A DNA stretch of 64,000 nucleotides from Nostoc sp. TH1S01 (lineage in GTDB: Bacteria > Cyanobacteriota > Cyanobacteriia > Cyanobacteriales > Nostocaceae). The position numbers were made by a program, and so were the translations under genes. A model generated the notes under the pieces. The model saw nothing but the letters and a program-made list of their open reading frames with translations, made no database searches and was not told the origin of the DNA. How positions within the stretch are numbered: position 1 is the stretch's first letter; every line of letters begins with the position of its first letter. The stretch covers positions 1-64,000 of the forward strand of contig JAGKSW010000033.1 in NCBI GenBank assembly GCA_018993265.1, in the 5' to 3' direction. Below, piece by piece: positions 1 through 64,000 of this stretch.

Positions 1-167
1 AAAGACTTCAAAGAAATCATATTGCTTGCGCTATGTTAGTTTGGCTAAGACTGAAAAGTTTAGCTTATCAAACAGGTCAAACTATTTACAAGCTCAAGCA
101 CAATTTGCTTTCTAATTATTTAATTGAGCAATTAAAACGTCCAGATATTGCTATGTCTTCTGTGTAA
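1..167 (+). CDS. C-terminal end of a DDE transposase (partial)
   Basis: The open frame enters from the left edge in the frame beginning at base 3 and stops with TAA at 165-167, giving about 54 residues. The peptide contains RNHIACAMLVWLRLK followed by a basic tail. An RNHIAC-type block before a helical tail is what I recall from the C-termini of IS4/IS701-like cyanobacterial transposases. The DDE residues would lie left of the window, so activity cannot be judged. The family call is from memory and moderately secure. Confidence 0.5.
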   Translation, partial: RLQRNHIACAMLVWLRLKSLAYQTGQTIYKLKHNLLSNYLIEQLKRPDIAMSSV

Positions 168-223
168 TTTTTGGGCGCTCGGTGCGCGAAGCGCACCATT
201 CCTTGTGCCAGTTGCGTAAGTCC

Positions 224-420
224 TGTAATTTTGTGACAAATAACTGAGTGTAGTAAGGACAAATTGTTTGGTGGTAACGACAGCTTATAATTTTGTTACA
301 AATAACTTAGTGTCGTCACGACAGCATATTCATTCGTTACCAAGGCTGGTTGATTTATAGCAAATCACATTGTTGTCACGAAAAAATCATCACATCCAGT
401 AACGACACGCCAATATTTAA
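224..420. mobile_element. Repeat array resembling a Tn7-like/CAST transposon end
   Basis: This gene-free segment holds spaced copies of short related motifs. A 26-base unit at 226-251 recurs at 288-313 with 24 of 26 identities. CGACA-type motifs occur at 278-283, 319-324 and 403-407, with a near-palindromic TGTCGTCACGACA at 311-323 and TTGTCACGA at 373-381. The pattern (GTGACAAATAA, TGTCGTcACGACA) resembles the TnsB-binding repeats I recall from type V-K CAST ends in cyanobacteria. The outer end may be the TGTAA at 224. No matching end or transposition gene is visible nearby. Confidence 0.45.
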
Positions 421-440
421 CAACCAAAATCCAAAATGGG

Positions 441-2159
441 TTATGGAATAAGGAAGTTTTTTTTTAAGCCTTTGGTGTTATCAAAATCCGCACTGATAAC
501 TTGAGATAATTCAACTGGGCTGAGAGACTGAACCAAATTTAAACCCAAAGTGAGACTAGAAATTTTTTGGGCGTAAGCGGGATGGAGATAAGAGATATAT
601 TGTGGCTTTTTGGCAATATAAGTCTGAAAAAATGGCACACTGAAAGCATTGATATAACGACGCGCTTGCAAAACATCACCAACAACATCCGCGGGTAATG
701 CTATTTGTCCAGAACTGGGGTTTCCATCTCCAATAGTAGAAAAATGAGTTCCACCGACAAGGGTGATGAGATATTTTTGGGAATTGGTCAACCAAGAAAA
801 AGGTAAAATTTGCTCGTATAAAGCGGGTGCAACAGTATCATTGCTACTAGCAACAATCATCACGGGTGTTTTTAGCTGGCTTAAACCAGTTTTACCAAAA
901 ATAGAACTGGTAACTGGGTTAACCGCGATCGCAGCTTTTACCCTATTATCGTGTAAATTGCCATTAACAGATTGGTTTGGCAGTTCTAGGGCGCGACACT
1001 GAAATAATAAAGACATATTCCAAGTGCGGTGCAGTGCTTCAGTTGTACAATCTTGTTGGAGTTGGGCAAAATTAATCTTCGCACCCGCCAAAGCCAGGGC
1101 TGTATAACCACCTAAAGAATGACCAAAAACGCCTACTTGTTGTAAGTTGAGTTTACCTTTAAATCGAGCATCGGATTGGTTACCTTTTTCTAGCTGATTC
1201 AAGATATATTTGATATCTAAAGGTCGGTTTTGAAATTCATCTGCGGTGAGTAATTGCGTAGCTTGTTCTGGAAGTAGCGATCGCAATTGTTTTGTATCAC
1301 TCCCTGGATGGTTGGGAACAACTACCGCAAACCCATAAGAAGCTAGATGAGTTGCTAAATATTGAAAGTTACTACTATCTGTACCCAAACCATGTGAAAT
1401 TACAACTACTGGTGCAGGAACTAAAAGATTAGGAAGATAAATATCAGTTAATAATGTGCGGTTACGCGTGGAGTCAAAATAATTTAACGTATATTTTTGT
1501 GACTTCAAGCTTCCCGGTTTTTGCAAATCGGGTAATTGTGAGAAGTTACTAGGCTTGGGGATTGTAATAGCTTCTAGATTAGACCTTTTGGTAACTGTGG
1601 CGATCGCTTGACTAGTAGCTTGAACTAAACTTTCTAGTTCTGTGGCGATGCTAAAACTAAGTCCTAAATCAATGCGAATACTGTTAGCCGGATACTTGCG
1701 TAACAGATTTAATAAAGTTAAATTATCTGGTTCTGCAACAGCGAGAATTAACGCCGAACGCATCTCATCTAATATCGGTTGCGTTTGCGGCGCTTTGTTT
1801 TGAATTACTTCGGTAAAACGGCGGAGTAAAAATTCTCCTTGTGGTGTAGAAAGAAATTGCGACACTACCGCCGGACTAGATTTTACAGGCGTAATTAAAA
1901 TCCGGCGTAATTCCTGAAACTGTTGTGCAGGGATATATTGCTGATAAATTGCTAATTCATCATCAATGACACCTTTTTTGGCATAATTCTCCAAAGCAGT
2001 TACAGAAACTGATAGCTCTAAAGCTGAATATGAGATATAAACTCGTTCTGCTGCTTTTACAGATGTATTAATTCCCAATATTGGTAACAAGGTTGACAAA
2101 ACTAGCAAGAGCGAATTTCTTTTCAGGGTGCTAACCCAATTACTCAATAAACTATTCAT
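441..2159 (-). CDS. Secreted alpha/beta hydrolase with DUF1400-type N-terminus
   Basis: 572 residues. An N-terminal hydrophobic stretch ending near VKAAERV looks like a signal peptide, so the enzyme probably acts in the periplasm or outside. Residues about 37-190 match the helical DUF1400 region that cyanobacteria attach to lipase-like hydrolases (starts VYISYSALELSVSV). The hydrolase fold follows: the oxyanion segment VVISHGLGTDSSN, the nucleophile elbow GHSLGG with Ser348, an acid-loop candidate in VASSNDTVAP and a late GGTHFS histidine. Family knowledge suggests carboxylesterase or PAF-acetylhydrolase-like activity; the substrate is unknown. The gene stands alone. Confidence 0.75.
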   Translation of the reverse strand: MNSLLSNWVSTLKRNSLLLVLSTLLPILGINTSVKAAERVYISYSALELSVSVTALENYAKKGVIDDELAIYQQYIPAQQFQELRRILITPVKSSPAVVSQFLSTPQGEFLLRRFTEVIQNKAPQTQPILDEMRSALILAVAEPDNLTLLNLLRKYPANSIRIDLGLSFSIATELESLVQATSQAIATVTKRSNLEAITIPKPSNFSQLPDLQKPGSLKSQKYTLNYFDSTRNRTLLTDIYLPNLLVPAPVVVISHGLGTDSSNFQYLATHLASYGFAVVVPNHPGSDTKQLRSLLPEQATQLLTADEFQNRPLDIKYILNQLEKGNQSDARFKGKLNLQQVGVFGHSLGGYTALALAGAKINFAQLQQDCTTEALHRTWNMSLLFQCRALELPNQSVNGNLHDNRVKAAIAVNPVTSSIFGKTGLSQLKTPVMIVASSNDTVAPALYEQILPFSWLTNSQKYLITLVGGTHFSTIGDGNPSSGQIALPADVVGDVLQARRYINAFSVPFFQTYIAKKPQYISYLHPAYAQKISSLTLGLNLVQSLSPVELSQVISADFDNTKGLKKNFLIP

Positions 2160-2375
2160 CGCTCAACTTTGTCGGTGATATTGTTTCACTGGATGTTGGC
2201 TTTGGTAGTTATTAACGCACCCTATTTACTAATTTGTAATCTTTAAATAATCATGCCAAGTTTGAAGTTTGTATTTACTTTGATACTTGAGGTTAATTAC
2301 AAACTAGGTTGACACACTCGCAGAAATCATAACAAATCAGAAATGACTCTGCCTCGGTATCTGCAATGTAATAAA

Positions 2376-2460
2376 CCCCTCAGACTAGAAGTCTGGGGCT
2401 ATACAAACAAAGCCCACCTAGCCTATTGGCAGCAGCAAAGCCGAACGCAGGCTAATTATT
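2376..2460. repeat. Small hairpin repeat of IS200/IS605-end type
   Basis: CCCCTCAGAC at 2376-2385 faces GTCTGGGG at 2391-2398. It is followed by CTATACAAACAAAGCCCACCT and a second weak hairpin. This arrangement is familiar from Nostoc genomes as a dispersed hairpin element, probably derived from the end of an IS200/IS605-type element. No transposase is adjacent. The short open frame across it looks spurious. The rest of 2160-2514 is AT-rich with no gene that I can support. Confidence 0.5.
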
Positions 2461-2514
2461 TTTATTATGCTTTTAGCGATAAAATACTACAATATATAAT
2501 TCTATTAACTTTAT

Positions 2515-3438
2515 TTAAACTTTTTTACCCAAAGCGATCGCCATCGAACCAGCTACTACTAACACTGCACCAATCATACCAGTAAGAGTGAGATTTTCTG
2601 CGGGAATTAAACTAGGTGTTAATAGTGCCACTAACTCAACAGCAATTAATGTCACAATCGGTGCTAAAGTCAACACAGCACTGACGCGGGATGCTTCCCA
2701 ATGTTCTAATGATTCGGCAAACGCACCATAAGCAATTAAAGTATTTAAAGCACAAAAAATTAACACACCCAACTGTAAATTATTTAATTTAAAAATAGTT
2801 GCTGGTTTTGCCAAAGGTGTGAAAAATAAAGCCGAACCGCCATAAATCATCATCATGATGTTAGGCGAAGATAATGATTGTAATAGCTGTTTTTGTGCTA
2901 AAGCGTAAATAGCCCAAACTGCTGCACCTAAGACTACCAAACTACTACCATAAATATATGTGCTATGTGCGGTAATTAAATTAGCGAGTTGGTCGTGGAA
3001 AAATATTATATACCCACAAATTAATACACCAACTCCCAGCCATTGACGGAGTGTATAACGTTCGTGAAAAATTACTAAACCGCCTAAGCCTAATAACAAA
3101 GTCGCTAATTGAATCAGTACTTCTGCATTCGCCGGGGATGTTAGCGCCAAACCCTGCATAAAAAAGCAGTAATTAGCCCCTAACATGAGTGTAGCGATCG
3201 CTAATAACTTCCAAGTATGAGAATGCAGTTGGTGTAACTTTGGTAACTGACCACGCACTCCTAAATAAATAGTTAGCAGTGCGAATGATCCCAAAAAGCG
3301 AAACCAAACTACTGTGTAGACATCAAGCACTTGCAGCATCACCGCCAGCGCCAGCGGTAAAATTCCCCACAATAAAACAGTCAGTAGAGATAAGGCCAGC
3401 CCTAAACGCCAGCGCCCAGAGTTTTGATGTAATGACAT
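2515..3438 (-). CDS. EamA/DMT-family membrane transporter
   Basis: 307 residues, almost entirely hydrophobic, with about ten predicted membrane helices in two repeated halves, the layout of the drug/metabolite transporter (EamA, RhaT-like) superfamily. The first half starts LALSLLTVLLWGILPLALAV; the second has the family-style ALNTLIAYGAFAESLEHWEASRVSAV region. Members export amino acids, nucleosides or other small metabolites across the inner membrane; nothing here identifies the substrate. It is transcribed alone, with a gap of over 350 bases on its 3' side. Confidence 0.85.
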   Translation of the reverse strand: MSLHQNSGRWRLGLALSLLTVLLWGILPLALAVMLQVLDVYTVVWFRFLGSFALLTIYLGVRGQLPKLHQLHSHTWKLLAIATLMLGANYCFFMQGLALTSPANAEVLIQLATLLLGLGGLVIFHERYTLRQWLGVGVLICGYIIFFHDQLANLITAHSTYIYGSSLVVLGAAVWAIYALAQKQLLQSLSSPNIMMMIYGGSALFFTPLAKPATIFKLNNLQLGVLIFCALNTLIAYGAFAESLEHWEASRVSAVLTLAPIVTLIAVELVALLTPSLIPAENLTLTGMIGAVLVVAGSMAIALGKKV

Positions 3439-3966
3439 TCAGCTATGGTAACAAAACTCTAACAGTTTATGCAGACTGGCAAAATTCGTAAATTTATATA
3501 GCAATCAGATTTGATTTCTGAACTTACTCGTTAAGCAAGGGAATAGAAAAATCTCAAAGTATAAAGTAGTATGTATCTCTTATTGACGAAAGCACGTAGT
3601 CAAAGCTAAATTTCAGGCAGTGAAAGACTACTATTGAGGATAAACCTTATTTCTAGCTTTAAAAGTTAATTATTTATCAGGAAATTTATATTTTTTAAAA
3701 TTTTTTGCCGAAATTGTGTAATCTTTACCAGTATCTTAAATTTGCTGGTGACACAATCATACTTACTATTTATTCGCTAAGGAATTTTTATAATACTACA
3801 TGAAAAAACCATAACAAAACTGGATAATATGTCTAAAAGCTGAAGTCAAAACTTCCCGATATCAGACAACTTCAGTGATGTTTAGGTTGCTTCTACTGAT
3901 GGCAGCCAAAAATTTTATTTGTAAGAATTAAAAATTAATTCAGAATCTTTATCAGGGATAAACTAA
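3439..3966. other. Gene-free gap with an interspersed repeat
   Basis: AT-rich region between divergent genes. It holds one copy of a dispersed repeat at 3495-3530 and presumably promoters for both neighbours. No gene or structured RNA seen. Confidence 0.5.
3495..3530 (+). repeat. Dispersed TATAGCAATC repeat, copy 1
   Basis: TATATAGCAATCAGATTTG followed by ATTTCTGAACTTACT recurs nearly unchanged at about 20155 and in a decayed form at about 51293. The TATAGCAATC start also forms the terminal inverted repeats of MITE-like elements at 17651 and 24990, so this is probably one end of a related element. Confidence 0.6.
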
Positions 3967-6903
3967 ATGAATAAAGTAACTTTTTATGTAATTTTGTTGC
4001 ATGGATTATTATTCGGGATAGCAACTGCCAATGCTGAGTCGCCACGTAATAACAAAAACTCTCCAGCTTTAGGTGTTAACCAGATTGCAGAAGTTACGGC
4101 TACCAAAAATAGCACAGAACCTACTTGGAAAAAATTACCATCACCGCAAGTTTGGGTAATTAATCAAGATAAAAAAGTCCAAAGTCAGCCGTTTACTTGG
4201 GTAGTTAAAAACCTTAAACAAGCAGAAAAGCAACCCTTTTTAGAAGTTGGTAAACCAAGCAATAAGCCAGAAAAAAAGCCTACTTCTCCTACAAAACCAG
4301 CAACTAAGGATGATTTAGAGCCTTTTGATGAAGTAGTTAAAGATACGGAAAAAAAAGAGGGACTATTTACCCTATATCGCAATGCCAAAAAGAATAAAAT
4401 TTATCTCGAAATTAAACCAGAACAGTTAAATAATAATTATTTAGCCACAGCCACACTCGAATCGGGAATTGGCGAACGCGGTATTTACAGCGGTATACCT
4501 TTGCAAGATTTTTTGTTTTATTGGCAGCGGGTGGATGATAAATTACACTTTGTAGTTCGCAACGTTAATTTTCGCACGCGGGAAGGAGATCCACAAGCGC
4601 GATCGCTTGCCCGGTCATTTAGCGATTCGATTCTCTACATGTTACCCATCAAAAGCATTCATCCCCAACGCAAAACTATCCTTATTGACCTGAGTGAGTT
4701 ACTACTTTCTGACTTAGCCGGATTATCTGCAAGTTTGGGTGTGACCGCCACTACAGACCAATCATACTTTGGTGATGCCAAAGCTTTTCCCCATAACGTC
4801 GAAATTGAGTCGGTGTTAAATTTCTCTAGCAGTACTAGTAGCAGTCGAGATAATCAACGGCTGAGTTTTGCTTCCCTGGCTGACGACCGTGGCTTTACTT
4901 TGCGCGTCCACTACAGTCTCTCACAATTACCTAATAATAATTACCGCCCACGTTTAGCAGACGAACGAGTTGGCTATTTCATCACAGCTTATCAAGACTT
5001 AACTAAAGACAGTGGCGATCCCTTTGTTCGTTATATCAATCGTTGGAACTTAGAAAAAGAAGACCCAAAAGCTGCGATTTCCCGTCCCAAAAAACCCATT
5101 ATTTTCTGGATTGATAATGCAGTTCCTTTAGAATACCGTGATGCCATTAAAGAAGGCATTTTGATGTGGAACAAAGCCTTCCTCAAAGCCGGATTTAAAG
5201 ATGCGATTGAAGCCAAACAAATGCCAGATAACGCCACTTGGGATCCGGCAGATATTCGCTACAACACAATTCGCTGGATAAACACCGTTGATGGTTATTT
5301 TGCAATGGGGCCATCCCGCGTTAATCCCTTAACCGGAGAAATTTTAGATGCAGATATTTTAGTTGATGCCAGCTTTGTGCGGGCGCTGAAAAGTGAGTAT
5401 CGTAAAATTGTCCAACCGAACCAAAATCAAAATCGCACCTCCTTATCAGTTTGGATGCAAAATCGCTTTCTTTGCGGTGGCGATGCAGCCAAAGACCCAA
5501 ATTCCTCACAACCACAGGAAAATGGATTATTGCGAAACTTATCTAAACTCGCAGGGGAATATGATTTATGTTATGGCATGGAAGCCGCTAATCAATTTGC
5601 CTTTGGTTCTTTGGCAATGACACTTTTAAAAGATGGTACACCCAGCCAAGACCAAGTAAAAGAATATATCAATCAATATTTACGGTTAATTATTGCCCAC
5701 GAAGTCGGTCACACCTTGGGTTTGCGGCATAACTTTCGCGGTAGTACCCTACTACCACCCCAAGAGATGAACAATAAAGATGTCACCCACCGTAAAGGTT
5801 TAACTGCTTCGGTGATGGATTACATTCCTCCGAATATTGCACCCCAAGGCACAAAGCAGGGCGATTATTTTCCGACTGAGGTGGGGCCTTATGATGAATG
5901 GGCAATTCAATATGGTTATATCTCTACTCAAGCAACAACTCCCATCGCCGAAAAACCCTTGTTGCAGGAAATTGCCAACCAATCTTACAAGCCAGAGTTG
6001 AGTTATTCCACAGACGAGGATGTTTATGACCTCGATCCCACAGCCGATGCTTGGGACAATAGTAACAACGTGCTGGTTTATGCCCAATGGCAATTAGATA
6101 ATTCACGGGTGATGTGGGAAAAACTTAACAGAGGTTATCCCACAGCCGGGGAAAGCTACAGCGATGTCAGCGAACGCTTTAGTACAGTTTTGGGTAATTA
6201 TTTTCAGCAAATTTATTATGTAAGTAAATATATTGGGGGACAGTCTTTTTACCGCATCAAAGGTGGTGACGTGGACTCTAGCAAACTCCAGGGACAAAAT
6301 CGTTTACCATTTCAACCAGTCCCCGTAGAAGAACAACGACAAGCTTTAAAAACCCTGCAAAAGTATGTGTTTGCCGAAGATGCCTTAAAATTTTCCCCAG
6401 ACTTATTGAATAAATTAGCACCTTCCCGGTGGCGGCACTGGGGCAGCTATCCCCGTGTAGGACGTTTAGATTATCCGATTCATGAGTTGGTTTTATTCTT
6501 GCAGAGTGCAGTTTTGCGCGATTTACTTTCAGGCGATCGCCTCTACCGTCTCAAAGATTTGGAACTCAAAGCTTCATCAGGACAAGCACTGTCATTGCCT
6601 GAGTTATTTGATACTCTTCAAGATGGAATTTGGACAGAAGTGATCAAACCTCAAAAATCAGCTTTGCAAATATCCAGTATGCGACGAGGTTTGCAGAGAG
6701 AATACTTGGATATTCTCATGAGTATGGTGTTGCGAAAAGATAATGTCCCAGAAGATGCGCGAACTTTAGCTTGGTACAAACTCAAGCAGTTAGATGAAAA
6801 ACTGGCTCAAGTAAGTTCTCAAGATGAATATAGCAAAGCCCATATTCTCGAAACACGCGATCGCATCGAAAAAGCCTTGAATGCACCATTGCAAGGAAAT
6901 TAG
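3967..6903 (+). CDS. Secreted zinc-dependent metalloprotease (DUF5117/DUF5118 type)
   Basis: 978 residues with an N-terminal signal peptide (hydrophobic core, then ATANAES) and a Lys/Pro-rich linker to about residue 120. The metzincin signature HEVGHTLGLRH is at residues 578-588, giving zinc ligands His578, His582 and His588 and catalytic Glu579. A Met-turn candidate, SVMDYIPPN, follows about 30 residues later. Size and arrangement fit the large bacterial metzincin group with N-terminal DUF5118/DUF5117 domains. It probably degrades proteins in the periplasm or medium; substrate unknown. Monocistronic, with a long AT-rich leader region. Confidence 0.82.
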   Translation: MNKVTFYVILLHGLLFGIATANAESPRNNKNSPALGVNQIAEVTATKNSTEPTWKKLPSPQVWVINQDKKVQSQPFTWVVKNLKQAEKQPFLEVGKPSNKPEKKPTSPTKPATKDDLEPFDEVVKDTEKKEGLFTLYRNAKKNKIYLEIKPEQLNNNYLATATLESGIGERGIYSGIPLQDFLFYWQRVDDKLHFVVRNVNFRTREGDPQARSLARSFSDSILYMLPIKSIHPQRKTILIDLSELLLSDLAGLSASLGVTATTDQSYFGDAKAFPHNVEIESVLNFSSSTSSSRDNQRLSFASLADDRGFTLRVHYSLSQLPNNNYRPRLADERVGYFITAYQDLTKDSGDPFVRYINRWNLEKEDPKAAISRPKKPIIFWIDNAVPLEYRDAIKEGILMWNKAFLKAGFKDAIEAKQMPDNATWDPADIRYNTIRWINTVDGYFAMGPSRVNPLTGEILDADILVDASFVRALKSEYRKIVQPNQNQNRTSLSVWMQNRFLCGGDAAKDPNSSQPQENGLLRNLSKLAGEYDLCYGMEAANQFAFGSLAMTLLKDGTPSQDQVKEYINQYLRLIIAHEVGHTLGLRHNFRGSTLLPPQEMNNKDVTHRKGLTASVMDYIPPNIAPQGTKQGDYFPTEVGPYDEWAIQYGYISTQATTPIAEKPLLQEIANQSYKPELSYSTDEDVYDLDPTADAWDNSNNVLVYAQWQLDNSRVMWEKLNRGYPTAGESYSDVSERFSTVLGNYFQQIYYVSKYIGGQSFYRIKGGDVDSSKLQGQNRLPFQPVPVEEQRQALKTLQKYVFAEDALKFSPDLLNKLAPSRWRHWGSYPRVGRLDYPIHELVLFLQSAVLRDLLSGDRLYRLKDLELKASSGQALSLPELFDTLQDGIWTEVIKPQKSALQISSMRRGLQREYLDILMSMVLRKDNVPEDARTLAWYKLKQLDEKLAQVSSQDEYSKAHILETRDRIEKALNAPLQGN

Positions 6904-6935
6904 TTTAGGGCTTACTCAGGATCGTTGGTACAACA

Positions 6936-6968
6936 AGATCCCCGACTTCTCAAAGAAGTCGGGGATCT
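6936..6968 (+). repeat. 15-bp-stem hairpin repeat, copy 1
   Basis: AGATCCCCGACTTCT, loop CAA, then the exact complement. The same hairpin with flanking CAACA occurs at 17682-17714. It lies 33 bases after the metalloprotease stop and could also act as a transcription terminator, although no clear T-run follows, so a dispersed palindrome is the safer call. Confidence 0.7.
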
Positions 6969-7085
6969 GAACCAGTAACTACACCTTTAATCCAATATTA
7001 TTATTTCACCAGATAAAATCTGATATGTCATTTCTCCATGAAATAGTTCAGACTGGAAGATAAATTCCAGTACAGACAACAATCT

Positions 7086-8444
7086 ATGACAATTGCGGTC
7101 TCACCCAAGTACAACTTCCTGCCTCGTTTTTACAAACTGGCAAGCATTGGTATGCTGTCCAACATGATGGTTCCCTTAGCAGGTTTAGTGGATATTGCCT
7201 TTTTGGGACACTTGGCAGACATCCGTCACTTGGCGGGAGTGATTTTAGCAACGATTATTTTTGACTACCTTTATCGAGTCTTAAAATTTCTGCGTTCTAG
7301 TGTGAACGCGCTAACTGCACAAGCTGTCGGACTCGATGACCATAAAGCCGTACTCTTGGCGGGGATACGCAGTGGCTTGATTGCTTTGGGAATTGGCTTA
7401 TTAATTCTGTTGTTGCAATACCCATTACAAAAAATTGGTTTTACGATTCTCAGCGGTTCCCCAGAAATTGAAATTGCTGGGGCTGATTATTTTCAAGCCA
7501 GAATTTGGGGAGCGCCAGCCGTATTGCTGAATTTTGTCTTAATTGGCTGGTTTATGGGACAAGAAAAGAATAGCGTTGTCCTAGTTATGTCTGTGATTGG
7601 TAATGGTTCTAATGTGGTGCTGGACTATTTGATGATTTCGCTTTGGGGTTGGGAAAGTATGGGGGCTGGACTAGCCACAGCCATTAGTCAATATCTGGCA
7701 TTATTAACTGGAATTATATATGCCTGCTTTACTATTCCCTGGCAAACATTACCCGCCGCTTTCAAAGAAGTGTTTGATTGGTTAGCTCTCAAAGATACGG
7801 TGGTGCTGAAGAGTAACATTCTCATCCGCTTTATAGTGCTGATTTCCACTTATGCCATCTTCACTAACTTGAGTGCAGCAATGGGAACGGAAATCTTAGC
7901 CGAGAACGGTTTGCTCTTACAAATTGCTTTATTAAGTCAGTTCACAGTTCAAGGTGTGGGAATGACAACTCAAACCCTGACTGGTAACTTTTACAGCAAA
8001 GGTGAAAAAGAACAGATGAGTGCATTACTAACTGTCTCTGTATTGACCAGTTTGGTGATTGCTTTGGGTTTTGCTGTCGTGTCAGTGCTGTTTCCAGATA
8101 CTGTGTTTGGGCTGTTAACTAATCACGCCGAAGTTAATAAACATATTAGTACTTATACAATTTGGTTGCTACCATTGTTGGGATTAACCGCCATTGCCTT
8201 TATGTTAGAAGGTTATTTCATTGGTTTAAAAGAAGGTGCAACCTTACGTAATGCAGTCTTAATTGCTTTTAGCTGTGGCTTTTTGCCTGTAGCGATCGCA
8301 GCTTGGTATATTCACAATAACTCTTTACTGTGGATGTCGCTGGTAGCTTATATGGCAATGAATCTGACAGTGTTGGCAGTACAAATACCCCGAACACTTG
8401 GTAACCCAACTCTCGAAAATCAACAACCCCTACCATCTAATTAG
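7086..8444 (+). CDS. MATE-family efflux transporter
   Basis: 452 residues, about twelve membrane helices in two bundles, the architecture of MATE (DinF/NorM-like) multidrug and toxin exporters driven by H+ or Na+. The start contains MLSNMMVPLAGLVDIAFLGH, typical of DinF-like members, where the motif near helix 1-2 lines the substrate cavity. The substrate is not evident. It shares direction with the LpxB-like gene 82 bases downstream and may be co-transcribed with it. Confidence 0.85.
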   Translation: MTIAVSPKYNFLPRFYKLASIGMLSNMMVPLAGLVDIAFLGHLADIRHLAGVILATIIFDYLYRVLKFLRSSVNALTAQAVGLDDHKAVLLAGIRSGLIALGIGLLILLLQYPLQKIGFTILSGSPEIEIAGADYFQARIWGAPAVLLNFVLIGWFMGQEKNSVVLVMSVIGNGSNVVLDYLMISLWGWESMGAGLATAISQYLALLTGIIYACFTIPWQTLPAAFKEVFDWLALKDTVVLKSNILIRFIVLISTYAIFTNLSAAMGTEILAENGLLLQIALLSQFTVQGVGMTTQTLTGNFYSKGEKEQMSALLTVSVLTSLVIALGFAVVSVLFPDTVFGLLTNHAEVNKHISTYTIWLLPLLGLTAIAFMLEGYFIGLKEGATLRNAVLIAFSCGFLPVAIAAWYIHNNSLLWMSLVAYMAMNLTVLAVQIPRTLGNPTLENQQPLPSN

Positions 8445-8526
8445 TTGAAGTAGAGAATTGCACTCACACATACCACTAATATTAAAAACAATTCTTACTT
8501 TTGCCTTTGGACTTTTGCCATAAATC

Positions 8527-9852
8527 ATGACTCCAGTAGATATTCTTATTCTTTCTAATGGCCCTGGAGAAGTCACAACCTGGGTGCGTCCAGTTGTCAA
8601 AGCATTACGCCAACAACTAGGAGATGACCGTTCTTTAGTCAGAATTTCTGTAGTCTTATCACCTTGTCCTAATGCTAGTGGTAAAGAAGCTGCGATCGCT
8701 CTATCCTACCCAGAAGTTGATCGAGTTCAAGGAGTAGAACATTTTTGGCAATTTTTGCTTTGGGGAAAAACATATAACAATTGGGACTGGAGAAGCCACG
8801 GCGTTGTAGTTTTCCTGGGTGGCGATCAATTTTTCCCTGTAATCATCGGCAAAAAACTCGGATATCGCACCGTAGTCTACGCCGAATGGGAAGCCCGTTG
8901 GCATAATTTAATTGACCGCTTTGGCGTGATGAAACCACAAGTCGCGCAAAAAGTCTCGCCCAAATACGCCCATAAATTCACAGTCGTCGGCGACTTAATG
9001 CTAGAAGCCCAAAACTCAGCACTCAGCACTCAGCACTCAGCACTCAGCACTCAGCACTCAGTACTCAGCACTCAGCACTCAGCACTCAGCACTCAGCACT
9101 CAGCACTCAGCACTCAGCACTCAGCACTTATAGGTATTCTCCCCGGTTCAAAAGCCGCAAAACTCACCCAAGGAGTTCCTTTAACTTTAGCTATTGCTGA
9201 ATACATCCACGCCAAACAGCCGCAAACCAAGTTTATTATTCCTGTCGCCCCAACTTTAGATTTACAAACTTTAGCCAGCTTTGCCGATCCCCAGAAAAAT
9301 CCTTTTGTCGAAACTTTTAAATTTTCTGGTGGTTCCTTACTTATCCCAGAACAAAATCATGAGTACCCGCTACTGAAAACAAATCAAGGATTAAACGTCG
9401 AGCTACACCAAGAAAATCCGGCATACAGCATCTTATCGCAATGTAGTCTCTGCTTAACTACAGTCGGCGCAAACACAGCCGAACTTGGTTCTTTAGCTGT
9501 ACCGATGATTGTGTTATTGCCGACTCAACAGCTTGATGCTATGCGTTCTTGGGATGGTTTACCAGGATTATTAGCGAATTTGCCAGGAGTGGGTACAACA
9601 TTTGCCAAATTAATTAACTGGCTATTTCTGCGACGCAAGGGTTTATTAGCCTGGCCAAATATCTGGGCGCAGTCAGAAATAGTTCCAGAATTAGTAGGTC
9701 AACTCCAGGCGCAAGAAGTTGGCGAAATAGTATTAGACTTGTTAACCCATCCCGAAAAATTGGAGGAGATGCGTAACAAGCTGAGACAGGTTCGCGGCGA
9801 AAGTGGCGCAGCCGAAAAAATCGCTCAAATTGTCTGCGAGGAAATTCGGTAA
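8527..9852 (+). CDS. Lipid-A-disaccharide synthase-related glycosyltransferase
   Basis: 441 residues. The start, ILILSNGPGEVTTWVRPVVK, and later blocks (GILPGSKAAKL; LCLTTVGANTAELGSLAVPM; LLPTQQLDAMR) match the cyanobacterial protein group distantly related to LpxB, with a GT-B fold. True LpxB joins UDP-diacylglucosamine and lipid X; many cyanobacteria lack classical lipid A, so the acceptor here is uncertain. Residues about 163-200 are an in-frame run of SALSTQH-type heptads encoded by sixteen copies of a DNA heptamer, apparently inserted between the two half-domains. The gene ends 3 bases from a convergent gene. Confidence 0.75.
   Translation: MTPVDILILSNGPGEVTTWVRPVVKALRQQLGDDRSLVRISVVLSPCPNASGKEAAIALSYPEVDRVQGVEHFWQFLLWGKTYNNWDWRSHGVVVFLGGDQFFPVIIGKKLGYRTVVYAEWEARWHNLIDRFGVMKPQVAQKVSPKYAHKFTVVGDLMLEAQNSALSTQHSALSTQHSVLSTQHSALSTQHSALSTQHSALIGILPGSKAAKLTQGVPLTLAIAEYIHAKQPQTKFIIPVAPTLDLQTLASFADPQKNPFVETFKFSGGSLLIPEQNHEYPLLKTNQGLNVELHQENPAYSILSQCSLCLTTVGANTAELGSLAVPMIVLLPTQQLDAMRSWDGLPGLLANLPGVGTTFAKLINWLFLRRKGLLAWPNIWAQSEIVPELVGQLQAQEVGEIVLDLLTHPEKLEEMRNKLRQVRGESGAAEKIAQIVCEEIR
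9014..9125 (+). repeat. Heptanucleotide tandem repeat (ACTCAGC)x16 inside a gene
   Basis: Sixteen units of ACTCAGC, with one C-to-T variant at 9056-9062. Because 3 x 7 = 21, the translation repeats every 7 residues (SALSTQH). The same heptamer, on either strand, occurs in intergenic DNA near 19444, 40740, 44490 and 61625. This is the STRR repeat class of heterocystous cyanobacteria. Confidence 0.95.
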
Positions 9853-9855
9853 AAA

Positions 9856-10425
9856 TTAAAGACCAACAGATACTAAATCATCTGGTAAAGTTGGGTCATT
9901 AAGAGCATCGCGGAAGTATTTTCCAGATAGTCCAACTGCTGCAAAAATCGGTGTACCAGCCTTCAGGTCAAAAATATACGCAGTGTACTTTGTTGAACGA
10001 CGAGGATGTGAAGGAAAGGTAGAACCACTAAGGTCAAAGTTTCCTTTGAGTACTACTAACATCATTGGTGGTTCTTCTTCCTTAAAGTCAAACTCTCCGA
10101 AACCAGTAGCAGGAATTTCAGCAGCTTTGATTGGACGGTTAAAGATTGCTTCAGGGGTGCCACTTATAATCTTGAATTGACAAGAATGAGCAAGGGTATA
10201 GTTAACGGCAGCTTGTCTAATCTCCTGATCTGAAGCTGAAATTAGTGGACGTTTTTGAAATATATTCAACCGATTATTTTCTTCAGAAAAGAATGTTTTG
10301 AGTATTTCTGGGGGAATATTACTACGTTGATTTTGAATTAAACAACGATCTGATAAAGCAGCTACAGATGGTATGGCACAAAAACTCACTAACAATAATG
10401 TCAAGCTCAATAAAGTTTTTTTCAT
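9856..10425 (-). CDS. Secreted hypothetical protein
   Basis: 189 residues with a clear signal peptide (basic start, hydrophobic core, cleavage near PSVAAL). I do not recognise the mature part. It has a PEAIFNRPIKAAEIPATGFGEF segment, alternating polar/hydrophobic stretches suggesting beta structure, and only two cysteines (Cys28 and Cys77 by count). It converges on the LpxB-like gene with a 3-base gap, so each probably runs into the other's 3' region. No function can be assigned. Confidence 0.65.
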   Translation of the reverse strand: MKKTLLSLTLLLVSFCAIPSVAALSDRCLIQNQRSNIPPEILKTFFSEENNRLNIFQKRPLISASDQEIRQAAVNYTLAHSCQFKIISGTPEAIFNRPIKAAEIPATGFGEFDFKEEEPPMMLVVLKGNFDLSGSTFPSHPRRSTKYTAYIFDLKAGTPIFAAVGLSGKYFRDALNDPTLPDDLVSVGL

Positions 10426-10566
10426 AATTTTATTTTTAAGAAATTGCTTGCCTCCATATTTTAATAAAGTAACGCAATCTCTGGCATTAACCAGGTCTTA
10501 ATGTACATACATAATTCTGACTCAGCCGAGAAGATCACAGAGAAATTCTTTTCTCTGTGATCTTCC

Positions 10567-10953
10567 TTAATCTGAAGACTGACCATCTCGTCGCCCTAAT
10601 TCATAAATCCCAGAACCAATACAAGCGAGTATCCCGATACTAATTGCCCAACTGCGACCTAAGCTGATTTCTACGCCCCAGTTACATAAAGTGCCTATAC
10701 ACAAAAACGGCACGATGCTAAATAATGAAGCGTAAAAAGCATTTTGGGATTCTCTGGCTTTGCGAGTTTTTTCAAATTCCGTCTGACTAGTGTACAGCGA
10801 TCGCTCGGCAAAGTTGAACCAACGGTTTAACTGCTCAATCACCCATTCACTACAGGGGAAAAAACCTAAGTACAACGCTAAAGACCACAGACTAGCGCCA
10901 GCGATCGCAACGGTATCTACTTCAAAAGAGAAAGGCAATATATCAGTCAGCAT
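10567..10953 (-). CDS. Small membrane protein of unknown function
   Basis: 128 residues. Hydrophobic helices near the start (VDTVAIAGASLWSLALYLGF) and near the C-terminus (FYASLFSIVPFLCIGTLC and WAISIGILACIGSGIYELG) flank an amphipathic middle rich in Arg/Glu. It looks like an inner-membrane protein with three helices. I do not recognise the family. Codon use resembles the neighbours. The overlapping plus-strand reading frame is treated as a shadow. Confidence 0.5.
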   Translation of the reverse strand: MLTDILPFSFEVDTVAIAGASLWSLALYLGFFPCSEWVIEQLNRWFNFAERSLYTSQTEFEKTRKARESQNAFYASLFSIVPFLCIGTLCNWGVEISLGRSWAISIGILACIGSGIYELGRRDGQSSD

Positions 10954-11492
10954 GGCTTGGGTGCGTCCTGCAAATGGTCATCTTGGCCTTTTTTCAAGCT
11001 CCATTGACCTATTCAGAAATTTTAAGCATAAATCCTTGCACAATTTCAACTATCTAGAGCAAAAAGTCACCCTTCACAGGATACAGGAAACACTCAGCCA
11101 GCAATACTTTTCTAGATTCCTGATTCTTGGGGACTACTTACGTATATACATAAGTATGGCTATAGTTTCCGTCACTGTAAACTGTCACTGTTTAAGATAC
11201 GGCAACTAAGCGCATATTGTAAAAATTCTATTTATCAAGTTAAAAATCCCCCAAATTATTATTTGAAAGTAATTTTTCACTTGAAAAATCTGATAACATA
11301 AACGGGGCAATCATAGTACTAACATCCTTGATGTACAAGTGATGTTAAACAATCACTGACACAAAATAATGTGGTTATGTAAATAACTAAGATAAAAAAT
11401 TCCAATTAAAAGGAAGAAAATAAAATTCTATTTTCTGGTAATAATGAAGGGCTAAAAAACAGCTATTTCTCTAATAAATTACAGATAATACT
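10954..11492. other. Gene-free region upstream of the M23 peptidase
   Basis: About 540 AT-rich bases between divergent genes. No repeat family, tRNA or terminator recognised; it presumably contains promoters and the 5' leader of the peptidase gene. Confidence 0.4.
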
Positions 11493-11513
11493 GTGAAAAT
11501 AAGGAATCAAATA

Positions 11514-12191
11514 ATGGGTCAAAGACCAAACAAAGTATTGCTTTCTGGAGCTACATTATTAGTCTTGGGTTTGAGTGTTGTTGGTATTAGCACTTTCGGA
11601 TCAAATGTCGAAACAGTTACAGCCAGAGAAGTGCAACAAAGAACAGCTACCAGAAACAATGGTTGGTTAGCCGCTTCTTTCCCCGTAGAAAACTTTCAAG
11701 CATATACATCGCCCTTTGGTTATCGCCGTTCTGCGACTGGTGGGGCTAATTGGGAATTTCACGGAGGCTTAGATATAGCCGCGCCACAAGGCAGTTATAT
11801 TCGGAATTGGTGGGTAGGTACAGTGCTAAAAGTAGGCGATCGCACTGCTTGCGGGACTCACATAGTCATTAAATCCGGTGAGTGGGAACATACCTACTGT
11901 CACATGGAAGGCCATGTCGAAACTGCTTATGGTCGGCGCTACTTAATAGACAGGACAGGGGGAATTCAAATTTGGGAAGGTCAAGTAATCCCCACCGGAG
12001 TCAGGATTGGTCGTGTGGGTATGACAGGACGCACCACCGGGCCACACCTGCACTGGGGACTGAAATATGCTAATAACTATGTAGACCCTGCCTTGGTGCT
12101 ACGAGAAATGTTTACTCAACAACAAATTGCCAGCAGAGAGTCAAAAATCGTCATTCAAGAATCCAAAAATCAGCGTGATTCTGGTTATTAA
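11514..12191 (+). CDS. M23-family (LytM) peptidoglycan endopeptidase
   Basis: 225 residues from the ATG at 11514, which has AAGGAA 8 bases upstream; a GTG at 11493 would add seven residues but lacks a good ribosome site. A hydrophobic N-terminal segment (LLSGATLLVLGLSVVGI) suggests export. The M23 core is complete: HGGLDIAAP supplies the first His and Asp ligands, HTYCHMEGH the catalytic-side histidine, and HLHWGLK the final HxH ligand. Such zinc enzymes cut peptide cross-links in peptidoglycan during growth or septation, or act as division regulators when degenerate; here all ligands are present. Confidence 0.85.
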   Translation: MGQRPNKVLLSGATLLVLGLSVVGISTFGSNVETVTAREVQQRTATRNNGWLAASFPVENFQAYTSPFGYRRSATGGANWEFHGGLDIAAPQGSYIRNWWVGTVLKVGDRTACGTHIVIKSGEWEHTYCHMEGHVETAYGRRYLIDRTGGIQIWEGQVIPTGVRIGRVGMTGRTTGPHLHWGLKYANNYVDPALVLREMFTQQQIASRESKIVIQESKNQRDSGY

Positions 12192-12533
12192 ATCAGGAGA
12201 CAGAAGTCAGAATTCAGGAGCGATGCCCTGAGCTTGTCGAAGGGTCAGAATTAATTAGTGGAAGAATTCAATTCCATAAAGTTCACATCAGAAGAATTAA
12301 CTGCCATTTAATGCTGAACTGTATTGGCTGAAATTCTCCACTAATTTTCAATATTTTTTTATATTTAGCGGTAGAAATAATATAGCAATCCATTTTTTTT
12401 CATCATTTTTAAACTTGGGATGAATTATAAGTAAAAAAAGTATTTTTTATGCCATTTTGGCACCTTTAAACTGCTCAATGTTGCTATGCTGTTTACAAGA
12501 AAAACATCCTAAATTAGAGCAATATTAAAGTTA

Positions 12534-12561
12534 TCCTCTGGTAAGAACCGGGGGATTTTTT
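12534..12561 (+). terminator. Rho-independent terminator candidate
   Basis: TCCTCTGGT, loop AAGA, ACCGGGGGA (9-bp stem with two G-U pairs) followed by TTTTTT. Lies 340 bases after the M23 gene on the same strand; the intervening 12192-12533 is AT-rich with a fragment of a dispersed repeat (GAGCTTGTCGAAGGGTCAG). Confidence 0.6.
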
Positions 12562-12571
12562 ATCTTCAAGA

Positions 12572-12956
12572 CTAAAAAAGTTTGCCGATAATACAGCTAA
12601 ACCCTGGTAACAAAGGACTAGTCAATTCATCCTGACTGTATAAAGTGGCTACAAGCTTTAAAACTCCCTGCTCTCGTCGGTACACTTCGGCTTTCTGCTC
12701 GCTACGGTCAAAAATCCAATATTCCAAAACTCCTTGCACTGAGTATAGTTTGAGTTTTGCTAGGCGATCGCCCTTCTGATTCTTTTCGCCATCAGACAAA
12801 ACCTCTACTACCAACTCTGGTGCGGCTGTCAAATGTCCAGCTTCATCAGTCCATCGCACTTGACTGACTGGTGTGCTATTCATTAAAACTTCAAAGCAGA
12901 TGTTATTTAAATCATAATCAAAATAACAATGTAGAGATGTTGCATCACAACATCTC
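12572..12956 (-). pseudogene. Truncated Uma2-family endonuclease-like gene
   Basis: The open part from 12883 encodes 103 residues with the Uma2/DUF820 core: PELVVEVLSDGE, KLYSVQGVLEYWIFDR and LPGFSC. Full-length Uma2 proteins are about 190 residues, so roughly the first 80 are missing. The frame continues upstream of the ATG (DYDLNNICFEVL) until it runs into a palindromic repeat at 12930-12960, where it meets a stop. This suggests that a repeat insertion or deletion removed the 5' half. Uma2 has a PD-(D/E)XK nuclease-like fold of uncertain role, and its N-terminal catalytic residues are absent here. Confidence 0.7.
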
Positions 12957-12960
12957 TACA
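12930..12960. repeat. Palindromic hairpin TGTAGAGATGTTG
   Basis: 13-bp perfect arms at 12930-12942 and 12948-12960 around CATCA. A related palindrome (GTAGAGACGTTACATG and complement) is at 17766-17793. It breaks the Uma2 remnant. Confidence 0.8.
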
Positions 12961-12985
12961 AATCGGCGAATCCTACCGAAAAACT

Positions 12986-14947
<1,962 letters not shown>

Positions 14948-15261
14948 ATCATTTACCCTTTTTCTGCTGGCATGAGCTTCGCGCTGATTTTATGCCTATT
15001 TTTCTAGCAAAAATTGCAATAACTGGAAATCACTGTTTTTTATCTAGTCTAACTTCTACACCAAGCTATTCCCTACTCTCTTTACCCATGCTACTCAAGG
15101 AATTCTATTTTAGTGGGATAAATTATACTCCTGGGTATGATGATGATAAACCCACCTTGGCAGAGTATTAGCTTAAGTACCGTTTTGAGTGATTTTTGAA
15201 ATCTACTGCTGAGTGATGCGACAAATTTGACTACGAAACAATAACTCGCTAAAATAAACAT

Positions 15262-15280
15262 AGTCGTAATGACTACGACT
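15262..15280. promoter_or_regulatory. Candidate operator palindrome
   Basis: AGTCGTA-ATGAC-TACGACT: perfect 7-bp arms around a 5-base spacer, 50 bases upstream of the FMN reductase start codon. Position and symmetry fit a dimeric repressor site; the regulator is unknown. Confidence 0.4.
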
Positions 15281-15330
15281 TGCAATCATCCTTCTGTACT
15301 AGCTATTTATTTGTATTGAATGGGGACATT

Positions 15331-15876
15331 ATGGTCAGAATTGTTGGCATTGGTGGTAGTTTAAGACCTAACTCCTATACACAGTTGGCTTTACAAGTAG
15401 CAGCACAAAGGTTACAAGCCATAGGTGCAGATGTAGAAATTTTGGATTTACGGCAATTGCAGCTACCTTTTTGTAACGGTGAAAAAGAATATCCCGAATA
15501 TCCAGATGTGAAGCGTTTGCGCGAGACTGTCAGTGGTGCAGATGGATTGATTTTGGCAACACCAGAGTATCATGGCGGCGTGAGTGGTGTGCTAAAAAAT
15601 GCCCTTGATTTAATGAGTTTTGAAGAACTATCTGGGAAAGTTACAGGATTTATTAGCGTTTTGGGAGGTCAATCTAATAGCAACGCCCTCAATGATTTAC
15701 GCTTAATTGTGCGTTGGGTACATGGTTGGGCAATTCCTGAACAAATTGCTATTGGACAAGCCTGGAGTGCTTTTAGCCCAGAAGGTAAGTTGTTAGATGA
15801 AAAACTTTCACAAAGATTTGACGAATTTGCTCAAAGTTTAGTTGATAGCACTCGCAAACTCAAAGGCATCAATTAA
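15331..15876 (+). CDS. NAD(P)H-dependent FMN reductase (flavodoxin-like fold)
   Basis: 181 residues from the ATG at 15331, preceded by GGGGA at 8 bases; an upstream in-frame start would add an implausible leader. The start MVRIVGIGGSLRPNSYTQLAL contains the GSLRxxS phosphate-binding loop of the FMN reductase family, and ATPEYHGGVSGVLKNALD is the conserved flavin/dimer motif seen in SsuE, ArsH and azoreductase-like enzymes. It reduces flavin or quinone-like substrates in the cytosol using NAD(P)H; the physiological partner is unclear. A palindrome upstream suggests specific regulation. Confidence 0.85.
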   Translation: MVRIVGIGGSLRPNSYTQLALQVAAQRLQAIGADVEILDLRQLQLPFCNGEKEYPEYPDVKRLRETVSGADGLILATPEYHGGVSGVLKNALDLMSFEELSGKVTGFISVLGGQSNSNALNDLRLIVRWVHGWAIPEQIAIGQAWSAFSPEGKLLDEKLSQRFDEFAQSLVDSTRKLKGIN

Positions 15877-15879
15877 ATA

Positions 15880-15911
15880 TGTAGGGTGGGCAAAGTTTTG
15901 CCCACTCTACA
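15880..15911 (+). terminator. Hairpin after FMN reductase gene
   Basis: TGTAGGGTGGGCAA and TTGCCCACTCTACA form a 14-bp stem with one mismatch, 3 bases past the stop codon. A similar hairpin lies after petH (61492-61518). It may terminate transcription but belongs to a dispersed TGTAGGGTGGGC repeat family and lacks a T-run. Confidence 0.5.
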
Positions 15912-15952
15912 AGCTTGTAAATCGCCAGAGTTAATAAATGGTAGCGATCGCT

Positions 15953-16492
15953 TTAACTTTTTGCCTCATCAATCGCTTTTTTTAGTTCATCTTTGCTCAT
16001 ATTGCTACGACCTTTGATATTGAGTGATTTTGCTTGCTCATACAATTCCTGCTTTGACGGCTCATTGTGAGATTCATGCTCAACTTCAGCCATTGCTTTT
16101 TCAATAGCTGGAGTCCATTCCACATGTTGTTTACCTTCCTTGGAAGCTTTTTCTTTAATTTGTTCTGCTTCTTGCTTTTCTGCGTCGCTCAATTTATCCC
16201 AAAGTGCTTTTGGTAGATAGCGTTTAGTCATACCATCTTCACGAGCGCGGTCTTCACCATCTTGAGTTTGCCAGTCTTGTTTAGACCATTTTTCTAATGA
16301 TTGTGCAGCTTCGTCTTTATTTGCTTTTTTGTAGCCGCCGCCTTGTTTTTCATATTCTTTGACTAGCAGCTGACTTTTACGTGCAGACCACTGGCCGGGC
16401 TGACCACCTTGATCAGATTTGAGAATTTCTTCCTTGAGTTGGCGACGTAACTCAGGGTCAGTATATTTCTCTGCGTAATTATCTTCAGCCAT
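15953..16492 (-). CDS. Basic/acidic soluble protein with C-terminal Rho-N-like domain
   Basis: 179 residues from the ATG at 16492 (AAGG 6 bases upstream, MAEDNYAEKYTDPELR); a longer frame begins at 16585 without a better site. The protein is very rich in Lys, Glu, Gln and Asp. The central part SARKSQLLVKEYEKQGGGY and KRYLPKALWDKLSDAE resembles DUF5872-type stress proteins. The C-terminal ELYEQAKSLNIKGRSNMSK resembles a Rho termination-factor N-terminal/SAP-like helix-extended-loop-helix that can bind nucleic acids. Role unknown; probably desiccation or stress related by analogy only. Follows a small gene in the same direction. Confidence 0.65.
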   Translation of the reverse strand: MAEDNYAEKYTDPELRRQLKEEILKSDQGGQPGQWSARKSQLLVKEYEKQGGGYKKANKDEAAQSLEKWSKQDWQTQDGEDRAREDGMTKRYLPKALWDKLSDAEKQEAEQIKEKASKEGKQHVEWTPAIEKAMAEVEHESHNEPSKQELYEQAKSLNIKGRSNMSKDELKKAIDEAKS

Positions 16493-16535
16493 TTTACCTT
16501 GTGTAATTACTGGGTGATGAGAGCGATCGCGCAAT

Positions 16536-16748
16536 TTAGATTTTTCTGTCTGGGTCTGCTTGGGGTAATACTGGTTTATCTTCATCTAAAGTCGGTACAG
16601 GTACACCTAACATTCGCCTTGCAGATTCCTCCGCTAATTGTCGGTCTTGCTCGTTATCAAACTGGCTTTCATCTAATAAATATTTGTGTCTGATAGCTTC
16701 ATCTCGATTTGGTCGAGCGCCATTTTTCCATCTGTAATTAAATGTCAT
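16536..16748 (-). CDS. Small hypothetical protein
   Basis: 70 residues beginning MTFNYRWKNGARPNRDEAIR, highly charged, ending in a Pro-rich tail. The composition looks protein-like and it sits 43 bases upstream of the Lys-rich stress-type gene, so the two may form an operon. I do not recognise a domain. Confidence 0.5.
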   Translation of the reverse strand: MTFNYRWKNGARPNRDEAIRHKYLLDESQFDNEQDRQLAEESARRMLGVPVPTLDEDKPVLPQADPDRKI

Positions 16749-17155
16749 AAATTAAAACGCACTTAGATTGTGATTGAGTTTTACTGTATTGATCCTATGT
16801 GGGTAATTGATGGCTGCACTCTACCAGAAGTTGAAAGAACTTGAAATTTTTCTGGTTAAGAATGTTCACAATTGCCATTTAAGCTTAATTCTTCTAGTAG
16901 AGGATAGGCCTAATTAGAAATGCATATACTGCAATTACCAAGCAATGAATTAATCAGCCCATAGTTTCACAGCAGCTATGGGCTTTTTCTTGAGTTTTTA
17001 CCTGTCTTGATTTCGACATATACCAAAAGAAATGGCAGCAATTGAACTACGACTTCAGGCTATGCATAATTAATTCTGATGGTAGATTGGCTACACTTCT
17101 GGAACTTGTTAATGTGTAATTGTCAGAAAAAACATTAACTACAAACAACAAAGAC
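16749..17155. other. Intergenic region with an orphan terminator
   Basis: About 400 bases between divergent genes. A strong terminator hairpin at 16956-16990 lies in the middle with no plus-strand gene upstream, suggesting a small transcript. No open reading frame of note. Confidence 0.4.
16956..16990 (+). terminator. Rho-independent terminator without an upstream gene
   Basis: AGCCCATAG and CTATGGGCT form a perfect 9-bp stem around an 11-base loop, followed by TTTTCTT. The nearest plus-strand gene ends over 1 kb upstream, with minus-strand genes between. Confidence 0.65.
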
Positions 17156-17428
17156 ATGAACATTCTTGCTTGGATTATCTTAGGTTTAATTGCTGGTGCT
17201 ATTGCTAAAGCTATCTACCCTGGTCATCAAGGCGGCGGCATTTTGGGAACAATTTTGTTAGGTATTATCGGTGCATTTGTTGGTGGTAGCTTAGGAGTAT
17301 TCTTCAGTACGGGAAATTTTGCCTTAGCGGCTCCTACTCTTAGCATCCCTGGTATTTTAGTAGCAGTTCTTGGTGCAATTGTCGCCGTCTTCTTATGGAA
17401 CTTGCTTACTCGTCGTAGTGCTGTTTAA
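17156..17428 (+). CDS. GlsB/YeaQ/YmgE-family stress membrane protein
   Basis: 90 residues from the ATG at 17156 (MNILAWIILGLIAGAIAKAI); an upstream TTG would give a polar extension without family support. Three Gly-rich membrane helices and the GGGILGTILLGIIGAFVGG block are characteristic of the transglycosylase-associated (YeaQ/YmgE) family. These small inner-membrane proteins are induced by general stress in many bacteria; the molecular activity is not established. Monocistronic, with a strong terminator 78 bases downstream. Confidence 0.85.
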   Translation: MNILAWIILGLIAGAIAKAIYPGHQGGGILGTILLGIIGAFVGGSLGVFFSTGNFALAAPTLSIPGILVAVLGAIVAVFLWNLLTRRSAV

Positions 17429-17505
17429 TTGATGTAATTGGAAGTAATTTATAGGAAACATCAGGGAAAGTTACTAGTATTTAATCCCTGAATTTATTTA
17501 AAAGC

Positions 17506-17548
17506 AATAGCGTTAGTTTTAAATAAAACTAACGCTATTATTATAGTT
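17506..17548 (+). terminator. Strong hairpin terminator
   Basis: AATAGCGTTAGTTTT (17506-17520), loop AAAT, then the exact 15-base complement (17525-17539), followed at 17540-17552 by ATTATAGTTTTTG, whose T-run is at 17547-17551. A second short hairpin (TCAGGGA...TCCCTGA) precedes it at 17461-17491. Confidence 0.75.
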
Positions 17549-17650
17549 TTTGTTGATCAATAAGTAAGACTGAATAAACAAATATAGGTTACAAAACTTA
17601 AATATGACTTGAAATTTGACCCATGATTCATGACAAATCACAAGCTTCAC

Positions 17651-17857
17651 TATAGCAGTCATAAATCATTTGTGAACAACAAGATCCCCGACTTCTCAAA
17701 GAAGTCGGGGATCTGAGCCTTTGAATTTTTACAACTTACAGCAGTTTCGATATTCGTGAAATACGGTAGAGACGTTACATGTAACGTCTCTACATGGTTT
17801 TAGGTTTTCCGCTTGTACCTTATGTACCCAAAATATGCTGTATGTAGGATTGCTATA
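17651..17857. repeat. Composite MITE-like element with two internal hairpins
   Basis: Starts TATAGCAGTCATAAATCA and ends in the inverse, ...TAGGATTGCTATA, giving short terminal inverted repeats. Inside are the 15-bp-stem hairpin at 17682-17714 (identical to 6936-6968) and a 28-base perfect palindrome at 17766-17793. The TIRs match those of the element at 24990-25115. It fills most of the gap before the photolyase gene. Confidence 0.65.
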
Positions 17858-17878
17858 GTAAACTTTATTTGTACCAAT

Positions 17879-19318
17879 CTACTTAATTATTTCTTTCTGC
17901 TGTTGATAGCGCTGTTTAAATTGCTGTTGTCGTTGTTTATGATCGACGATGGGTTCAGGGTAGCCAGCAGCGCGACGTTCTAGAGGTGTAATTTTACCAG
18001 TTACTAAATATTCAGTATCTATAGAGCGCAATTCTGGCAACCATTGCCGAATATATTCGCCATCGGGATCGAATTTTTGTGCTTGACTCGCTGGATTAAA
18101 AATTCGCACAGGTTTAGGATCCATACCACTCGAAGCACTCCATTGCCAACCGCCATTATTTGCTGACAAATCACCGTCAATTAACTTTTGCATAAAGTAT
18201 TTTTCGCCTAATTGCGGACTAATGAGCAAGTCTTTGGTGAGGAAACTCGCAACAATCATCCGACAACGGTTGTGCATCCAGCCGCTTTCATTTAATTGGC
18301 GCATGGCTGCATCTACTATGGGGTAGCCTGTTTTACCTTCGCACCAAGCTTGAAAGTGTTCTTCGTTAGTTTCCCAAGGAAAGTTTTTAAAGGCATCGCG
18401 GTAAGCACCTTCAGCTAATTCCGGGAAGTTATACATAGCGTGTTGATAAAATTCCCTCCACGCCAGTTCTTGTTGCCAAGTGCGGATACTAGTTGTGGCT
18501 TCTTCACTACGGCTATTTTCTTGTGCCTCTATTGTGACTTGCCAAACAGTGCGAATACCAATTGCGCCAAATTTCAAAGCGGCGCTGAGTTGCGATGTGC
18601 CGTCTGTAGCGGGGAAATTGCGCTGTTGTTGGTATTCAGTAATGGCTTTATCAGTAAATTCTGCTAATCTGGCTTGGGCAGCAGCTTCTCCGGGTGGGAG
18701 AATTAAATCGCCATCCCAGATAAATCCTAAATCTTTGGCTGTGGGTAGTGGAATTGCACCTGCATTTTTGGCAATTTCTTGTTCGGCTGGTGTTAGTCCT
18801 TCCGCAGCTTGTAGGGTTTCTACTGGTGATGCTTTGGGTTTGCTACTCCAGTTTTTCCAAAAGGGGGTGTAAACCGTGTAAGGTGCATTGCTACCTGTGC
18901 GAATTTCGGCTGGCGTGTGCAGGATTTGATCCCAATTCTCGTTAAGGAATTCAATGCCTTTTTCTTTAAGTGCATAAATTATATTGCGATCGCGTATTTG
19001 CGAGTATGGTTCTACATCCCAATTCCAAAACACAGCTTTGGCATTCAAAGCTTCAGCCAAAGTCGGAATAGCTTGTAGAGGATCAGCATGGAGAATTAGG
19101 AGTTGGCTACCAATTTCTGCATATCGCTTTTGTAATGCCTGCAAGCAACCAATCATATATGTTACCCTTACAGGCGCAACATCATCACGTTCGAGAATAT
19201 TGCGATCGAGACAAAATACACCCACCACTTTAGGGGTTTGCCTTCTTGCCACCGCTAGTCCGGTATTATCCGCAACGCGTAAGTCACGACGATGCCAAAA
19301 CAGAATTAACTCAGACAT
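17879..19318 (-). CDS. phr: Class I deoxyribodipyrimidine photolyase
   Basis: 479 residues from [18 protein letters not shown] (start at 19318; a longer frame from 19339 begins with unrelated residues). The N-terminal antenna domain ([24 protein letters not shown]) is followed by the FAD-binding domain with [33 protein letters not shown], and [15 protein letters not shown]. These motifs are those of light-driven CPD photolyases that split cyclobutane pyrimidine dimers; cyanobacterial members usually carry an 8-HDF-type antenna. Length matches the family. A cryptochrome role is less likely given the intact GWQWSAS region. Monocistronic. Confidence 0.92.
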
Positions 19319-19572
19319 TCCATACCTATTACAGTTCACTTGTACTATGCTAAATCCTAGCAGTAAGTAGCCATCATGAACTACAAGTAGGTATGTAAGA
19401 GGGGCTGAGGTTAGGGGTTAGAGGCTAGGGACTAGTATTTTTACTCAGCACTCCACAACATAAAATTTCATACTAGCCTGCGGCTAGCCCTTCGGGTTCA
19501 GCAGTTGCTACAAGTCGGGAAACCCGCCCAACGCACTGCTTCACCACTAAAAGCGTCTACATGCTTCACACT

Positions 19573-19905
19573 TTATACTTCTTCCGTCTCTTTTGGGTTA
19601 ATTTCGCAAACTAGCTCATAAACTATTGTCTTTGGTGGTTCGGCAAATAAAGGCATCATCTTTTTCAAAATGTTTTGATAAACTTCACTGTGATTGGCTT
19701 CCATATCTTCTACACTTTCCCAAAAAATTATGGATATGCCTCTGTCAGTTCCTGGTTCTTGTAAGAGATAGGCCCCTTTGAAACCTTTTGTATAGGTTAA
19801 TACAGCTTCTTCATAAAGTTGTTTGGCGGCTTCAAATTTACCAGGCTTGAACTCGCCCATTACAACATGAGTAAATTTATGTCTGAGAAAATCTTGAAAA
19901 TCCAT
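19573..19905 (-). CDS. ABM-type dimeric alpha/beta-barrel protein
   Basis: 110 residues. The pattern FTHVVMGEFKPGKFEAAKQLYEEA, then GFKGAYLLQEPGTDRGISIIFWES and an amphipathic helix, fits antibiotic-biosynthesis-monooxygenase-like/stress-responsive ferredoxin-fold proteins that work as dimers. Members include small cofactor-less oxygenases and heme-degrading enzymes, but no specific ligand residue can be assigned here. Ends upstream of the repeat-rich gap 19340-19572, which holds ACTCAGC and CCCGCCCAACGC-type dispersed repeats. Confidence 0.65.
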   Translation of the reverse strand: MDFQDFLRHKFTHVVMGEFKPGKFEAAKQLYEEAVLTYTKGFKGAYLLQEPGTDRGISIIFWESVEDMEANHSEVYQNILKKMMPLFAEPPKTIVYELVCEINPKETEEV

Positions 19906-20970
19906 AAAATTTTTACCTTATTTTCAGTTTTTTTACAGATAGAATTGTAATTTAGTTTACAAGTTATCTTCGTTTTACCTTTTTATCTGAAGAACTAAAA
20001 TATCACCCTAGAGCGCCATCATGGCAAAAATAAGTAAAACTTAAACTTTACTTTATTTAACTTAAATTACTCAACCAGAGACTGAAAATCTTTTGTAATT
20101 CAGCATTTAGAGTCTTACACTCAGCCATAGTTCAGACTCTACATCAAGAACAGAATATATAGCAATCCGATTTGATTTCTGAACTTACTTGTGAAGGTAG
20201 GAAGCAACAGAAACTGTATTGAGTTTTTTCCAAAATTAAGTAAGTCGATGGGAAAAAAACAAACTATATTAAGAAAGGTTAATTAAGCTAAAACCCTCTT
20301 TCCTTATGCCTCCTGCCTCCTGCCTTTTCCTAACTACCATTATTTACACTGTTCTACTTAAATAGGAGTCCCATATCAGATATAAGACGATAGTGGAAAA
20401 TTTATGGACTTAATTTCTGGAATTTGACGGTTTTCTGGCCATATTGGCAATTCCATTCTCAAAATTGATCAAAATGTCTTGATTTTTGTTAAATTAAGAT
20501 GTAAGTCAAAAAATTAATATTTTTTATAAATTTATCCTAAGAGATATTATGTAAATTTTATAACTTAAATTACCGAGATTTTTTTCCGAAAAACTTTTAA
20601 AACCAAGGTAGCTGATAAGTTTAATAGTTGAAATCAAAGAATAAAAAGTTACATTGATAAGTTATCACAGCAGTCTTAAGAACAGAATTCATACAATTTA
20701 TTTTTTGACTGAATAGATCATCTATTCAACATTTGACAATAAAATGAGTTTGACTACCCCCAAATTAAATAAATAGTCTGGCATTAAATATCTATTGACA
20801 CTGAAATCTATATATAGATTGCCTTGAATAACAAAATGCCATTTTTGCAGTTAAATTTGCATAATACTCTATTAAATTGAAATAAATGATATTACACACT
20901 CATTTGCTATAGCTTGCATTTCCTAGCTTGTTCTCAGATTAAGAATATAAATTTAATTGACGAATTCAAT
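19906..20970. other. Long AT-rich gap upstream of the hybrid kinase
   Basis: About 1 kb. It contains a copy of the TATAGCAATCC dispersed repeat at 20155-20188 and a short heptamer run (TGCCTCC) near 20307-20322. No gene or clear RNA structure recognised; presumably it holds the kinase promoter. Confidence 0.45.
20155..20188 (+). repeat. Dispersed TATAGCAATC repeat, copy 2
   Basis: TATATAGCAATCCGATTTG then ATTTCTGAACTTACT, nearly identical to 3495-3530. Confidence 0.6.
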
Positions 20971-23900
20971 ATGCAATTACAAGAGCAGCTAATTAATTTG
21001 CCGACTTTATATGATCTGATTAACCGTTCTCCTTTAACTATTAGTCCTGATAGCTATATAGTCGATGCTATTATCTTGATGAGTCATAAAAAATCTCAAA
21101 CTCTGTCTCTGACTAGCTTAAACAGATATTTAAAGCTGGATATCTATAATCAGCAAGAAAACAGTTGCATCTTGGTCGTAGAATCTGGGTATTTATTAGG
21201 GATAATCACAGCAAAAGATGTAGTCAATATTATTGCATCTGGAGTAGATATTACTCAAAAAAAAGTGTCTGAAGTCATGGTAACAGCATTGATTACTCTC
21301 AGGGAAAGCCATGCAACAGATATATTCACAGCTTGGTCTATTTTGCGTCACTATCAAATTAGTTATTTGCCAATTGTGGATAATCAAGGGCAATTAAAAG
21401 GAATTGTCACTGATAGTGTTTTACTGCAAGCTTTTAACCGCGACACAATAGTTGGTATCAAAACAGCTTTTCAGCAACCACAAAATAATTATTGCAAAAC
21501 TAATGGCATCAGTTGTTCTATTCACCATCATCGCCAGCCGGGAATAAAACACGAATCACCTACATTTATAACAACTCATCAAGAACTTAAAAAAACTCGT
21601 AAAAGACTTCAGATGGTAGAAGAAAAACTGCACCAAACTCATGATGAGTTAGAAAAACTAGTGGCAGAAAACCAGCGGTTGCAGCAGGAAATTTTGGAAT
21701 ATCAACAGGCTGAGGAAGCGTGGCAACATAGAGAGAAGCTGTATGGCGAACAAAAAGAAGCCGCATTGCGAGAAAGCGAGGCGAAATTTCACTATTTTGC
21801 TGAAAATATCCAGTCTTTGATTTGGTGGAAAGACCCTCACACAGGGCAATTTTTGTATGTTAACCCGGCTTATGAAAAAATCTGGGGTCGTTCTCGTCAG
21901 AGTTTACAAGAGCAACCGCTATCGTGGATGGATGCAGTACATCCAGACGATCGCGATCGCGTCCATCAGATGATGACACAACATTGGGCTGGAGAAGCTA
22001 CCGAAATCGAATATCGCATTCTACGTCCTGATGGCTTGATCCGTTGGGTTTGGGATCGCACCTTTGCAATCCGCGATGATCAGGGAAATATTTACTCTTA
22101 CGCTGGCATTGTCGAAGATATCACTGAACGCAAACAAGCTGAAGAATCATTGCGGGAAAGTGAAGCTCGACTGAGTTTAGCTTTAGAAGCTGCTCACATG
22201 GGTATTTGGGAGTGGAAGATTCAGACGAATGAAACCCTCTGGTCTGCCAATATGGGGCCACTGTATGGTTTACCTAGTGGGACTTTGTGTCCGACAACGG
22301 CAGATTTTTTAGAGTTACTTCTTCCTGAAGATCGGCAAGCTTTTACTCAGACTGTGACTGCTACCATTCAAGAAGGAGCGAAATTTATTGTTGAATATCG
22401 TGCTGTTTGGCCAGATGGTAGCATTCACTGGTTAAATTCTACAGGTCAGATTTACTACGACGAAAACGGCAAACCGAGTCGGCTAACTGGTACAACTAGA
22501 GATATCAGCGAACGGCAAGCCGCGCTACGCGAACGCAAACAAGCAGAACAGCAAATTCAAGAACAAGCCGCCTTGCTGGATATTGTCAAAGATGCAATTG
22601 TCGTGCGAGACTTGCAAAGTCGGATTCTGTTTTGGAATCAAGGTGCTGAACGTTTATATGGTTGGCCAGCACAAGAAGCAGTAGAGCAAAACGCCGATGA
22701 ACTTTTATTTAAACAACCTTCACCAAAAGTTTCTGTAGCGATCGAAAAAGTAATTAATAGTGGCACTTGGCAAGGGGAATTACATAAAATTACCAAATCT
22801 GGCCAAGAGATTATCGTCGAAAGTTGCTGGACACTCATGCACGATAGCACAGGGCAACCTAAATCCATCTTGATTGTTGACACAGATATTACCCAAAAGA
22901 AACAATTAGAAGAACAGTTTTTCCGCACGCAAAGATTAGAAAGCCTTGGGACTTTGGCTGGTGGGATTGCCCATGATTTGAACAACATTTTGACACCAAT
23001 TTTGGCAGCCTCCCAACTATTGCAACTAAAGTTTCCCCAAGATACAGAGCGTTATCATCAGCTCATGGCAATTATCGAAAATAATGCCAAACGTGGTGCA
23101 GATTTGGTGAAACAAGTATTATCTTTTGCGCGAGGATTTAAAGGCGAGCGCACTATTATTTCGATTAAGCACTTAATTTCCGAAATGCTGCTTATTGCCA
23201 AACAGACATTTCCCAAATCTATTGAATTTGCGATCGCCATTCCTGAAAATCTGTGGGCTGTTTCTGGAGATATTACCCAACTACATCAAGTGCTGATGAA
23301 TTTGGTAGTTAATGCCCGTGATGCCATGCCAGATGGCGGTAAAATCGAAATTGCCGCAGAAAATAGATTTATTGATGAAGCCTACGCCCAAATGAATTTA
23401 GATGCTCAAGCTGGAAATTACATCCAGTTGACTGTGGCAGATAATGGCACAGGAATGCCCCCAGAAGTATTAGATAGAATTTTCGAGCCATTTTTCACTA
23501 CCAAAGACATTGGAACAGGCACAGGGTTAGGTCTTTCAACAGTGCTAGGCATTATTAAAAGTCATGGTGGTTTTATTAATGTATCTAGCAAGGTTGGCAA
23601 AGGTAGTAAATTTAAATTATTCTTGCCAGCAGTAGAAGGCCGCCAAGGATTAAAAACCGAAAACTTAGCAGTACCTTTAGGAAAAGGAGAATTAATTTTA
23701 GTGGTTGATGATGAAGCAAAAATTCTCGATATTGCTACCATCGTCTTAGAAAACTACAACTACAAAGTTTTGACTGCTAGTAATGGTATTGAGGCGATCG
23801 CACTTTATGCCCAACACAAGCACGAAATCAAAGCTGTGTTGATGGATATGATTATGCCCGAAATGGATGGTCTGACTGCCATTCGCACCCTGCAAAAAAT

Positions 23901-24057
23901 GAATCCGCAAGTGAAAATCATTGCTTGCAGTGGCTTTAATCCCCATGAAGGCTTGAGCGAAGTTGTCAATGCCAATGTTCAATTAGTTTTGCCAAAACCT
24001 TTTACAGCCCAAGAATTATTGAACAGTTTACAGCACGTTCTGAGAAGCAAAAATTAA
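20971..24057 (+). CDS. Hybrid sensor histidine kinase: CBS pair, PAS x3, HisKA, ATPase, receiver
   Basis: 1028 residues from the ATG at 20971; a TTG 19 codons earlier is possible. No membrane segment, so cytosolic. Order: two CBS motifs (about 10-165), a coiled coil (about 200-270), PAS/PAC 1 (about 270-390, [22 protein letters not shown]), PAS 2 (about 395-520), PAS 3 (about 530-645), HisKA with phosphoacceptor His668 ([14 protein letters not shown]), HATPase ([31 protein letters not shown]) and a C-terminal receiver with Asp959 ([11 protein letters not shown]). The CBS pair suggests adenine-nucleotide sensing; the PAS domains could bind other ligands. The partner is unknown. The CYTH gene follows after 41 bases and may be co-transcribed. 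Confidence 0.9.
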
Positions 24058-24098
24058 ATTTTCTGGATATTACAATTACACATTACTTAATCAAGAAT

Positions 24099-24563
24099 AT
24101 GGCTAAAGAAATAGAGCGGAAATTTTTAGTTAAAGGAGATGCTTGGAGAAACTTAGGTAAAGGTAGTGAGTATCGACAAGGATATATTGCTACTAAAAAC
24201 TCAGTTACAGTCAGAGTTCGCATTGCTAACAACCGAGGTTATTTAACCATTAAAAGTCCGAGTGTGAATTGTTCTCGCTCTGAATTTGAATATGAAATTC
24301 CCCTGGCAGATGCTCAAGAAATGTTAGATACATTATGCGATCGTCCTTTAATTGAAAAGGTGCGTTACAAAATAGAATTAAATGGTTTAATTTGGGAAAT
24401 TGATGAGTTTAATGGCGATAATAAAGGATTAATCTTGGCTGAAGTTGAATTAACTGACGAACAACAACAAATCGAAATACCAGAATGGATTGGAGAAGAA
24501 GTTTCTACTGATAAGAGATATTTCAACAGTAATTTAGCCAAATTTCCCTTTTCAAAATGGTAA
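24099..24563 (+). CDS. CYTH-domain protein (triphosphate tunnel metalloenzyme)
   Basis: 154 residues starting MAKEIERKFLVKGDAW; EIERKFLV is the ExExK signature of the CYTH/TTM superfamily. Further alternating Arg/Lys/Glu strands (TVRVRIANNRGYLTIKSP, LILAEVEL) would line the tunnel that binds triphosphate with divalent metal. Small bacterial members are usually inorganic triphosphatases rather than adenylate cyclases; which applies here is not shown. Positioned 41 bases after the hybrid kinase. Confidence 0.85.
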   Translation: MAKEIERKFLVKGDAWRNLGKGSEYRQGYIATKNSVTVRVRIANNRGYLTIKSPSVNCSRSEFEYEIPLADAQEMLDTLCDRPLIEKVRYKIELNGLIWEIDEFNGDNKGLILAEVELTDEQQQIEIPEWIGEEVSTDKRYFNSNLAKFPFSKW

Positions 24564-24989
24564 ATTTGACAGGATGAGAACTTGTGAAAGAGTAAATTGC
24601 CCCATAGCCTATTCATTTCCCGTTGCTTCGGCTGCAAATTGAACTTGTCGGTATAAATCAGCGATCGCTATTTCTACATTTACCGATTCTAGTAGCAATG
24701 TGTCGCCCAAATTATAATCCGATAATACCCATTTTCCATGTTCATTGCGGCGAAATACTTCCACACCTGGTTGTTCTACTTGTACTAAGACATATTCTTG
24801 CAATGTTCGAGATTGACGATATGCAGCAAATTTTTTACCCCGATCAGCTGCTTCGGTTGAAGGTGAAAGCACTTCGATAATTAAGCAAGGAAATTGTATC
24901 CATTGCGGATCATCATCACGATCATCGCAAGTCACCACCACATCAGAATAAAAATACTTCTGTCCTGGTTCTACCTGCACCTTCACATC

Positions 24990-25115
24990 TATAGCAATCC
25001 TATCTGAGTTGTGAAAAAAATATTCTTTTTAACGAACCGCAAAGGACGCAAAGGACACAAAGAAGGAGAATAAAGAGAAGAAAGAGAATTTCACAAATGA
25101 TTTAGGATTGCTATA
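24990..25115. repeat. 126-bp MITE with TATAGCAATCC terminal inverted repeats
   Basis: Left end TATAGCAATCCTATCTGAGT TGTGAAA, right end its imperfect inverse (TTTCACAAATGATTTAGG ATTGCTATA). Purine-rich interior (CGCAAAGGACGCAAAGGACA). Inserted at the junction of the two Uma2 fragments. Confidence 0.8.
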
Positions 25116-25174
25116 CAATGTATACTTCACAGGTGTAGAGGTTTTTCTACAACCATAACATCAGGATAAGTATA

Positions 25175-25290
25175 TATAGCGGTTCTCATTCTAGTGAGGT
25201 ACAAGCAAGAATAATTAACCGCAGATGAACGCGGATGAGCGCAGATTAAAACAGATAAGTTTGTACCTCAGCAGACTAGGAAACGCTATA
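25175..25290. repeat. 116-bp MITE, copy A
   Basis: Ends TATAGCGGTTCTCATTCTAG and inverse TAGGAAACGCTATA, with GAGGTACA/TGTACCTC inside the arms and a GCAGATGAACGCGGATGAGC core. Same length and family as the element at 31519-31634, in opposite orientation. Inserted inside the first Uma2 fragment. Confidence 0.8.
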
Positions 25291-25561
25291 TATTACGATT
25301 GGGAATCCAAAGCCGTTGATCAGTAGCAGAAATACGGTAGGGTTTTCCACGCAAAGCAGATTTTAGCAAGGCTGCAAGGTTAATTGCTAATTCATTATGA
25401 TTGGGTGTATCTCCAGTCATGGGAATAATTGCTCCATTACGGTACTCGCTCCGCGTTTGGGATGCAATCTCCCGTTCAAGATACTCATCTGAAGTGTAGA
25501 TTTTTGGTTCAAGTGCCTGTGTCATAGTTTTATTCTAGACTTTTTGCAGCGATCGCCTTCT

Positions 25562-25951
25562 TCATACCCACATCCGATGAACATCAGAATAAGCATCAAA
25601 TTTTGTATCACGGCTAATGATGACTAAGGAGTGATTAATAGCTTGTGCAATCAACATCCGGTCAAATGGATCACCATGATGTAGAGGAAGATTACGAACT
25701 AGAACTGTATCATTAAAAGAAATTCCCAACATTAGGATATCTGAAGCCTCCATTGCAGAACCTATAGTTTCATAGCTTTTTTGCAATGATAATTTGCCAA
25801 GTTTTAATTTGATAGCAATTTCCCAAAGACTAACGATACTGAGATAAACCACATCGGCGCTATCAATGATTATCCTCAGATTATCTGGAAGGTGAGAGTC
25901 GTTTTCAGTCAGCCAGATAAAGGCATGAGTATCTAAAAGAAAGTTACTCAT
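25562..25951 (-). CDS. VapC-type PIN-domain toxin
   Basis: 129 residues. The PIN-domain acidic residues are in place: Asp7 (LLDTHAFIWL), Glu44 (SLWEIAIKLKLGKL), Asp94/Asp97 (HGDPFDRMLIAQA) and Asp115 (ISRDTKFDAY). This is the subgroup of type II toxins whose Mg-dependent RNase activity cuts tRNA or rRNA. The start overlaps the stop of the antitoxin gene by ATGA, implying translational coupling. It looks complete and active. Confidence 0.9.
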   Translation of the reverse strand: MSNFLLDTHAFIWLTENDSHLPDNLRIIIDSADVVYLSIVSLWEIAIKLKLGKLSLQKSYETIGSAMEASDILMLGISFNDTVLVRNLPLHHGDPFDRMLIAQAINHSLVIISRDTKFDAYSDVHRMWV

Positions 25952-26178
25952 TGCATATATTCCTGAAAATCTGAGAGAGGTTCGTCAAAGTCATCAGGTA
26001 AAGGTAAAACAAAAGTGCCTTCTAAAATGCCAGAACGGCGTTTTTTTGGTACTACACTTTCCTGAGAAACAGTCTTAGAATAATTCTCAAGTAAATATTG
26101 GGCATAATGCAAGAGTTCTTGTTTTAGTTGCTCTGGCATTTGCTCTAGAGTATGTAAAATTTCTGCATCAACAGTCAT
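25948..26178 (-). CDS. Antitoxin, DUF2281-like, paired with the PIN toxin
   Basis: 76 residues, MTVDAEILHTLEQMPEQLKQELLHYAQYLLENY: a short helical N-terminus typical of DUF2281-family antitoxins, then a charged linker and an acidic tail (PLPDDFDEPLSDF) likely to wrap the toxin. It precedes the toxin in an overlapping operon. As in other type II systems the complex probably represses its own promoter, but no operator was identified. Confidence 0.8.
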   Translation of the reverse strand: MTVDAEILHTLEQMPEQLKQELLHYAQYLLENYSKTVSQESVVPKKRRSGILEGTFVLPLPDDFDEPLSDFQEYMQ

Positions 26179-26477
26179 GACTGGTTCCTAGAGGCTGAAT
26201 TAAAGTTTTGGCATTTTGCGGGAGATCATCGCTGGTCTACTATACATATTGTTAACAAATGTCTGTTTTGTGAGTTGGATTATGACCTTTAGCGATCACA
26301 TGTTATGCACTTGTTTGTGAAAATTTATTTAAGCCTCGCTTACCCAGCAAGAATTTACAGTGAAAAAACTGATCTGGGTGGATAATAAAGCATAATTAAC
26401 CTTTATAGCTTAGAGCAACCACCATCAGCCAAGATGGTTCAGACTCCCAGCTTTTGATTCAACTTCAGAAATTCACT

Positions 26478-27488
26478 ATGAGTACAGAAAATCTCAATAT
26501 TGCGCCAGCGTTACGGTTAGGAGTACTGGGTTTTGGTGGACTCGGACAAGCAGCCGCCAAGGTACTTGCTGGTAAACGAGAAATGACTTTAGTAGCAGTG
26601 GCAGATCAAAAAGGCTATGCTTACGCTGTGGAAGGGTTAAATTTTAAAGATTGCATTGCCATTTATCAGTCGCAAGGTTCTGTAGGTTATTTAGAACCAG
26701 TCGGTACATTAACAAACAACAGTATTCAAGATTTAATTGATAGCGCCGAACCTGTAGATGGGTACTTTTTAGCTTTACCCAACCTACCCAACGATTTTAT
26801 TCCTTCTGTAGCGCGGCAGTTTATTCAATCTGGTTGGCGCGGTGTGTTAGTAGATGCAATTAAGCGTACCAGTGCAGTAGAACAGCTAATTGCGATGAAG
26901 GCAGAACTACAAGCCGCAGGTATTACCTACATGACAGGATGTGGTGCAACACCTGGACTGTTAACTGCTGCTGCTGCTTTAGCCGCCCAAAGCTACGCCG
27001 AAATTCATAAAGTAGAGATTACCTTTGGTGTAGGTATTGCTAACTGGGAAGCTTACCGCGCCACCGTGCGAGAAGATATCGGACATATGCCTGGTTATAC
27101 CGTAGAAACCGCACGGGCAATGACTGATGCAGAAGTAGAAGCATTACTAGATAAAACCAATGGCGTGCTGACCTTAGAGAACATGGAACACGCCGATGAT
27201 GTGATGTTAGAGTTAGCAGGAATCGTATCACGCGATCGCGTGACTGTTGGCGGTGTAGTTGATACTCGCAATCCTAAAAAGCCCCTCAGCACCAATGTTA
27301 AGGTAACAGGGCGCACCTTTGAAGGTAAGATTTCCACCCATACCTTTACATTAGGTGATGAAACCAGCATGGCAGCCAATGTCTGCGGACCTGCTTTTGG
27401 TTATCTCAAAGCTGGTATGCAACTACATCAACGTGGGATTTACGGCATATTCACCGCTGCGGAAATCATGCCTCAGTTTGTGAAGTAA
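26478..27488 (+). CDS. bioU: BioU, (S)-8-amino-7-oxononanoate synthase (suicide enzyme)
   Basis: 336 residues from [15 protein letters not shown] (an ATG at 26454 is also in frame). N-terminal Rossmann motif [16 protein letters not shown] for NAD(P). The protein matches the cyanobacterial saccharopine-dehydrogenase-like family shown in Synechocystis to be BioU, which donates an amino group from its own lysine (Lys124 there) to make the diamino precursor of biotin and is consumed once per turnover. The equivalent lysine here is probably Lys129 ([13 protein letters not shown]). Other conserved blocks: [16 protein letters not shown] and [19 protein letters not shown] core gene sitting among accessory genes. 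Identification from memory of the family. Confidence 0.75.
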
Positions 27489-27502
27489 GGGGTTAGAGAT
27501 AT

Positions 27503-27624
27503 CCCTGTCAAGGTACATAAAAATTCTCGAAAACTTTACTTATCGTCTCTTTCCTTTGTGTATTTTTTGGTTAAACAAATAGCTGATAGAGAAACAAGAG
27601 ATTTTGCGAGCTACCTTGACAGGG
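27503..27624. repeat. 122-bp MITE with CCCTGTCAAGGTA ends
   Basis: Left end CCCTGTCAAGGTACATAAAA, right end the inverse (GCGAGCTACCTTGACAGGG). No coding capacity. Lies between bioU and the CHAT gene. Confidence 0.8.
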
Positions 27625-27747
27625 CTAATGATCACACTTACTAAGGACTTAATGCAGAAGCAATTTGGGAATTTGTTCGTGTTATAATCCGGGTTTATAA
27701 CGCCGCAGATATCTGGTAAGTTGTGCGCCTCAAAGGAGATTCAGAAC

Positions 27748-28356
27748 TTGGCTCAACCAGAAGAAAATCCTCAAAGTAGTTCATACAAAACTATTTTAGT
27801 ATTAGCATCCAGCCCAACAAATGGAGCTAGATTACGCCTGGATCAAGAAGTCCGGGAAATTGATGAGGGTTTGCGAAGATCGCAGCACAGAGACAAGTTT
27901 AATTTGCAGGCAAAATGGGCAGTTACTCCTGATTCTTTGCGTCGTGCTTTGTTGGAATTGAATCCAGAGATTGTTCACTTTTGCGGACATGGTTCGGGTG
28001 AAGATGGACTAGTTTTGGAAGACGATACTGGTAAAGGTCAACTTGTACCCATCCCAGCTTTAGCAAACTTATTTAAACGATTTGCTCCGCGAGGGTTAGA
28101 GTGTGTTGTTCTCAACGCTTGTTATTCTGAGATTCAAGCAGATGCGATCGCTGAATACATCGATTATGTTATCGGGATGAATAACAAAATTGGAGACAAG
28201 GCAGCAATTAAGTTTGCAGTTGGTTTTTATGATGAGTTAGGTGCTGGATGGTCGTATGAAGATGCTTATTATGGTGGTTGTGATGCGATCGCATTGCAAG
28301 GAATCCCGGAAGAACATACCCCAGTATTCAAAAATGTAAAAAAAAATCCCAATTAA
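27748..28356 (+). CDS. CHAT-domain caspase-like protein
   Basis: 202 residues from a TTG at 27748 with AAAGGAG 9 bases upstream; a TTG at 27721 lacks such a site. The CHAT fold is clear: KTILVLASSPTNGARLRLD, catalytic-type His81 in HFCGHG and Cys125 in VVLNACYS, then FAVGFYDELGAGWSYEDAYYGG. CHAT proteases are caspase relatives found as effectors in bacterial immune and cell-death systems such as gasdermin and gRAMP-linked systems. The reading frame ends just after an A9 run, and the NACHT gene follows in the -1 frame, so the two may form one protein by frameshifting. Dispersed MITE upstream. Confidence 0.88.
   Translation: MAQPEENPQSSSYKTILVLASSPTNGARLRLDQEVREIDEGLRRSQHRDKFNLQAKWAVTPDSLRRALLELNPEIVHFCGHGSGEDGLVLEDDTGKGQLVPIPALANLFKRFAPRGLECVVLNACYSEIQADAIAEYIDYVIGMNNKIGDKAAIKFAVGFYDELGAGWSYEDAYYGGCDAIALQGIPEEHTPVFKNVKKNPN
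28338..28346 (+). promoter_or_regulatory. A9 slippery run at the CHAT/NACHT junction
   Basis: Nine consecutive A residues read GTA AAA AAA AAT in the CHAT frame. A -1 shift gives AAA AAA AAA TCC and joins directly to the open NACHT frame, bypassing the CHAT stop at 28354. A AAA AAA is a classical -1 slippage heptamer, and runs of A9 also favour polymerase slippage. Confidence 0.55.
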
Positions 28357-28391
28357 AGGCACAAAATCCGATTGATGACTCAGTAAAACAA

Positions 28392-30677
28392 GTGCGTCAT
28401 CGTCTCCACGATGATATTCAAAGTTCGCATGGTGTAATGCCTTTATGGGGAATAGACCGTTTGGTTTCTTTGGGCGATTTATTTGTAGATGTGAATATCC
28501 TGGAGTCACTCAGCAGTAACCACAGGTCGGAATTGGGTGATTTATGGCAGGATTTTGCAAAGGGGAATTTTAGCGATCGCAGTTTAGAACGAATTGGTTT
28601 AGGTAGACAACAGCAACGCATATCAGGGTTAGCTGCGCTGGAACGGAATACAAATTTGATGGTAGTGGGTAAACCTGGTTCGGGGAAAACGACGTATTTG
28701 CAAAGAATCGTCACCGAATGTAATGATGGCAAACTACAACCACAGCAAATTCCTGTATTGATTAAACTGCGGTATTTTGTAGACGATGGAAATAAGTATG
28801 GATATAACTTAGAGCTGTTTTTGGCACAGCTTTGGCGGTTGAGTAATGCAGACGTAGAATTGATCCTCAATCAAGGACGAGCCTTGGTATTGCTGGATGG
28901 CTTGGATGAAGTGACAGGGGAAGCAGGAAAGCAAATCGCCAAAGAAATTAAGCGTTTCGCCCGTGTTTATCCGCAGTTGCAAGTGGTAGTGACTTGTCGG
29001 ACGCAAACCCTACCAGATTTATTCGATTGGAAATCACAGCACTTCACCTGTGTAGAAGTAGCTGATTTTAATGAGGAGCAGGTAAGAGCATTTGCAGCGC
29101 ATTGGTTTAGTACTGTGTATGCAGATGCAGAGGAGGGGAAAAAACAAGCGCGAGAATTTTTAGAACAGTTGTTTCTAGGGGAAAATAAGACAATTCGAGA
29201 ACTTGCGATTACGCCAATTTTGCTAAGTTTGACTTGTGCAGTCTTCCAGCAAACAAAGAAATTTTACTCCAAGCGTTCCAAGTTATATGAAGAAGGGTTG
29301 GAATTACTCTTGGAAAAGTGGGATCAATCGCGCTCAATTGAGAGGAATGAGATTTATCGAGATTTATCTGTAAAACGTAAGTTGGAGCTTTTAAGCTTTT
29401 TAGCAGTGAAGAAGTTTGTGCAGCAACAGTATGTATTGTTTGAGCAGGAGGAGTTAGAAGGGTATATCGGAGAATTTTTGGGAATTGAACAAAGGGAAAG
29501 TCGAGGGGTTTTAAAAGCAATTGAGTCTCAGCATGGCTTGTTGATTGAACGAGCGTATAAGGTTTGGTCATTTTCACACCTAACTTTTCAAGAATACCTT
29601 GTTTCAGAAGTGTTGGCTCGGAACTATGAACCTGTCAATTTAACTAATCAAAAAATACAAGATAATATCTCACAGTATATAACTGAAAAGCATTGGAGAG
29701 AGGTTTGTTTGATGACTGTAGAGAAGTTAGAAGATCCATTCAACTTTCTCATAGATATACAAACCAAGACTAATGAATTTCTTAAATCAGATGAAGATAT
29801 ACAAAGCTACATGAAATGGGTTTATGACAAATCTAATTCTATCGGGATGCCTGATATATTGGCAGCGTTAAGGGCATTTTATTTTGCCTTTTCAACAACA
29901 TATGAATGTGTTGGTGCAAAAGATGAAAATTATGAATTAGCAATGATATATGGCGGACTGCCCTACAAGCCATTTTCATGGTCTTCTAGAGATTTATACT
30001 ATTCTTCAGAATTCAATTTTTTCACTATGAAATCATCTATCTCTTTTGGTCTTTCACTATATCTTGGCTTGAATCTAGGTGTTGGGGCTGGTAGCATAGA
30101 TAGTATTTCAATAGATAGGATTTCAAATTTGATAAAATATCCATCTAAAAATGAGATGCAGAAAATGAAAATTGATTTTTGTGCAAAAGTTGTTATGGAT
30201 ATAGCTGAAAACTTCTCTAAAGGTAAAGTTTTTGGCAACGAGGACTCATACAATGCTGTAGAAAGTTTTCATTTTTACTTAAAATATATAATTCAAAGAA
30301 TATATGAGCTTGATTCTAATTCGCAAACTGCCGAATTGATAAGAATTAATGATCAGATTCCAGAAAGAAAATTTAGCTTCAACAGATTGGAAGCAGATAA
30401 TAACGAAAAATCATTAAATAATTTTTGGCGAGAAAATGGCAAGAGTGTGCTTGAAAAACTACGAGAAGTATTTATTAAGAGTCGTCAGATTGGATATGAT
30501 TGGCAATTTAGTGATATCCAAAAAGAAAAACTTGAAGAATACTATTCCTTAAATAAACTTCTTTTAGATTGCTTAAGTCAAAGTGAGATTGACTTAGATA
30601 AGAAAAAGACTATTGAGGCAGAGCTTTTACTGCCGAATACTGAAATTGAAAAACGTAAACGTGAAACAGCCGAGTAA
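28392..30677 (+). CDS. NACHT-family NTPase (NLR-like) following CHAT
   Basis: 761 residues from the GTG at 28392; the frame is open further upstream through the A9 run, so the start is uncertain and fusion to CHAT is possible (about 976 residues in total). NACHT motifs: Walker A GKPGSGKT (residues 93-100), Walker B LVLLDGLDEV (about 165-174) and the late helical motif FSHLTFQEYLVSEVL typical of cyanobacterial NACHT ATPases. The C-terminal 300 residues are helical, charged and unrecognised, with lower GC than the NTPase part, and would be the sensor region. By analogy with bacterial NACHT defence proteins it may detect phage or stress signals and activate CHAT. No neighbouring gene clarifies the trigger. 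Confidence 0.85.
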   Translation: MRHRLHDDIQSSHGVMPLWGIDRLVSLGDLFVDVNILESLSSNHRSELGDLWQDFAKGNFSDRSLERIGLGRQQQRISGLAALERNTNLMVVGKPGSGKTTYLQRIVTECNDGKLQPQQIPVLIKLRYFVDDGNKYGYNLELFLAQLWRLSNADVELILNQGRALVLLDGLDEVTGEAGKQIAKEIKRFARVYPQLQVVVTCRTQTLPDLFDWKSQHFTCVEVADFNEEQVRAFAAHWFSTVYADAEEGKKQAREFLEQLFLGENKTIRELAITPILLSLTCAVFQQTKKFYSKRSKLYEEGLELLLEKWDQSRSIERNEIYRDLSVKRKLELLSFLAVKKFVQQQYVLFEQEELEGYIGEFLGIEQRESRGVLKAIESQHGLLIERAYKVWSFSHLTFQEYLVSEVLARNYEPVNLTNQKIQDNISQYITEKHWREVCLMTVEKLEDPFNFLIDIQTKTNEFLKSDEDIQSYMKWVYDKSNSIGMPDILAALRAFYFAFSTTYECVGAKDENYELAMIYGGLPYKPFSWSSRDLYYSSEFNFFTMKSSISFGLSLYLGLNLGVGAGSIDSISIDRISNLIKYPSKNEMQKMKIDFCAKVVMDIAENFSKGKVFGNEDSYNAVESFHFYLKYIIQRIYELDSNSQTAELIRINDQIPERKFSFNRLEADNNEKSLNNFWRENGKSVLEKLREVFIKSRQIGYDWQFSDIQKEKLEEYYSLNKLLLDCLSQSEIDLDKKKTIEAELLLPNTEIEKRKRETAE

Positions 30678-30695
30678 AATATGTTATAGCAAAGA

Positions 30696-31122
30696 CTAAG
30701 TTATAGTCCAATCCTCAAGAGATAAATCAGGTATTTTGCTAAAATCTTTGTGATTACGTGTAACTACAATCGCATTGTTAGCCAGAGCGATCGCAGCTAT
30801 TCTTAAATCTTGTGTGCCTATGTTAATTTTTTGCACAACGTAAATTTTGGTAGCAAGTGAATGCTGCGTTATCAAACTCCAACAAATTCATCTGGCAAAA
30901 GTAAATCTGAGTTATTCATAAATTCCGATGAGCAATTGCTAACAATTCTGGTTTAGTAGCACATTTATTGATAGTGGCTAGTCTACCTCTCAATTGTTCT
31001 TCAAGGGTAACAGTTGTCACAAATATATTAGTACTACCAACAGCTTGAGTGCGTTTTAGAATTTGAGCATTACCATGCTGAGAAAGAGTAACATGATCAG
31101 TATCAAGGATATATCGGCTCAA
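30696..31122 (-). pseudogene. Disrupted VapC-type PIN toxin
   Basis: The N-terminal part (31122-30916, MSRYILDTDHVTLSQHGN) has the first PIN aspartates but stops at a TGA. The same frame then continues as MNLLEFDNAAFTCYQNLR, after which a one-base frameshift near 30845 leads to the C-terminal part INIGTQDLRIAAIALANNAI, including VVTRNHKDFSKIPDL, ending with TAG at 30696. Read across both lesions it is a full-length VapC of about 140 residues. One nonsense and one frameshift mutation make it inactive. The paired antitoxin gene immediately upstream is intact. Confidence 0.8.
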
Positions 31123-31508
31123 GCTGACTGCTTCTCCTCTAAGGAAGCATTATAAGCAGCGATTTCTGCATCTAATTCCTGTCGATATGCAGCCATATTT
31201 TCGACAAAATCATCAAAAAGCGGATCATCTTGGAAAACACCTGCAAACTTTACCCAAGGGTTGGATTCTGCTGATGGAATTTCCTCTGATGTTCTCATCT
31301 TTTTCGAGATCATATCTGTAATTCGTGCTTGCAGGGCTGGATCTGATACTTCAGCCGCAATCTCTCTCAAAAAAGCGAGATATTCCTCTGATAACAATTT
31401 CTGTTTTTCTTCTGATTGCATAGTATTGAAAATTGAAGACTTAAGAATTTCAAGAACTGTATCTCCGTCATTGCTAATTCTAATATCTCCTAGAAGAAAA
31501 AACTTCAC
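31119..31508 (-). CDS. Putative antitoxin-position protein upstream of VapC remnant
   Basis: 129 residues (possibly 100 if it starts at the internal Met at 31421, MQSEEKQKLLSEEYLAFL). Acidic and helical, ending with a coiled-coil-like AAYRQELDAEIAAYNAS. It overlaps the VapC pseudogene start by ATGA, the usual antitoxin-toxin arrangement, but I do not recognise a DNA-binding domain. It may have lost its partner's constraint. A MITE lies just upstream (31519-31634). Confidence 0.6.
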   Translation of the reverse strand: MKFFLLGDIRISNDGDTVLEILKSSIFNTMQSEEKQKLLSEEYLAFLREIAAEVSDPALQARITDMISKKMRTSEEIPSAESNPWVKFAGVFQDDPLFDDFVENMAAYRQELDAEIAAYNASLEEKQSA

Positions 31509-31518
31509 AGCAATACTA

Positions 31519-31634
31519 TATAGCGTTTCATGATATGCTGAAGTAAAAATTTATCTGCGTTTATCTGCCTTCATCCTCTTCAATCGGCGGTTAAATTTAT
31601 TTGGCTATACTTCACCAGTGTCGGAATAGCTATA
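31519..31634. repeat. 116-bp MITE, copy B
   Basis: TATAGCGTTTCATGATATGC at the left, inverse GTCGGAATAGCTATA at the right, GAAGTA/TACTTC within the arms. Exactly as long as the element at 25175-25290 and, reverse-complemented, shares its TTAACCGC-GATGAA-GCGGATGA-like core. Opposite orientation to copy A. Confidence 0.75.
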
Positions 31635-31684
31635 ATTTTAATTGATTATCAGCCTCATCTGTCATACCCTGGACTTTTAAAACC

Positions 31685-32242
31685 CTAATCCCTCGCCTCT
31701 AGCCCCTCTTCCTCTCTTCGTTCCTCTTCTAATAGCAAATATGATGTTTGCATAACAAATGGTAATTCAGCACCGATCAGACCTCGTTGAATGCGTTCTG
31801 ATGTTTCACTAAACACTACAAACAACGGATATATAGTATTCGCTCCTTCACTTAATATATGACTATGGCGAGGCGGCATTAACCATTCATAGTCTTGATC
31901 TAAGAAAATTTGGGTTTGTCGCCAGCGTCCCAACAAATCAGAAAAGTCTTCATGGGGACGGTGAATAAATATTAAAATTTCAGATCCAGTTTTAATTTTC
32001 CATTCTGGATCGCACATTAAAATTGCCACATCACAGGGTAGACAAGTTGCCTGGGTAACCTCGGAAACAGTTTTACGCAGACGAACAATAGGTAGAGGAA
32101 TAGTAATTACGCTTTCATCTGGGCGACGCAAACTAGGAATCATTTCTAGGTATGGTCGGTGTTGTTTGAGGAGAGCGATCGCAGCTTGATGATTGCTATA
32201 CTCTGCCAAGCTGGCTTCATAATGAGATTTCTGCACAGGCAT
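31685..32242 (-). CDS. Hypothetical protein with repeat-derived C-terminus
   Basis: 185 residues, no membrane segment or signal. I do not recognise the family. The middle has alternating hydrophobic strands (VITIPLPIVRLRK, CDVAILMCDPEWKIKTGSEILIFIHRP) and one CLPC motif. The last 14 residues or so (EEERREEEGLEARD) and the stop codon are encoded by a degenerate heptamer tract (CTAGAGGC-type), so the original C-terminus may have been replaced. It starts directly after another heptamer-rich spacer. Confidence 0.55.
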   Translation of the reverse strand: MPVQKSHYEASLAEYSNHQAAIALLKQHRPYLEMIPSLRRPDESVITIPLPIVRLRKTVSEVTQATCLPCDVAILMCDPEWKIKTGSEILIFIHRPHEDFSDLLGRWRQTQIFLDQDYEWLMPPRHSHILSEGANTIYPLFVVFSETSERIQRGLIGAELPFVMQTSYLLLEEERREEEGLEARD

Positions 32243-32252
32243 AATTTTATAA

Positions 32253-32330
32253 AGTATGAAGTATGAAGTGTGAAGTGTGAAGGATGAAATTTAAGTATTC
32301 AGAATACAGAATACAGAAGTCAGAAGTGAC
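32253..32330. repeat. Heptamer-type tandem repeats (GTATGAA and variants)
   Basis: AAGTATGAAGTATGAAGTGT GAAGTGTGAAGGATGAA followed by TCAGAATACAGAATACAGAA. The same GTATGAA heptamer recurs near 40382-40405 and 62960-62985. Confidence 0.8.
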
Positions 32331-32459
32331 CACAGTTTGATTACTAATAGTTCTGGACTATTAGAATCTCTGTCTAGCAAAACCTTGATTTATTAATCCC
32401 ACGGTAATTCTTACTTCTGACTCCTGAATTCTTACGATAAAACTTCATCCTTTCGCCTT

Positions 32460-33683
32460 TTATCCCAGCTTTTCAAATACCTTGAATAAGGGCAAATACA
32501 TCGACATCAAAATAGTACCAACCATACTTCCTAAAACCAAAATCATGATTGGTTCAAGAACACTAGTTAGGGCTTTTACTGCTTGCTCAACTTCATCTTC
32601 ATAGAAGTCGGCAACTTTCATTAACATTCCATCTAATTCTCCAGTTTCTTCACCAATACTAATCATTTGGATTGACATTGCCGGAAAGACATTCGCTTTT
32701 TGGAGAGCAAGACTAATCATCCCGCCTTGCTGAACTTCTAAACGGGCAGCATCTATGGCATTAGCAATAACTTGATTTCCTGATGTATCTCGGACAATTT
32801 CTAAGGAAGTCAAAATCGGCACACCGGAACGAGTCAAAGATCCAAAAGTCCGACTAAATCTAGCTACGGCAGATTTTTGAATCAAATCACCAAATAAAGG
32901 CATTTTTAGAGATAAGCGATCGATAGTTTCTCTACCGATACGAGTTTTGTAGTATTGTGCATACGCAAATTTAAATCCAACAAAAGCACCAACGATGAAA
33001 AAAGATTTCCAACTTCTTAAAATCTCACTACATGTCATCAAAAATTGCGTTAAAGGAGGTAATTCTGTACCTATTTCTATGAATATTTTGGCAAAAATCG
33101 GTAAGAGAAAAACTGTCATCCCGACAAAGATACTAACAGCTATAAAACCCACCACCGTTGGATAAGCTAGTGCTGATTTAATTTGGTTTTGTAATCTAGC
33201 TACATCTTCTAGTAATTTCGCCAAGCGATTTAGTACTTCATCTAAAACACCCCCAACTTCACCGGCTTGAATCATACTGACATACAAACCATCAAAACAG
33301 TCAGGATGCTTACGCATGGCATCGGAAAGATTCACACCGCTTTGCACATCATTACTAATATCAATCAGTGCTTGTTTCATTTTAGGATTGGTACACTGCT
33401 CGGCTAGTACCCCCAATCCTCTAACAATTGCTACGCCAGCATTCACTAAGGTAGCAAGTTGTCGAGAAAAAACAGCTTTGTCTTTAATCGGAACTTTAAC
33501 AAATGAATTCTGAAATTTTTTAAAGTCAAAGCTGAGTTGCAAGCCTTGAGATTGTTTAAGTTCTTGTACTACAAAACCTTTGTCTCTCAGATTAGTACGA
33601 GCTTCAGCTAAAGATTCAGCAACAATTTTTTCAGTTCGAGATTTGCCTTGAGAATCTCGAATGCGGGCAATGAATGTTGGCAT
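32460..33683 (-). CDS. pilC: Type IV pilus inner-membrane platform protein PilC
   Basis: 407 residues. Two repeated T2SSF domains (about 75-195 and 275-400), each with the VPIKDKAVFSRQLATLVNAG / SAVARFSRTFGSLTRSGVPI pattern and GEVGG or GEETG turns, and three membrane helices (TVVGFIAVSIFVGMTVFLL; FIVGAFVGFKF; PIMILVLGSMVGTILMSMY). PilC anchors the pilus motor and couples PilB/PilT to pilin assembly. Last gene of a pilB-pilT-pilC cluster, 103 bases after pilT, so likely co-transcribed. Length is standard. Confidence 0.95.
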   Translation of the reverse strand: MPTFIARIRDSQGKSRTEKIVAESLAEARTNLRDKGFVVQELKQSQGLQLSFDFKKFQNSFVKVPIKDKAVFSRQLATLVNAGVAIVRGLGVLAEQCTNPKMKQALIDISNDVQSGVNLSDAMRKHPDCFDGLYVSMIQAGEVGGVLDEVLNRLAKLLEDVARLQNQIKSALAYPTVVGFIAVSIFVGMTVFLLPIFAKIFIEIGTELPPLTQFLMTCSEILRSWKSFFIVGAFVGFKFAYAQYYKTRIGRETIDRLSLKMPLFGDLIQKSAVARFSRTFGSLTRSGVPILTSLEIVRDTSGNQVIANAIDAARLEVQQGGMISLALQKANVFPAMSIQMISIGEETGELDGMLMKVADFYEDEVEQAVKALTSVLEPIMILVLGSMVGTILMSMYLPLFKVFEKLG

Positions 33684-33786
33684 AGATATATAAATTCAAA
33701 ATTTTAAATTTTGTCAATAAGCAATTATTAATAGCCAATAATTATATTGACTATTAATTACTGCTTTTCTAAGTCCAAATGAAATT

Positions 33787-34905
33787 TTAGTGAGCCTTAG
33801 CTGCACCGGGTTTTGCTCCTGCTGGCGGTGTTGATGCACCAATCAGACGTTGAATTTCATCTGGCTTGGAAGTTTTAGACATTGCCGCTTCAAAAGAAAT
33901 CGTTCCAGCTTTGTAGTAATCAGCTAAAACTTTCTCTAGAGTTTGCATTCCTAATTTGCCACCTGTCTGAATTGCTGAGTAAATCTGGGAAGTTTTGCCT
34001 TCTCGAATCAAGTTAGAAATAGCCGGAGTCACAATCAAAATTTCTTGAGCCATAACTCGACCATACTCCCCTGGTTTCGGGTTTTTCTTCGGTACTAAGG
34101 TTTGGCTAAATACGGCGACGAGGGAGTTAGATAACTGTACCCGTACCTGAGTTTGTCTTTCATGAGGGAAAACGTCGATAATCCGGTCAACAGTTTGGGC
34201 TGCGGAACTAGTGTGTAGTGTGCCGAATACCAAGTGACCTGTTTCTGCGGCGGAGATTGCCAAAGAAATTGTTTCTAAATCCCGCATTTCCCCCACCAGC
34301 ATAATGTCTGGATCTTCCCGGAGGGCGGCTTTTAAGGCATTCGCAAAGCTCTTTGTATCTTCGCCCAATTGTCGTTGGTGAACTAAGCTTTTAATTGGCT
34401 CGTAAACGAATTCAATTGGGTCTTCTACCGTTAAAATATGTTCTGCTTTAGTACGATTAATCAAGTCAATGATGGCGGCGAGAGTTGTTGTTTTGCCAGA
34501 ACCTGTAGGGCCTGTCACCAAAATTAGGCCTCTAGGCTTCTCCGCCATTTCCCGCACAACATCTGGTAGACCCAATTTTTCAAAGTTAGGAATTTTGGAA
34601 CTTAACGCCCGTAAACAAGCTGCATAAGAGCCGCGTTCTTTGTAAACGTTTACCCGAAAACGTGCCAAACCCTTCACGCCATAAGAACAATCTAACTCCC
34701 AGGTTTGTTCTAGAGTTTTACGCTGGGTATTGTTGAGCATACTAAAGATTAATCTTTGGCATTGATCATTAGTCAAGACTTGATCGCCGATAGGTGTAAG
34801 TTTGCCACTTATGCGGAAGTAAGGGGGCAAACCCGCAGATAAGTGCATATCCGAACCACCCATTTCAATCATTTGTTCCATCAAGTCTTCAATCATCATT
34901 TCCAT
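33787..34905 (-). CDS. pilT: Pilus retraction ATPase PilT
   Basis: 372 residues. Hexameric cytosolic ATPase that depolymerises the pilus and drives twitching/hormogonium motility. Seen: Walker A GPTGSGKTT, Asp box / Walker B REDPDIMLVGEMRDLETI, His box TGHLVFGTLHTSSA, and the PilT-specific AIRIEGG-like region replaced by LIREGKTSQIYSAIQTGG. N-terminal MEMMIEDLMEQMIEMGGSD MHLS matches family starts. Between pilB (73 bases) and pilC. Confidence 0.96.
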   Translation of the reverse strand: MEMMIEDLMEQMIEMGGSDMHLSAGLPPYFRISGKLTPIGDQVLTNDQCQRLIFSMLNNTQRKTLEQTWELDCSYGVKGLARFRVNVYKERGSYAACLRALSSKIPNFEKLGLPDVVREMAEKPRGLILVTGPTGSGKTTTLAAIIDLINRTKAEHILTVEDPIEFVYEPIKSLVHQRQLGEDTKSFANALKAALREDPDIMLVGEMRDLETISLAISAAETGHLVFGTLHTSSAAQTVDRIIDVFPHERQTQVRVQLSNSLVAVFSQTLVPKKNPKPGEYGRVMAQEILIVTPAISNLIREGKTSQIYSAIQTGGKLGMQTLEKVLADYYKAGTISFEAAMSKTSKPDEIQRLIGASTPPAGAKPGAAKAH

Positions 34906-34978
34906 AGTTCTGCTTCCTTTGTGTCAGTTGTTATTTGTCATTTGTGTTTACTAATGACTATTGGTAATTGACCAATCA

Positions 34979-36991
34979 TTAATCTTGAAATCTGGGTGTC
35001 ATACAGTAGGGACAATCCAGCCATTCTGGTTGTAGTTCAGCACTACAAGTTCGACAGGTCAGACCTGTCTTACGTTTGGCTTTTAATTCTGCTTCTAAGC
35101 CTGTATCGGTAAATGTCACCCGATCAACTTCTTCTAAGGTGGTGGCTCCTTGACGCACTAAATCTAAGCTGTAGGCCAATAGGGTTTTCATCCCTTCTTC
35201 TACAGCCACTTCTTTGATGCGTTCTGTAGGTGCTTCTTTGTTAATCAAGGTTTGGAGATTTTCGGTGACGCGCATCACTTCATACACACCACAGCGTCCT
35301 TTGTAACCAACGCCATTACAAGTTGGGCAAAGATGATTTTTGGCTTTGGCATCGGCTAAGGCTTCAGCTGTCAAAGTATTCGCTTTATAGAAGATAAGTT
35401 CTACCTCTTGGGAAGCAGATAGACCATAGCGAGCTAGTTCTTCGGGTGTAGGGGTGTAGGGAATGCGACAGTCAGAACAGACGCGCCGCACCAAGCGTTG
35501 TGCTAACACACCAATTAAGGAACTAGAAACCATGAATGGTTCAATGCCCATTTCACCTAGACGAGCGATCGCACCAGGAGCATCGTTAGTGTGTAGAGTA
35601 GTTAATACTAAGTGACCTGTTAACGCCGCCTCAATCGCCGTTTTAGCAGTTTCTTTATCCCGTGTTTCCCCCACTAGCAACACATCGGGGTCTTGGCGCA
35701 AAAAAGCCCGCAGTGCTGTAGCAAAATCCAATCCTTTTTCTCGAATTACTTGTACTTGGGTAATCCCCGGCAAACTATACTCAATGGGGTCTTCAACTGT
35801 ACTGATATTAATTCCCGGTGAGTTCTTTTCTGCCAATGCTGAGTACAAGGAAGTGGTTTTACCAGAACCCGTTGGCCCAGTCACCAAAATCAGACCAAAG
35901 GGACGACTCACCATTTCCTGAACAATACTTAAGGTTTCAGGATCAGTGATTAACTTATTTAATCCCAATTGGGTAGAAGAGTTATCCAAAATCCGCAGTA
36001 CAACTTTTTCCCCATAGCGACTGGGTAAGGTATTCACCCGGAAGTCTACCTTTCTACCTTCAAACATCCGGCGAATGCGTCCGTCTTGAGGTACACGCCG
36101 TTCAGCAATATCCAAGCTGGCGATAATTTTAAATCGGGCGGTGACAGCCGGAATAATTTTTTTCGGTAAAGGATCGAAAGCTTCACGCAATACACCATCC
36201 TTACGAAAACGAACACGGAGGTTTTCTTCTTGTGGCTCGACGTGTATATCCGAAACCTTCTCGTGCAATGCTTTAGCCAGAATCCGGTTCACCAAGTTGA
36301 TGACCGGAGCATCTTCTGCTCCTTTCATTGCTGATCCCAAGTCAGCTTCCATCTCGTCAGGAGCATCATCTAAGTCGAGATTGCCGAGATTTTCTAAATC
36401 TTGATTGATATCTGTAAACTTTTCTTGTTCCAGATGCTTTTGCTTAATCGCTAAATCATCCAAATATTGGTTTATTAGCTGCTGGTAATCTTCCTGAGTG
36501 ATTACCATACGCTGCAATGCCAAACCTTGCGGGCGCAAGATGCGATTTAGATCATCAGAAGCTTCTAAGTTATCTGGATCGACCATTGCCACTAAAACAC
36601 TGGGTGGGTTTTGGTCTTCATTTTTTGATAGGGGTACTAAGCGATGGCGACGACAAACATCCACCGGGATGAGTGTTTCAATGAGGCTCCCGACATTTGT
36701 ATTGCCAATAGTGTTGATCTCTGGATCAAGGGATTCAACACCGTATAGTATTTTAAGTTCAAATAATTGTTGTTTTTTATACTGTCTGAGAAATTCAGGT
36801 GATAGTTGCCGCCCAGTGATCGACTCCAGCACTTCCGTCAGGGGCCTGCCAGATTTGCGGCTTTCAATCAGCGCCTGTCTCATCTGTTCGCTATTAACAT
36901 AGCCAGATTGCACTAGCTTACTGCCAAATGGCGAAAACTCTGTTCTGGTAGTGAGAGCGGTACTGCGCCGTTGCGGTGACGATTGAGTCAT
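34979..36991 (-). CDS. pilB: Pilus extension ATPase PilB with extra C-terminal zinc ribbon
   Basis: 670 residues. N-terminal T2SSE_N (MshEN-type) domain to about 180, N2-like region, then the ATPase: Walker A GPTGSGKTTSLYSAL, DPDVLLVGETRDKETA and LTTLHTNDAPGA. The usual tetracysteine insert is present (CSDC ... CPTCNGVGYKGRCG). Unusually relative to proteobacterial PilB, a second CxxC pair ends the protein (TCRTCSAELQPEWLDCPYC), looking like a small zinc ribbon. It powers pilin polymerisation. First gene of the minus-strand pil cluster; divergent from grpE. Confidence 0.95.
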   Translation of the reverse strand: MTQSSPQRRSTALTTRTEFSPFGSKLVQSGYVNSEQMRQALIESRKSGRPLTEVLESITGRQLSPEFLRQYKKQQLFELKILYGVESLDPEINTIGNTNVGSLIETLIPVDVCRRHRLVPLSKNEDQNPPSVLVAMVDPDNLEASDDLNRILRPQGLALQRMVITQEDYQQLINQYLDDLAIKQKHLEQEKFTDINQDLENLGNLDLDDAPDEMEADLGSAMKGAEDAPVINLVNRILAKALHEKVSDIHVEPQEENLRVRFRKDGVLREAFDPLPKKIIPAVTARFKIIASLDIAERRVPQDGRIRRMFEGRKVDFRVNTLPSRYGEKVVLRILDNSSTQLGLNKLITDPETLSIVQEMVSRPFGLILVTGPTGSGKTTSLYSALAEKNSPGINISTVEDPIEYSLPGITQVQVIREKGLDFATALRAFLRQDPDVLLVGETRDKETAKTAIEAALTGHLVLTTLHTNDAPGAIARLGEMGIEPFMVSSSLIGVLAQRLVRRVCSDCRIPYTPTPEELARYGLSASQEVELIFYKANTLTAEALADAKAKNHLCPTCNGVGYKGRCGVYEVMRVTENLQTLINKEAPTERIKEVAVEEGMKTLLAYSLDLVRQGATTLEEVDRVTFTDTGLEAELKAKRKTGLTCRTCSAELQPEWLDCPYCMTPRFQD

Positions 36992-37288
36992 AGGTGAGCT
37001 ATTAGTAGGGGAAAACCTCTGCTTAGAGTATTCCCAAGCTACGGCACAGAATTTTCATTTAAACTTAATAAAATTTTTAGTGAAGTCTGAAGTATAAATT
37101 TCAGATTTCAGACTTCATACTTCATAATTCATCCTTGTTCGTTCGGGTTCCCGTCCTTTGAGGATATACGCTAATATGTTCACCATTTGTCACAATAAGA
37201 TGACGGTGACATCATTTCCAGAACAATGTTGGCAATAAAATCTACCCCTGCGGTGATTTATTGTTCGCAAGAGTATCTGGAATAGACA

Positions 37289-38038
37289 ATGATGGACGAA
37301 AATAAACAGGTAAACAATACAAGCCAGCAATTGGGTGAACCAATAGAGGTAAAGCAGGAAATGATGAGCGATTCCCCAGCCCAAATAAACTCCAACGAAT
37401 CTGGCAGCGAAGTTACTGAGCAAGTGGCAGCCACAAGCAATGTATCAGGAGATACGGCTGCGCTCAATCAAGAAGATGGCTTCGCTGCAACCGAGAAAAC
37501 ACAAACAGAAACAGCAGCTTTGACAGAATTGACTCAACAAATTGAGTCTCTCAAAGCACAGGTAGAAGAACGTAGTACTCAGTACATGCGGATTGCGGCA
37601 GATTTTGAGAATTACCGCAAACGTACTAGCAAAGAAAAAGAAGAGCTAGACGCACAAGTGAAGCGGAACACAATTCTGGAATTACTGCCAGTGGTCGATA
37701 ATTTTGAGCGGGCGCGAGCCCACCTCAAGCCACAAACTGATGGCGAGATGACAATTCACAAAAGTTATCAAGGAGTTTATAAACAATTAGTAGATTCCTT
37801 GAAACGCTTGGGAGTATCACCGATGCGACCCGAAGGCGAACAGTTCGATCCTAACCTCCACGAAGCAGTAATGCGGGAACCTACGGATGAACATCCGGAA
37901 GGAACAGTGTTAGAAGAGTTAGTACGCGGATATTATATAGGCGATCGCGTGCTACGTCATGCAATGGTCAAGGTGGCTGCTCCGAAGGAGGATACACCGT
38001 CTGCACAAGAAGATCAGTCGAGTCCAGCCAACAGTTAA
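37289..38038 (+). CDS. grpE: GrpE nucleotide-exchange factor
   Basis: 249 residues. Acidic, low-complexity N-terminal 75 residues, a long coiled coil ([19 protein letters not shown]), then the GrpE core: [29 protein letters not shown], and the C-terminal beta domain [25 protein letters not shown]-type block with [10 protein letters not shown]. It releases ADP from DnaK. First gene of a grpE-dnaK-dnaJ cluster. No CIRCE inverted repeat was seen upstream. Confidence 0.95.
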
Positions 38039-38404
38039 GCTGTATTTGCTCGCCTCGCTGACTGTCGCTTCGCTCCAAGTCAAAAAGCCCAAGTAAAAAG
38101 TTAAAGGAATCATCAACAAGCTTTTTTCTGTTTTACTTTTTTACTTTTTACTTTCACGAAGTGAGTGCTTAGGTCACAGCACAGGCGAGCAATGTAGCTC
38201 TCAACAAGGAAAGGGCTGTTGACGGTTTGCCGTAGTTGAGCAGCCCGCCCTCTGGCAGTAGTTTGCATCTGGGGCATAGTTTTGTGGTACATAACTGACT
38301 TTCAGGGAGTGCGTTTCACAAACTTAGCCCTTAGCTTTAGCCTGGACAAAAATATCTCGCGCCACTAAACCACGGCAAAAGCATTCAGTACAAATACTGT
38401 AAGT
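38039..38404. other. Gap between grpE and dnaK
   Basis: 366 bases with short repeated phrases (TTTTTACTTTTTACTTT and GCTTCGCTCC type). No CIRCE element and no gene seen; dnaK may have its own promoter here. Confidence 0.4.
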
Positions 38405-40366
38405 ATGGGAAAAGTTATAGGGATCGACTTAGGCACGACTAATAGTTGCGTCGCAGTTTTAGAAGGTGGTCAACCGATAGTGATCGCCAATTCGGAAGGC
38501 GGACGAACCACTCCTAGTATTGTGGGATTTGGCAAGGGTGGCGATCGCTTGGTCGGTCAGCTGGCAAAACGCCAAGCCGTAACTAATGCCGAAAATACAG
38601 TCTACAGTATCAAACGATTCATCGGTCGTCGTTGGGAAGATACGGAACATGAACGCGATCGCGTTCCCTACAATTGTGTTAAAGGCCGAGATGAAACTGT
38701 TGATGTGCAAATTCGTGGCAAAAATTACACACCACAAGAAATTTCCGCGATGATTCTGCAAAAATTGAAGCAGGACGCGGAAAATTTTTTGGGTGAATCT
38801 GTCACACAAGCAGTAATTACCGTACCAGCATATTTCACCGATGCCCAAAGACAAGCAACTAAAGATGCTGGGACAATCGCTGGTCTAGAAGTATTACGTA
38901 TCATCAATGAACCTACAGCGGCGGCTTTAGCCTTTGGCTTAGATAAGCAAGACCAAGAGCAAATAATTCTTGTATTTGACTTGGGCGGCGGTACTTTTGA
39001 CGTATCAATTTTGCAACTAGGAGATGGAGTTTTTGAAGTCAAAGCTACTAGTGGGAATAATCAACTAGGTGGTGATGACTTCGATAACTGTATTATGCGC
39101 TGGATGATTGAACGCTTCCAGGAACAAGAACAAGTCAACCTAGCCCAAGACAAAATGGCTTTGCAGCGTCTACGGGAAGCAGCAGAAAAAGCCAAAATCG
39201 AACTCTCTAGTATGGGCAATACCTCGATTAACTTGCCATTTATCACCGCTGATGCTAAAGGGCCAAAGCATCTAGAGATGGAACTCAGCCGTGCTAAATT
39301 TGAAGAATTAGCGACGCATTTGATTGAGGCGACGATTGAACCGATGATTCAATCCCTCAAAGATGCCGACCTCAAACCGCAAGATATAGACAGAATTATT
39401 TTAGTTGGTGGTTCTACACGGATTCCCGCAGTTCAAAATGCTTTAATTAAATTTTTTAATGGCAAAACTCCCGATCGCTCGGTTAACCCGGATGAAGCTG
39501 TCGCCTTGGGAGCCGCAATTCAAGCTGGGGTTCTCGGTGGCGAAGTTGATAATCTTTTATTACTAGATGTCACTCCCTTATCTTTGGGTATTGAAACCCT
39601 AGGCGAAGTCTTCACCAAAATTATCGAACGTAACACGACCATTCCCACTAGCAAATCCCAAGTTTTTTCCACAGCCATTGATGGTCAAACTTCCGTAGAA
39701 ATTCACGTTCTTCAAGGGGAACGAGCAATGGCGCGGGACAATAAAAGTTTAGGTAAGTTTTTGTTAGCTGGGATTCCTCCGGCTCCTCGCGGTGTACCTC
39801 AAATTGAAGTAACTTTTGAAATTGATGTTAACGGTATTCTCAAGGTTTCGGCTCAAGATAAAGGTACCAGCCGAGAGCAAAGTATTCGGATTACTAACAC
39901 TGGTGGTTTGAGTGCTAACGAAGTCGAACGGATGCGCCAAGAAGCTGAAGTATTTGCCGAGGAAGATAAAAAACGTAAGGAATTTGTTGAACTGAAAAAC
40001 CAAGCAGATAATTTGTTAGTCAGTTACGAGTCCACATTGAAGGATAATGGCAACTTGATTGGCGAGCAGATGAAAACTTTAGCGCATGAAAAGTTTGTCC
40101 AACTGCAAGCTGTGATGAGTAATCCGAGTATTTCTCTGCAAGAATTTCAAAATTGTTTAGATGACTTCCAGCAAACGCTATTTGCGATCGGTGCTGACGT
40201 TTATAACCGCGCTAACAGTCAAAATTCTGAAGAAGGTGAAGCAGTTTCAGAGCCATTATTAGCATCTCCATTAGAAAATACTGCCAGTGGAACTGTCATC
40301 CCCCAATTTAATTTTGATTTTGATGAGGAAATGACTGCACAAGCTGATTATGAGGCGATAGACTAA
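38405..40366 (+). CDS. dnaK: Hsp70 chaperone DnaK
   Basis: 653 residues. Starts [20 protein letters not shown]; other ATPase motifs [14 protein letters not shown] and [13 protein letters not shown]. Substrate domain with [14 protein letters not shown] and the linker preceding it. The helical lid ends in an acidic tail ([17 protein letters not shown]) rather than the EEVD/EDVK-type ends of other bacteria, as in some cyanobacterial paralogues. Works with DnaJ and GrpE encoded on either side. Cyanobacteria have several dnaK genes; the grpE-dnaJ context suggests the main stress form. Confidence 0.96.
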
Positions 40367-40841
40367 AGGATAAAGTCTGAAGTTTAAAGTATGAAGTATG
40401 AAGTTTAAACCTTGCATACTTTGTTCTTTAATTTTGAAATTCTGTCTTACTACAGATGCGATGTACTACAAATGGGGGGTTTTCCACACCTAATGGTGCG
40501 GTTAGCCCCTCTAGTTCATGAGCAGGGTTTTTCCCTGTCACGTAGCACAATTGTAAAAGAGACAGCCAACTCGACAGTCAAAGACTCTAGCATCTGCTAA
40601 CTTTGCTGTTAACTTTCGTTAGTCCTTGTCGTCTCCCACGCAACAGCAAATTTTGCTCAACATTTGCTGGTGATTTTTATCAAAGGTAAAAGGTACAATC
40701 AATTATTAATAAAAATTAATCTATGCCTTCTGCCTTAACAAGTGCTGAGTGCTGAGTAAAACAATCTAATCCCTAGCCTCTAGCCTCTAACCTCTAATCC
40801 CTAGCCTTTAGTCCCTACCTTCTATCTTTTACCTTTGCTAT
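40367..40841. other. Repeat-rich gap between dnaK and dnaJ
   Basis: 475 bases. Contains GTATGAA heptamers (40386-40405), GTGCTGA heptamers (40741-40757, the ACTCAGC family on the other strand) and a CTAGCCTCTAGCCTCTAACC TCTAATCC tract (40772-40815) ending close to the dnaJ start. No gene seen. Confidence 0.7.
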
Positions 40842-41972
40842 ATGGCCCGCGACTATTACGAAATTCTGGGTGTCTCTCGTGACGCCGACAAAGAAGAAAT
40901 CAAACAAGCTTACCGCCGTTTAGCCCGTAAGTATCACCCAGATGTGAACAAAGAACAAGGCGCAGAAGAACGATTTAAAGAAATAAATCGCGCTTATGAG
41001 GTACTCTCAGAACCAGAAACCAGGGCGCGTTACGATCGCTTTGGCCCAGAAGGTGTTTCCGGTGCTGGTGTGGGCTTTCAAGATATGGGCGATATGGGTG
41101 GTTTTGCTGATATCTTTGAAAGCATTTTCAGCGGCTTTGCTGGTGGCGGTATGGGCGGACAGACAGCGCAAAGACGGCGCAGTGGCCCAGTACGGGGTGA
41201 TGATTTACGGCTAGACCTGAAGTTAGATTTCCGCGAAGCAGTATTTGGTGGTGAAAAAGAAATTCGCATTTCTCACCTAGAAACTTGTGAAACTTGTAGT
41301 GGTTCTGGTGCAAAGCCTGGGACTCGGCCGCGTACTTGTTCAACTTGTAGCGGTTCTGGTCAAGTGCGGCGTGTGACTAGAACACCTTTTGGAAGTTTCA
41401 CCCAAGTTTCCACTTGTCCCACCTGTAACGGTACAGGTTCGGTAATTGAGGATAAATGTGATGCTTGCGACGGTAAAGGCACAAATCAAGTTACCAAAAA
41501 ACTCAAAATTACCATTCCGGCTGGAGTAGATAACGGTACACGCTTGCGGATATCTCAAGAAGGGGATGCAGGTCAACGTGGTGGCCCACCCGGAGATTTG
41601 TATGTTTACCTGTTTGTCAACGAAGACGAAGAATTCCAGCGCGATGGAATTAACGTGCTTTCGGAAATCAAAGTGAGCTACTTACAAGCGATTTTAGGTT
41701 GTCGCTTGGAAGTGAATACAGTTGATGGGCCAGTGGAATTAATCATTCCCCCAGGAACTCAGCCGAATACAGTCATGAAGCTAGAAAATCGCGGCGTACC
41801 TCGCTTGGGTAATCCGGTGAGTCGGGGAGATCATCTGCTAACAGTGTTAATTGATATCCCCACCAAAGTCACCCCAGAGGAGAGAGAATTGCTAGAGAAG
41901 CTGGCTAAAATTAAAGGCGATCGCACTGGTAAAGGTGGTTTAGAAGGTTTCTTGGGGAATTTGTTCAAGTAA
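40842..41972 (+). CDS. dnaJ: Hsp40 co-chaperone DnaJ
   Basis: 376 residues. J-domain with HPD at residues 32-34, Gly/Phe-rich linker (FAGGGMGGQ), four CxxCxGxG zinc repeats ([40 protein letters not shown]) and the C-terminal peptide-binding domain. Type I DnaJ; stimulates DnaK ATPase. Its stop overlaps the next start (TAATG), so it is translationally coupled to the TusA-like gene. Confidence 0.96.
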
Positions 41973-42229
41973 TGAGTCTATCTTCTGTATCTACTCCCGA
42001 TGCTCAACTCGATTTGCGCGGTACTCCTTGTCCGATTAATTTTGTGCGGACAAAACTCCGCCTCGAAAAAATGTCGCCAGGAGATTTGCTGGAAGTATGG
42101 CTCGACCCCGGAGAACCAATCGAGCAAGTTCCTGATAGCTTAACAATGGCAGGCTATCAGGTAGAGCAAATTACAGACTGTAGCGAGTATTTTTCTTTGT
42201 TAGTCCGTCGTCCGGCCGCTAACCAATGA
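41972..42229 (+). CDS. TusA/SirA-family sulfurtransferase-like protein
   Basis: 85 residues. LDLRGTPCPINFVRTKLRLEKM is the TusA signature with active-site Cys20 (CPxN instead of the common CPxP), followed by GDLLEVWLDPGEPIEQVPDSL. TusA proteins carry persulfide sulfur for tRNA thiolation and cofactor synthesis. Here it sits between dnaJ (overlap of one base) and rsgA (ATGA overlap), an arrangement that links it to protein folding and ribosome assembly, though the functional link is inference. Confidence 0.88.
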   Translation: MSLSSVSTPDAQLDLRGTPCPINFVRTKLRLEKMSPGDLLEVWLDPGEPIEQVPDSLTMAGYQVEQITDCSEYFSLLVRRPAANQ

Positions 42230-43299
42230 TCGCTGTTGCTACTACTGGACAGTTACTCGGTACAGTTTTGGCTGTACAAGCAAATTTTTACAGGGTACAG
42301 CTAGATCAAGAGGATAGGGAGAAAAATCCTGCTCATCTCCCTATACTTTTGTGTACCCGCAGAACCAGGTTAAAAAAAATTGGACAGCAGGTGATGGTGG
42401 GCGATCGCGTGGTGGTAGAAGAACCAGATTGGGCTGGTGGACGCGGTGCGATCGCGGAAGTTTTACCCCGCACTGGACAATTAGATCGGCCTGCGATCGC
42501 TAATGTCAACCAAATTATGTTAGTATTTGCTGTTGCTGATCCGCCTTTAGAAGCTTACCAATTAAGTCGATTTCTAGTTAAAGCTGAGTCTACTGGTTGG
42601 GATGTAGTTTTGTGTTTAAATAAAAGCGATTTAATTTCTGTTCAAGAACAGCAAGAAATTAGCGATCGCCTCTTGGGTTGGGGTTATCAACCGTTATTTA
42701 TCAGTGTGCAGAATAATATTAATATTGCTCAAGTAATCACTCATCTTAGTCATAAAACTACTGTAATTGCTGGGCCTTCTGGTGTAGGTAAATCTAGCTT
42801 AATTAATGCCCTGATTCCTGATATTAACCTGCGAGTTGGGGAAGTTTCGGGTAAACTTGCCCGTGGTCGTCATACAACTCGCCATGTAGAATTATTTGAA
42901 TTACCTGATGGTGGTTTGTTAGCAGATACCCCTGGCTTTAATCAGCCAGATTTAGATTATCAACCAGAAGAATTAATCCACTATTTTCCTGAAGCCAAAA
43001 AACTACTAGAAGTGAATCACTGTCGGTTTAGTGATTGTTTACATCGAGATGAACCTGATTGCGCCGTGCGGGGAGATTGGGAACGCTATGAACATTATCT
43101 AGAGTTTTTAGATGAAGCGATCGCTAGACAAACTCAATTAAACCAACAAGCCGATCCTGAATCTACCTTAAAGTTAAAAACTAAAGGTAAAGGACAGAGT
43201 AAATACGAACCCAAACTAGAAAGTAAAAAATATCGTCGAGTTTCTCGCAAAACTCAACTCCAAGCATTACAAGATTTATATCAAGATAGCGAAGAATGA
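42226..43299 (+). CDS. rsgA: Ribosome small-subunit GTPase RsgA
   Basis: 357 residues. N-terminal OB-fold, then a circularly permuted GTPase in which the G4 motif LNKSD precedes G1 GPSGVGKSS (from Gly183) and G3 DTPG. The C-terminal zinc site HCRFSDCLHRDEPDC is present, followed by a Lys-rich tail. RsgA checks late 30S maturation. Third gene of the dnaJ-tusA-like-rsgA operon. Confidence 0.95.
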   Translation: MIAVATTGQLLGTVLAVQANFYRVQLDQEDREKNPAHLPILLCTRRTRLKKIGQQVMVGDRVVVEEPDWAGGRGAIAEVLPRTGQLDRPAIANVNQIMLVFAVADPPLEAYQLSRFLVKAESTGWDVVLCLNKSDLISVQEQQEISDRLLGWGYQPLFISVQNNINIAQVITHLSHKTTVIAGPSGVGKSSLINALIPDINLRVGEVSGKLARGRHTTRHVELFELPDGGLLADTPGFNQPDLDYQPEELIHYFPEAKKLLEVNHCRFSDCLHRDEPDCAVRGDWERYEHYLEFLDEAIARQTQLNQQADPESTLKLKTKGKGQSKYEPKLESKKYRRVSRKTQLQALQDLYQDSEE

Positions 43300-43624
43300 A
43301 CTTATTGGCGTTGCTGATTAATGGGATGATTTTTGTCTCACGCAAAGGCAAGGCAGCGCGTTGGGGAGACAGCGCCGTGGGCGGCTTTGCCACGCCAGTC
43401 GCTACAACGGAGGGAACCTCCCCAACGCGCTGGCTCGACTTGAGGCGACTGTCGTCGGGTTTCCCGACTTGAAGCGACTGCCGCGCAAAGGCGCAAAGAA
43501 TTTACTTTTAGCTATGTCTACAAGTCTTATTCATCCCGCAACTATAAAACACCAATTTATTTATCCTCAAACTCTCAATTCCTCCGCGCCTCTGCGTCTC
43601 TGCGTGAAATAAAAAAATATTAGC
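43300..43624. repeat. Intergenic palindromic repeat cluster
   Basis: Dense GC-richer dispersed repeats: AGGCAGCGCGTTGGGGAGAC, TTGCCACGCCAGTCGC, CCCCAACGCGCTGGCTC and CGTCGGGTTTCCCGACTTGA. The phrases TTTCCCGACTTGAAGC and CCCAACGC recur at 61338-61378 and near 19520. The run ends with TCTGCGTCTCTGCGTGAAA, another common cyanobacterial repeat. No gene. Confidence 0.7.
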
Positions 43625-44413
43625 TCACGCGCCCATTCCAGAGTAACGCTTCAATCCCGCCCGCCACAACAAACGGTTTGCACCCAAAAACAGCATTATC
43701 CAACCAATCATACATAAAAAACCCCGCGCTATATCTACAGGGAGTCCCACCAAAATACTTGCAGGGAAATCAATTAAATAGGGAAAAGGTGTAAATAACA
43801 CAATATTCCGGACATATTCGGGAAACACATTTAAAGGTGCAACCATCCCCGATAAAAATAAAAAGAATAAGAACCAAAAATTTTCTAACGCACTAGCCCG
43901 TTCTGTCCAAAAAGCTAACAAGGCAAAGGTGTACTGAATTATAAATCGCAAGATAAATGCTAATACCACTGCTAACGTAAATAGAAACACTTGACCTAAA
44001 TTTGGCAACCAAAAAGCCTGGGGATACAGTACAAAAAATAAACCTAAGAGTAATATGGCAAATGGTATGCGCGTCACTCTTTCCGCCAGATGAGATGCAA
44101 CGTGATGCCATACCGGATCTAGGGGTTGTAACAATCTGGGGGACAGTTTACCTTCTACAACTTCCTTTTCAAATTCCCAAATTACCCAAGCAACGGTAAT
44201 TTGCCTAACTACAAAAACTGTCAGAAAATAACGGGAAAAATCTACAGAAGACAAACCAAATTTGCCTCCTTGTGCTGCTTGCATCCAAACACCCATCATG
44301 ATGATTGGCAAAGACCCAGACACAACCCATAATATTACTTCTGCACGATACTCCATCATGTAGGAGTAGTAAATAGAGAGAAACGTTAAAGTTTTTCTAA
44401 TAAATTTTTTCAT
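43625..44413 (-). CDS. ABC-2-type transporter permease
   Basis: 262 residues with six membrane helices, starting MKKFIRKTLTFLSIYYSYMMEYRAEV, which fits the ABC-2/DUF990 permease group. Contains FEKEVVEGKLSPRLLQPLDP, the cytosolic loop likely to contact the ATPase. It lies 100 bases downstream of the matching ATP-binding gene. Related exporters often have two different permeases; only one is visible here, so it may act as a homodimer or pair with a distant gene. Substrate unknown. Confidence 0.85.
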   Translation of the reverse strand: MKKFIRKTLTFLSIYYSYMMEYRAEVILWVVSGSLPIIMMGVWMQAAQGGKFGLSSVDFSRYFLTVFVVRQITVAWVIWEFEKEVVEGKLSPRLLQPLDPVWHHVASHLAERVTRIPFAILLLGLFFVLYPQAFWLPNLGQVFLFTLAVVLAFILRFIIQYTFALLAFWTERASALENFWFLFFLFLSGMVAPLNVFPEYVRNIVLFTPFPYLIDFPASILVGLPVDIARGFLCMIGWIMLFLGANRLLWRAGLKRYSGMGA

Positions 44414-44513
44414 TTATCATTTGTTATTTGTCATTCGTCATTTGTCATTTGTGGCTTTGTCGTGAACTAAGTTGTCTGATTTCTTTTTCTCAGCACTCAG
44501 CACTCAGTACTTA

Positions 44514-45494
44514 CTACACGACTCCCGCTTGAAATACTTTGCCGATAACTTCTTCTATCGGCGGTTCTTTTACTTCTAAATCGATGACTTCTAGTTCTGA
44601 CAGAATTTTAGACACGGTACGAGTCAGAGCTTCTTGCTGTACCATGAAACATACTGCTCGCCCATCTAACAGTTGCACATCTCCATAAGACTTGAGTTTT
44701 TCTCTCGATAAAGGTTGGGCTAACTCTACATGAACTTCTCGGTATGGTGCGAAGCGTTCTAAAAGTCCATCTAAACTACCGTCATACATCAGCTTTCCTT
44801 GGTGAATTAACAATACCCGTTGACATAAAGCAGTAATATCAGCCATGTAGTGACTAGTTAATAATACGGTGGCTTGATAACGCTGATTGTAGTCGCGCAG
44901 AAAATCTCGCACTGCTACTTGAGCATTCACATCAAGTCCCAAGGTTGGTTCATCGAGGAACAATACTTGCGGATGGTGTAATAGTGCGGCTAACAGTTCT
45001 GCTTTCATCCGCTCACCCAAAGATAGCTTGCGTACTGGTTGAGTCAGCTTTCCTTGGAGGTTCAACATCTCTGTTAATTCCCCTAACCGTGTGCGAAATT
45101 CTTTGTCAGAAATGTTGTAAACAGCAGCATTAATTTTTAAAGAGTCTATTGCGGGTAAGTCCCAGAGTAATTGCTGCTTTTGTCCCATCACCAAGGTAAT
45201 TTTTTGCAAAAATGCTTCTTGACGCAGAAACGGGACGTGTCCAGCTACTCTGACTGAGCCACTAGTAGGATGAACTAGACCAGTGAGCATTTTGAGTGTG
45301 GTAGTTTTTCCAGCACCATTTGGCCCTAAAAACCCCACTACCTCACCAGGAGTAATTTCAAAGGAAACATTTTCCACAGCTTTAATTGAACGGTAGGTGC
45401 GGCGGAAAAAGTGCGTAATTGTTCCAGCGATACCTGGTTCTTTAATCGCCACCGGATAAGATTTACTTAAATTTTCAACAAAAATATGTGACAT
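44514..45494 (-). CDS. ABC transporter ATP-binding protein (export type)
   Basis: 326 residues. Walker A GPNGAGKTT, Q-loop near MGQKQQLLWDLP, signature LSLGERMKAELLAAL, Walker B VLFLDEPTLGLD and H-loop LTSHYMADI. The N-terminal extension (ITHFFRRTYRSIKAVENV) and C-terminal 80 residues are typical of ABC-2 exporters of the NatA/DrrA type. Partner of the permease encoded just downstream. Confidence 0.9.
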   Translation of the reverse strand: MSHIFVENLSKSYPVAIKEPGIAGTITHFFRRTYRSIKAVENVSFEITPGEVVGFLGPNGAGKTTTLKMLTGLVHPTSGSVRVAGHVPFLRQEAFLQKITLVMGQKQQLLWDLPAIDSLKINAAVYNISDKEFRTRLGELTEMLNLQGKLTQPVRKLSLGERMKAELLAALLHHPQVLFLDEPTLGLDVNAQVAVRDFLRDYNQRYQATVLLTSHYMADITALCQRVLLIHQGKLMYDGSLDGLLERFAPYREVHVELAQPLSREKLKSYGDVQLLDGRAVCFMVQQEALTRTVSKILSELEVIDLEVKEPPIEEVIGKVFQAGVV

Positions 45495-45855
45495 AAAATT
45501 TATGAAGAAGAATTCAGAAATCAGGAGTCAGAATTCAGTATGAATTCTGTATGACTGGGTGATGAATATTGGTGGAAAACCTCGTCCCGCGTGGGCGAAA
45601 CCAAAATCAAACTTTCTTCTTCACTTAAACTCCATCCCTTTATGGGTGGAGTATTCTGAATTCTGAATTCTGTCTTCTGACTCCTATTTATCTTAAAACC
45701 TTCAAGGGACGGTTTCAGCCACAAACATAGTCATAACTTATACTTCAACTGCTATATATAGAACACTTATCAGCGTGCATTTGCGTCCATCTGCGGTTTT
45801 AAATAATTATCAATATTATCCTGGAGATTGGTAAAGCCCAGGTAAAGTAAGTGAG
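45495..45855. other. Repeat-bearing gap
   Basis: 361 bases with AGTCAGAATTCAG-type short repeats, and near 45750-45810 a partial relative of the 116-bp MITE (TGCTATATATAGAACAC, GCGTGCATTTGCGTCCATCT). No gene supported. Confidence 0.5.
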
Positions 45856-47517
45856 CTAACGTAAACGCCCCGATCGCAAAATACTAATAATCAACCACAA
45901 TCCTAATAAACTGGCGGCAGCAAATAACACACTACTTAAAACCGACAGTTGCGGTGTCTGGGTTTTAGTGGAAATAATTGCTGCCCCCATAATCAGTGAA
46001 CCTACTAAAATACTGAAAGAGAGACGATTGGCAGCATCGTCCATTGTGCGCCGTACACCATCTAACCCATGTAATGATAAATTCCAGCGTAATGTTTCCG
46101 ATGTTACACGGTCGAGTAAAAGTTCAATTTGTCGGGGTGATTGTAATGATAAACTTTTTAAGTCCAAGGCTGTGCGGAGGAGCGATCGCACTGGATTCTC
46201 ACCGACTAATTGGCGGCGAAACAAATCGGTAATTAATGGCTTAACTTCATCAAACAAATTAATCTCAGGATTGAAAGCCCTAGCGACACCTTCTAAATTA
46301 GCTAGGGTTTTGGCATACAAACCCATATTGCTGGGCAATCTAATTTTATTGTTGCGGGCGACTTGCAAAATTTCATAAATCACTTGACTAAAATTCATGT
46401 CCGTCAAGCTGACATTGTGATACTTTCGCAACATGCGATCGTAATCACTTTCTAGTCGCGCCACAATTACAGGCTGTGCCGAATCTGCTAATTGTAAAGT
46501 TAACTGAGCGCATCGACCAGCATCTAAATCCACGATCGCCAACAACATCTCTGTTAATATCTGCTGGGTACGGGGATCAAGTCTACCCACCATCCCACAA
46601 TCTAACAGTGCTACCCGACCATCGTTAAGATAAAACAAATTTCCGGGATGGGGATCGGCGTGAAAAAACCCATCAACATATAACTGTTGGAAAAATGCTC
46701 GAAATAATAAAGTAGTTATAGCTTTACGTTCGGCCGCGACATCGCCGTTATTGTCATTTTTAAATGTTGCCGATAAGAAAGGAACTCCATCTAGCCACTC
46801 CATTACCAACAACTTTTCGGAAGTTAAATTCCAATCAACTTCCGCAACCACAATTTGTTTAGGATCAAACCAGCGTCCTTTAGATAAATTCCGTCGCAGT
46901 TGGTCTGTAAAACTGGCTTCTCGTGTAAAGTCTAATTCATCTTCTAAAGCTTTAGTAAACTCTTCCGCAATTGATTTAATTTCGTAAGTTTGCCCAAACT
47001 CGGTACGGGCTACTAAATCAGCAATACCTTGAATTAAAGCAATATCTTGAGCAATGGTCGTATCTATTCCGGGACGCTGCACTTTTAAGGCGACTTCCCG
47101 ACCATCGGCTAGTGTGGCGCGATGAGTTTGGGCAATTGATCCCGCTGCGACTGGTACGGGATTAATCTTTTGAAAAACTTCTTCTAGGGGACGTTTTAAC
47201 TGTTTGCGAATAACTATTTCTATCTCTGTCCAGGGAACAGGCGGTACTTCGTCTTGCAGTGTTGACAGTTCCTCAATGTAAGCCGCACTCAGTAAATCGG
47301 GACGAGTAGATAATAACTGACCCAGCTTGATATAAACAGGCCCCAAACTGATCAAAATATTTTTTAATACCGCTGGGGTCGGTAGCTGGGGTTCATCAGT
47401 TTTGCCACCAGTCAGTAGCCTTCGCATATAATCCCAGCCATTACGAAGCACCACTTCAATAATTTCTCGTTGACGAGGAACAGTTTGAGTTAGGAACATG
47501 ATGGTAAACAACTGCAA
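45856..47517 (-). CDS. ABC1/UbiB-family atypical kinase
   Basis: 553 residues. The family KxGQ motif appears as YIKLGQLLSTRPDLL; then AQTHRATLADGREVALKVQRPG (Ala-rich loop and lysine), and the catalytic block FHADPHPGNLFYLNDGRVAL with LLDCGMVGRL in place of DFG (Cys for the usual Phe). Two C-terminal membrane helices (LVGSLIMGAAII; LFAAASLLGLWLIISI). UbiB/ADCK relatives support quinone or tocopherol lipid metabolism in cyanobacteria and plastids; the exact substrate is unknown. The YidD-like gene lies 13 bases upstream in the same direction. Confidence 0.9.
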   Translation of the reverse strand: MQLFTIMFLTQTVPRQREIIEVVLRNGWDYMRRLLTGGKTDEPQLPTPAVLKNILISLGPVYIKLGQLLSTRPDLLSAAYIEELSTLQDEVPPVPWTEIEIVIRKQLKRPLEEVFQKINPVPVAAGSIAQTHRATLADGREVALKVQRPGIDTTIAQDIALIQGIADLVARTEFGQTYEIKSIAEEFTKALEDELDFTREASFTDQLRRNLSKGRWFDPKQIVVAEVDWNLTSEKLLVMEWLDGVPFLSATFKNDNNGDVAAERKAITTLLFRAFFQQLYVDGFFHADPHPGNLFYLNDGRVALLDCGMVGRLDPRTQQILTEMLLAIVDLDAGRCAQLTLQLADSAQPVIVARLESDYDRMLRKYHNVSLTDMNFSQVIYEILQVARNNKIRLPSNMGLYAKTLANLEGVARAFNPEINLFDEVKPLITDLFRRQLVGENPVRSLLRTALDLKSLSLQSPRQIELLLDRVTSETLRWNLSLHGLDGVRRTMDDAANRLSFSILVGSLIMGAAIISTKTQTPQLSVLSSVLFAAASLLGLWLIISILRSGRLR

Positions 47518-47530
47518 GAACGCAGAGAAG

Positions 47531-47833
47531 TTAGAGGGGTAGACAACAGGGAATTACAATACAGCCAGAGCTATTTTTAGTTAAGGTTTTACTGGCTAAG
47601 GCACAGTCTTGAAATCTTTTTTGGGATGATTTTACAACTTCTATCAAGCTTTGCTCACTTAACATTCTTTTAATATAAGTAGAACAAGATTCGCCACCAT
47701 GTAATTGTCGGTGAGGGCAAGCAAAGCCTTTGACTGGAGAAATATATCTTTGATAAGCAGTAATCGAGTGAATTGCCATTGTCTTGGCCAGAGGCTCAAA
47801 GCTTAGAGTCATCATAACTGTCAGTAAAAACAA
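47531..47833 (-). CDS. YidD-like membrane protein insertion factor
   Basis: 100 residues, or 82 if translation starts at the Met at 47779 (MAIHSITAYQRYISPVKGF). YQRYISPVKG with following Cys/His-rich HRQLHGGESCSTYIKRML resembles the YidD family (usual YQ-YISPLKG ... CSQYA) in a cyanobacterial variant. YidD aids YidC-dependent membrane insertion. Directly upstream of the UbiB-like kinase gene in the same direction. Confidence 0.6.
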   Translation of the reverse strand: MFLLTVMMTLSFEPLAKTMAIHSITAYQRYISPVKGFACPHRQLHGGESCSTYIKRMLSEQSLIEVVKSSQKRFQDCALASKTLTKNSSGCIVIPCCLPL

Positions 47834-47899
47834 CAGACAGTCAAGTTATAATAAGAAAACTAGCTTTTAAGCCTCTGTCAAGGGTTTTAACTTTGATAA

Positions 47900-48976
47900 T
47901 TACAGTAGGTTTGTAAAGCGGGGGTCATCTTGCAGGATTTTGAGAACCTGCTTGATTTCTTGGGTGCGTTCTTTATTAACGATGAGGGTAACATTGCGAT
48001 CGCGCACAATGACCACATCTTCTAAACCAATAGTAACAATTACATCCTCTGGATTAGAGGCATAAACAATCGCTCCTTGCGTATCTAAACCTACATGGGT
48101 AGCTAATTCTACATTGGGAGTCTCTTCTTTTTTTAATAAACGTTCGATCGCATTCCAATCTCCTAAATCATCCCAACCAAAATCTACCGGGAGGACGTAT
48201 GCTAAATTGGTCTTTTCCATGAGTGCATAGTCTATACTCTTTTTAGGTAACTCAGGGTAAATATCAGGGCCATATTGTTCTAGGGGTTTAATGATTTCTG
48301 GAGCATGGGTGTACAGTTCCTCAAGAACAACCCCAGCCCGAAATACGAACATTCCACTATTCCAGCTAAAACGTCCCGTAGATAAAAAAGTTTCTGCTAA
48401 TTCACGGTTGGGCTTTTCAGTAAAGCGGTTGACATGATAAGCTGGCAACTCATTAAAGCTACCAATCTTTTCACCTTGTTCAATGTAGCCGTAACCAGTT
48501 GATGGAAAAGTAGGCTTAATTCCTAAAGTAACAATCGCTTTGGTGCTTGTTGCTAGTTGAGTAGCAGCCTTTAATGTGTCAGTAAACGCCTTTTGGTCAG
48601 CTATCCAATGGTCAGCCGGAAAAAAGCCGATGATAGCGTCTTCTCCATAACGCTTTTTAATTTCTAAACTTGTCCAAGCAACAGCAGCGGCAGTATCCCT
48701 TCCCTCTATCTCAATGAGTAAGTTTGACGATGGCAGTTCGGGTAACTGTTGGCGAACACCTTCAGCTATCTGGCTGGAAGTAATCACCCACAAGGAATCC
48801 CAACTGTCTGCCAATGGGAGCAATCGCTCAGCGGTTGCTTGCAGTAAACTTCTAGAACTGCCATCTAGGCTTAAAAATTGTTTAGGACGGTCTTTACGAC
48901 TCAGAGGCCAAAAACGCTCACCTTTGCCACCAGCGAGGATGACGGGGAACAAGGAACTATTCATGTTGTCATACAC
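47900..48976 (-). CDS. manC: Mannose-1-phosphate guanylyltransferase
   Basis: 358 residues (354 if it starts at the fourth downstream Met, MNSSLFPVILAGG). The nucleotidyl-transferase motif is FPVILAGGKGERFWPLSR with RPKQFL, and FTEKPN is the conserved substrate motif; FSWNSGMFVF also fits. It makes GDP-mannose from GTP and mannose-1-phosphate for glycans. The phosphomannose isomerase domain found in bifunctional enzymes is absent, so this is the monofunctional form. Divergent from the LCP gene. Confidence 0.92.
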   Translation of the reverse strand: MYDNMNSSLFPVILAGGKGERFWPLSRKDRPKQFLSLDGSSRSLLQATAERLLPLADSWDSLWVITSSQIAEGVRQQLPELPSSNLLIEIEGRDTAAAVAWTSLEIKKRYGEDAIIGFFPADHWIADQKAFTDTLKAATQLATSTKAIVTLGIKPTFPSTGYGYIEQGEKIGSFNELPAYHVNRFTEKPNRELAETFLSTGRFSWNSGMFVFRAGVVLEELYTHAPEIIKPLEQYGPDIYPELPKKSIDYALMEKTNLAYVLPVDFGWDDLGDWNAIERLLKKEETPNVELATHVGLDTQGAIVYASNPEDVIVTIGLEDVVIVRDRNVTLIVNKERTQEIKQVLKILQDDPRFTNLL

Positions 48977-49081
48977 ACCTACGCAAGAACACTACAAGTT
49001 TACAGTGAGCTTTTACTCTGGCAAGATTTGTAGCTTGCATTAACATAACTTTTATGGAAGTGGTTGAGTGGGGAGAAAATT

Positions 49082-50593
49082 GTGATTAGAGAAGTTCAAT
49101 TGTCCGATAATCAGGTTAAGCCTCAGCAAATACCGAATTTAGACTTGGAAAGCCAACCTGGTCAAATTCAACGAGTAGATAATCAGGGAACGTTGCAAAC
49201 AGTCGCAGATAACAGCGTAGAATCTGCATCTCAAGAAGCATCAGCCAGTTCTACTCGCAGTGTTGTGGAGTCGGTGAGTGCAATTCCCAACGAACTGTAT
49301 GAGAGATTAGGTTTAAGTATGCCTCGCTGGCTACTGTGGATACTGACAGTAGTAATGGGGGTAATTCTCTCTGGTCTCCTCGTTTCCACTTTGGCGCTGT
49401 GGACTCCCTTATGGAGCAATTTAGATAAAACCGATGAAGAACTAGGTTTCGCTGGTAAAGATGAGCAGAAAGTCCCTTTACCTGGGGAATTATGGAGCAA
49501 AATTTCTCAATACCAGCTATCACGCCCCATGAATATTTTGATAATGGGGATTGAACCAGTTAACGGATCTGTCGATGGCTCCCCTGAAAGTTTTGCTGGG
49601 AAAAGCGACACTATGCTTTTGGTAAGGCTCAACCCCAGCGATAAATCCATTCGGGTGCTTTCCATTCCCAGAGATACAATGATTGCGATCCCAGAAAAAG
49701 GATTAACCAAGCTATCAGATGCTAATCCCCAAGGCGGGCCAGTGTTAGCAGCAAGAGTAGTCAGCCGGACTTTGAATAATGCACCTATTGACCGCTATAT
49801 TCGGATTTCTACCAGTGGCTTAAGGCAATTAGTTGATCAGTTAGGTGGGGTGGAAGTATTTGTACCTAAAGCAATGGAATATCACGATAGTAGCAGCCAA
49901 TTGAACATTAATCTAGTTAGTGGCTGGCAAACTCTCAACGGCGAACAGGCAGAACAATTTGCCCGTTTCCGTGAAGATGGGCTAGGGGATTTACCGAGAG
50001 TGCAGCGTCAACAAGCACTGATGGCAGCATTAATCCAGCGCCTCAATAGTCCTACTGTTATTCCAAAGCTGCCCCAATTAACCCGCATAATGCGGAAATA
50101 TTTTGATACCAACTTAAAGACAGAAGAAATGATGGCTTTGGTGAATTTTTCCGTGAATGTGGAACGGGATAATTTCCAAATGACCACTTTACCCGGTACG
50201 TTCAGCCGTTTCAGTAAAGACCCCAACAGCTATTGGCTGAATATGACTGGGCAATCAAATCTCCTGAATAATTATGTTGGGGTGGATGTACCTGGACTCA
50301 AAGCAGATGCGCGTCCAGTTTCTAACCTCAAAATTTCTATTCAAAATGCTTCTAATCAACCACAAGTAACTGAAAAAGTTATTGCCTATCTCAAAGAGAA
50401 AGGCTTTAAAAATATTTACACAACCTCAGATTGGCCTGATAGCCAACGCCAAACCCAGATTATTGTCCACAGAGGTAGCCGACAACCAGGAATTGAGTTA
50501 CAAAAAATCTTAGGTTTAGGTCAAATTGAAGTGTCAACATCTGGAGACTTGGAATCTGATATCACAATTCGGGTTGGGAAAGATTGGAAATAG
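49082..50593 (+). CDS. LytR-CpsA-Psr (LCP) family glycopolymer transferase
   Basis: 503 residues from a GTG at 49082 with GGGGAG about 7 bases upstream; a TTG at 49064 is less likely. A membrane helix (LLWILTVVMGVILSGLLVST) follows a polar N-terminal segment. The LCP domain has SDTMLLVRLNPSDKSIRVLS, IPRDTM, DRYIRISTSGL and GEQAEQFARFREDGLGD with the catalytic-type Asp/Arg residues. The C-terminal LytR_C domain starts near ISIQNASNQPQVTEKV. LCP enzymes move lipid-linked glycopolymers onto peptidoglycan; in cyanobacteria the polymer is unclear. The neighbouring manC supports a cell-envelope glycan role. Confidence 0.9.
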   Translation: MIREVQLSDNQVKPQQIPNLDLESQPGQIQRVDNQGTLQTVADNSVESASQEASASSTRSVVESVSAIPNELYERLGLSMPRWLLWILTVVMGVILSGLLVSTLALWTPLWSNLDKTDEELGFAGKDEQKVPLPGELWSKISQYQLSRPMNILIMGIEPVNGSVDGSPESFAGKSDTMLLVRLNPSDKSIRVLSIPRDTMIAIPEKGLTKLSDANPQGGPVLAARVVSRTLNNAPIDRYIRISTSGLRQLVDQLGGVEVFVPKAMEYHDSSSQLNINLVSGWQTLNGEQAEQFARFREDGLGDLPRVQRQQALMAALIQRLNSPTVIPKLPQLTRIMRKYFDTNLKTEEMMALVNFSVNVERDNFQMTTLPGTFSRFSKDPNSYWLNMTGQSNLLNNYVGVDVPGLKADARPVSNLKISIQNASNQPQVTEKVIAYLKEKGFKNIYTTSDWPDSQRQTQIIVHRGSRQPGIELQKILGLGQIEVSTSGDLESDITIRVGKDWK

Positions 50594-50674
50594 TCAAGAG
50601 TCATTGGTCAATGGTGATTAGTCATTTGTTACGATATCCTTCACTCTTGACTATGGACTATTGACTATAAAGCT

Positions 50675-50737
50675 ATGAAAAAAATTTGGCTGAGATTATT
50701 AAGTTTGCAACAATCAAACTTCACTCAGTCTTCATAA
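50675..50737 (+). other. Decayed duplicate of the pentapeptide gene start
   Basis: ATG AAA AAA ATT TGG CTG AGA TTA TTA AGT TTG mirrors the true gene start at 50762 (MNKIWQKLLSL). It then diverges and stops after 20 codons. It looks like a partial 5' duplication; translation is unproven. Confidence 0.4.
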
Positions 50738-50761
50738 CTTAGTAGTTAAGTTAGTAAAGTT

Positions 50762-51268
50762 ATGAACAAGATTTGGCAGAAATTGTTAAGTTTAATCGTA
50801 ATTCTGCTTTTAGCTGGTTTGTGGGTAATACTTAGCCCACGACCAGCTTTTGCTCAAATTAATACCATAAACTACAGCAATACTAATTTAGAAAACCGCG
50901 ACTTCTCCAATGCTGATTTAGCGGGCGTAACTTTTGTGGCTGCGGAAATGCGAGGTACTAATTTCCAAGGAGCAAATTTAACCAACGCCATTTTTACCAA
51001 AGGTGTTTTATTAAAAGCTAATTTAGAAGGCGCTAACTTAACGGGTGCTTTAGTAGATCGCGTGACTTTAGATGGTGCTAACTTAAAAAACGCTAATTTT
51101 ACCGAAGCTACTTTAACCCGTAGTCGCTTTTACGATGCTGATATTACAGGCGCTGATTTTACAGATGCTTTAATTGACCGCTATCAAGTATCTTTACTGT
51201 GTGAAAGGGCTGCTGGGGTGAATCCAGTTACAGGTGTGACTACACGCGATAGCTTGGGTTGCAAATAA
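50762..51268 (+). CDS. Exported pentapeptide-repeat protein
   Basis: 168 residues. Signal peptide (LLSLIVILLLAGLWVILS, cleavage after AFAQ). About 15 pentapeptide repeats of the A(D/N)LXX type (ANLTNAIFTKGVLLKANLEG) form a right-handed quadrilateral beta helix over residues 40-145. The end has a CERAAGVNP...DSLGCK segment with two cysteines that could form a disulfide cap. Common in cyanobacterial thylakoid lumen or periplasm; role unknown. A partial copy of its 5' end lies 87 bases upstream. Confidence 0.88.
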   Translation: MNKIWQKLLSLIVILLLAGLWVILSPRPAFAQINTINYSNTNLENRDFSNADLAGVTFVAAEMRGTNFQGANLTNAIFTKGVLLKANLEGANLTGALVDRVTLDGANLKNANFTEATLTRSRFYDADITGADFTDALIDRYQVSLLCERAAGVNPVTGVTTRDSLGCK

Positions 51269-51292
51269 AAGGATGAAGTTTGAAGTTTGAAA

Positions 51293-51330
51293 TATATAGT
51301 AAACCGATTTGATTTTTGAAATTATATGTA
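51293..51330 (+). repeat. Dispersed TATAGCAATC repeat, decayed copy 3
   Basis: TATATAGTAAACCGATTTGA TTTTTGAAATTA aligns with copies at 3495 and 20155 with several substitutions. Confidence 0.45.
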
Positions 51331-51487
51331 AAGGCTGGGAGTGGGGAGTAGGAAAGAGCATTTTTCGGATGTACTGTATTTGTTCAAAAATCGAATGTGA
51401 GTCCTATATTAATTTAAGTGTTTATTTTTATTTGACAACTTTTAGCTTTGAAGTTTCATCCTTCTCCAGACTTGTCGGGTATTATTC

Positions 51488-53092
51488 GTGACTAATCAAG
51501 AGCAAAAATCTTCTCGTTCTTTCGCTGGAATTGCTGGCATTGTCGCCGCAGCCACATTAATTAGTAAAGTGTTTGGTTTGGTACGGCAGCAGGCGATCGC
51601 TGCCGCTTTTGGTGTTGGTGCAGCTGCTACGGCTTATAGCTATGCCTATATTATTCCTGGCTTTTTATTGATATTACTGGGTGGGGTGAATGGGCCATTA
51701 CACAGTGCTGTTGTGAGTGTTTTAGCCAAGCGCAAACAACAAGAAGCCGCACCCTTGGTGGAAACAGTGACAACACTGGTGGGTGGCATACTTTTATTGG
51801 TAACTGTTGCCCAGGTATTCTTAGCAGATACGATTGTTGATATTGTCGGTCATGGTTTGGCAGACCAAACGCGAGCGATCGCAATTCAGCAACTGCAAAT
51901 CATGGCACCGATGGCTTTATTTTCGGGCTTGATTGGTATTGGCTTTGGTACGCTCAATGCTGCGAATCAATATTGGTTACTTTCGATTAGTCCCTTATTA
52001 TCGAGCATCACCGTAGTTGCGGGCATTGGGATTTTGGCTTTGCAACTAGGCAAAAACATTGTTTTGCCAGAATACGCCTTTATTGGCGGGATGGTGTTAG
52101 CTTGGGGAACTTTAGCAGGCGCGATTCTTCAGTGGGTGGTGCAACTGATTGTGCAGTGGCGATTAGGACTGGGGACACTACGTTTGCGGTTTGATTTTCA
52201 AGCCCCTGGTGTTCAAGAAGTAATTAGAATTATGACTCCGGCAACAATTTCTTCCGGTATGATGCCGATTAATGTTGCCACTGACCTTTATTTTGCCAGC
52301 CCGATTCCTGGGGCTGCGGCTGGGTTTAACTATGCAAATTTGCTAGTACAAACACCTTTAGGGATTATTTCTAATATTATTTTGTTACCTTTATTGCCAA
52401 TTTTCGCCAAACTAGCAGAACCCGAAAATTGGCCAGATTTGAAATTACGTATTCGCCAAGGTTTATTACTCACAGCCTGCACTATGCTACCTCTAGGCGC
52501 TTTGATGGTGGTGTTATCTGTACCAATTGTGCAGATAGTATATGAGCGTGGTGCTTTTAAGCAAGATGCTACACAGTTAGTTTCTTCGTTGTTAGTTGCT
52601 TATGGAATCGGGATGTTTGTTTACTTGGGGCGTGATGTGTTAGTGCGCGTATTTTACGCCTTGGGAGATGGGCAAACACCGTTTCGCATCAGCACCTTTA
52701 ACATTATGCTAAACGCGGTACTAGATTATTTTTTCGTTCAACCCTTTGGCGCACCAGGTTTGGTGTTAGCAACTGTTGGTGTGAATTGCAGTTCTATGCT
52801 AATGCTGTTATGGTTGCTCGACCGCAAGCTGAACGGGTTACCTTGGCGTGAGTGGAGTTTACCAATTTTTGGTTTATTTGGTGGCAGTGTTGTGGCTGGG
52901 GTTGCCAGCTATGCTACTTTGTTTGGTTGTCAGCAATTATTAGGTACAAAAGGTTTAATAATTCAGTTAATAGAATTATCAATTGCTGGTTTAGTAGGTT
53001 TAGTGGTGTTTGGTGCGATCGCGTCATTCATGAACATCCCCGAAGTTAATACTTTTGTGATGCGGATGCGCCAGCGTTTCTTCAAAAAATAA
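51488..53092 (+). CDS. murJ: Lipid II flippase MurJ
   Basis: 534 residues from a GTG start. About 14 membrane helices. The start has FAGIAGIVAAATLISKVFG LVRQQAIAAAFG, the conserved MurJ/MviN block with the helix-1 Arg; also PGFLLILLGGVNGPLHSAVV. MurJ moves lipid-linked peptidoglycan precursor across the inner membrane. Length fits the family. Followed by a terminator hairpin. Confidence 0.95.
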   Translation: MTNQEQKSSRSFAGIAGIVAAATLISKVFGLVRQQAIAAAFGVGAAATAYSYAYIIPGFLLILLGGVNGPLHSAVVSVLAKRKQQEAAPLVETVTTLVGGILLLVTVAQVFLADTIVDIVGHGLADQTRAIAIQQLQIMAPMALFSGLIGIGFGTLNAANQYWLLSISPLLSSITVVAGIGILALQLGKNIVLPEYAFIGGMVLAWGTLAGAILQWVVQLIVQWRLGLGTLRLRFDFQAPGVQEVIRIMTPATISSGMMPINVATDLYFASPIPGAAAGFNYANLLVQTPLGIISNIILLPLLPIFAKLAEPENWPDLKLRIRQGLLLTACTMLPLGALMVVLSVPIVQIVYERGAFKQDATQLVSSLLVAYGIGMFVYLGRDVLVRVFYALGDGQTPFRISTFNIMLNAVLDYFFVQPFGAPGLVLATVGVNCSSMLMLLWLLDRKLNGLPWREWSLPIFGLFGGSVVAGVASYATLFGCQQLLGTKGLIIQLIELSIAGLVGLVVFGAIASFMNIPEVNTFVMRMRQRFFKK

Positions 53093-53104
53093 TGCTTGAT
53101 CTGG

Positions 53105-53130
53105 TTCACCCTATTGGGTGAAGGATTTTT
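53105..53130 (+). terminator. Terminator after murJ
   Basis: TTCACCC, loop TATT, GGGTGAA, then GGATTTTT. Stem 7 bp, 12 bases past the murJ stop. Confidence 0.7.
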
Positions 53131-53232
53131 CACCCATTCGGCTACCTGAGTGTAGGAGGGTAAAACGAGTTAAAAAAGCGACTCTAGTAGTAGAGAGCAT
53201 TGATTGCACTCAACTCTAGTGGAGAGAAACTT

Positions 53233-53745
53233 ATGAAACTCAGAACTTTAACTACTTCTGCCCTTGTAGTTGCTTCTATTGTCCTCTCAGCTGGAATTGC
53301 TGCTGCTCAAACCACTGGTACTAACGGTAGCTACATTGGTGCTGGTATTGCAGCAGGTGCTACTAGTGGTGGACAAAGAAACGATGATGCTCAATTTGGT
53401 GGTAACGTCCAAGGACGTTATGCCATACCCAAAGCACCTGTATCACTGCGGGGAAGTGTGTTATTTGGTGGTGATACAACTGCCTTTATGCCCATCTTGA
53501 CTTACGATGCAGCGATCGCCAAAAATACTAACGTTTACTTAGGTGGTGGTTATTCGTTTTTGGCTGATGAAGGTCACAATACCCCGTTAGGTAATCGCAA
53601 TGCACCGGTCGTCACCTTGGGTTTAGAATCGGAAGTTAGCAAAAACGTTATTGCCTATGGTGATGCTAAATGGGGCATTGACGCATACAGAAACAGTGAT
53701 GCTGATGCAGTTAGCTTTCAAGCAGGATTAGGCTATCGTTTCTAA
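53233..53745 (+). CDS. Outer-membrane beta-barrel protein
   Basis: 170 residues from the ATG at 53233 (GGAGAG upstream at 7 bases); an earlier in-frame start gives a non-signal leader. Signal peptide cleaved near GIAAAQ. The mature part is made of alternating Gly/aromatic beta strands (SYIGAGIAAGA, GNVQGRYAIP, VYLGGGYSFLAD, AYGDAKWGID) and ends in GLGYRF, the C-terminal aromatic expected of outer-membrane barrels. Small OmpX/OmpA-like barrel of about eight strands; function unknown. Confidence 0.82.
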   Translation: MKLRTLTTSALVVASIVLSAGIAAAQTTGTNGSYIGAGIAAGATSGGQRNDDAQFGGNVQGRYAIPKAPVSLRGSVLFGGDTTAFMPILTYDAAIAKNTNVYLGGGYSFLADEGHNTPLGNRNAPVVTLGLESEVSKNVIAYGDAKWGIDAYRNSDADAVSFQAGLGYRF

Positions 53746-53833
53746 AAGTGATACTAGTACAAAAAGGCTTAAGTATGAAGTCTGTAGACGCTTTTAGCGG
53801 CTTGCCGCAGGCTAGTATGAAATGAAAAAACCC

Positions 53834-53946
53834 TCATAGTGAGCTTTTCAGCAATTTATAGTGGGTGCTTTATTTCCGCCGTACTGTACTAGTACAACTC
53901 GGCGGAAATAAAGATACCATTTCAAGTTAGTGAAAAGCTTGTGATA
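53834..53946. repeat. Long palindromic MITE-like element
   Basis: Outer arms TCATAGTGAGCTTTTCA and TGAAAAGCTTGTGATA are inverse copies. An inner perfect 14-bp stem (CTTTATTTCCGCCG at 53868-53881 with its complement at 53900-53913) surrounds TACTGTACTAGTACAACT. No coding capacity. Confidence 0.75.
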
Positions 53947-54053
53947 TAAGCTTTTTGACTTTTAACTTTTTTACCCTGAGCGCAGCCGAAGGGTGACTTT
54001 TGACTTCCGCGTAGCGGTACTAGTCCCTAGCCTAAGCGCCTCTATTCCCTCTT

Positions 54054-55781
54054 TCAAGATTCCCGCACAGTCAAGGGTAGGCGTACCGTAAAAGTCGAGC
54101 CTACTCCTGGCTGACTTTTCACAAAAATCTCACCGCCCATCATTTGGCAAAAATGGTGACTAATTGCTAAACCTAGTCCAGTACCACCATATTTTTTAGT
54201 GGTTGAATTGTCCCCTTGGGTAAAAGGTTGAAATAACTGTTGCTGTTGATGATGAGTCATACCAATACCTGTATCAGCAACGATAAACGAAATCATGCCA
54301 AAGGGAGGGTCTGAGAGGGAATTAGGTTTTTCACTTTTAACAGTTAGTGTGACTTTGCCGTTAGTAGTAAATTTAGCCGCATTACTCAACAAGTTTAAGA
54401 GTACTTGCCGCATTCTTGTCTGATCAGCATACATTGTGCCTAGCTGTTCTTCGTAGTCTACTTCCAAAATGTTGCCATTTTTTTCGATGGAAGGCTTAAT
54501 AGTCAAAACCAGATTATTAATCAGATTAGCAATTTCAAATGTCTCTGGATAAAGAGTCATTTTCCCCGCTTCAATTTTTGACAAGTCGAGGATGTCGTTA
54601 ATCAATTCTAATAAGTGTCTGCCTGCGGAATTGATGGTTTCTAAATCAGTAATAAAATCTCCCGATAAGTTTAAGTCTGTAGCATCATCTTGCAGTAATT
54701 GGCTGAGTCCAATTACTGCATTCAAGGGTGTGCGTAATTCGTGACTGACGTTAGCTAAAAATACACTCTTAGCTTTGCTGGCGGCTTCGGCTAATTCTTT
54801 AGCTTGTTCTAGTTGTTTCGTGCGTTCCGAGACTCGCTCAATCAAACGATTGAGCGATTTTGCTAACAAGCCAATTTCATCTTCGGTTGTCACAGGGGCG
54901 CGTAAATCAAAGTTAGATTTTCTGGCGACTTGTTCAGCAACTTGGGTAACAGTAATCACTGGTTCGGCGATCGCTCGACTAGTTCGCCATGCGATAATGG
55001 CGGCGATCGCAACAGACACCAGCATACTCACCATCACAATTAATCTTTCAACACCTTTTGCCTGCTCTACGTCTATTTGCCTGTCTTGTTCTTGATTTTC
55101 GGCAGTTTGTATAATATTAGTTAACTTCTCAGTCAGACGATCTAATTGCATGGCGGTTTCACCACGCATGATTTTTAATAACTCTTCTCGGACTACAACA
55201 ATTTGCTGTGGCTTTAAAGGCTGCTGATCGATTTCTTTTAATACAGCTTCTATTTGGTCAACGTATGATTTTAAATTAATCGTATAATCTTCTAATAAAG
55301 CCTGTAAATTAGCACTTGTTGCTGCTAATTGCATTGGTTTTCTTTCGATAAAACCGTCAATTTTATTTTCTAAATCCTGAGCTTTATTAACATTCTTTAT
55401 AAATTCTGTTTTTTTAGTTAGCAGTTGTGGTGGCTCTTCCAATACTGCAACTAAATTAGAACTATGTAATTGCGCTCCAACTACTGCATTTTTATACTCA
55501 GTCAGTAGTTGACGTTGTTCTTGAGCTTGAGTAAACTGTCTAATTTCTCGTCCCCGGTAGTAGTTGGCAATCACCAGACCAGTAAGTGAGCCAAAAAAGC
55601 CAATACCAATAGCTACAAAGTAGCCATAGCCAATTTTCTGATGTATCCGCCAAGAACTTGCTTTGAGTTTCCCACTAGACGGAAATTCGATTGTGGGGAG
55701 TTCTTCGCTTGATGAATCTTCGGCTGGTACTTTTTTGCTTTCTGAATTACTGTCAATTGGGTTAGGCTTGTGAGTTTGCAT
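54054..55781 (-). CDS. Membrane sensor histidine kinase
   Basis: 575 residues. A polar N-terminus of about 50 residues, TM1 ([22 protein letters not shown]), a helical sensor region of about 165 residues (CHASE3 or four-helix-bundle type), TM2 ([19 protein letters not shown]), HAMP, coiled coil, HisKA with His347 ([15 protein letters not shown]) and HATPase with [26 protein letters not shown]. All catalytic motifs are present. No response regulator is encoded next to it, so it is an orphan kinase. Ligand unknown. Confidence 0.92.
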
Positions 55782-56349
55782 TCCTCAAATCTCCTCGCCC
55801 TTCCGCAAAAATCGCCACATCAATTCCATCTTTAAAATTAAATTAACTGGTGATTAACACCTACACAATTTTTTGTAAGAAGCAGCGTAAATAATCATTC
55901 TTTAAATAATCGCCATGACTTCATAGTATTTGGGGGATTTTGATATGAATATATACAAAAACACTAGATAATGACAAAATTTTATGTTTATATATAATCA
56001 ATACTTTTCTAGAGTAAAGCTTATTCTGGAATTTTATCCTGATCGTTACTGTTTTTGTAACCTGGTGAATAGCAAGTATATTTTAACTATTAGCTACACT
56101 GCTACCAGATTTTGATTTTAGTTTGATGATGCAAATACTTAGATGCCAGACAGACTAATTCATATCGCATCTTAGCATCAATTAGTAAGATTCTCAAACA
56201 AATTTTGGATTTTTCCTGTCTTGAGCCATTAAGAAACCTCTGCCTTGTTACTACTTAAGCAATATGAAGACAGAGGTAATTCTATATATATAGGGAGTTT
56301 TTCTCCCAGGATGGCTAATACTGCGATTTTTACTGACTTTGTTAGAGTA
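55782..56349. other. AT-rich gap between metK and the kinase
   Basis: 568 bases; promoter region for the kinase gene at its left end, and the metK 3' region at its right end. ACCTCTG (56236) and CAGAGGT (about 56270) could pair as a long-loop hairpin. No gene seen. Confidence 0.4.
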
Positions 56350-57612
56350 CTAGGCGATCGCAGCTGAACGCAACTGAGCAACTGCTTGCTTCAACAATTC
56401 TGCCTTGTCGGTTTGTTCCCAAGGCAAATCTAAATCATTCCGTCCCAAGTGACCGTAAGCCGCGATGTCCTGATAAAAACGTCCGCCTCTTTCACTTGGT
56501 AAGTTACGTAAGTTGAAGCTATGAATAATCCCTGCTGGACGTAGTTCAAAGTTTTGTTTGACTAATTCCAACAAGATTTCATCATCCACTTTGCCAGTCC
56601 CAAAGGTTTCTAGGAGAATACTGACTGGTCTGGCTACACCGATCGCATAACTCAACTGCACTTCACATTTTTCTGCCAAGCCAGCAGCTACAATGTTTTT
56701 GGCTACATAACGCGCTGCATAAGCCGCAGAACGGTCTACTTTTGTGGGGTCTTTGCCAGAAAAAGCACCACCACCATGACGGGAATAGCCGCCGTAGGTA
56801 TCAACAATGATTTTCCTTCCTGTCAAACCAGAGTCACCTTGCGGCCCACCAATGACGAATTTACCTGTGGGATTGACTAAAAACCGAGTTTCTTGATCAG
56901 GTTTGATGTCAATATCGCTAAAAACAGGTTCGACGACTGCCGTCCAGAGGTCTTGCTTAATTTTAGCTTGCACCGCTGCCTCATCAGTGATTTCCCCAAT
57001 CGTAGCTGAGTGCTGCGTGGAAATCAGGATAGTATCAATGCCTACAGGTTTCCCATCTTCGTAGACTACGGTAACTTGAGTTTTACCATCGGGACGCAGG
57101 TATGATAATTCACCTGTTTTACGAACTGCTGCCAATCGGCGGGCAATGCGGTGTGCCAGACTGATAGGTAAAGGCATCAGTTCTGGGGTTTCGTTACAAG
57201 CAAAGCCAAACATGATACCTTGGTCGCCTGCGCCAATTGTATCGAATAGTTCATCACTATCCTGTTGGCGAGTTTCTTGGGCAACATTAACACCTTGAGC
57301 AATGTCAGGCGATTGTTCATCCAATGCTACAATCACGCTGGTGCTGTTAGCCGAAAAGCCGTTATCAGCATCAACATAGCCAATCTCAGCTATTTTTTTG
57401 CGAGCTAGATTAACATAGTTAACGTTGGCTTTGGTGGTAATTTCACCAGTAATTAATACTAAGCCAGTATTAACTACTACTTCCGCAGCAACACGACTGT
57501 TAGGGTCTTGTGCCAGTAAGGTATCAAGAATCGTATCTGAAATCTGATCGCAGATTTTATCTGGATGTCCTTCAGTTACTGACTCGGAGGTAAATAAATA
57601 GCGTCGAGACAA
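56350..57612 (-). CDS. metK: S-adenosylmethionine synthase
   Basis: 420 residues if it starts at the TTG at 57612 ([19 protein letters not shown]), which has AGGAGG 7 bases upstream; a 430-residue version from 57642 includes the ribosome site as codons and is unlikely. Motifs: [12 protein letters not shown] (ATP/methionine site), [12 protein letters not shown] and [19 protein letters not shown]. It makes SAM from methionine and ATP. Rare TTG start. Confidence 0.95.
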
Positions 57613-57854
57613 AGAGATTTCCTCCTGTGATAGTATAATCACTGACCAAATAAAGTATTTAGTTCAGCTAATTATTTATAGAATCATACCAATCTTGACA
57701 CATTCCGTACTAAGCGTAGTTTGATCTTTTAAAAAGACATAATCAAGTTTAGGTATTTGTAAAGGAATTAATAGTTAAGTATTTAGAATGGTCTATGGTT
57801 AATGGTCATTTGTCCTTAGTCACTGATGATTCTCCCCTACTTACCACTACCCTA

Positions 57855-57890
57855 AATAAAAAGGGGGCACCCCCGGAAGTACCCCCAAAA
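57855..57890 (-). terminator. Terminator after prk
   Basis: On the minus strand GGGGGTACTTCCGGGGG then TGCCCCC is followed by TTTTTATTT, about 30 bases past the prk stop. G-rich stem plus T-run. Confidence 0.65.
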
Positions 57891-57918
57891 ACTTTGACAC
57901 AAACACTGCTGTTTTGTT

Positions 57919-58923
57919 TTAGACTTGAACTGCTAGTTTTGCTTCCTTTGAGGTTAAACGCTCGTAAGTCGCACGCATTTTTAGACCTGTCAGCACTTGG
58001 AACAAACCAGTGCCATTATTGGAACCAGGATACTCACGGTGTTGGAGTAACAAGTGAGTCATTTCACCTTCATACTTGGTGGATGTGTTGCTCAGATGTT
58101 TTTCGATGTAGATAACTTCTTCTAGGTTGTCAAATTGACCATCTACTTCGAGAACTGATACATAGCGGCCATAGTAAACATCAGAACCGTAGTACAGTTG
58201 CATACCTGGGTAAGAACAGGTAAGCTTACGTCCACAAGGAGTCCAGTTGATGGTTGAACCTTCATCAAACAGATAAGTTGGTTCAAAACCTTCTTTACCT
58301 TCTCTTTGCAACATCCGTACCCGCAGAACTTTGCGGTCTGTGTCGTTTTTGATCAGGTTTGTGGGCAATACTTGGAGAACTACGTCAGCGAATTCTCTTT
58401 GGGGTTCGATATATTTTGTAAAGTCAGGTTTACGGGAGTTGATAGCAGCTAAGACATCTTCGTAGCGATGGCCTCTTTCTGCCATATCGCGTTGAATCTT
58501 CCAAGCAATTTTAACTTCATCGCTGATATCAAAATAAACGCTGAAATCTAGAAGCGATCGCACCCGTTCATCATATAAAGGATGTAGACCTTCAACCACA
58601 ATAATGTGATTTGGTTCTACTCTTTCTGGTGGATCAATCATGCCGGTTTCGTGGTTATAAATCGGCTTATCAATCGCTTGACCTTCTTTGAGAGCTTTAA
58701 TTTGCTCATACATCAAGTCAAAATTGTTTGCCCTGGGGTCAAGTGCAGTTATCCCAGTTTCTTTGCGTTGTTTACGATCTAGGCAATGATAGTCATCTAA
58801 ACAGATAACTGTCATAAACTCTTCACCAAACAAGTCGATCAAACGACGCAAAAAAGTAGATTTGCCACACCCGGAGTCTCCGGCTACTCCAATCAGTACC
58901 ACGCGTTCCGGCTTACTTGTCAT
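57919..58923 (-). CDS. prk: Phosphoribulokinase
   Basis: 334 residues. Calvin-cycle kinase converting ribulose-5-phosphate to RuBP with ATP. Walker A GDSGCGKST includes Cys19 and ICLDDYH includes Cys41, the pair oxidised in the thioredoxin/CP12-controlled form; a second Cys pair lies in TPCGRKLTC. Downstream blocks VEGLHPLYDERVR and KPIYNHETG are typical. Terminator hairpin after it; metK follows in the same direction after about 300 bases. Confidence 0.97.
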   Translation of the reverse strand: MTSKPERVVLIGVAGDSGCGKSTFLRRLIDLFGEEFMTVICLDDYHCLDRKQRKETGITALDPRANNFDLMYEQIKALKEGQAIDKPIYNHETGMIDPPERVEPNHIIVVEGLHPLYDERVRSLLDFSVYFDISDEVKIAWKIQRDMAERGHRYEDVLAAINSRKPDFTKYIEPQREFADVVLQVLPTNLIKNDTDRKVLRVRMLQREGKEGFEPTYLFDEGSTINWTPCGRKLTCSYPGMQLYYGSDVYYGRYVSVLEVDGQFDNLEEVIYIEKHLSNTSTKYEGEMTHLLLQHREYPGSNNGTGLFQVLTGLKMRATYERLTSKEAKLAVQV

Positions 58924-61316
<2,393 letters not shown>

Positions 61317-61337
61317 GTTGGTCATTAGTCATTGGGA

Positions 61338-61625
61338 GCCAGTGCGTTGGGCGGGTTTCCCGACTTGAAGCAACTGGCGTTAGCGCAGCGTTAGCGCAGC
61401 GTTAGCGACGCAGGAGCGTCACCCGAAGGGTCATTGGTCATTAGTAAATAGATTAAGACAACTGACAAAAGACAACTGAAACAAGATAATCTGTAGGGTG
61501 GGCGATGCTCACCCTACAATTGTTTTGTATATATACTTGCTGAGTACTGAGTTCTGGTAGTTAAAGTGTAACTACTCAGCAACGCCAGTGAGGGAGTCGG
61601 CAAAGCCGCCCAACGCACTGGCTCC
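61338..61625. repeat. Repeat cluster between petH and hom
   Basis: Includes an imperfect hairpin GCCAGTGCGTTGGGCGGGTT with AAGCAACTGGC (61339-61378), tandem GCGCAGCGTTA units (61379-61410), a hairpin TGTAGGGTG...CACCCTACA (61492-61518) that may terminate petH transcription, and ACTCAGC heptamers near 61620. No gene. Confidence 0.65.
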
Positions 61626-61666
61626 TCAGCACTCAGCACTCATAACTAATATTGGGTGAAAAGCTT

Positions 61667-62956
61667 GTGGGTGTAAAGCTAGGAATACTAGGATTAGGTA
61701 CTGTAGGTACAGGTACGGTGCAACTACTACAAGATGCTGTTGGCCGTCATCCGCTGTTGGAGGAAATAGAAATTTATCGCGTGGGAGTCCGATCGCCTGA
61801 TAAACCCCGTGCGGTAGAATTACCACAGTCAGTCATAACTACAGATTTAGAAGCAATTGTCAATGACCCAGCGGTGGATATTGTGGTTGAGGTCATGGGG
61901 GGTTTAGAACCGGCGCGATCGCTCATTCTCCAAGCCATCAAAAATGGTAAACATGTAGTTACAGCTAATAAAGCTGCGATCGCAAAGTTTGGGGCAGAAA
62001 TTTTCAACACTGCCAATGAAGCCGGGGTTTATGTCATGCTCGAAGCGGCTGTTGGTGGGGGAATTCCCGTCATTCAGCCTCTCAAGCAAGCTTTAAGTGT
62101 CAACCGCATTCACACTGTTATTGGCATCGTTAACGGTACAACTAACTATATTCTGACGCGGATGCAAACTGAAGGCAGTGACTTCGGTGATGTGTTAGCT
62201 GATGCTCAACGCTTGGGTTATGCTGAAGCTGACCCGACAGCCGATGTTGATGGCTTAGATGCAGCCGATAAAATTGCGATTTTGGCATCCTTGGGTTTTG
62301 GTGGACGCATTAATTTACAAGATGTTTATTGTGAGGGTATCCGTCAAGTTAGCAAGACAGATATTACCTACGCCGAAAAATTGGGCTTTGTGATTAAATT
62401 ATTAGCGATCGCTAAATACCAAAATAAAGACCACTCCCAGTTGTCTGTGAGAGTACATCCTACCTTTGTACCTAAATCTCACCCCTTGGCCAGTATTAAT
62501 GGTGTGTATAATGCCATTCTTGTAGAAGGCGAACCCATCGGCCAAGTCATGTTTTTTGGCCCTGGTGCGGGTGCAGGTGCAACAGCCAGTGCTGTTACCT
62601 CAGATATTTTAAGTTTGACAGCAGCTCTCAAGAGTAATACAGCAGCACCAAATCCACTGCTGACCTGTAGACATGAAGATTACTGCCAAGTTACCCCTAT
62701 CTCGGAATTAGTTACCCGATTTTACGCCCGCTTCCTTACTAAAGACCACCCTGGTGTCATTGGTAAATTAGGTACTTGCTTTGGTAATCATGGTGTGAGT
62801 CTAGAGTCTGTTGTGCAAACTGGCTTTCAGGGAGCATTAGCAGAAATTGTAGTTGTTACCCACGATGTGCAGGAAGGTAATTTCCGCCAAGCTTTGGATG
62901 AAATTCGGAGTCTGGAAGCGATTGATAGCATTGCCAGCATTTTAAGAGTGCTTTAG
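61667..62956 (+). CDS. hom: Homoserine dehydrogenase
   Basis: 429 residues from a GTG at 61667 (MGVKLGILGLGTVGTGTV); a TTG at 61652 would add five residues. NAD(P) motif GLGTVGTGTVQLL, catalytic-domain blocks VTANKAAIAKFGAEIF and GIVNGTTNYILTRM, ADPTADVDGLDAADK, and a C-terminal ACT domain (HPGVIGKLGTCFGNHGVSLE) for threonine feedback. It reduces aspartate semialdehyde for threonine and methionine synthesis, upstream of MetK in metabolism. Confidence 0.95.
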   Translation: MGVKLGILGLGTVGTGTVQLLQDAVGRHPLLEEIEIYRVGVRSPDKPRAVELPQSVITTDLEAIVNDPAVDIVVEVMGGLEPARSLILQAIKNGKHVVTANKAAIAKFGAEIFNTANEAGVYVMLEAAVGGGIPVIQPLKQALSVNRIHTVIGIVNGTTNYILTRMQTEGSDFGDVLADAQRLGYAEADPTADVDGLDAADKIAILASLGFGGRINLQDVYCEGIRQVSKTDITYAEKLGFVIKLLAIAKYQNKDHSQLSVRVHPTFVPKSHPLASINGVYNAILVEGEPIGQVMFFGPGAGAGATASAVTSDILSLTAALKSNTAAPNPLLTCRHEDYCQVTPISELVTRFYARFLTKDHPGVIGKLGTCFGNHGVSLESVVQTGFQGALAEIVVVTHDVQEGNFRQALDEIRSLEAIDSIASILRVL

Positions 62957-63169
62957 AAGTATGAAGGGTGAAGTATGAAGGGTGAAATAAATGCTTTGAG
63001 ATGATGTCTGAAAATTAAGCTGTAAACCCGCATAGGTGTTCACTGAGTGTAGTCGAAGTGCGGTCACTGAGCGAAGTCGAAGTGCGGGTTTTGTTTGGAT
63101 AACTGCGGCTTCCGTCGCCGAGACTTCTTAATTTGTTAGCGGGAACTTTGCAATTTTAGGGAAAATACG
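62957..63169. repeat. Tandem repeats after hom
   Basis: GTATGAAGGGTGAAGTATGA AGGGTGAA (62960-62987), then two tandem copies of CACTGAG-GAAGTCGAAGTGCGG (63040-63085). Same repeat vocabulary as other gaps. Confidence 0.7.
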
Positions 63170-64000
63170 ATGACCAATCTACCGCCTTCCGACCCCAAGT
63201 CATCTGAAAAAACAACCCTTGGCTTTGATGAATTTATTGCCATTTTAGTTGCCTTCGGGGCGATCGGGGGGATTCTCTTGTGGTCATTTTCTCGACGAGA
63301 TACTGGCTGGAACTTCAATATAGTTTTGTCGCCGACACCAAGTTCCACAATCCAACCTCAACCAAGTCCCACAGTTACTTCTCCCGCTGCACAGGTACAA
63401 CCAAAAACTGATTCTCAACTTGAGGCTGCACCAGTACCTCCCACAGAAATAGTTCCCGAACCTAGCCCAAATTCCCCTCAAATCCTGCCACCAGTCCAAG
63501 TAATTCCTCTTGATTCAGCGCCAAAGACTGTACCTTTTTCTATATCCAAAAATCCAGAGTCATCAGTTCCGTCATCGCCTTTACCTTTAGTTACCCCTGC
63601 TGAACAAAAATCGATTATTCCACCACCGATCGCTTTTAACGATTTACCTAATGATTTTTGGGCAACTCGGTTTATTAACGCACTTTCGGCGCGTGGTATT
63701 GTCAAGGGTTTTCCTGATTATACTTTTAGGCCAAATCAGCCTGTAAACCGCGCTGAATTTGCTGCCATTCTCCAGAAAGCTTTTGACACAGAACTGAGTA
63801 AAAATTCTGTACCTTTTAAAGATGTATCTGCTAAATATTGGGCAACACCAGCAATTGATCGTGCTGTGGGTACAGTTTTTTTAAAGGGGTTCCCAGACAA
63901 AACTTTTAAACCAAATCAAAAGATTACTCGTGTACAAGTTTTAGTCGCGCTTGTGAGTGGATTGAATCTCAAACAACCAGCCAAACCAGCACAGGTGTTA
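63170..64000 (+). CDS. SLH-domain membrane protein (3' end outside window)
   Basis: 277 codons are visible and the frame is open at the right edge. One N-terminal membrane helix (FIAILVAFGAIGGILLW), then about 110 Pro/Ser/Gln-rich residues, a flexible periplasmic spacer. From about residue 155 S-layer-homology repeats begin: DLPNDFWATRFINALSARGI with VKGFPDYTFRPNQPVNRAEF, then DVSAKYWATPAIDRAVG with FLKGFPDKTFKPNQKITR. SLH domains bind peptidoglycan-linked glycans. Likely an envelope-anchoring protein; its C-terminal part is not seen. Confidence 0.85.
   Translation, partial: MTNLPPSDPKSSEKTTLGFDEFIAILVAFGAIGGILLWSFSRRDTGWNFNIVLSPTPSSTIQPQPSPTVTSPAAQVQPKTDSQLEAAPVPPTEIVPEPSPNSPQILPPVQVIPLDSAPKTVPFSISKNPESSVPSSPLPLVTPAEQKSIIPPPIAFNDLPNDFWATRFINALSARGIVKGFPDYTFRPNQPVNRAEFAAILQKAFDTELSKNSVPFKDVSAKYWATPAIDRAVGTVFLKGFPDKTFKPNQKITRVQVLVALVSGLNLKQPAKPAQVL

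What the first reader, a model, noticed from the sequence alone, without database searches (positions are those of the whole stretch)
27748..30677. CHAT protease and NACHT NTPase joined by an A9 slippery run: possible frameshifted NLR-like immune protein
The CHAT gene (His81, Cys125 present) ends just after nine A residues (28338-28346). The NACHT frame is -1 relative to it and open through that run, so a -1 shift at A AAA AAA yields one CHAT-NACHT protein of about 976 residues. CHAT and NACHT are known bacterial cell-death/defence modules, and fused forms exist. Possible explanations are programmed frameshifting or transcriptional slippage (giving two products), a recent inactivating indel, or an assembly error. 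The C-terminal 300 residues are an unrecognised sensor-like region.
Basis: partly seen in the sequence, partly recalled or inferred. Interest (0 to 1): 0.8.

Follow-up and report, generated by a model that had tools for sequence, protein, structure and literature searches.

The report
Slippage-linked CHAT protease and NLR receptor
A cyanobacterial gene pair for a death-type protease and an immune-receptor-like ATPase lies in two overlapping reading frames joined by a run of nine A bases, and many related cyanobacteria keep the same arrangement, so the cell probably slips on the A run to make both a short protease and a protease-receptor fusion.

Summary
In detail: CHAT (27748-28356) and NACHT (-1 frame, open 28284-30674) overlap at A9 (28338-28346). 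Of 28 deduplicated junctions compared, 16 NACHT copies and 2 NB-ARC copies lie in -1 behind an A8-A10 run, 5 are in one frame, 2 in +1 (both truncated), 1 is separated, 1 is a remnant, 1 ends with its record. Twelve of the 16 keep 536-776 codons after the run; NACHT dN/dS is 0.14-0.23 in the 20 split-split pairs among the 45 closest pairs. In those twelve, the run's two lysine codons are AAA and a 0-frame stop just after the run is kept in 12 of 12. The nearest relative (G002) is fused by one extra base, but the window has the length of the split relatives, so an assembly error or fresh indel is not needed. Best reading: conserved recoding (polymerase slippage or -1 ribosomal frameshifting) giving CHAT alone plus CHAT-NACHT, an NLR-like immune protein. 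No product, slippage or defence has been shown; restart at GTG 28392 is a live rival. The C-terminus is NCH2, not unrecognised.

The parts
27733..27738 (+). Shine-Dalgarno-like AAGGAG for CHAT
   Evidence: read by eye; nine bases before TTG 27748
27748..28356 (+). CHAT gene, 202 aa, caspase-like protease; His81 at 27988-27990, Cys125 at 28120-28122
   Evidence: model and PDB match to SAVED-CHAT 8tl0
28338..28346 (+). A9 slippery run
   Evidence: recurs as A8-A10 in relatives
28354..28356 (+). 0-frame stop TAA that ends CHAT
   Evidence: a stop at the matching place in 12 of 12 long split copies
28338..30677 (+). -1 frame entered at the run: linker, NACHT, NCH2, stop; the frame is open from 28284
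28392..28394 (+). GTG, first ATG/GTG/TTG of the NACHT frame after the run; possible restart site, no SD-like word
28656..29111 (+). NACHT domain PF05729; Walker A GKPGSGKT 28668-28691, Walker B LVLLDGLDEV 28884-28913
   Evidence: Pfam; motifs read (names recalled)
30354..30635 (+). NCH2, NACHT C-terminal helical domain 2 (PF22727)

Best explanation
One NLR-like immune gene expressed by recoding. Standard decoding ends at TAA 28354 and gives a free CHAT caspase-like protease. At the A run a fraction of the product shifts by -1 and continues into NACHT-NCH2, giving a 976-aa CHAT-NACHT protein. I favour RNA polymerase slippage (one A added to some transcripts) over -1 ribosomal frameshifting, but both are open. 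Inferred function: NACHT-NCH2 senses a trigger and assembles, which brings CHAT heads together and switches on proteolysis that harms the cell before a phage spreads; slippage sets the ratio of protease to receptor and keeps the full-length form scarce. Shown: anatomy, recurrence of phase, run and stop, selection on NACHT. Inferred: slippage, the two products, triggering, defence.
For: 18 of 20 out-of-frame copies with an adjacent NACHT or NB-ARC are in -1, 2 in +1, out of 28 junctions (the NB-ARC frames). 12 of 16 NACHT -1 copies have 536-776 codons after the run. NACHT dN/dS 0.14-0.23 in the 20 split-split pairs among the 45 closest of 120 pairs, e.g. 0.17 at dS 0.18. Run lysines AAA in 12 of 12, against 1 of 11 other conserved Lys columns all AAA; A_AAA_AAG in phase in 10 of 12. 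Stop kept in 12 of 12 though the overlapping -1 residue is Leu, Ile or Val; Leu codon TTA in 9 of 9, against 3 of 71 other Leu columns with a single codon. One-frame copies fall apart on both trees. In G231, G288 and C057H the -1 frame has a stop right before the run, so a shift can only happen within it. Precedent: A8-A10 runs in Nostoc PCC 7120 IS elements (PMC1088944, Discussion read).
Against: No RNA, protein or ribosome data. GTG 45 nt after the run is present in 15 of 15 split copies. The 45-nt linker shows no coding signature in 6 disjoint pairs (differences 16/19/19 by codon position). One-frame copies keep the run and the TTAA as well, so these can persist without need. No downstream RNA structure (7 of 7 folds, z -1.68 to +1.47). 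The run is not exclusive to receptor partners: some CHATs end in A9 without one (L083, L148, L150, L153). Four of 16 -1 copies are truncated, so loss is common. The CHAT junctions are related by descent and are not independent.
Confidence: 0.66

Rival explanations
1. Two overlapping, separately translated genes: ribosomes stop at TAA 28354 and restart at GTG 28392 or nearby, giving CHAT and NACHT as partner proteins; the A run is incidental.
For: GTG at this codon in 15 of 15 split copies against 16 of 25 Val codons in relatives counted as without CHAT, Fisher p 0.015, not corrected for kinship. PGAP annotates CHAT and NACHT of Nostoc sp. UHCC 0926 as two genes. The linker has no coding signature in 6 disjoint pairs.
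Against: No SD-like word before the GTG in 20 of 20 copies; GTG also in 4 of 5 one-frame copies, where no start is needed. In the NB-ARC copies the first start lies 84-87 nt after the run. It does not explain the invariant run and the kept phase.
Confidence: 0.2
2. Phase variation: the run changes length at replication, so some cells carry A9 (CHAT alone) and others A10 or A7 (CHAT-NACHT); switching is by DNA, not RNA.
For: A7 (G093) and A10 (G188, G135) one-frame relatives exist; PMC1088944 names replication slippage as the alternative for such runs.
Against: The A9 / -1 state prevails in long split copies (10 of 12 are A9, one A8, one A10); three Tolypothrix/Fremyella assemblies, of one or very close strains, all read A9.
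Confidence: 0.1
3. The window copy is a recent frameshift mutant or an assembly error of a one-frame gene.
For: The nearest relative G002 is in one frame (994 codons); decayed copies are common, also in this genome (C129 remnant).
Against: The window junction aligns without gaps with L158, L071, L056 and L048 while G002 has one base more; no further lesion in 776 codons; window-G002 NACHT dN/dS 0.20. No raw reads were available.
Confidence: 0.04

Closest known systems
SAVED-CHAT protease (PDB 8tl0)
   Same: CHAT fold and sequence: Foldseek E 3.7e-10, 26% identity; profile E 3e-20.
   Different: There CHAT is joined to a SAVED sensor in one frame; here to NACHT through a frame change.
Bacterial NLR-related NACHT proteins (bNACHT; PMC12169576, passages read)
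   Same: Central NACHT with a C-terminal helical domain and an N-terminal effector; NACHT profile also finds human NLRC4 (8.2e-8).
   Different: bNACHT25/32 carry NCH1 and a DNase in one frame; here NCH2 and a CHAT protease in another frame.
IS elements with A8-A10 transcriptional slippage sites, Nostoc PCC 7120 (PMC1088944, Discussion read)
   Same: Run length 8-10 A, two overlapping ORFs, fusion needed for the second ORF.
   Different: Transposases there; an immune-type protease and receptor here.
dnaX-type -1 ribosomal frameshifting (recalled; motif efficiency in PMC4066793, passages)
   Same: A_AAA_AAG in phase in 10 of 12 long split copies; two products from one gene.
   Different: The shifted product is the long one; no downstream structure found; the window has A_AAA_AAA.

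Membership tests
CHAT protease family | Pfam CHAT above cutoff | tested here: met
   43.3 bits, cutoff 24
CHAT protease family | His-Cys dyad and caspase-like fold | tested here: met
   13 of 13 invariant; best of five models pLDDT 74.8, the others down to 43.0; 8tl0 first hit
Bacterial NLR-related NACHT proteins | NACHT module with Walker A and B | tested here: met
   motifs
Bacterial NLR-related NACHT proteins | C-terminal NACHT-associated helical domain | tested here: met
   NCH2
Bacterial NLR-related NACHT proteins | Effector and NACHT in one protein | tested here: inconclusive
   one frame in 5 of 28 related junctions; in the window only by recoding
Bacterial NLR-related NACHT proteins | Anti-phage activity | not testable with these tools
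   no assay
Transcriptional slippage genes | Conserved A run of about nine with a conserved out-of-frame extension | tested here: met
Transcriptional slippage genes | mRNAs of mixed run length | not testable with these tools
   needs RNA
-1 programmed ribosomal frameshifting | Slippery heptamer in phase | tested here: met
   A_AAA_AAG in 10 of 12, A_AAA_AAA in the window and C057H
-1 programmed ribosomal frameshifting | Stimulatory downstream RNA structure (not needed in every case) | tested here: not met
   7 of 7 folds of 94 nt, z -1.68 to +1.47; pseudoknots not covered

The most novel reading that the evidence does not exclude
The end of this CHAT protease is a portable recoding junction: the same A8-A10 run plugs different receptors (NACHT-NCH2, NB-ARC, perhaps a third family) into a shifted frame, so that slippage sets the ratio of free effector protease to receptor-bound protease in a bacterial NLR-like immune system.
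Probability: 0.4. Interest if true: 0.86.

Novelty: new variant of a known kind. Interest (0 to 1): 0.72.

Why it matters
If true, the effector-to-receptor ratio of an NLR-type immune protein is set by slippage on a homopolymer: a built-in dosage control for a self-harming protease, and recoding of the kind known from transposons carried into immunity. It would also mean that gene callers split such receptors into two genes. A reporter of 150 bases would test it.

Tried and rejected
Assembly error or fresh indel as the main account: see rivals. Downstream stimulator: none in 7 folds. Coding signature in the 45-nt linker: none in 6 disjoint pairs (16/19/19), a weak third-position excess over all pairs (236/260/350). 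NB-ARC linker: 6 differences in 87 nt against 69 in the next 213, so a shared cassette may explain the likeness. Third partner (family of L150, no Pfam match for three proteins): one search gave 8 rows from 33 loci, 3 of them repeats; the 5 distinct junctions are one -1 with A9, two +1 with A9 and only partial matches, one in one frame with A8, one in one frame without a run. Unresolved. CHATs L190-L192 of other families have no run and no long shifted frame at their end. The pattern A8GTCCAATTA found 14 of 217 family genomes, reversed control 0, but in the order 9 of 388 against 6 of 388 for the control; 8 of those 9 lie at CHAT ends already known, the ninth (G053) has no CHAT upstream.

Papers. 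Listings (20 of 246; 17 of 17; 13 of 13; 20 of 177; 9 of 9; 4 of 4; 12 of 5,684; 15 of 637; 15 of 324) show no title or abstract start that describes frameshifting in CHAT, NACHT or STAND genes; most lists were capped, and few subscription papers are held. Term look-ups: PMC3711429 (GeneTack) no CHAT, NACHT or Nostoc; PMC5009743 no NACHT or Nostoc in the held two thirds; PMC10907252, PMC8195603, PMC7159879 no 'frameshift'.

Full report
What is there. From TTG 27748 a CHAT gene runs to TAA 28354-28356. Nine A stand at 28338-28346. The -1 frame is open from 28284 to 30674 and carries NACHT (7.7e-20) and NCH2 (PF22727, 6.7e-24), so the C-terminus is not unrecognised. A -1 shift gives 976 aa. His81 and Cys125 are invariant in 13 of 13 CHATs. 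The best of five AlphaFold models of CHAT has mean pLDDT 74.8, the worst 43.0; its first PDB match is SAVED-CHAT 8tl0 (E 3.7e-10), also the only hit of the CHAT profile (3e-20). The NACHT profile finds human NLRC4 (8.2e-8).

Own genome and genus. The genome has other NACHT genes of this type (C57, C111, C50, 35-38% identity) in single frames without CHAT, and a deleted remnant of a second CHAT-NACHT copy at a contig end (C129). Of 11 genomes of the genus, the window's included, one other (G002) has a full-length copy, 83% identical, in one frame of 994 codons, with the same upstream gene. Its junction reads ATC-A8-GG-CCC, the window's GT-A9-T-CCC: G002 is one base longer.

Relatives. I searched 217 genomes of the family with the joined protein; 388 of the order, 348 of the class and four small families (2, 20, 2 and 10 genomes) with CHAT; genome contigs with a NACHT alignment (43 loci); and plasmids with CHAT (30 records, 6 looked at). 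These samples overlap. One search took 28 deduplicated junctions: 16 NACHT copies in -1 behind A8-A10; 2 with the same CHAT end but an NB-ARC in -1 (G237, G288; phase); 1 record end (C057J, A9, -1 frame open for the 15 codons left); 5 in one frame (G002, G093, G135, G188, G040; in G135 a stop follows after 221 codons); 2 in +1 (G062, RivT60; A8, both truncated); 1 remnant (G045, A8); 1 separated without a run (G071, 258 nt gap). Left out: CHAT loci without an adjacent receptor, and two distant one-frame CHAT-NACHT genes without a run at the junction (G040:C202, G035:C165). Of the 16, 12 keep 536-776 codons after the run; 4 are truncated (16-187 codons).

NB-ARC case. In G237 the -1 frame is open for 748 codons after the run: NB-ARC 9.2e-13, EAD10 2.9e-31, GUN4 2.1e-34. 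G288 begins alike but stops after 105 codons. The first possible start is 84-87 nt after the run. The 87 nt are more alike than what follows (6 differences in 87, 69 in 213), so a shared cassette is possible. The 300-aa CHAT protein of G161 begins with EAD10 (4.7e-33), a domain thought to recruit effectors (PMC7159879, passages); others were not scanned. The window's CHAT frame (222 codons) is shorter and shows no EAD10.

Other junctions. The run is not confined to receptors: L083 (A9) continues in one frame into another C-terminus, and three CHATs (L148, L150, L153; A9) are followed by a third, unnamed family in +1, -1 and +1. This either widens the phenomenon or weakens its link to receptors.

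Selection. Nei-Gojobori on 16 copies, 480 codons after the run: in the 20 split-split pairs among the 45 closest of 120 pairs NACHT dN/dS is 0.14-0.23 (G114-G161 0.17 at dS 0.18); over all 45 it is 0.12-0.23; window-G002 0.20. NACHT is not decaying in the split state. In the 12 long split copies the two Lys codons in the run are AAA in 12 of 12; of 11 other conserved Lys columns 1 is all AAA. The 0-frame stop is kept in 12 of 12 (10 TAA, 2 TAG) although the overlapping -1 residue is Leu in 9, Ile in 2, Val in 1; the Leu codon is TTA in 9 of 9, while 3 of 71 other Leu columns use a single codon. These controls use the same sequences, so kinship is partly controlled. Against this, the one-frame copies still carry run and TTAA. 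A kept stop suggests that the short product matters.

Which state is old. On trees of 16 CHAT and 16 NACHT sequences the four one-frame copies included need 4 changes each, of which well-supported branches force 4 and 3; the shuffle test says only that the label is not clustered, and direction is my inference. The window aligns without gaps at the junction with L158, L071, L056 and L048; L065 and L050 lack 9 nt before the run. G188 and G135 have one more A, G093 two fewer, G002 one base more in all. The window most likely keeps the old length and G002 is derived.

Mechanism. A8-A10 runs are read as transcriptional slippage sites in IS elements of Nostoc PCC 7120 (PMC1088944, Discussion read). 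A_AAA_AAG, with high -1 efficiency in E. coli (PMC4066793, passages), is in phase in 10 of 12; the window and C057H offer A_AAA_AAA. No downstream structure stands out (7 folds, z -1.68 to +1.47). I lean to polymerase slippage. Restart at GTG 28392 is the main rival: GTG in 15 of 15 split copies against 16 of 25 Val codons in relatives counted as without CHAT (one odd match dropped; Fisher p 0.015), but no SD-like word in 20 of 20 and GTG in 4 of 5 one-frame copies.

Function. By family knowledge the likely role is defence by triggered proteolysis; that, and dosage control by slippage, are inference. Novelty: CHAT, NACHT and slippage sites are each known; I saw no account of the combination in the listings, most of them capped.

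Noticed in passing
L039, end of contig G000:C129 (36386-36656): Remnant of a second CHAT-NACHT copy (about 80% identical), CHAT residues 5-56 joined almost directly to the NACHT P-loop region, cut by the contig end.
   Followed up: partly
L148, L150, L153 and L193-L197: CHAT genes ending in A8-A9 runs followed by an unnamed protein family in -1, +1 or the same frame; a possible further recoding case.
   Followed up: partly
L083 (G036) 1099-3000: CHAT with the same A9 end that continues in one frame into a different C-terminal part.
   Followed up: no
L163, Nostoc sp. C057 plasmid p057_H, 230-6294: A 4.3-kb gene annotated as metallophosphoesterase ends in this CHAT and an A10 run, with NACHT in -1 behind it.
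   Followed up: partly
window 25562-26178 and 30916-31508, minus strand: Small ORF pairs that look like PIN-type toxin-antitoxin modules on both sides of the locus; by eye only.
   Followed up: no
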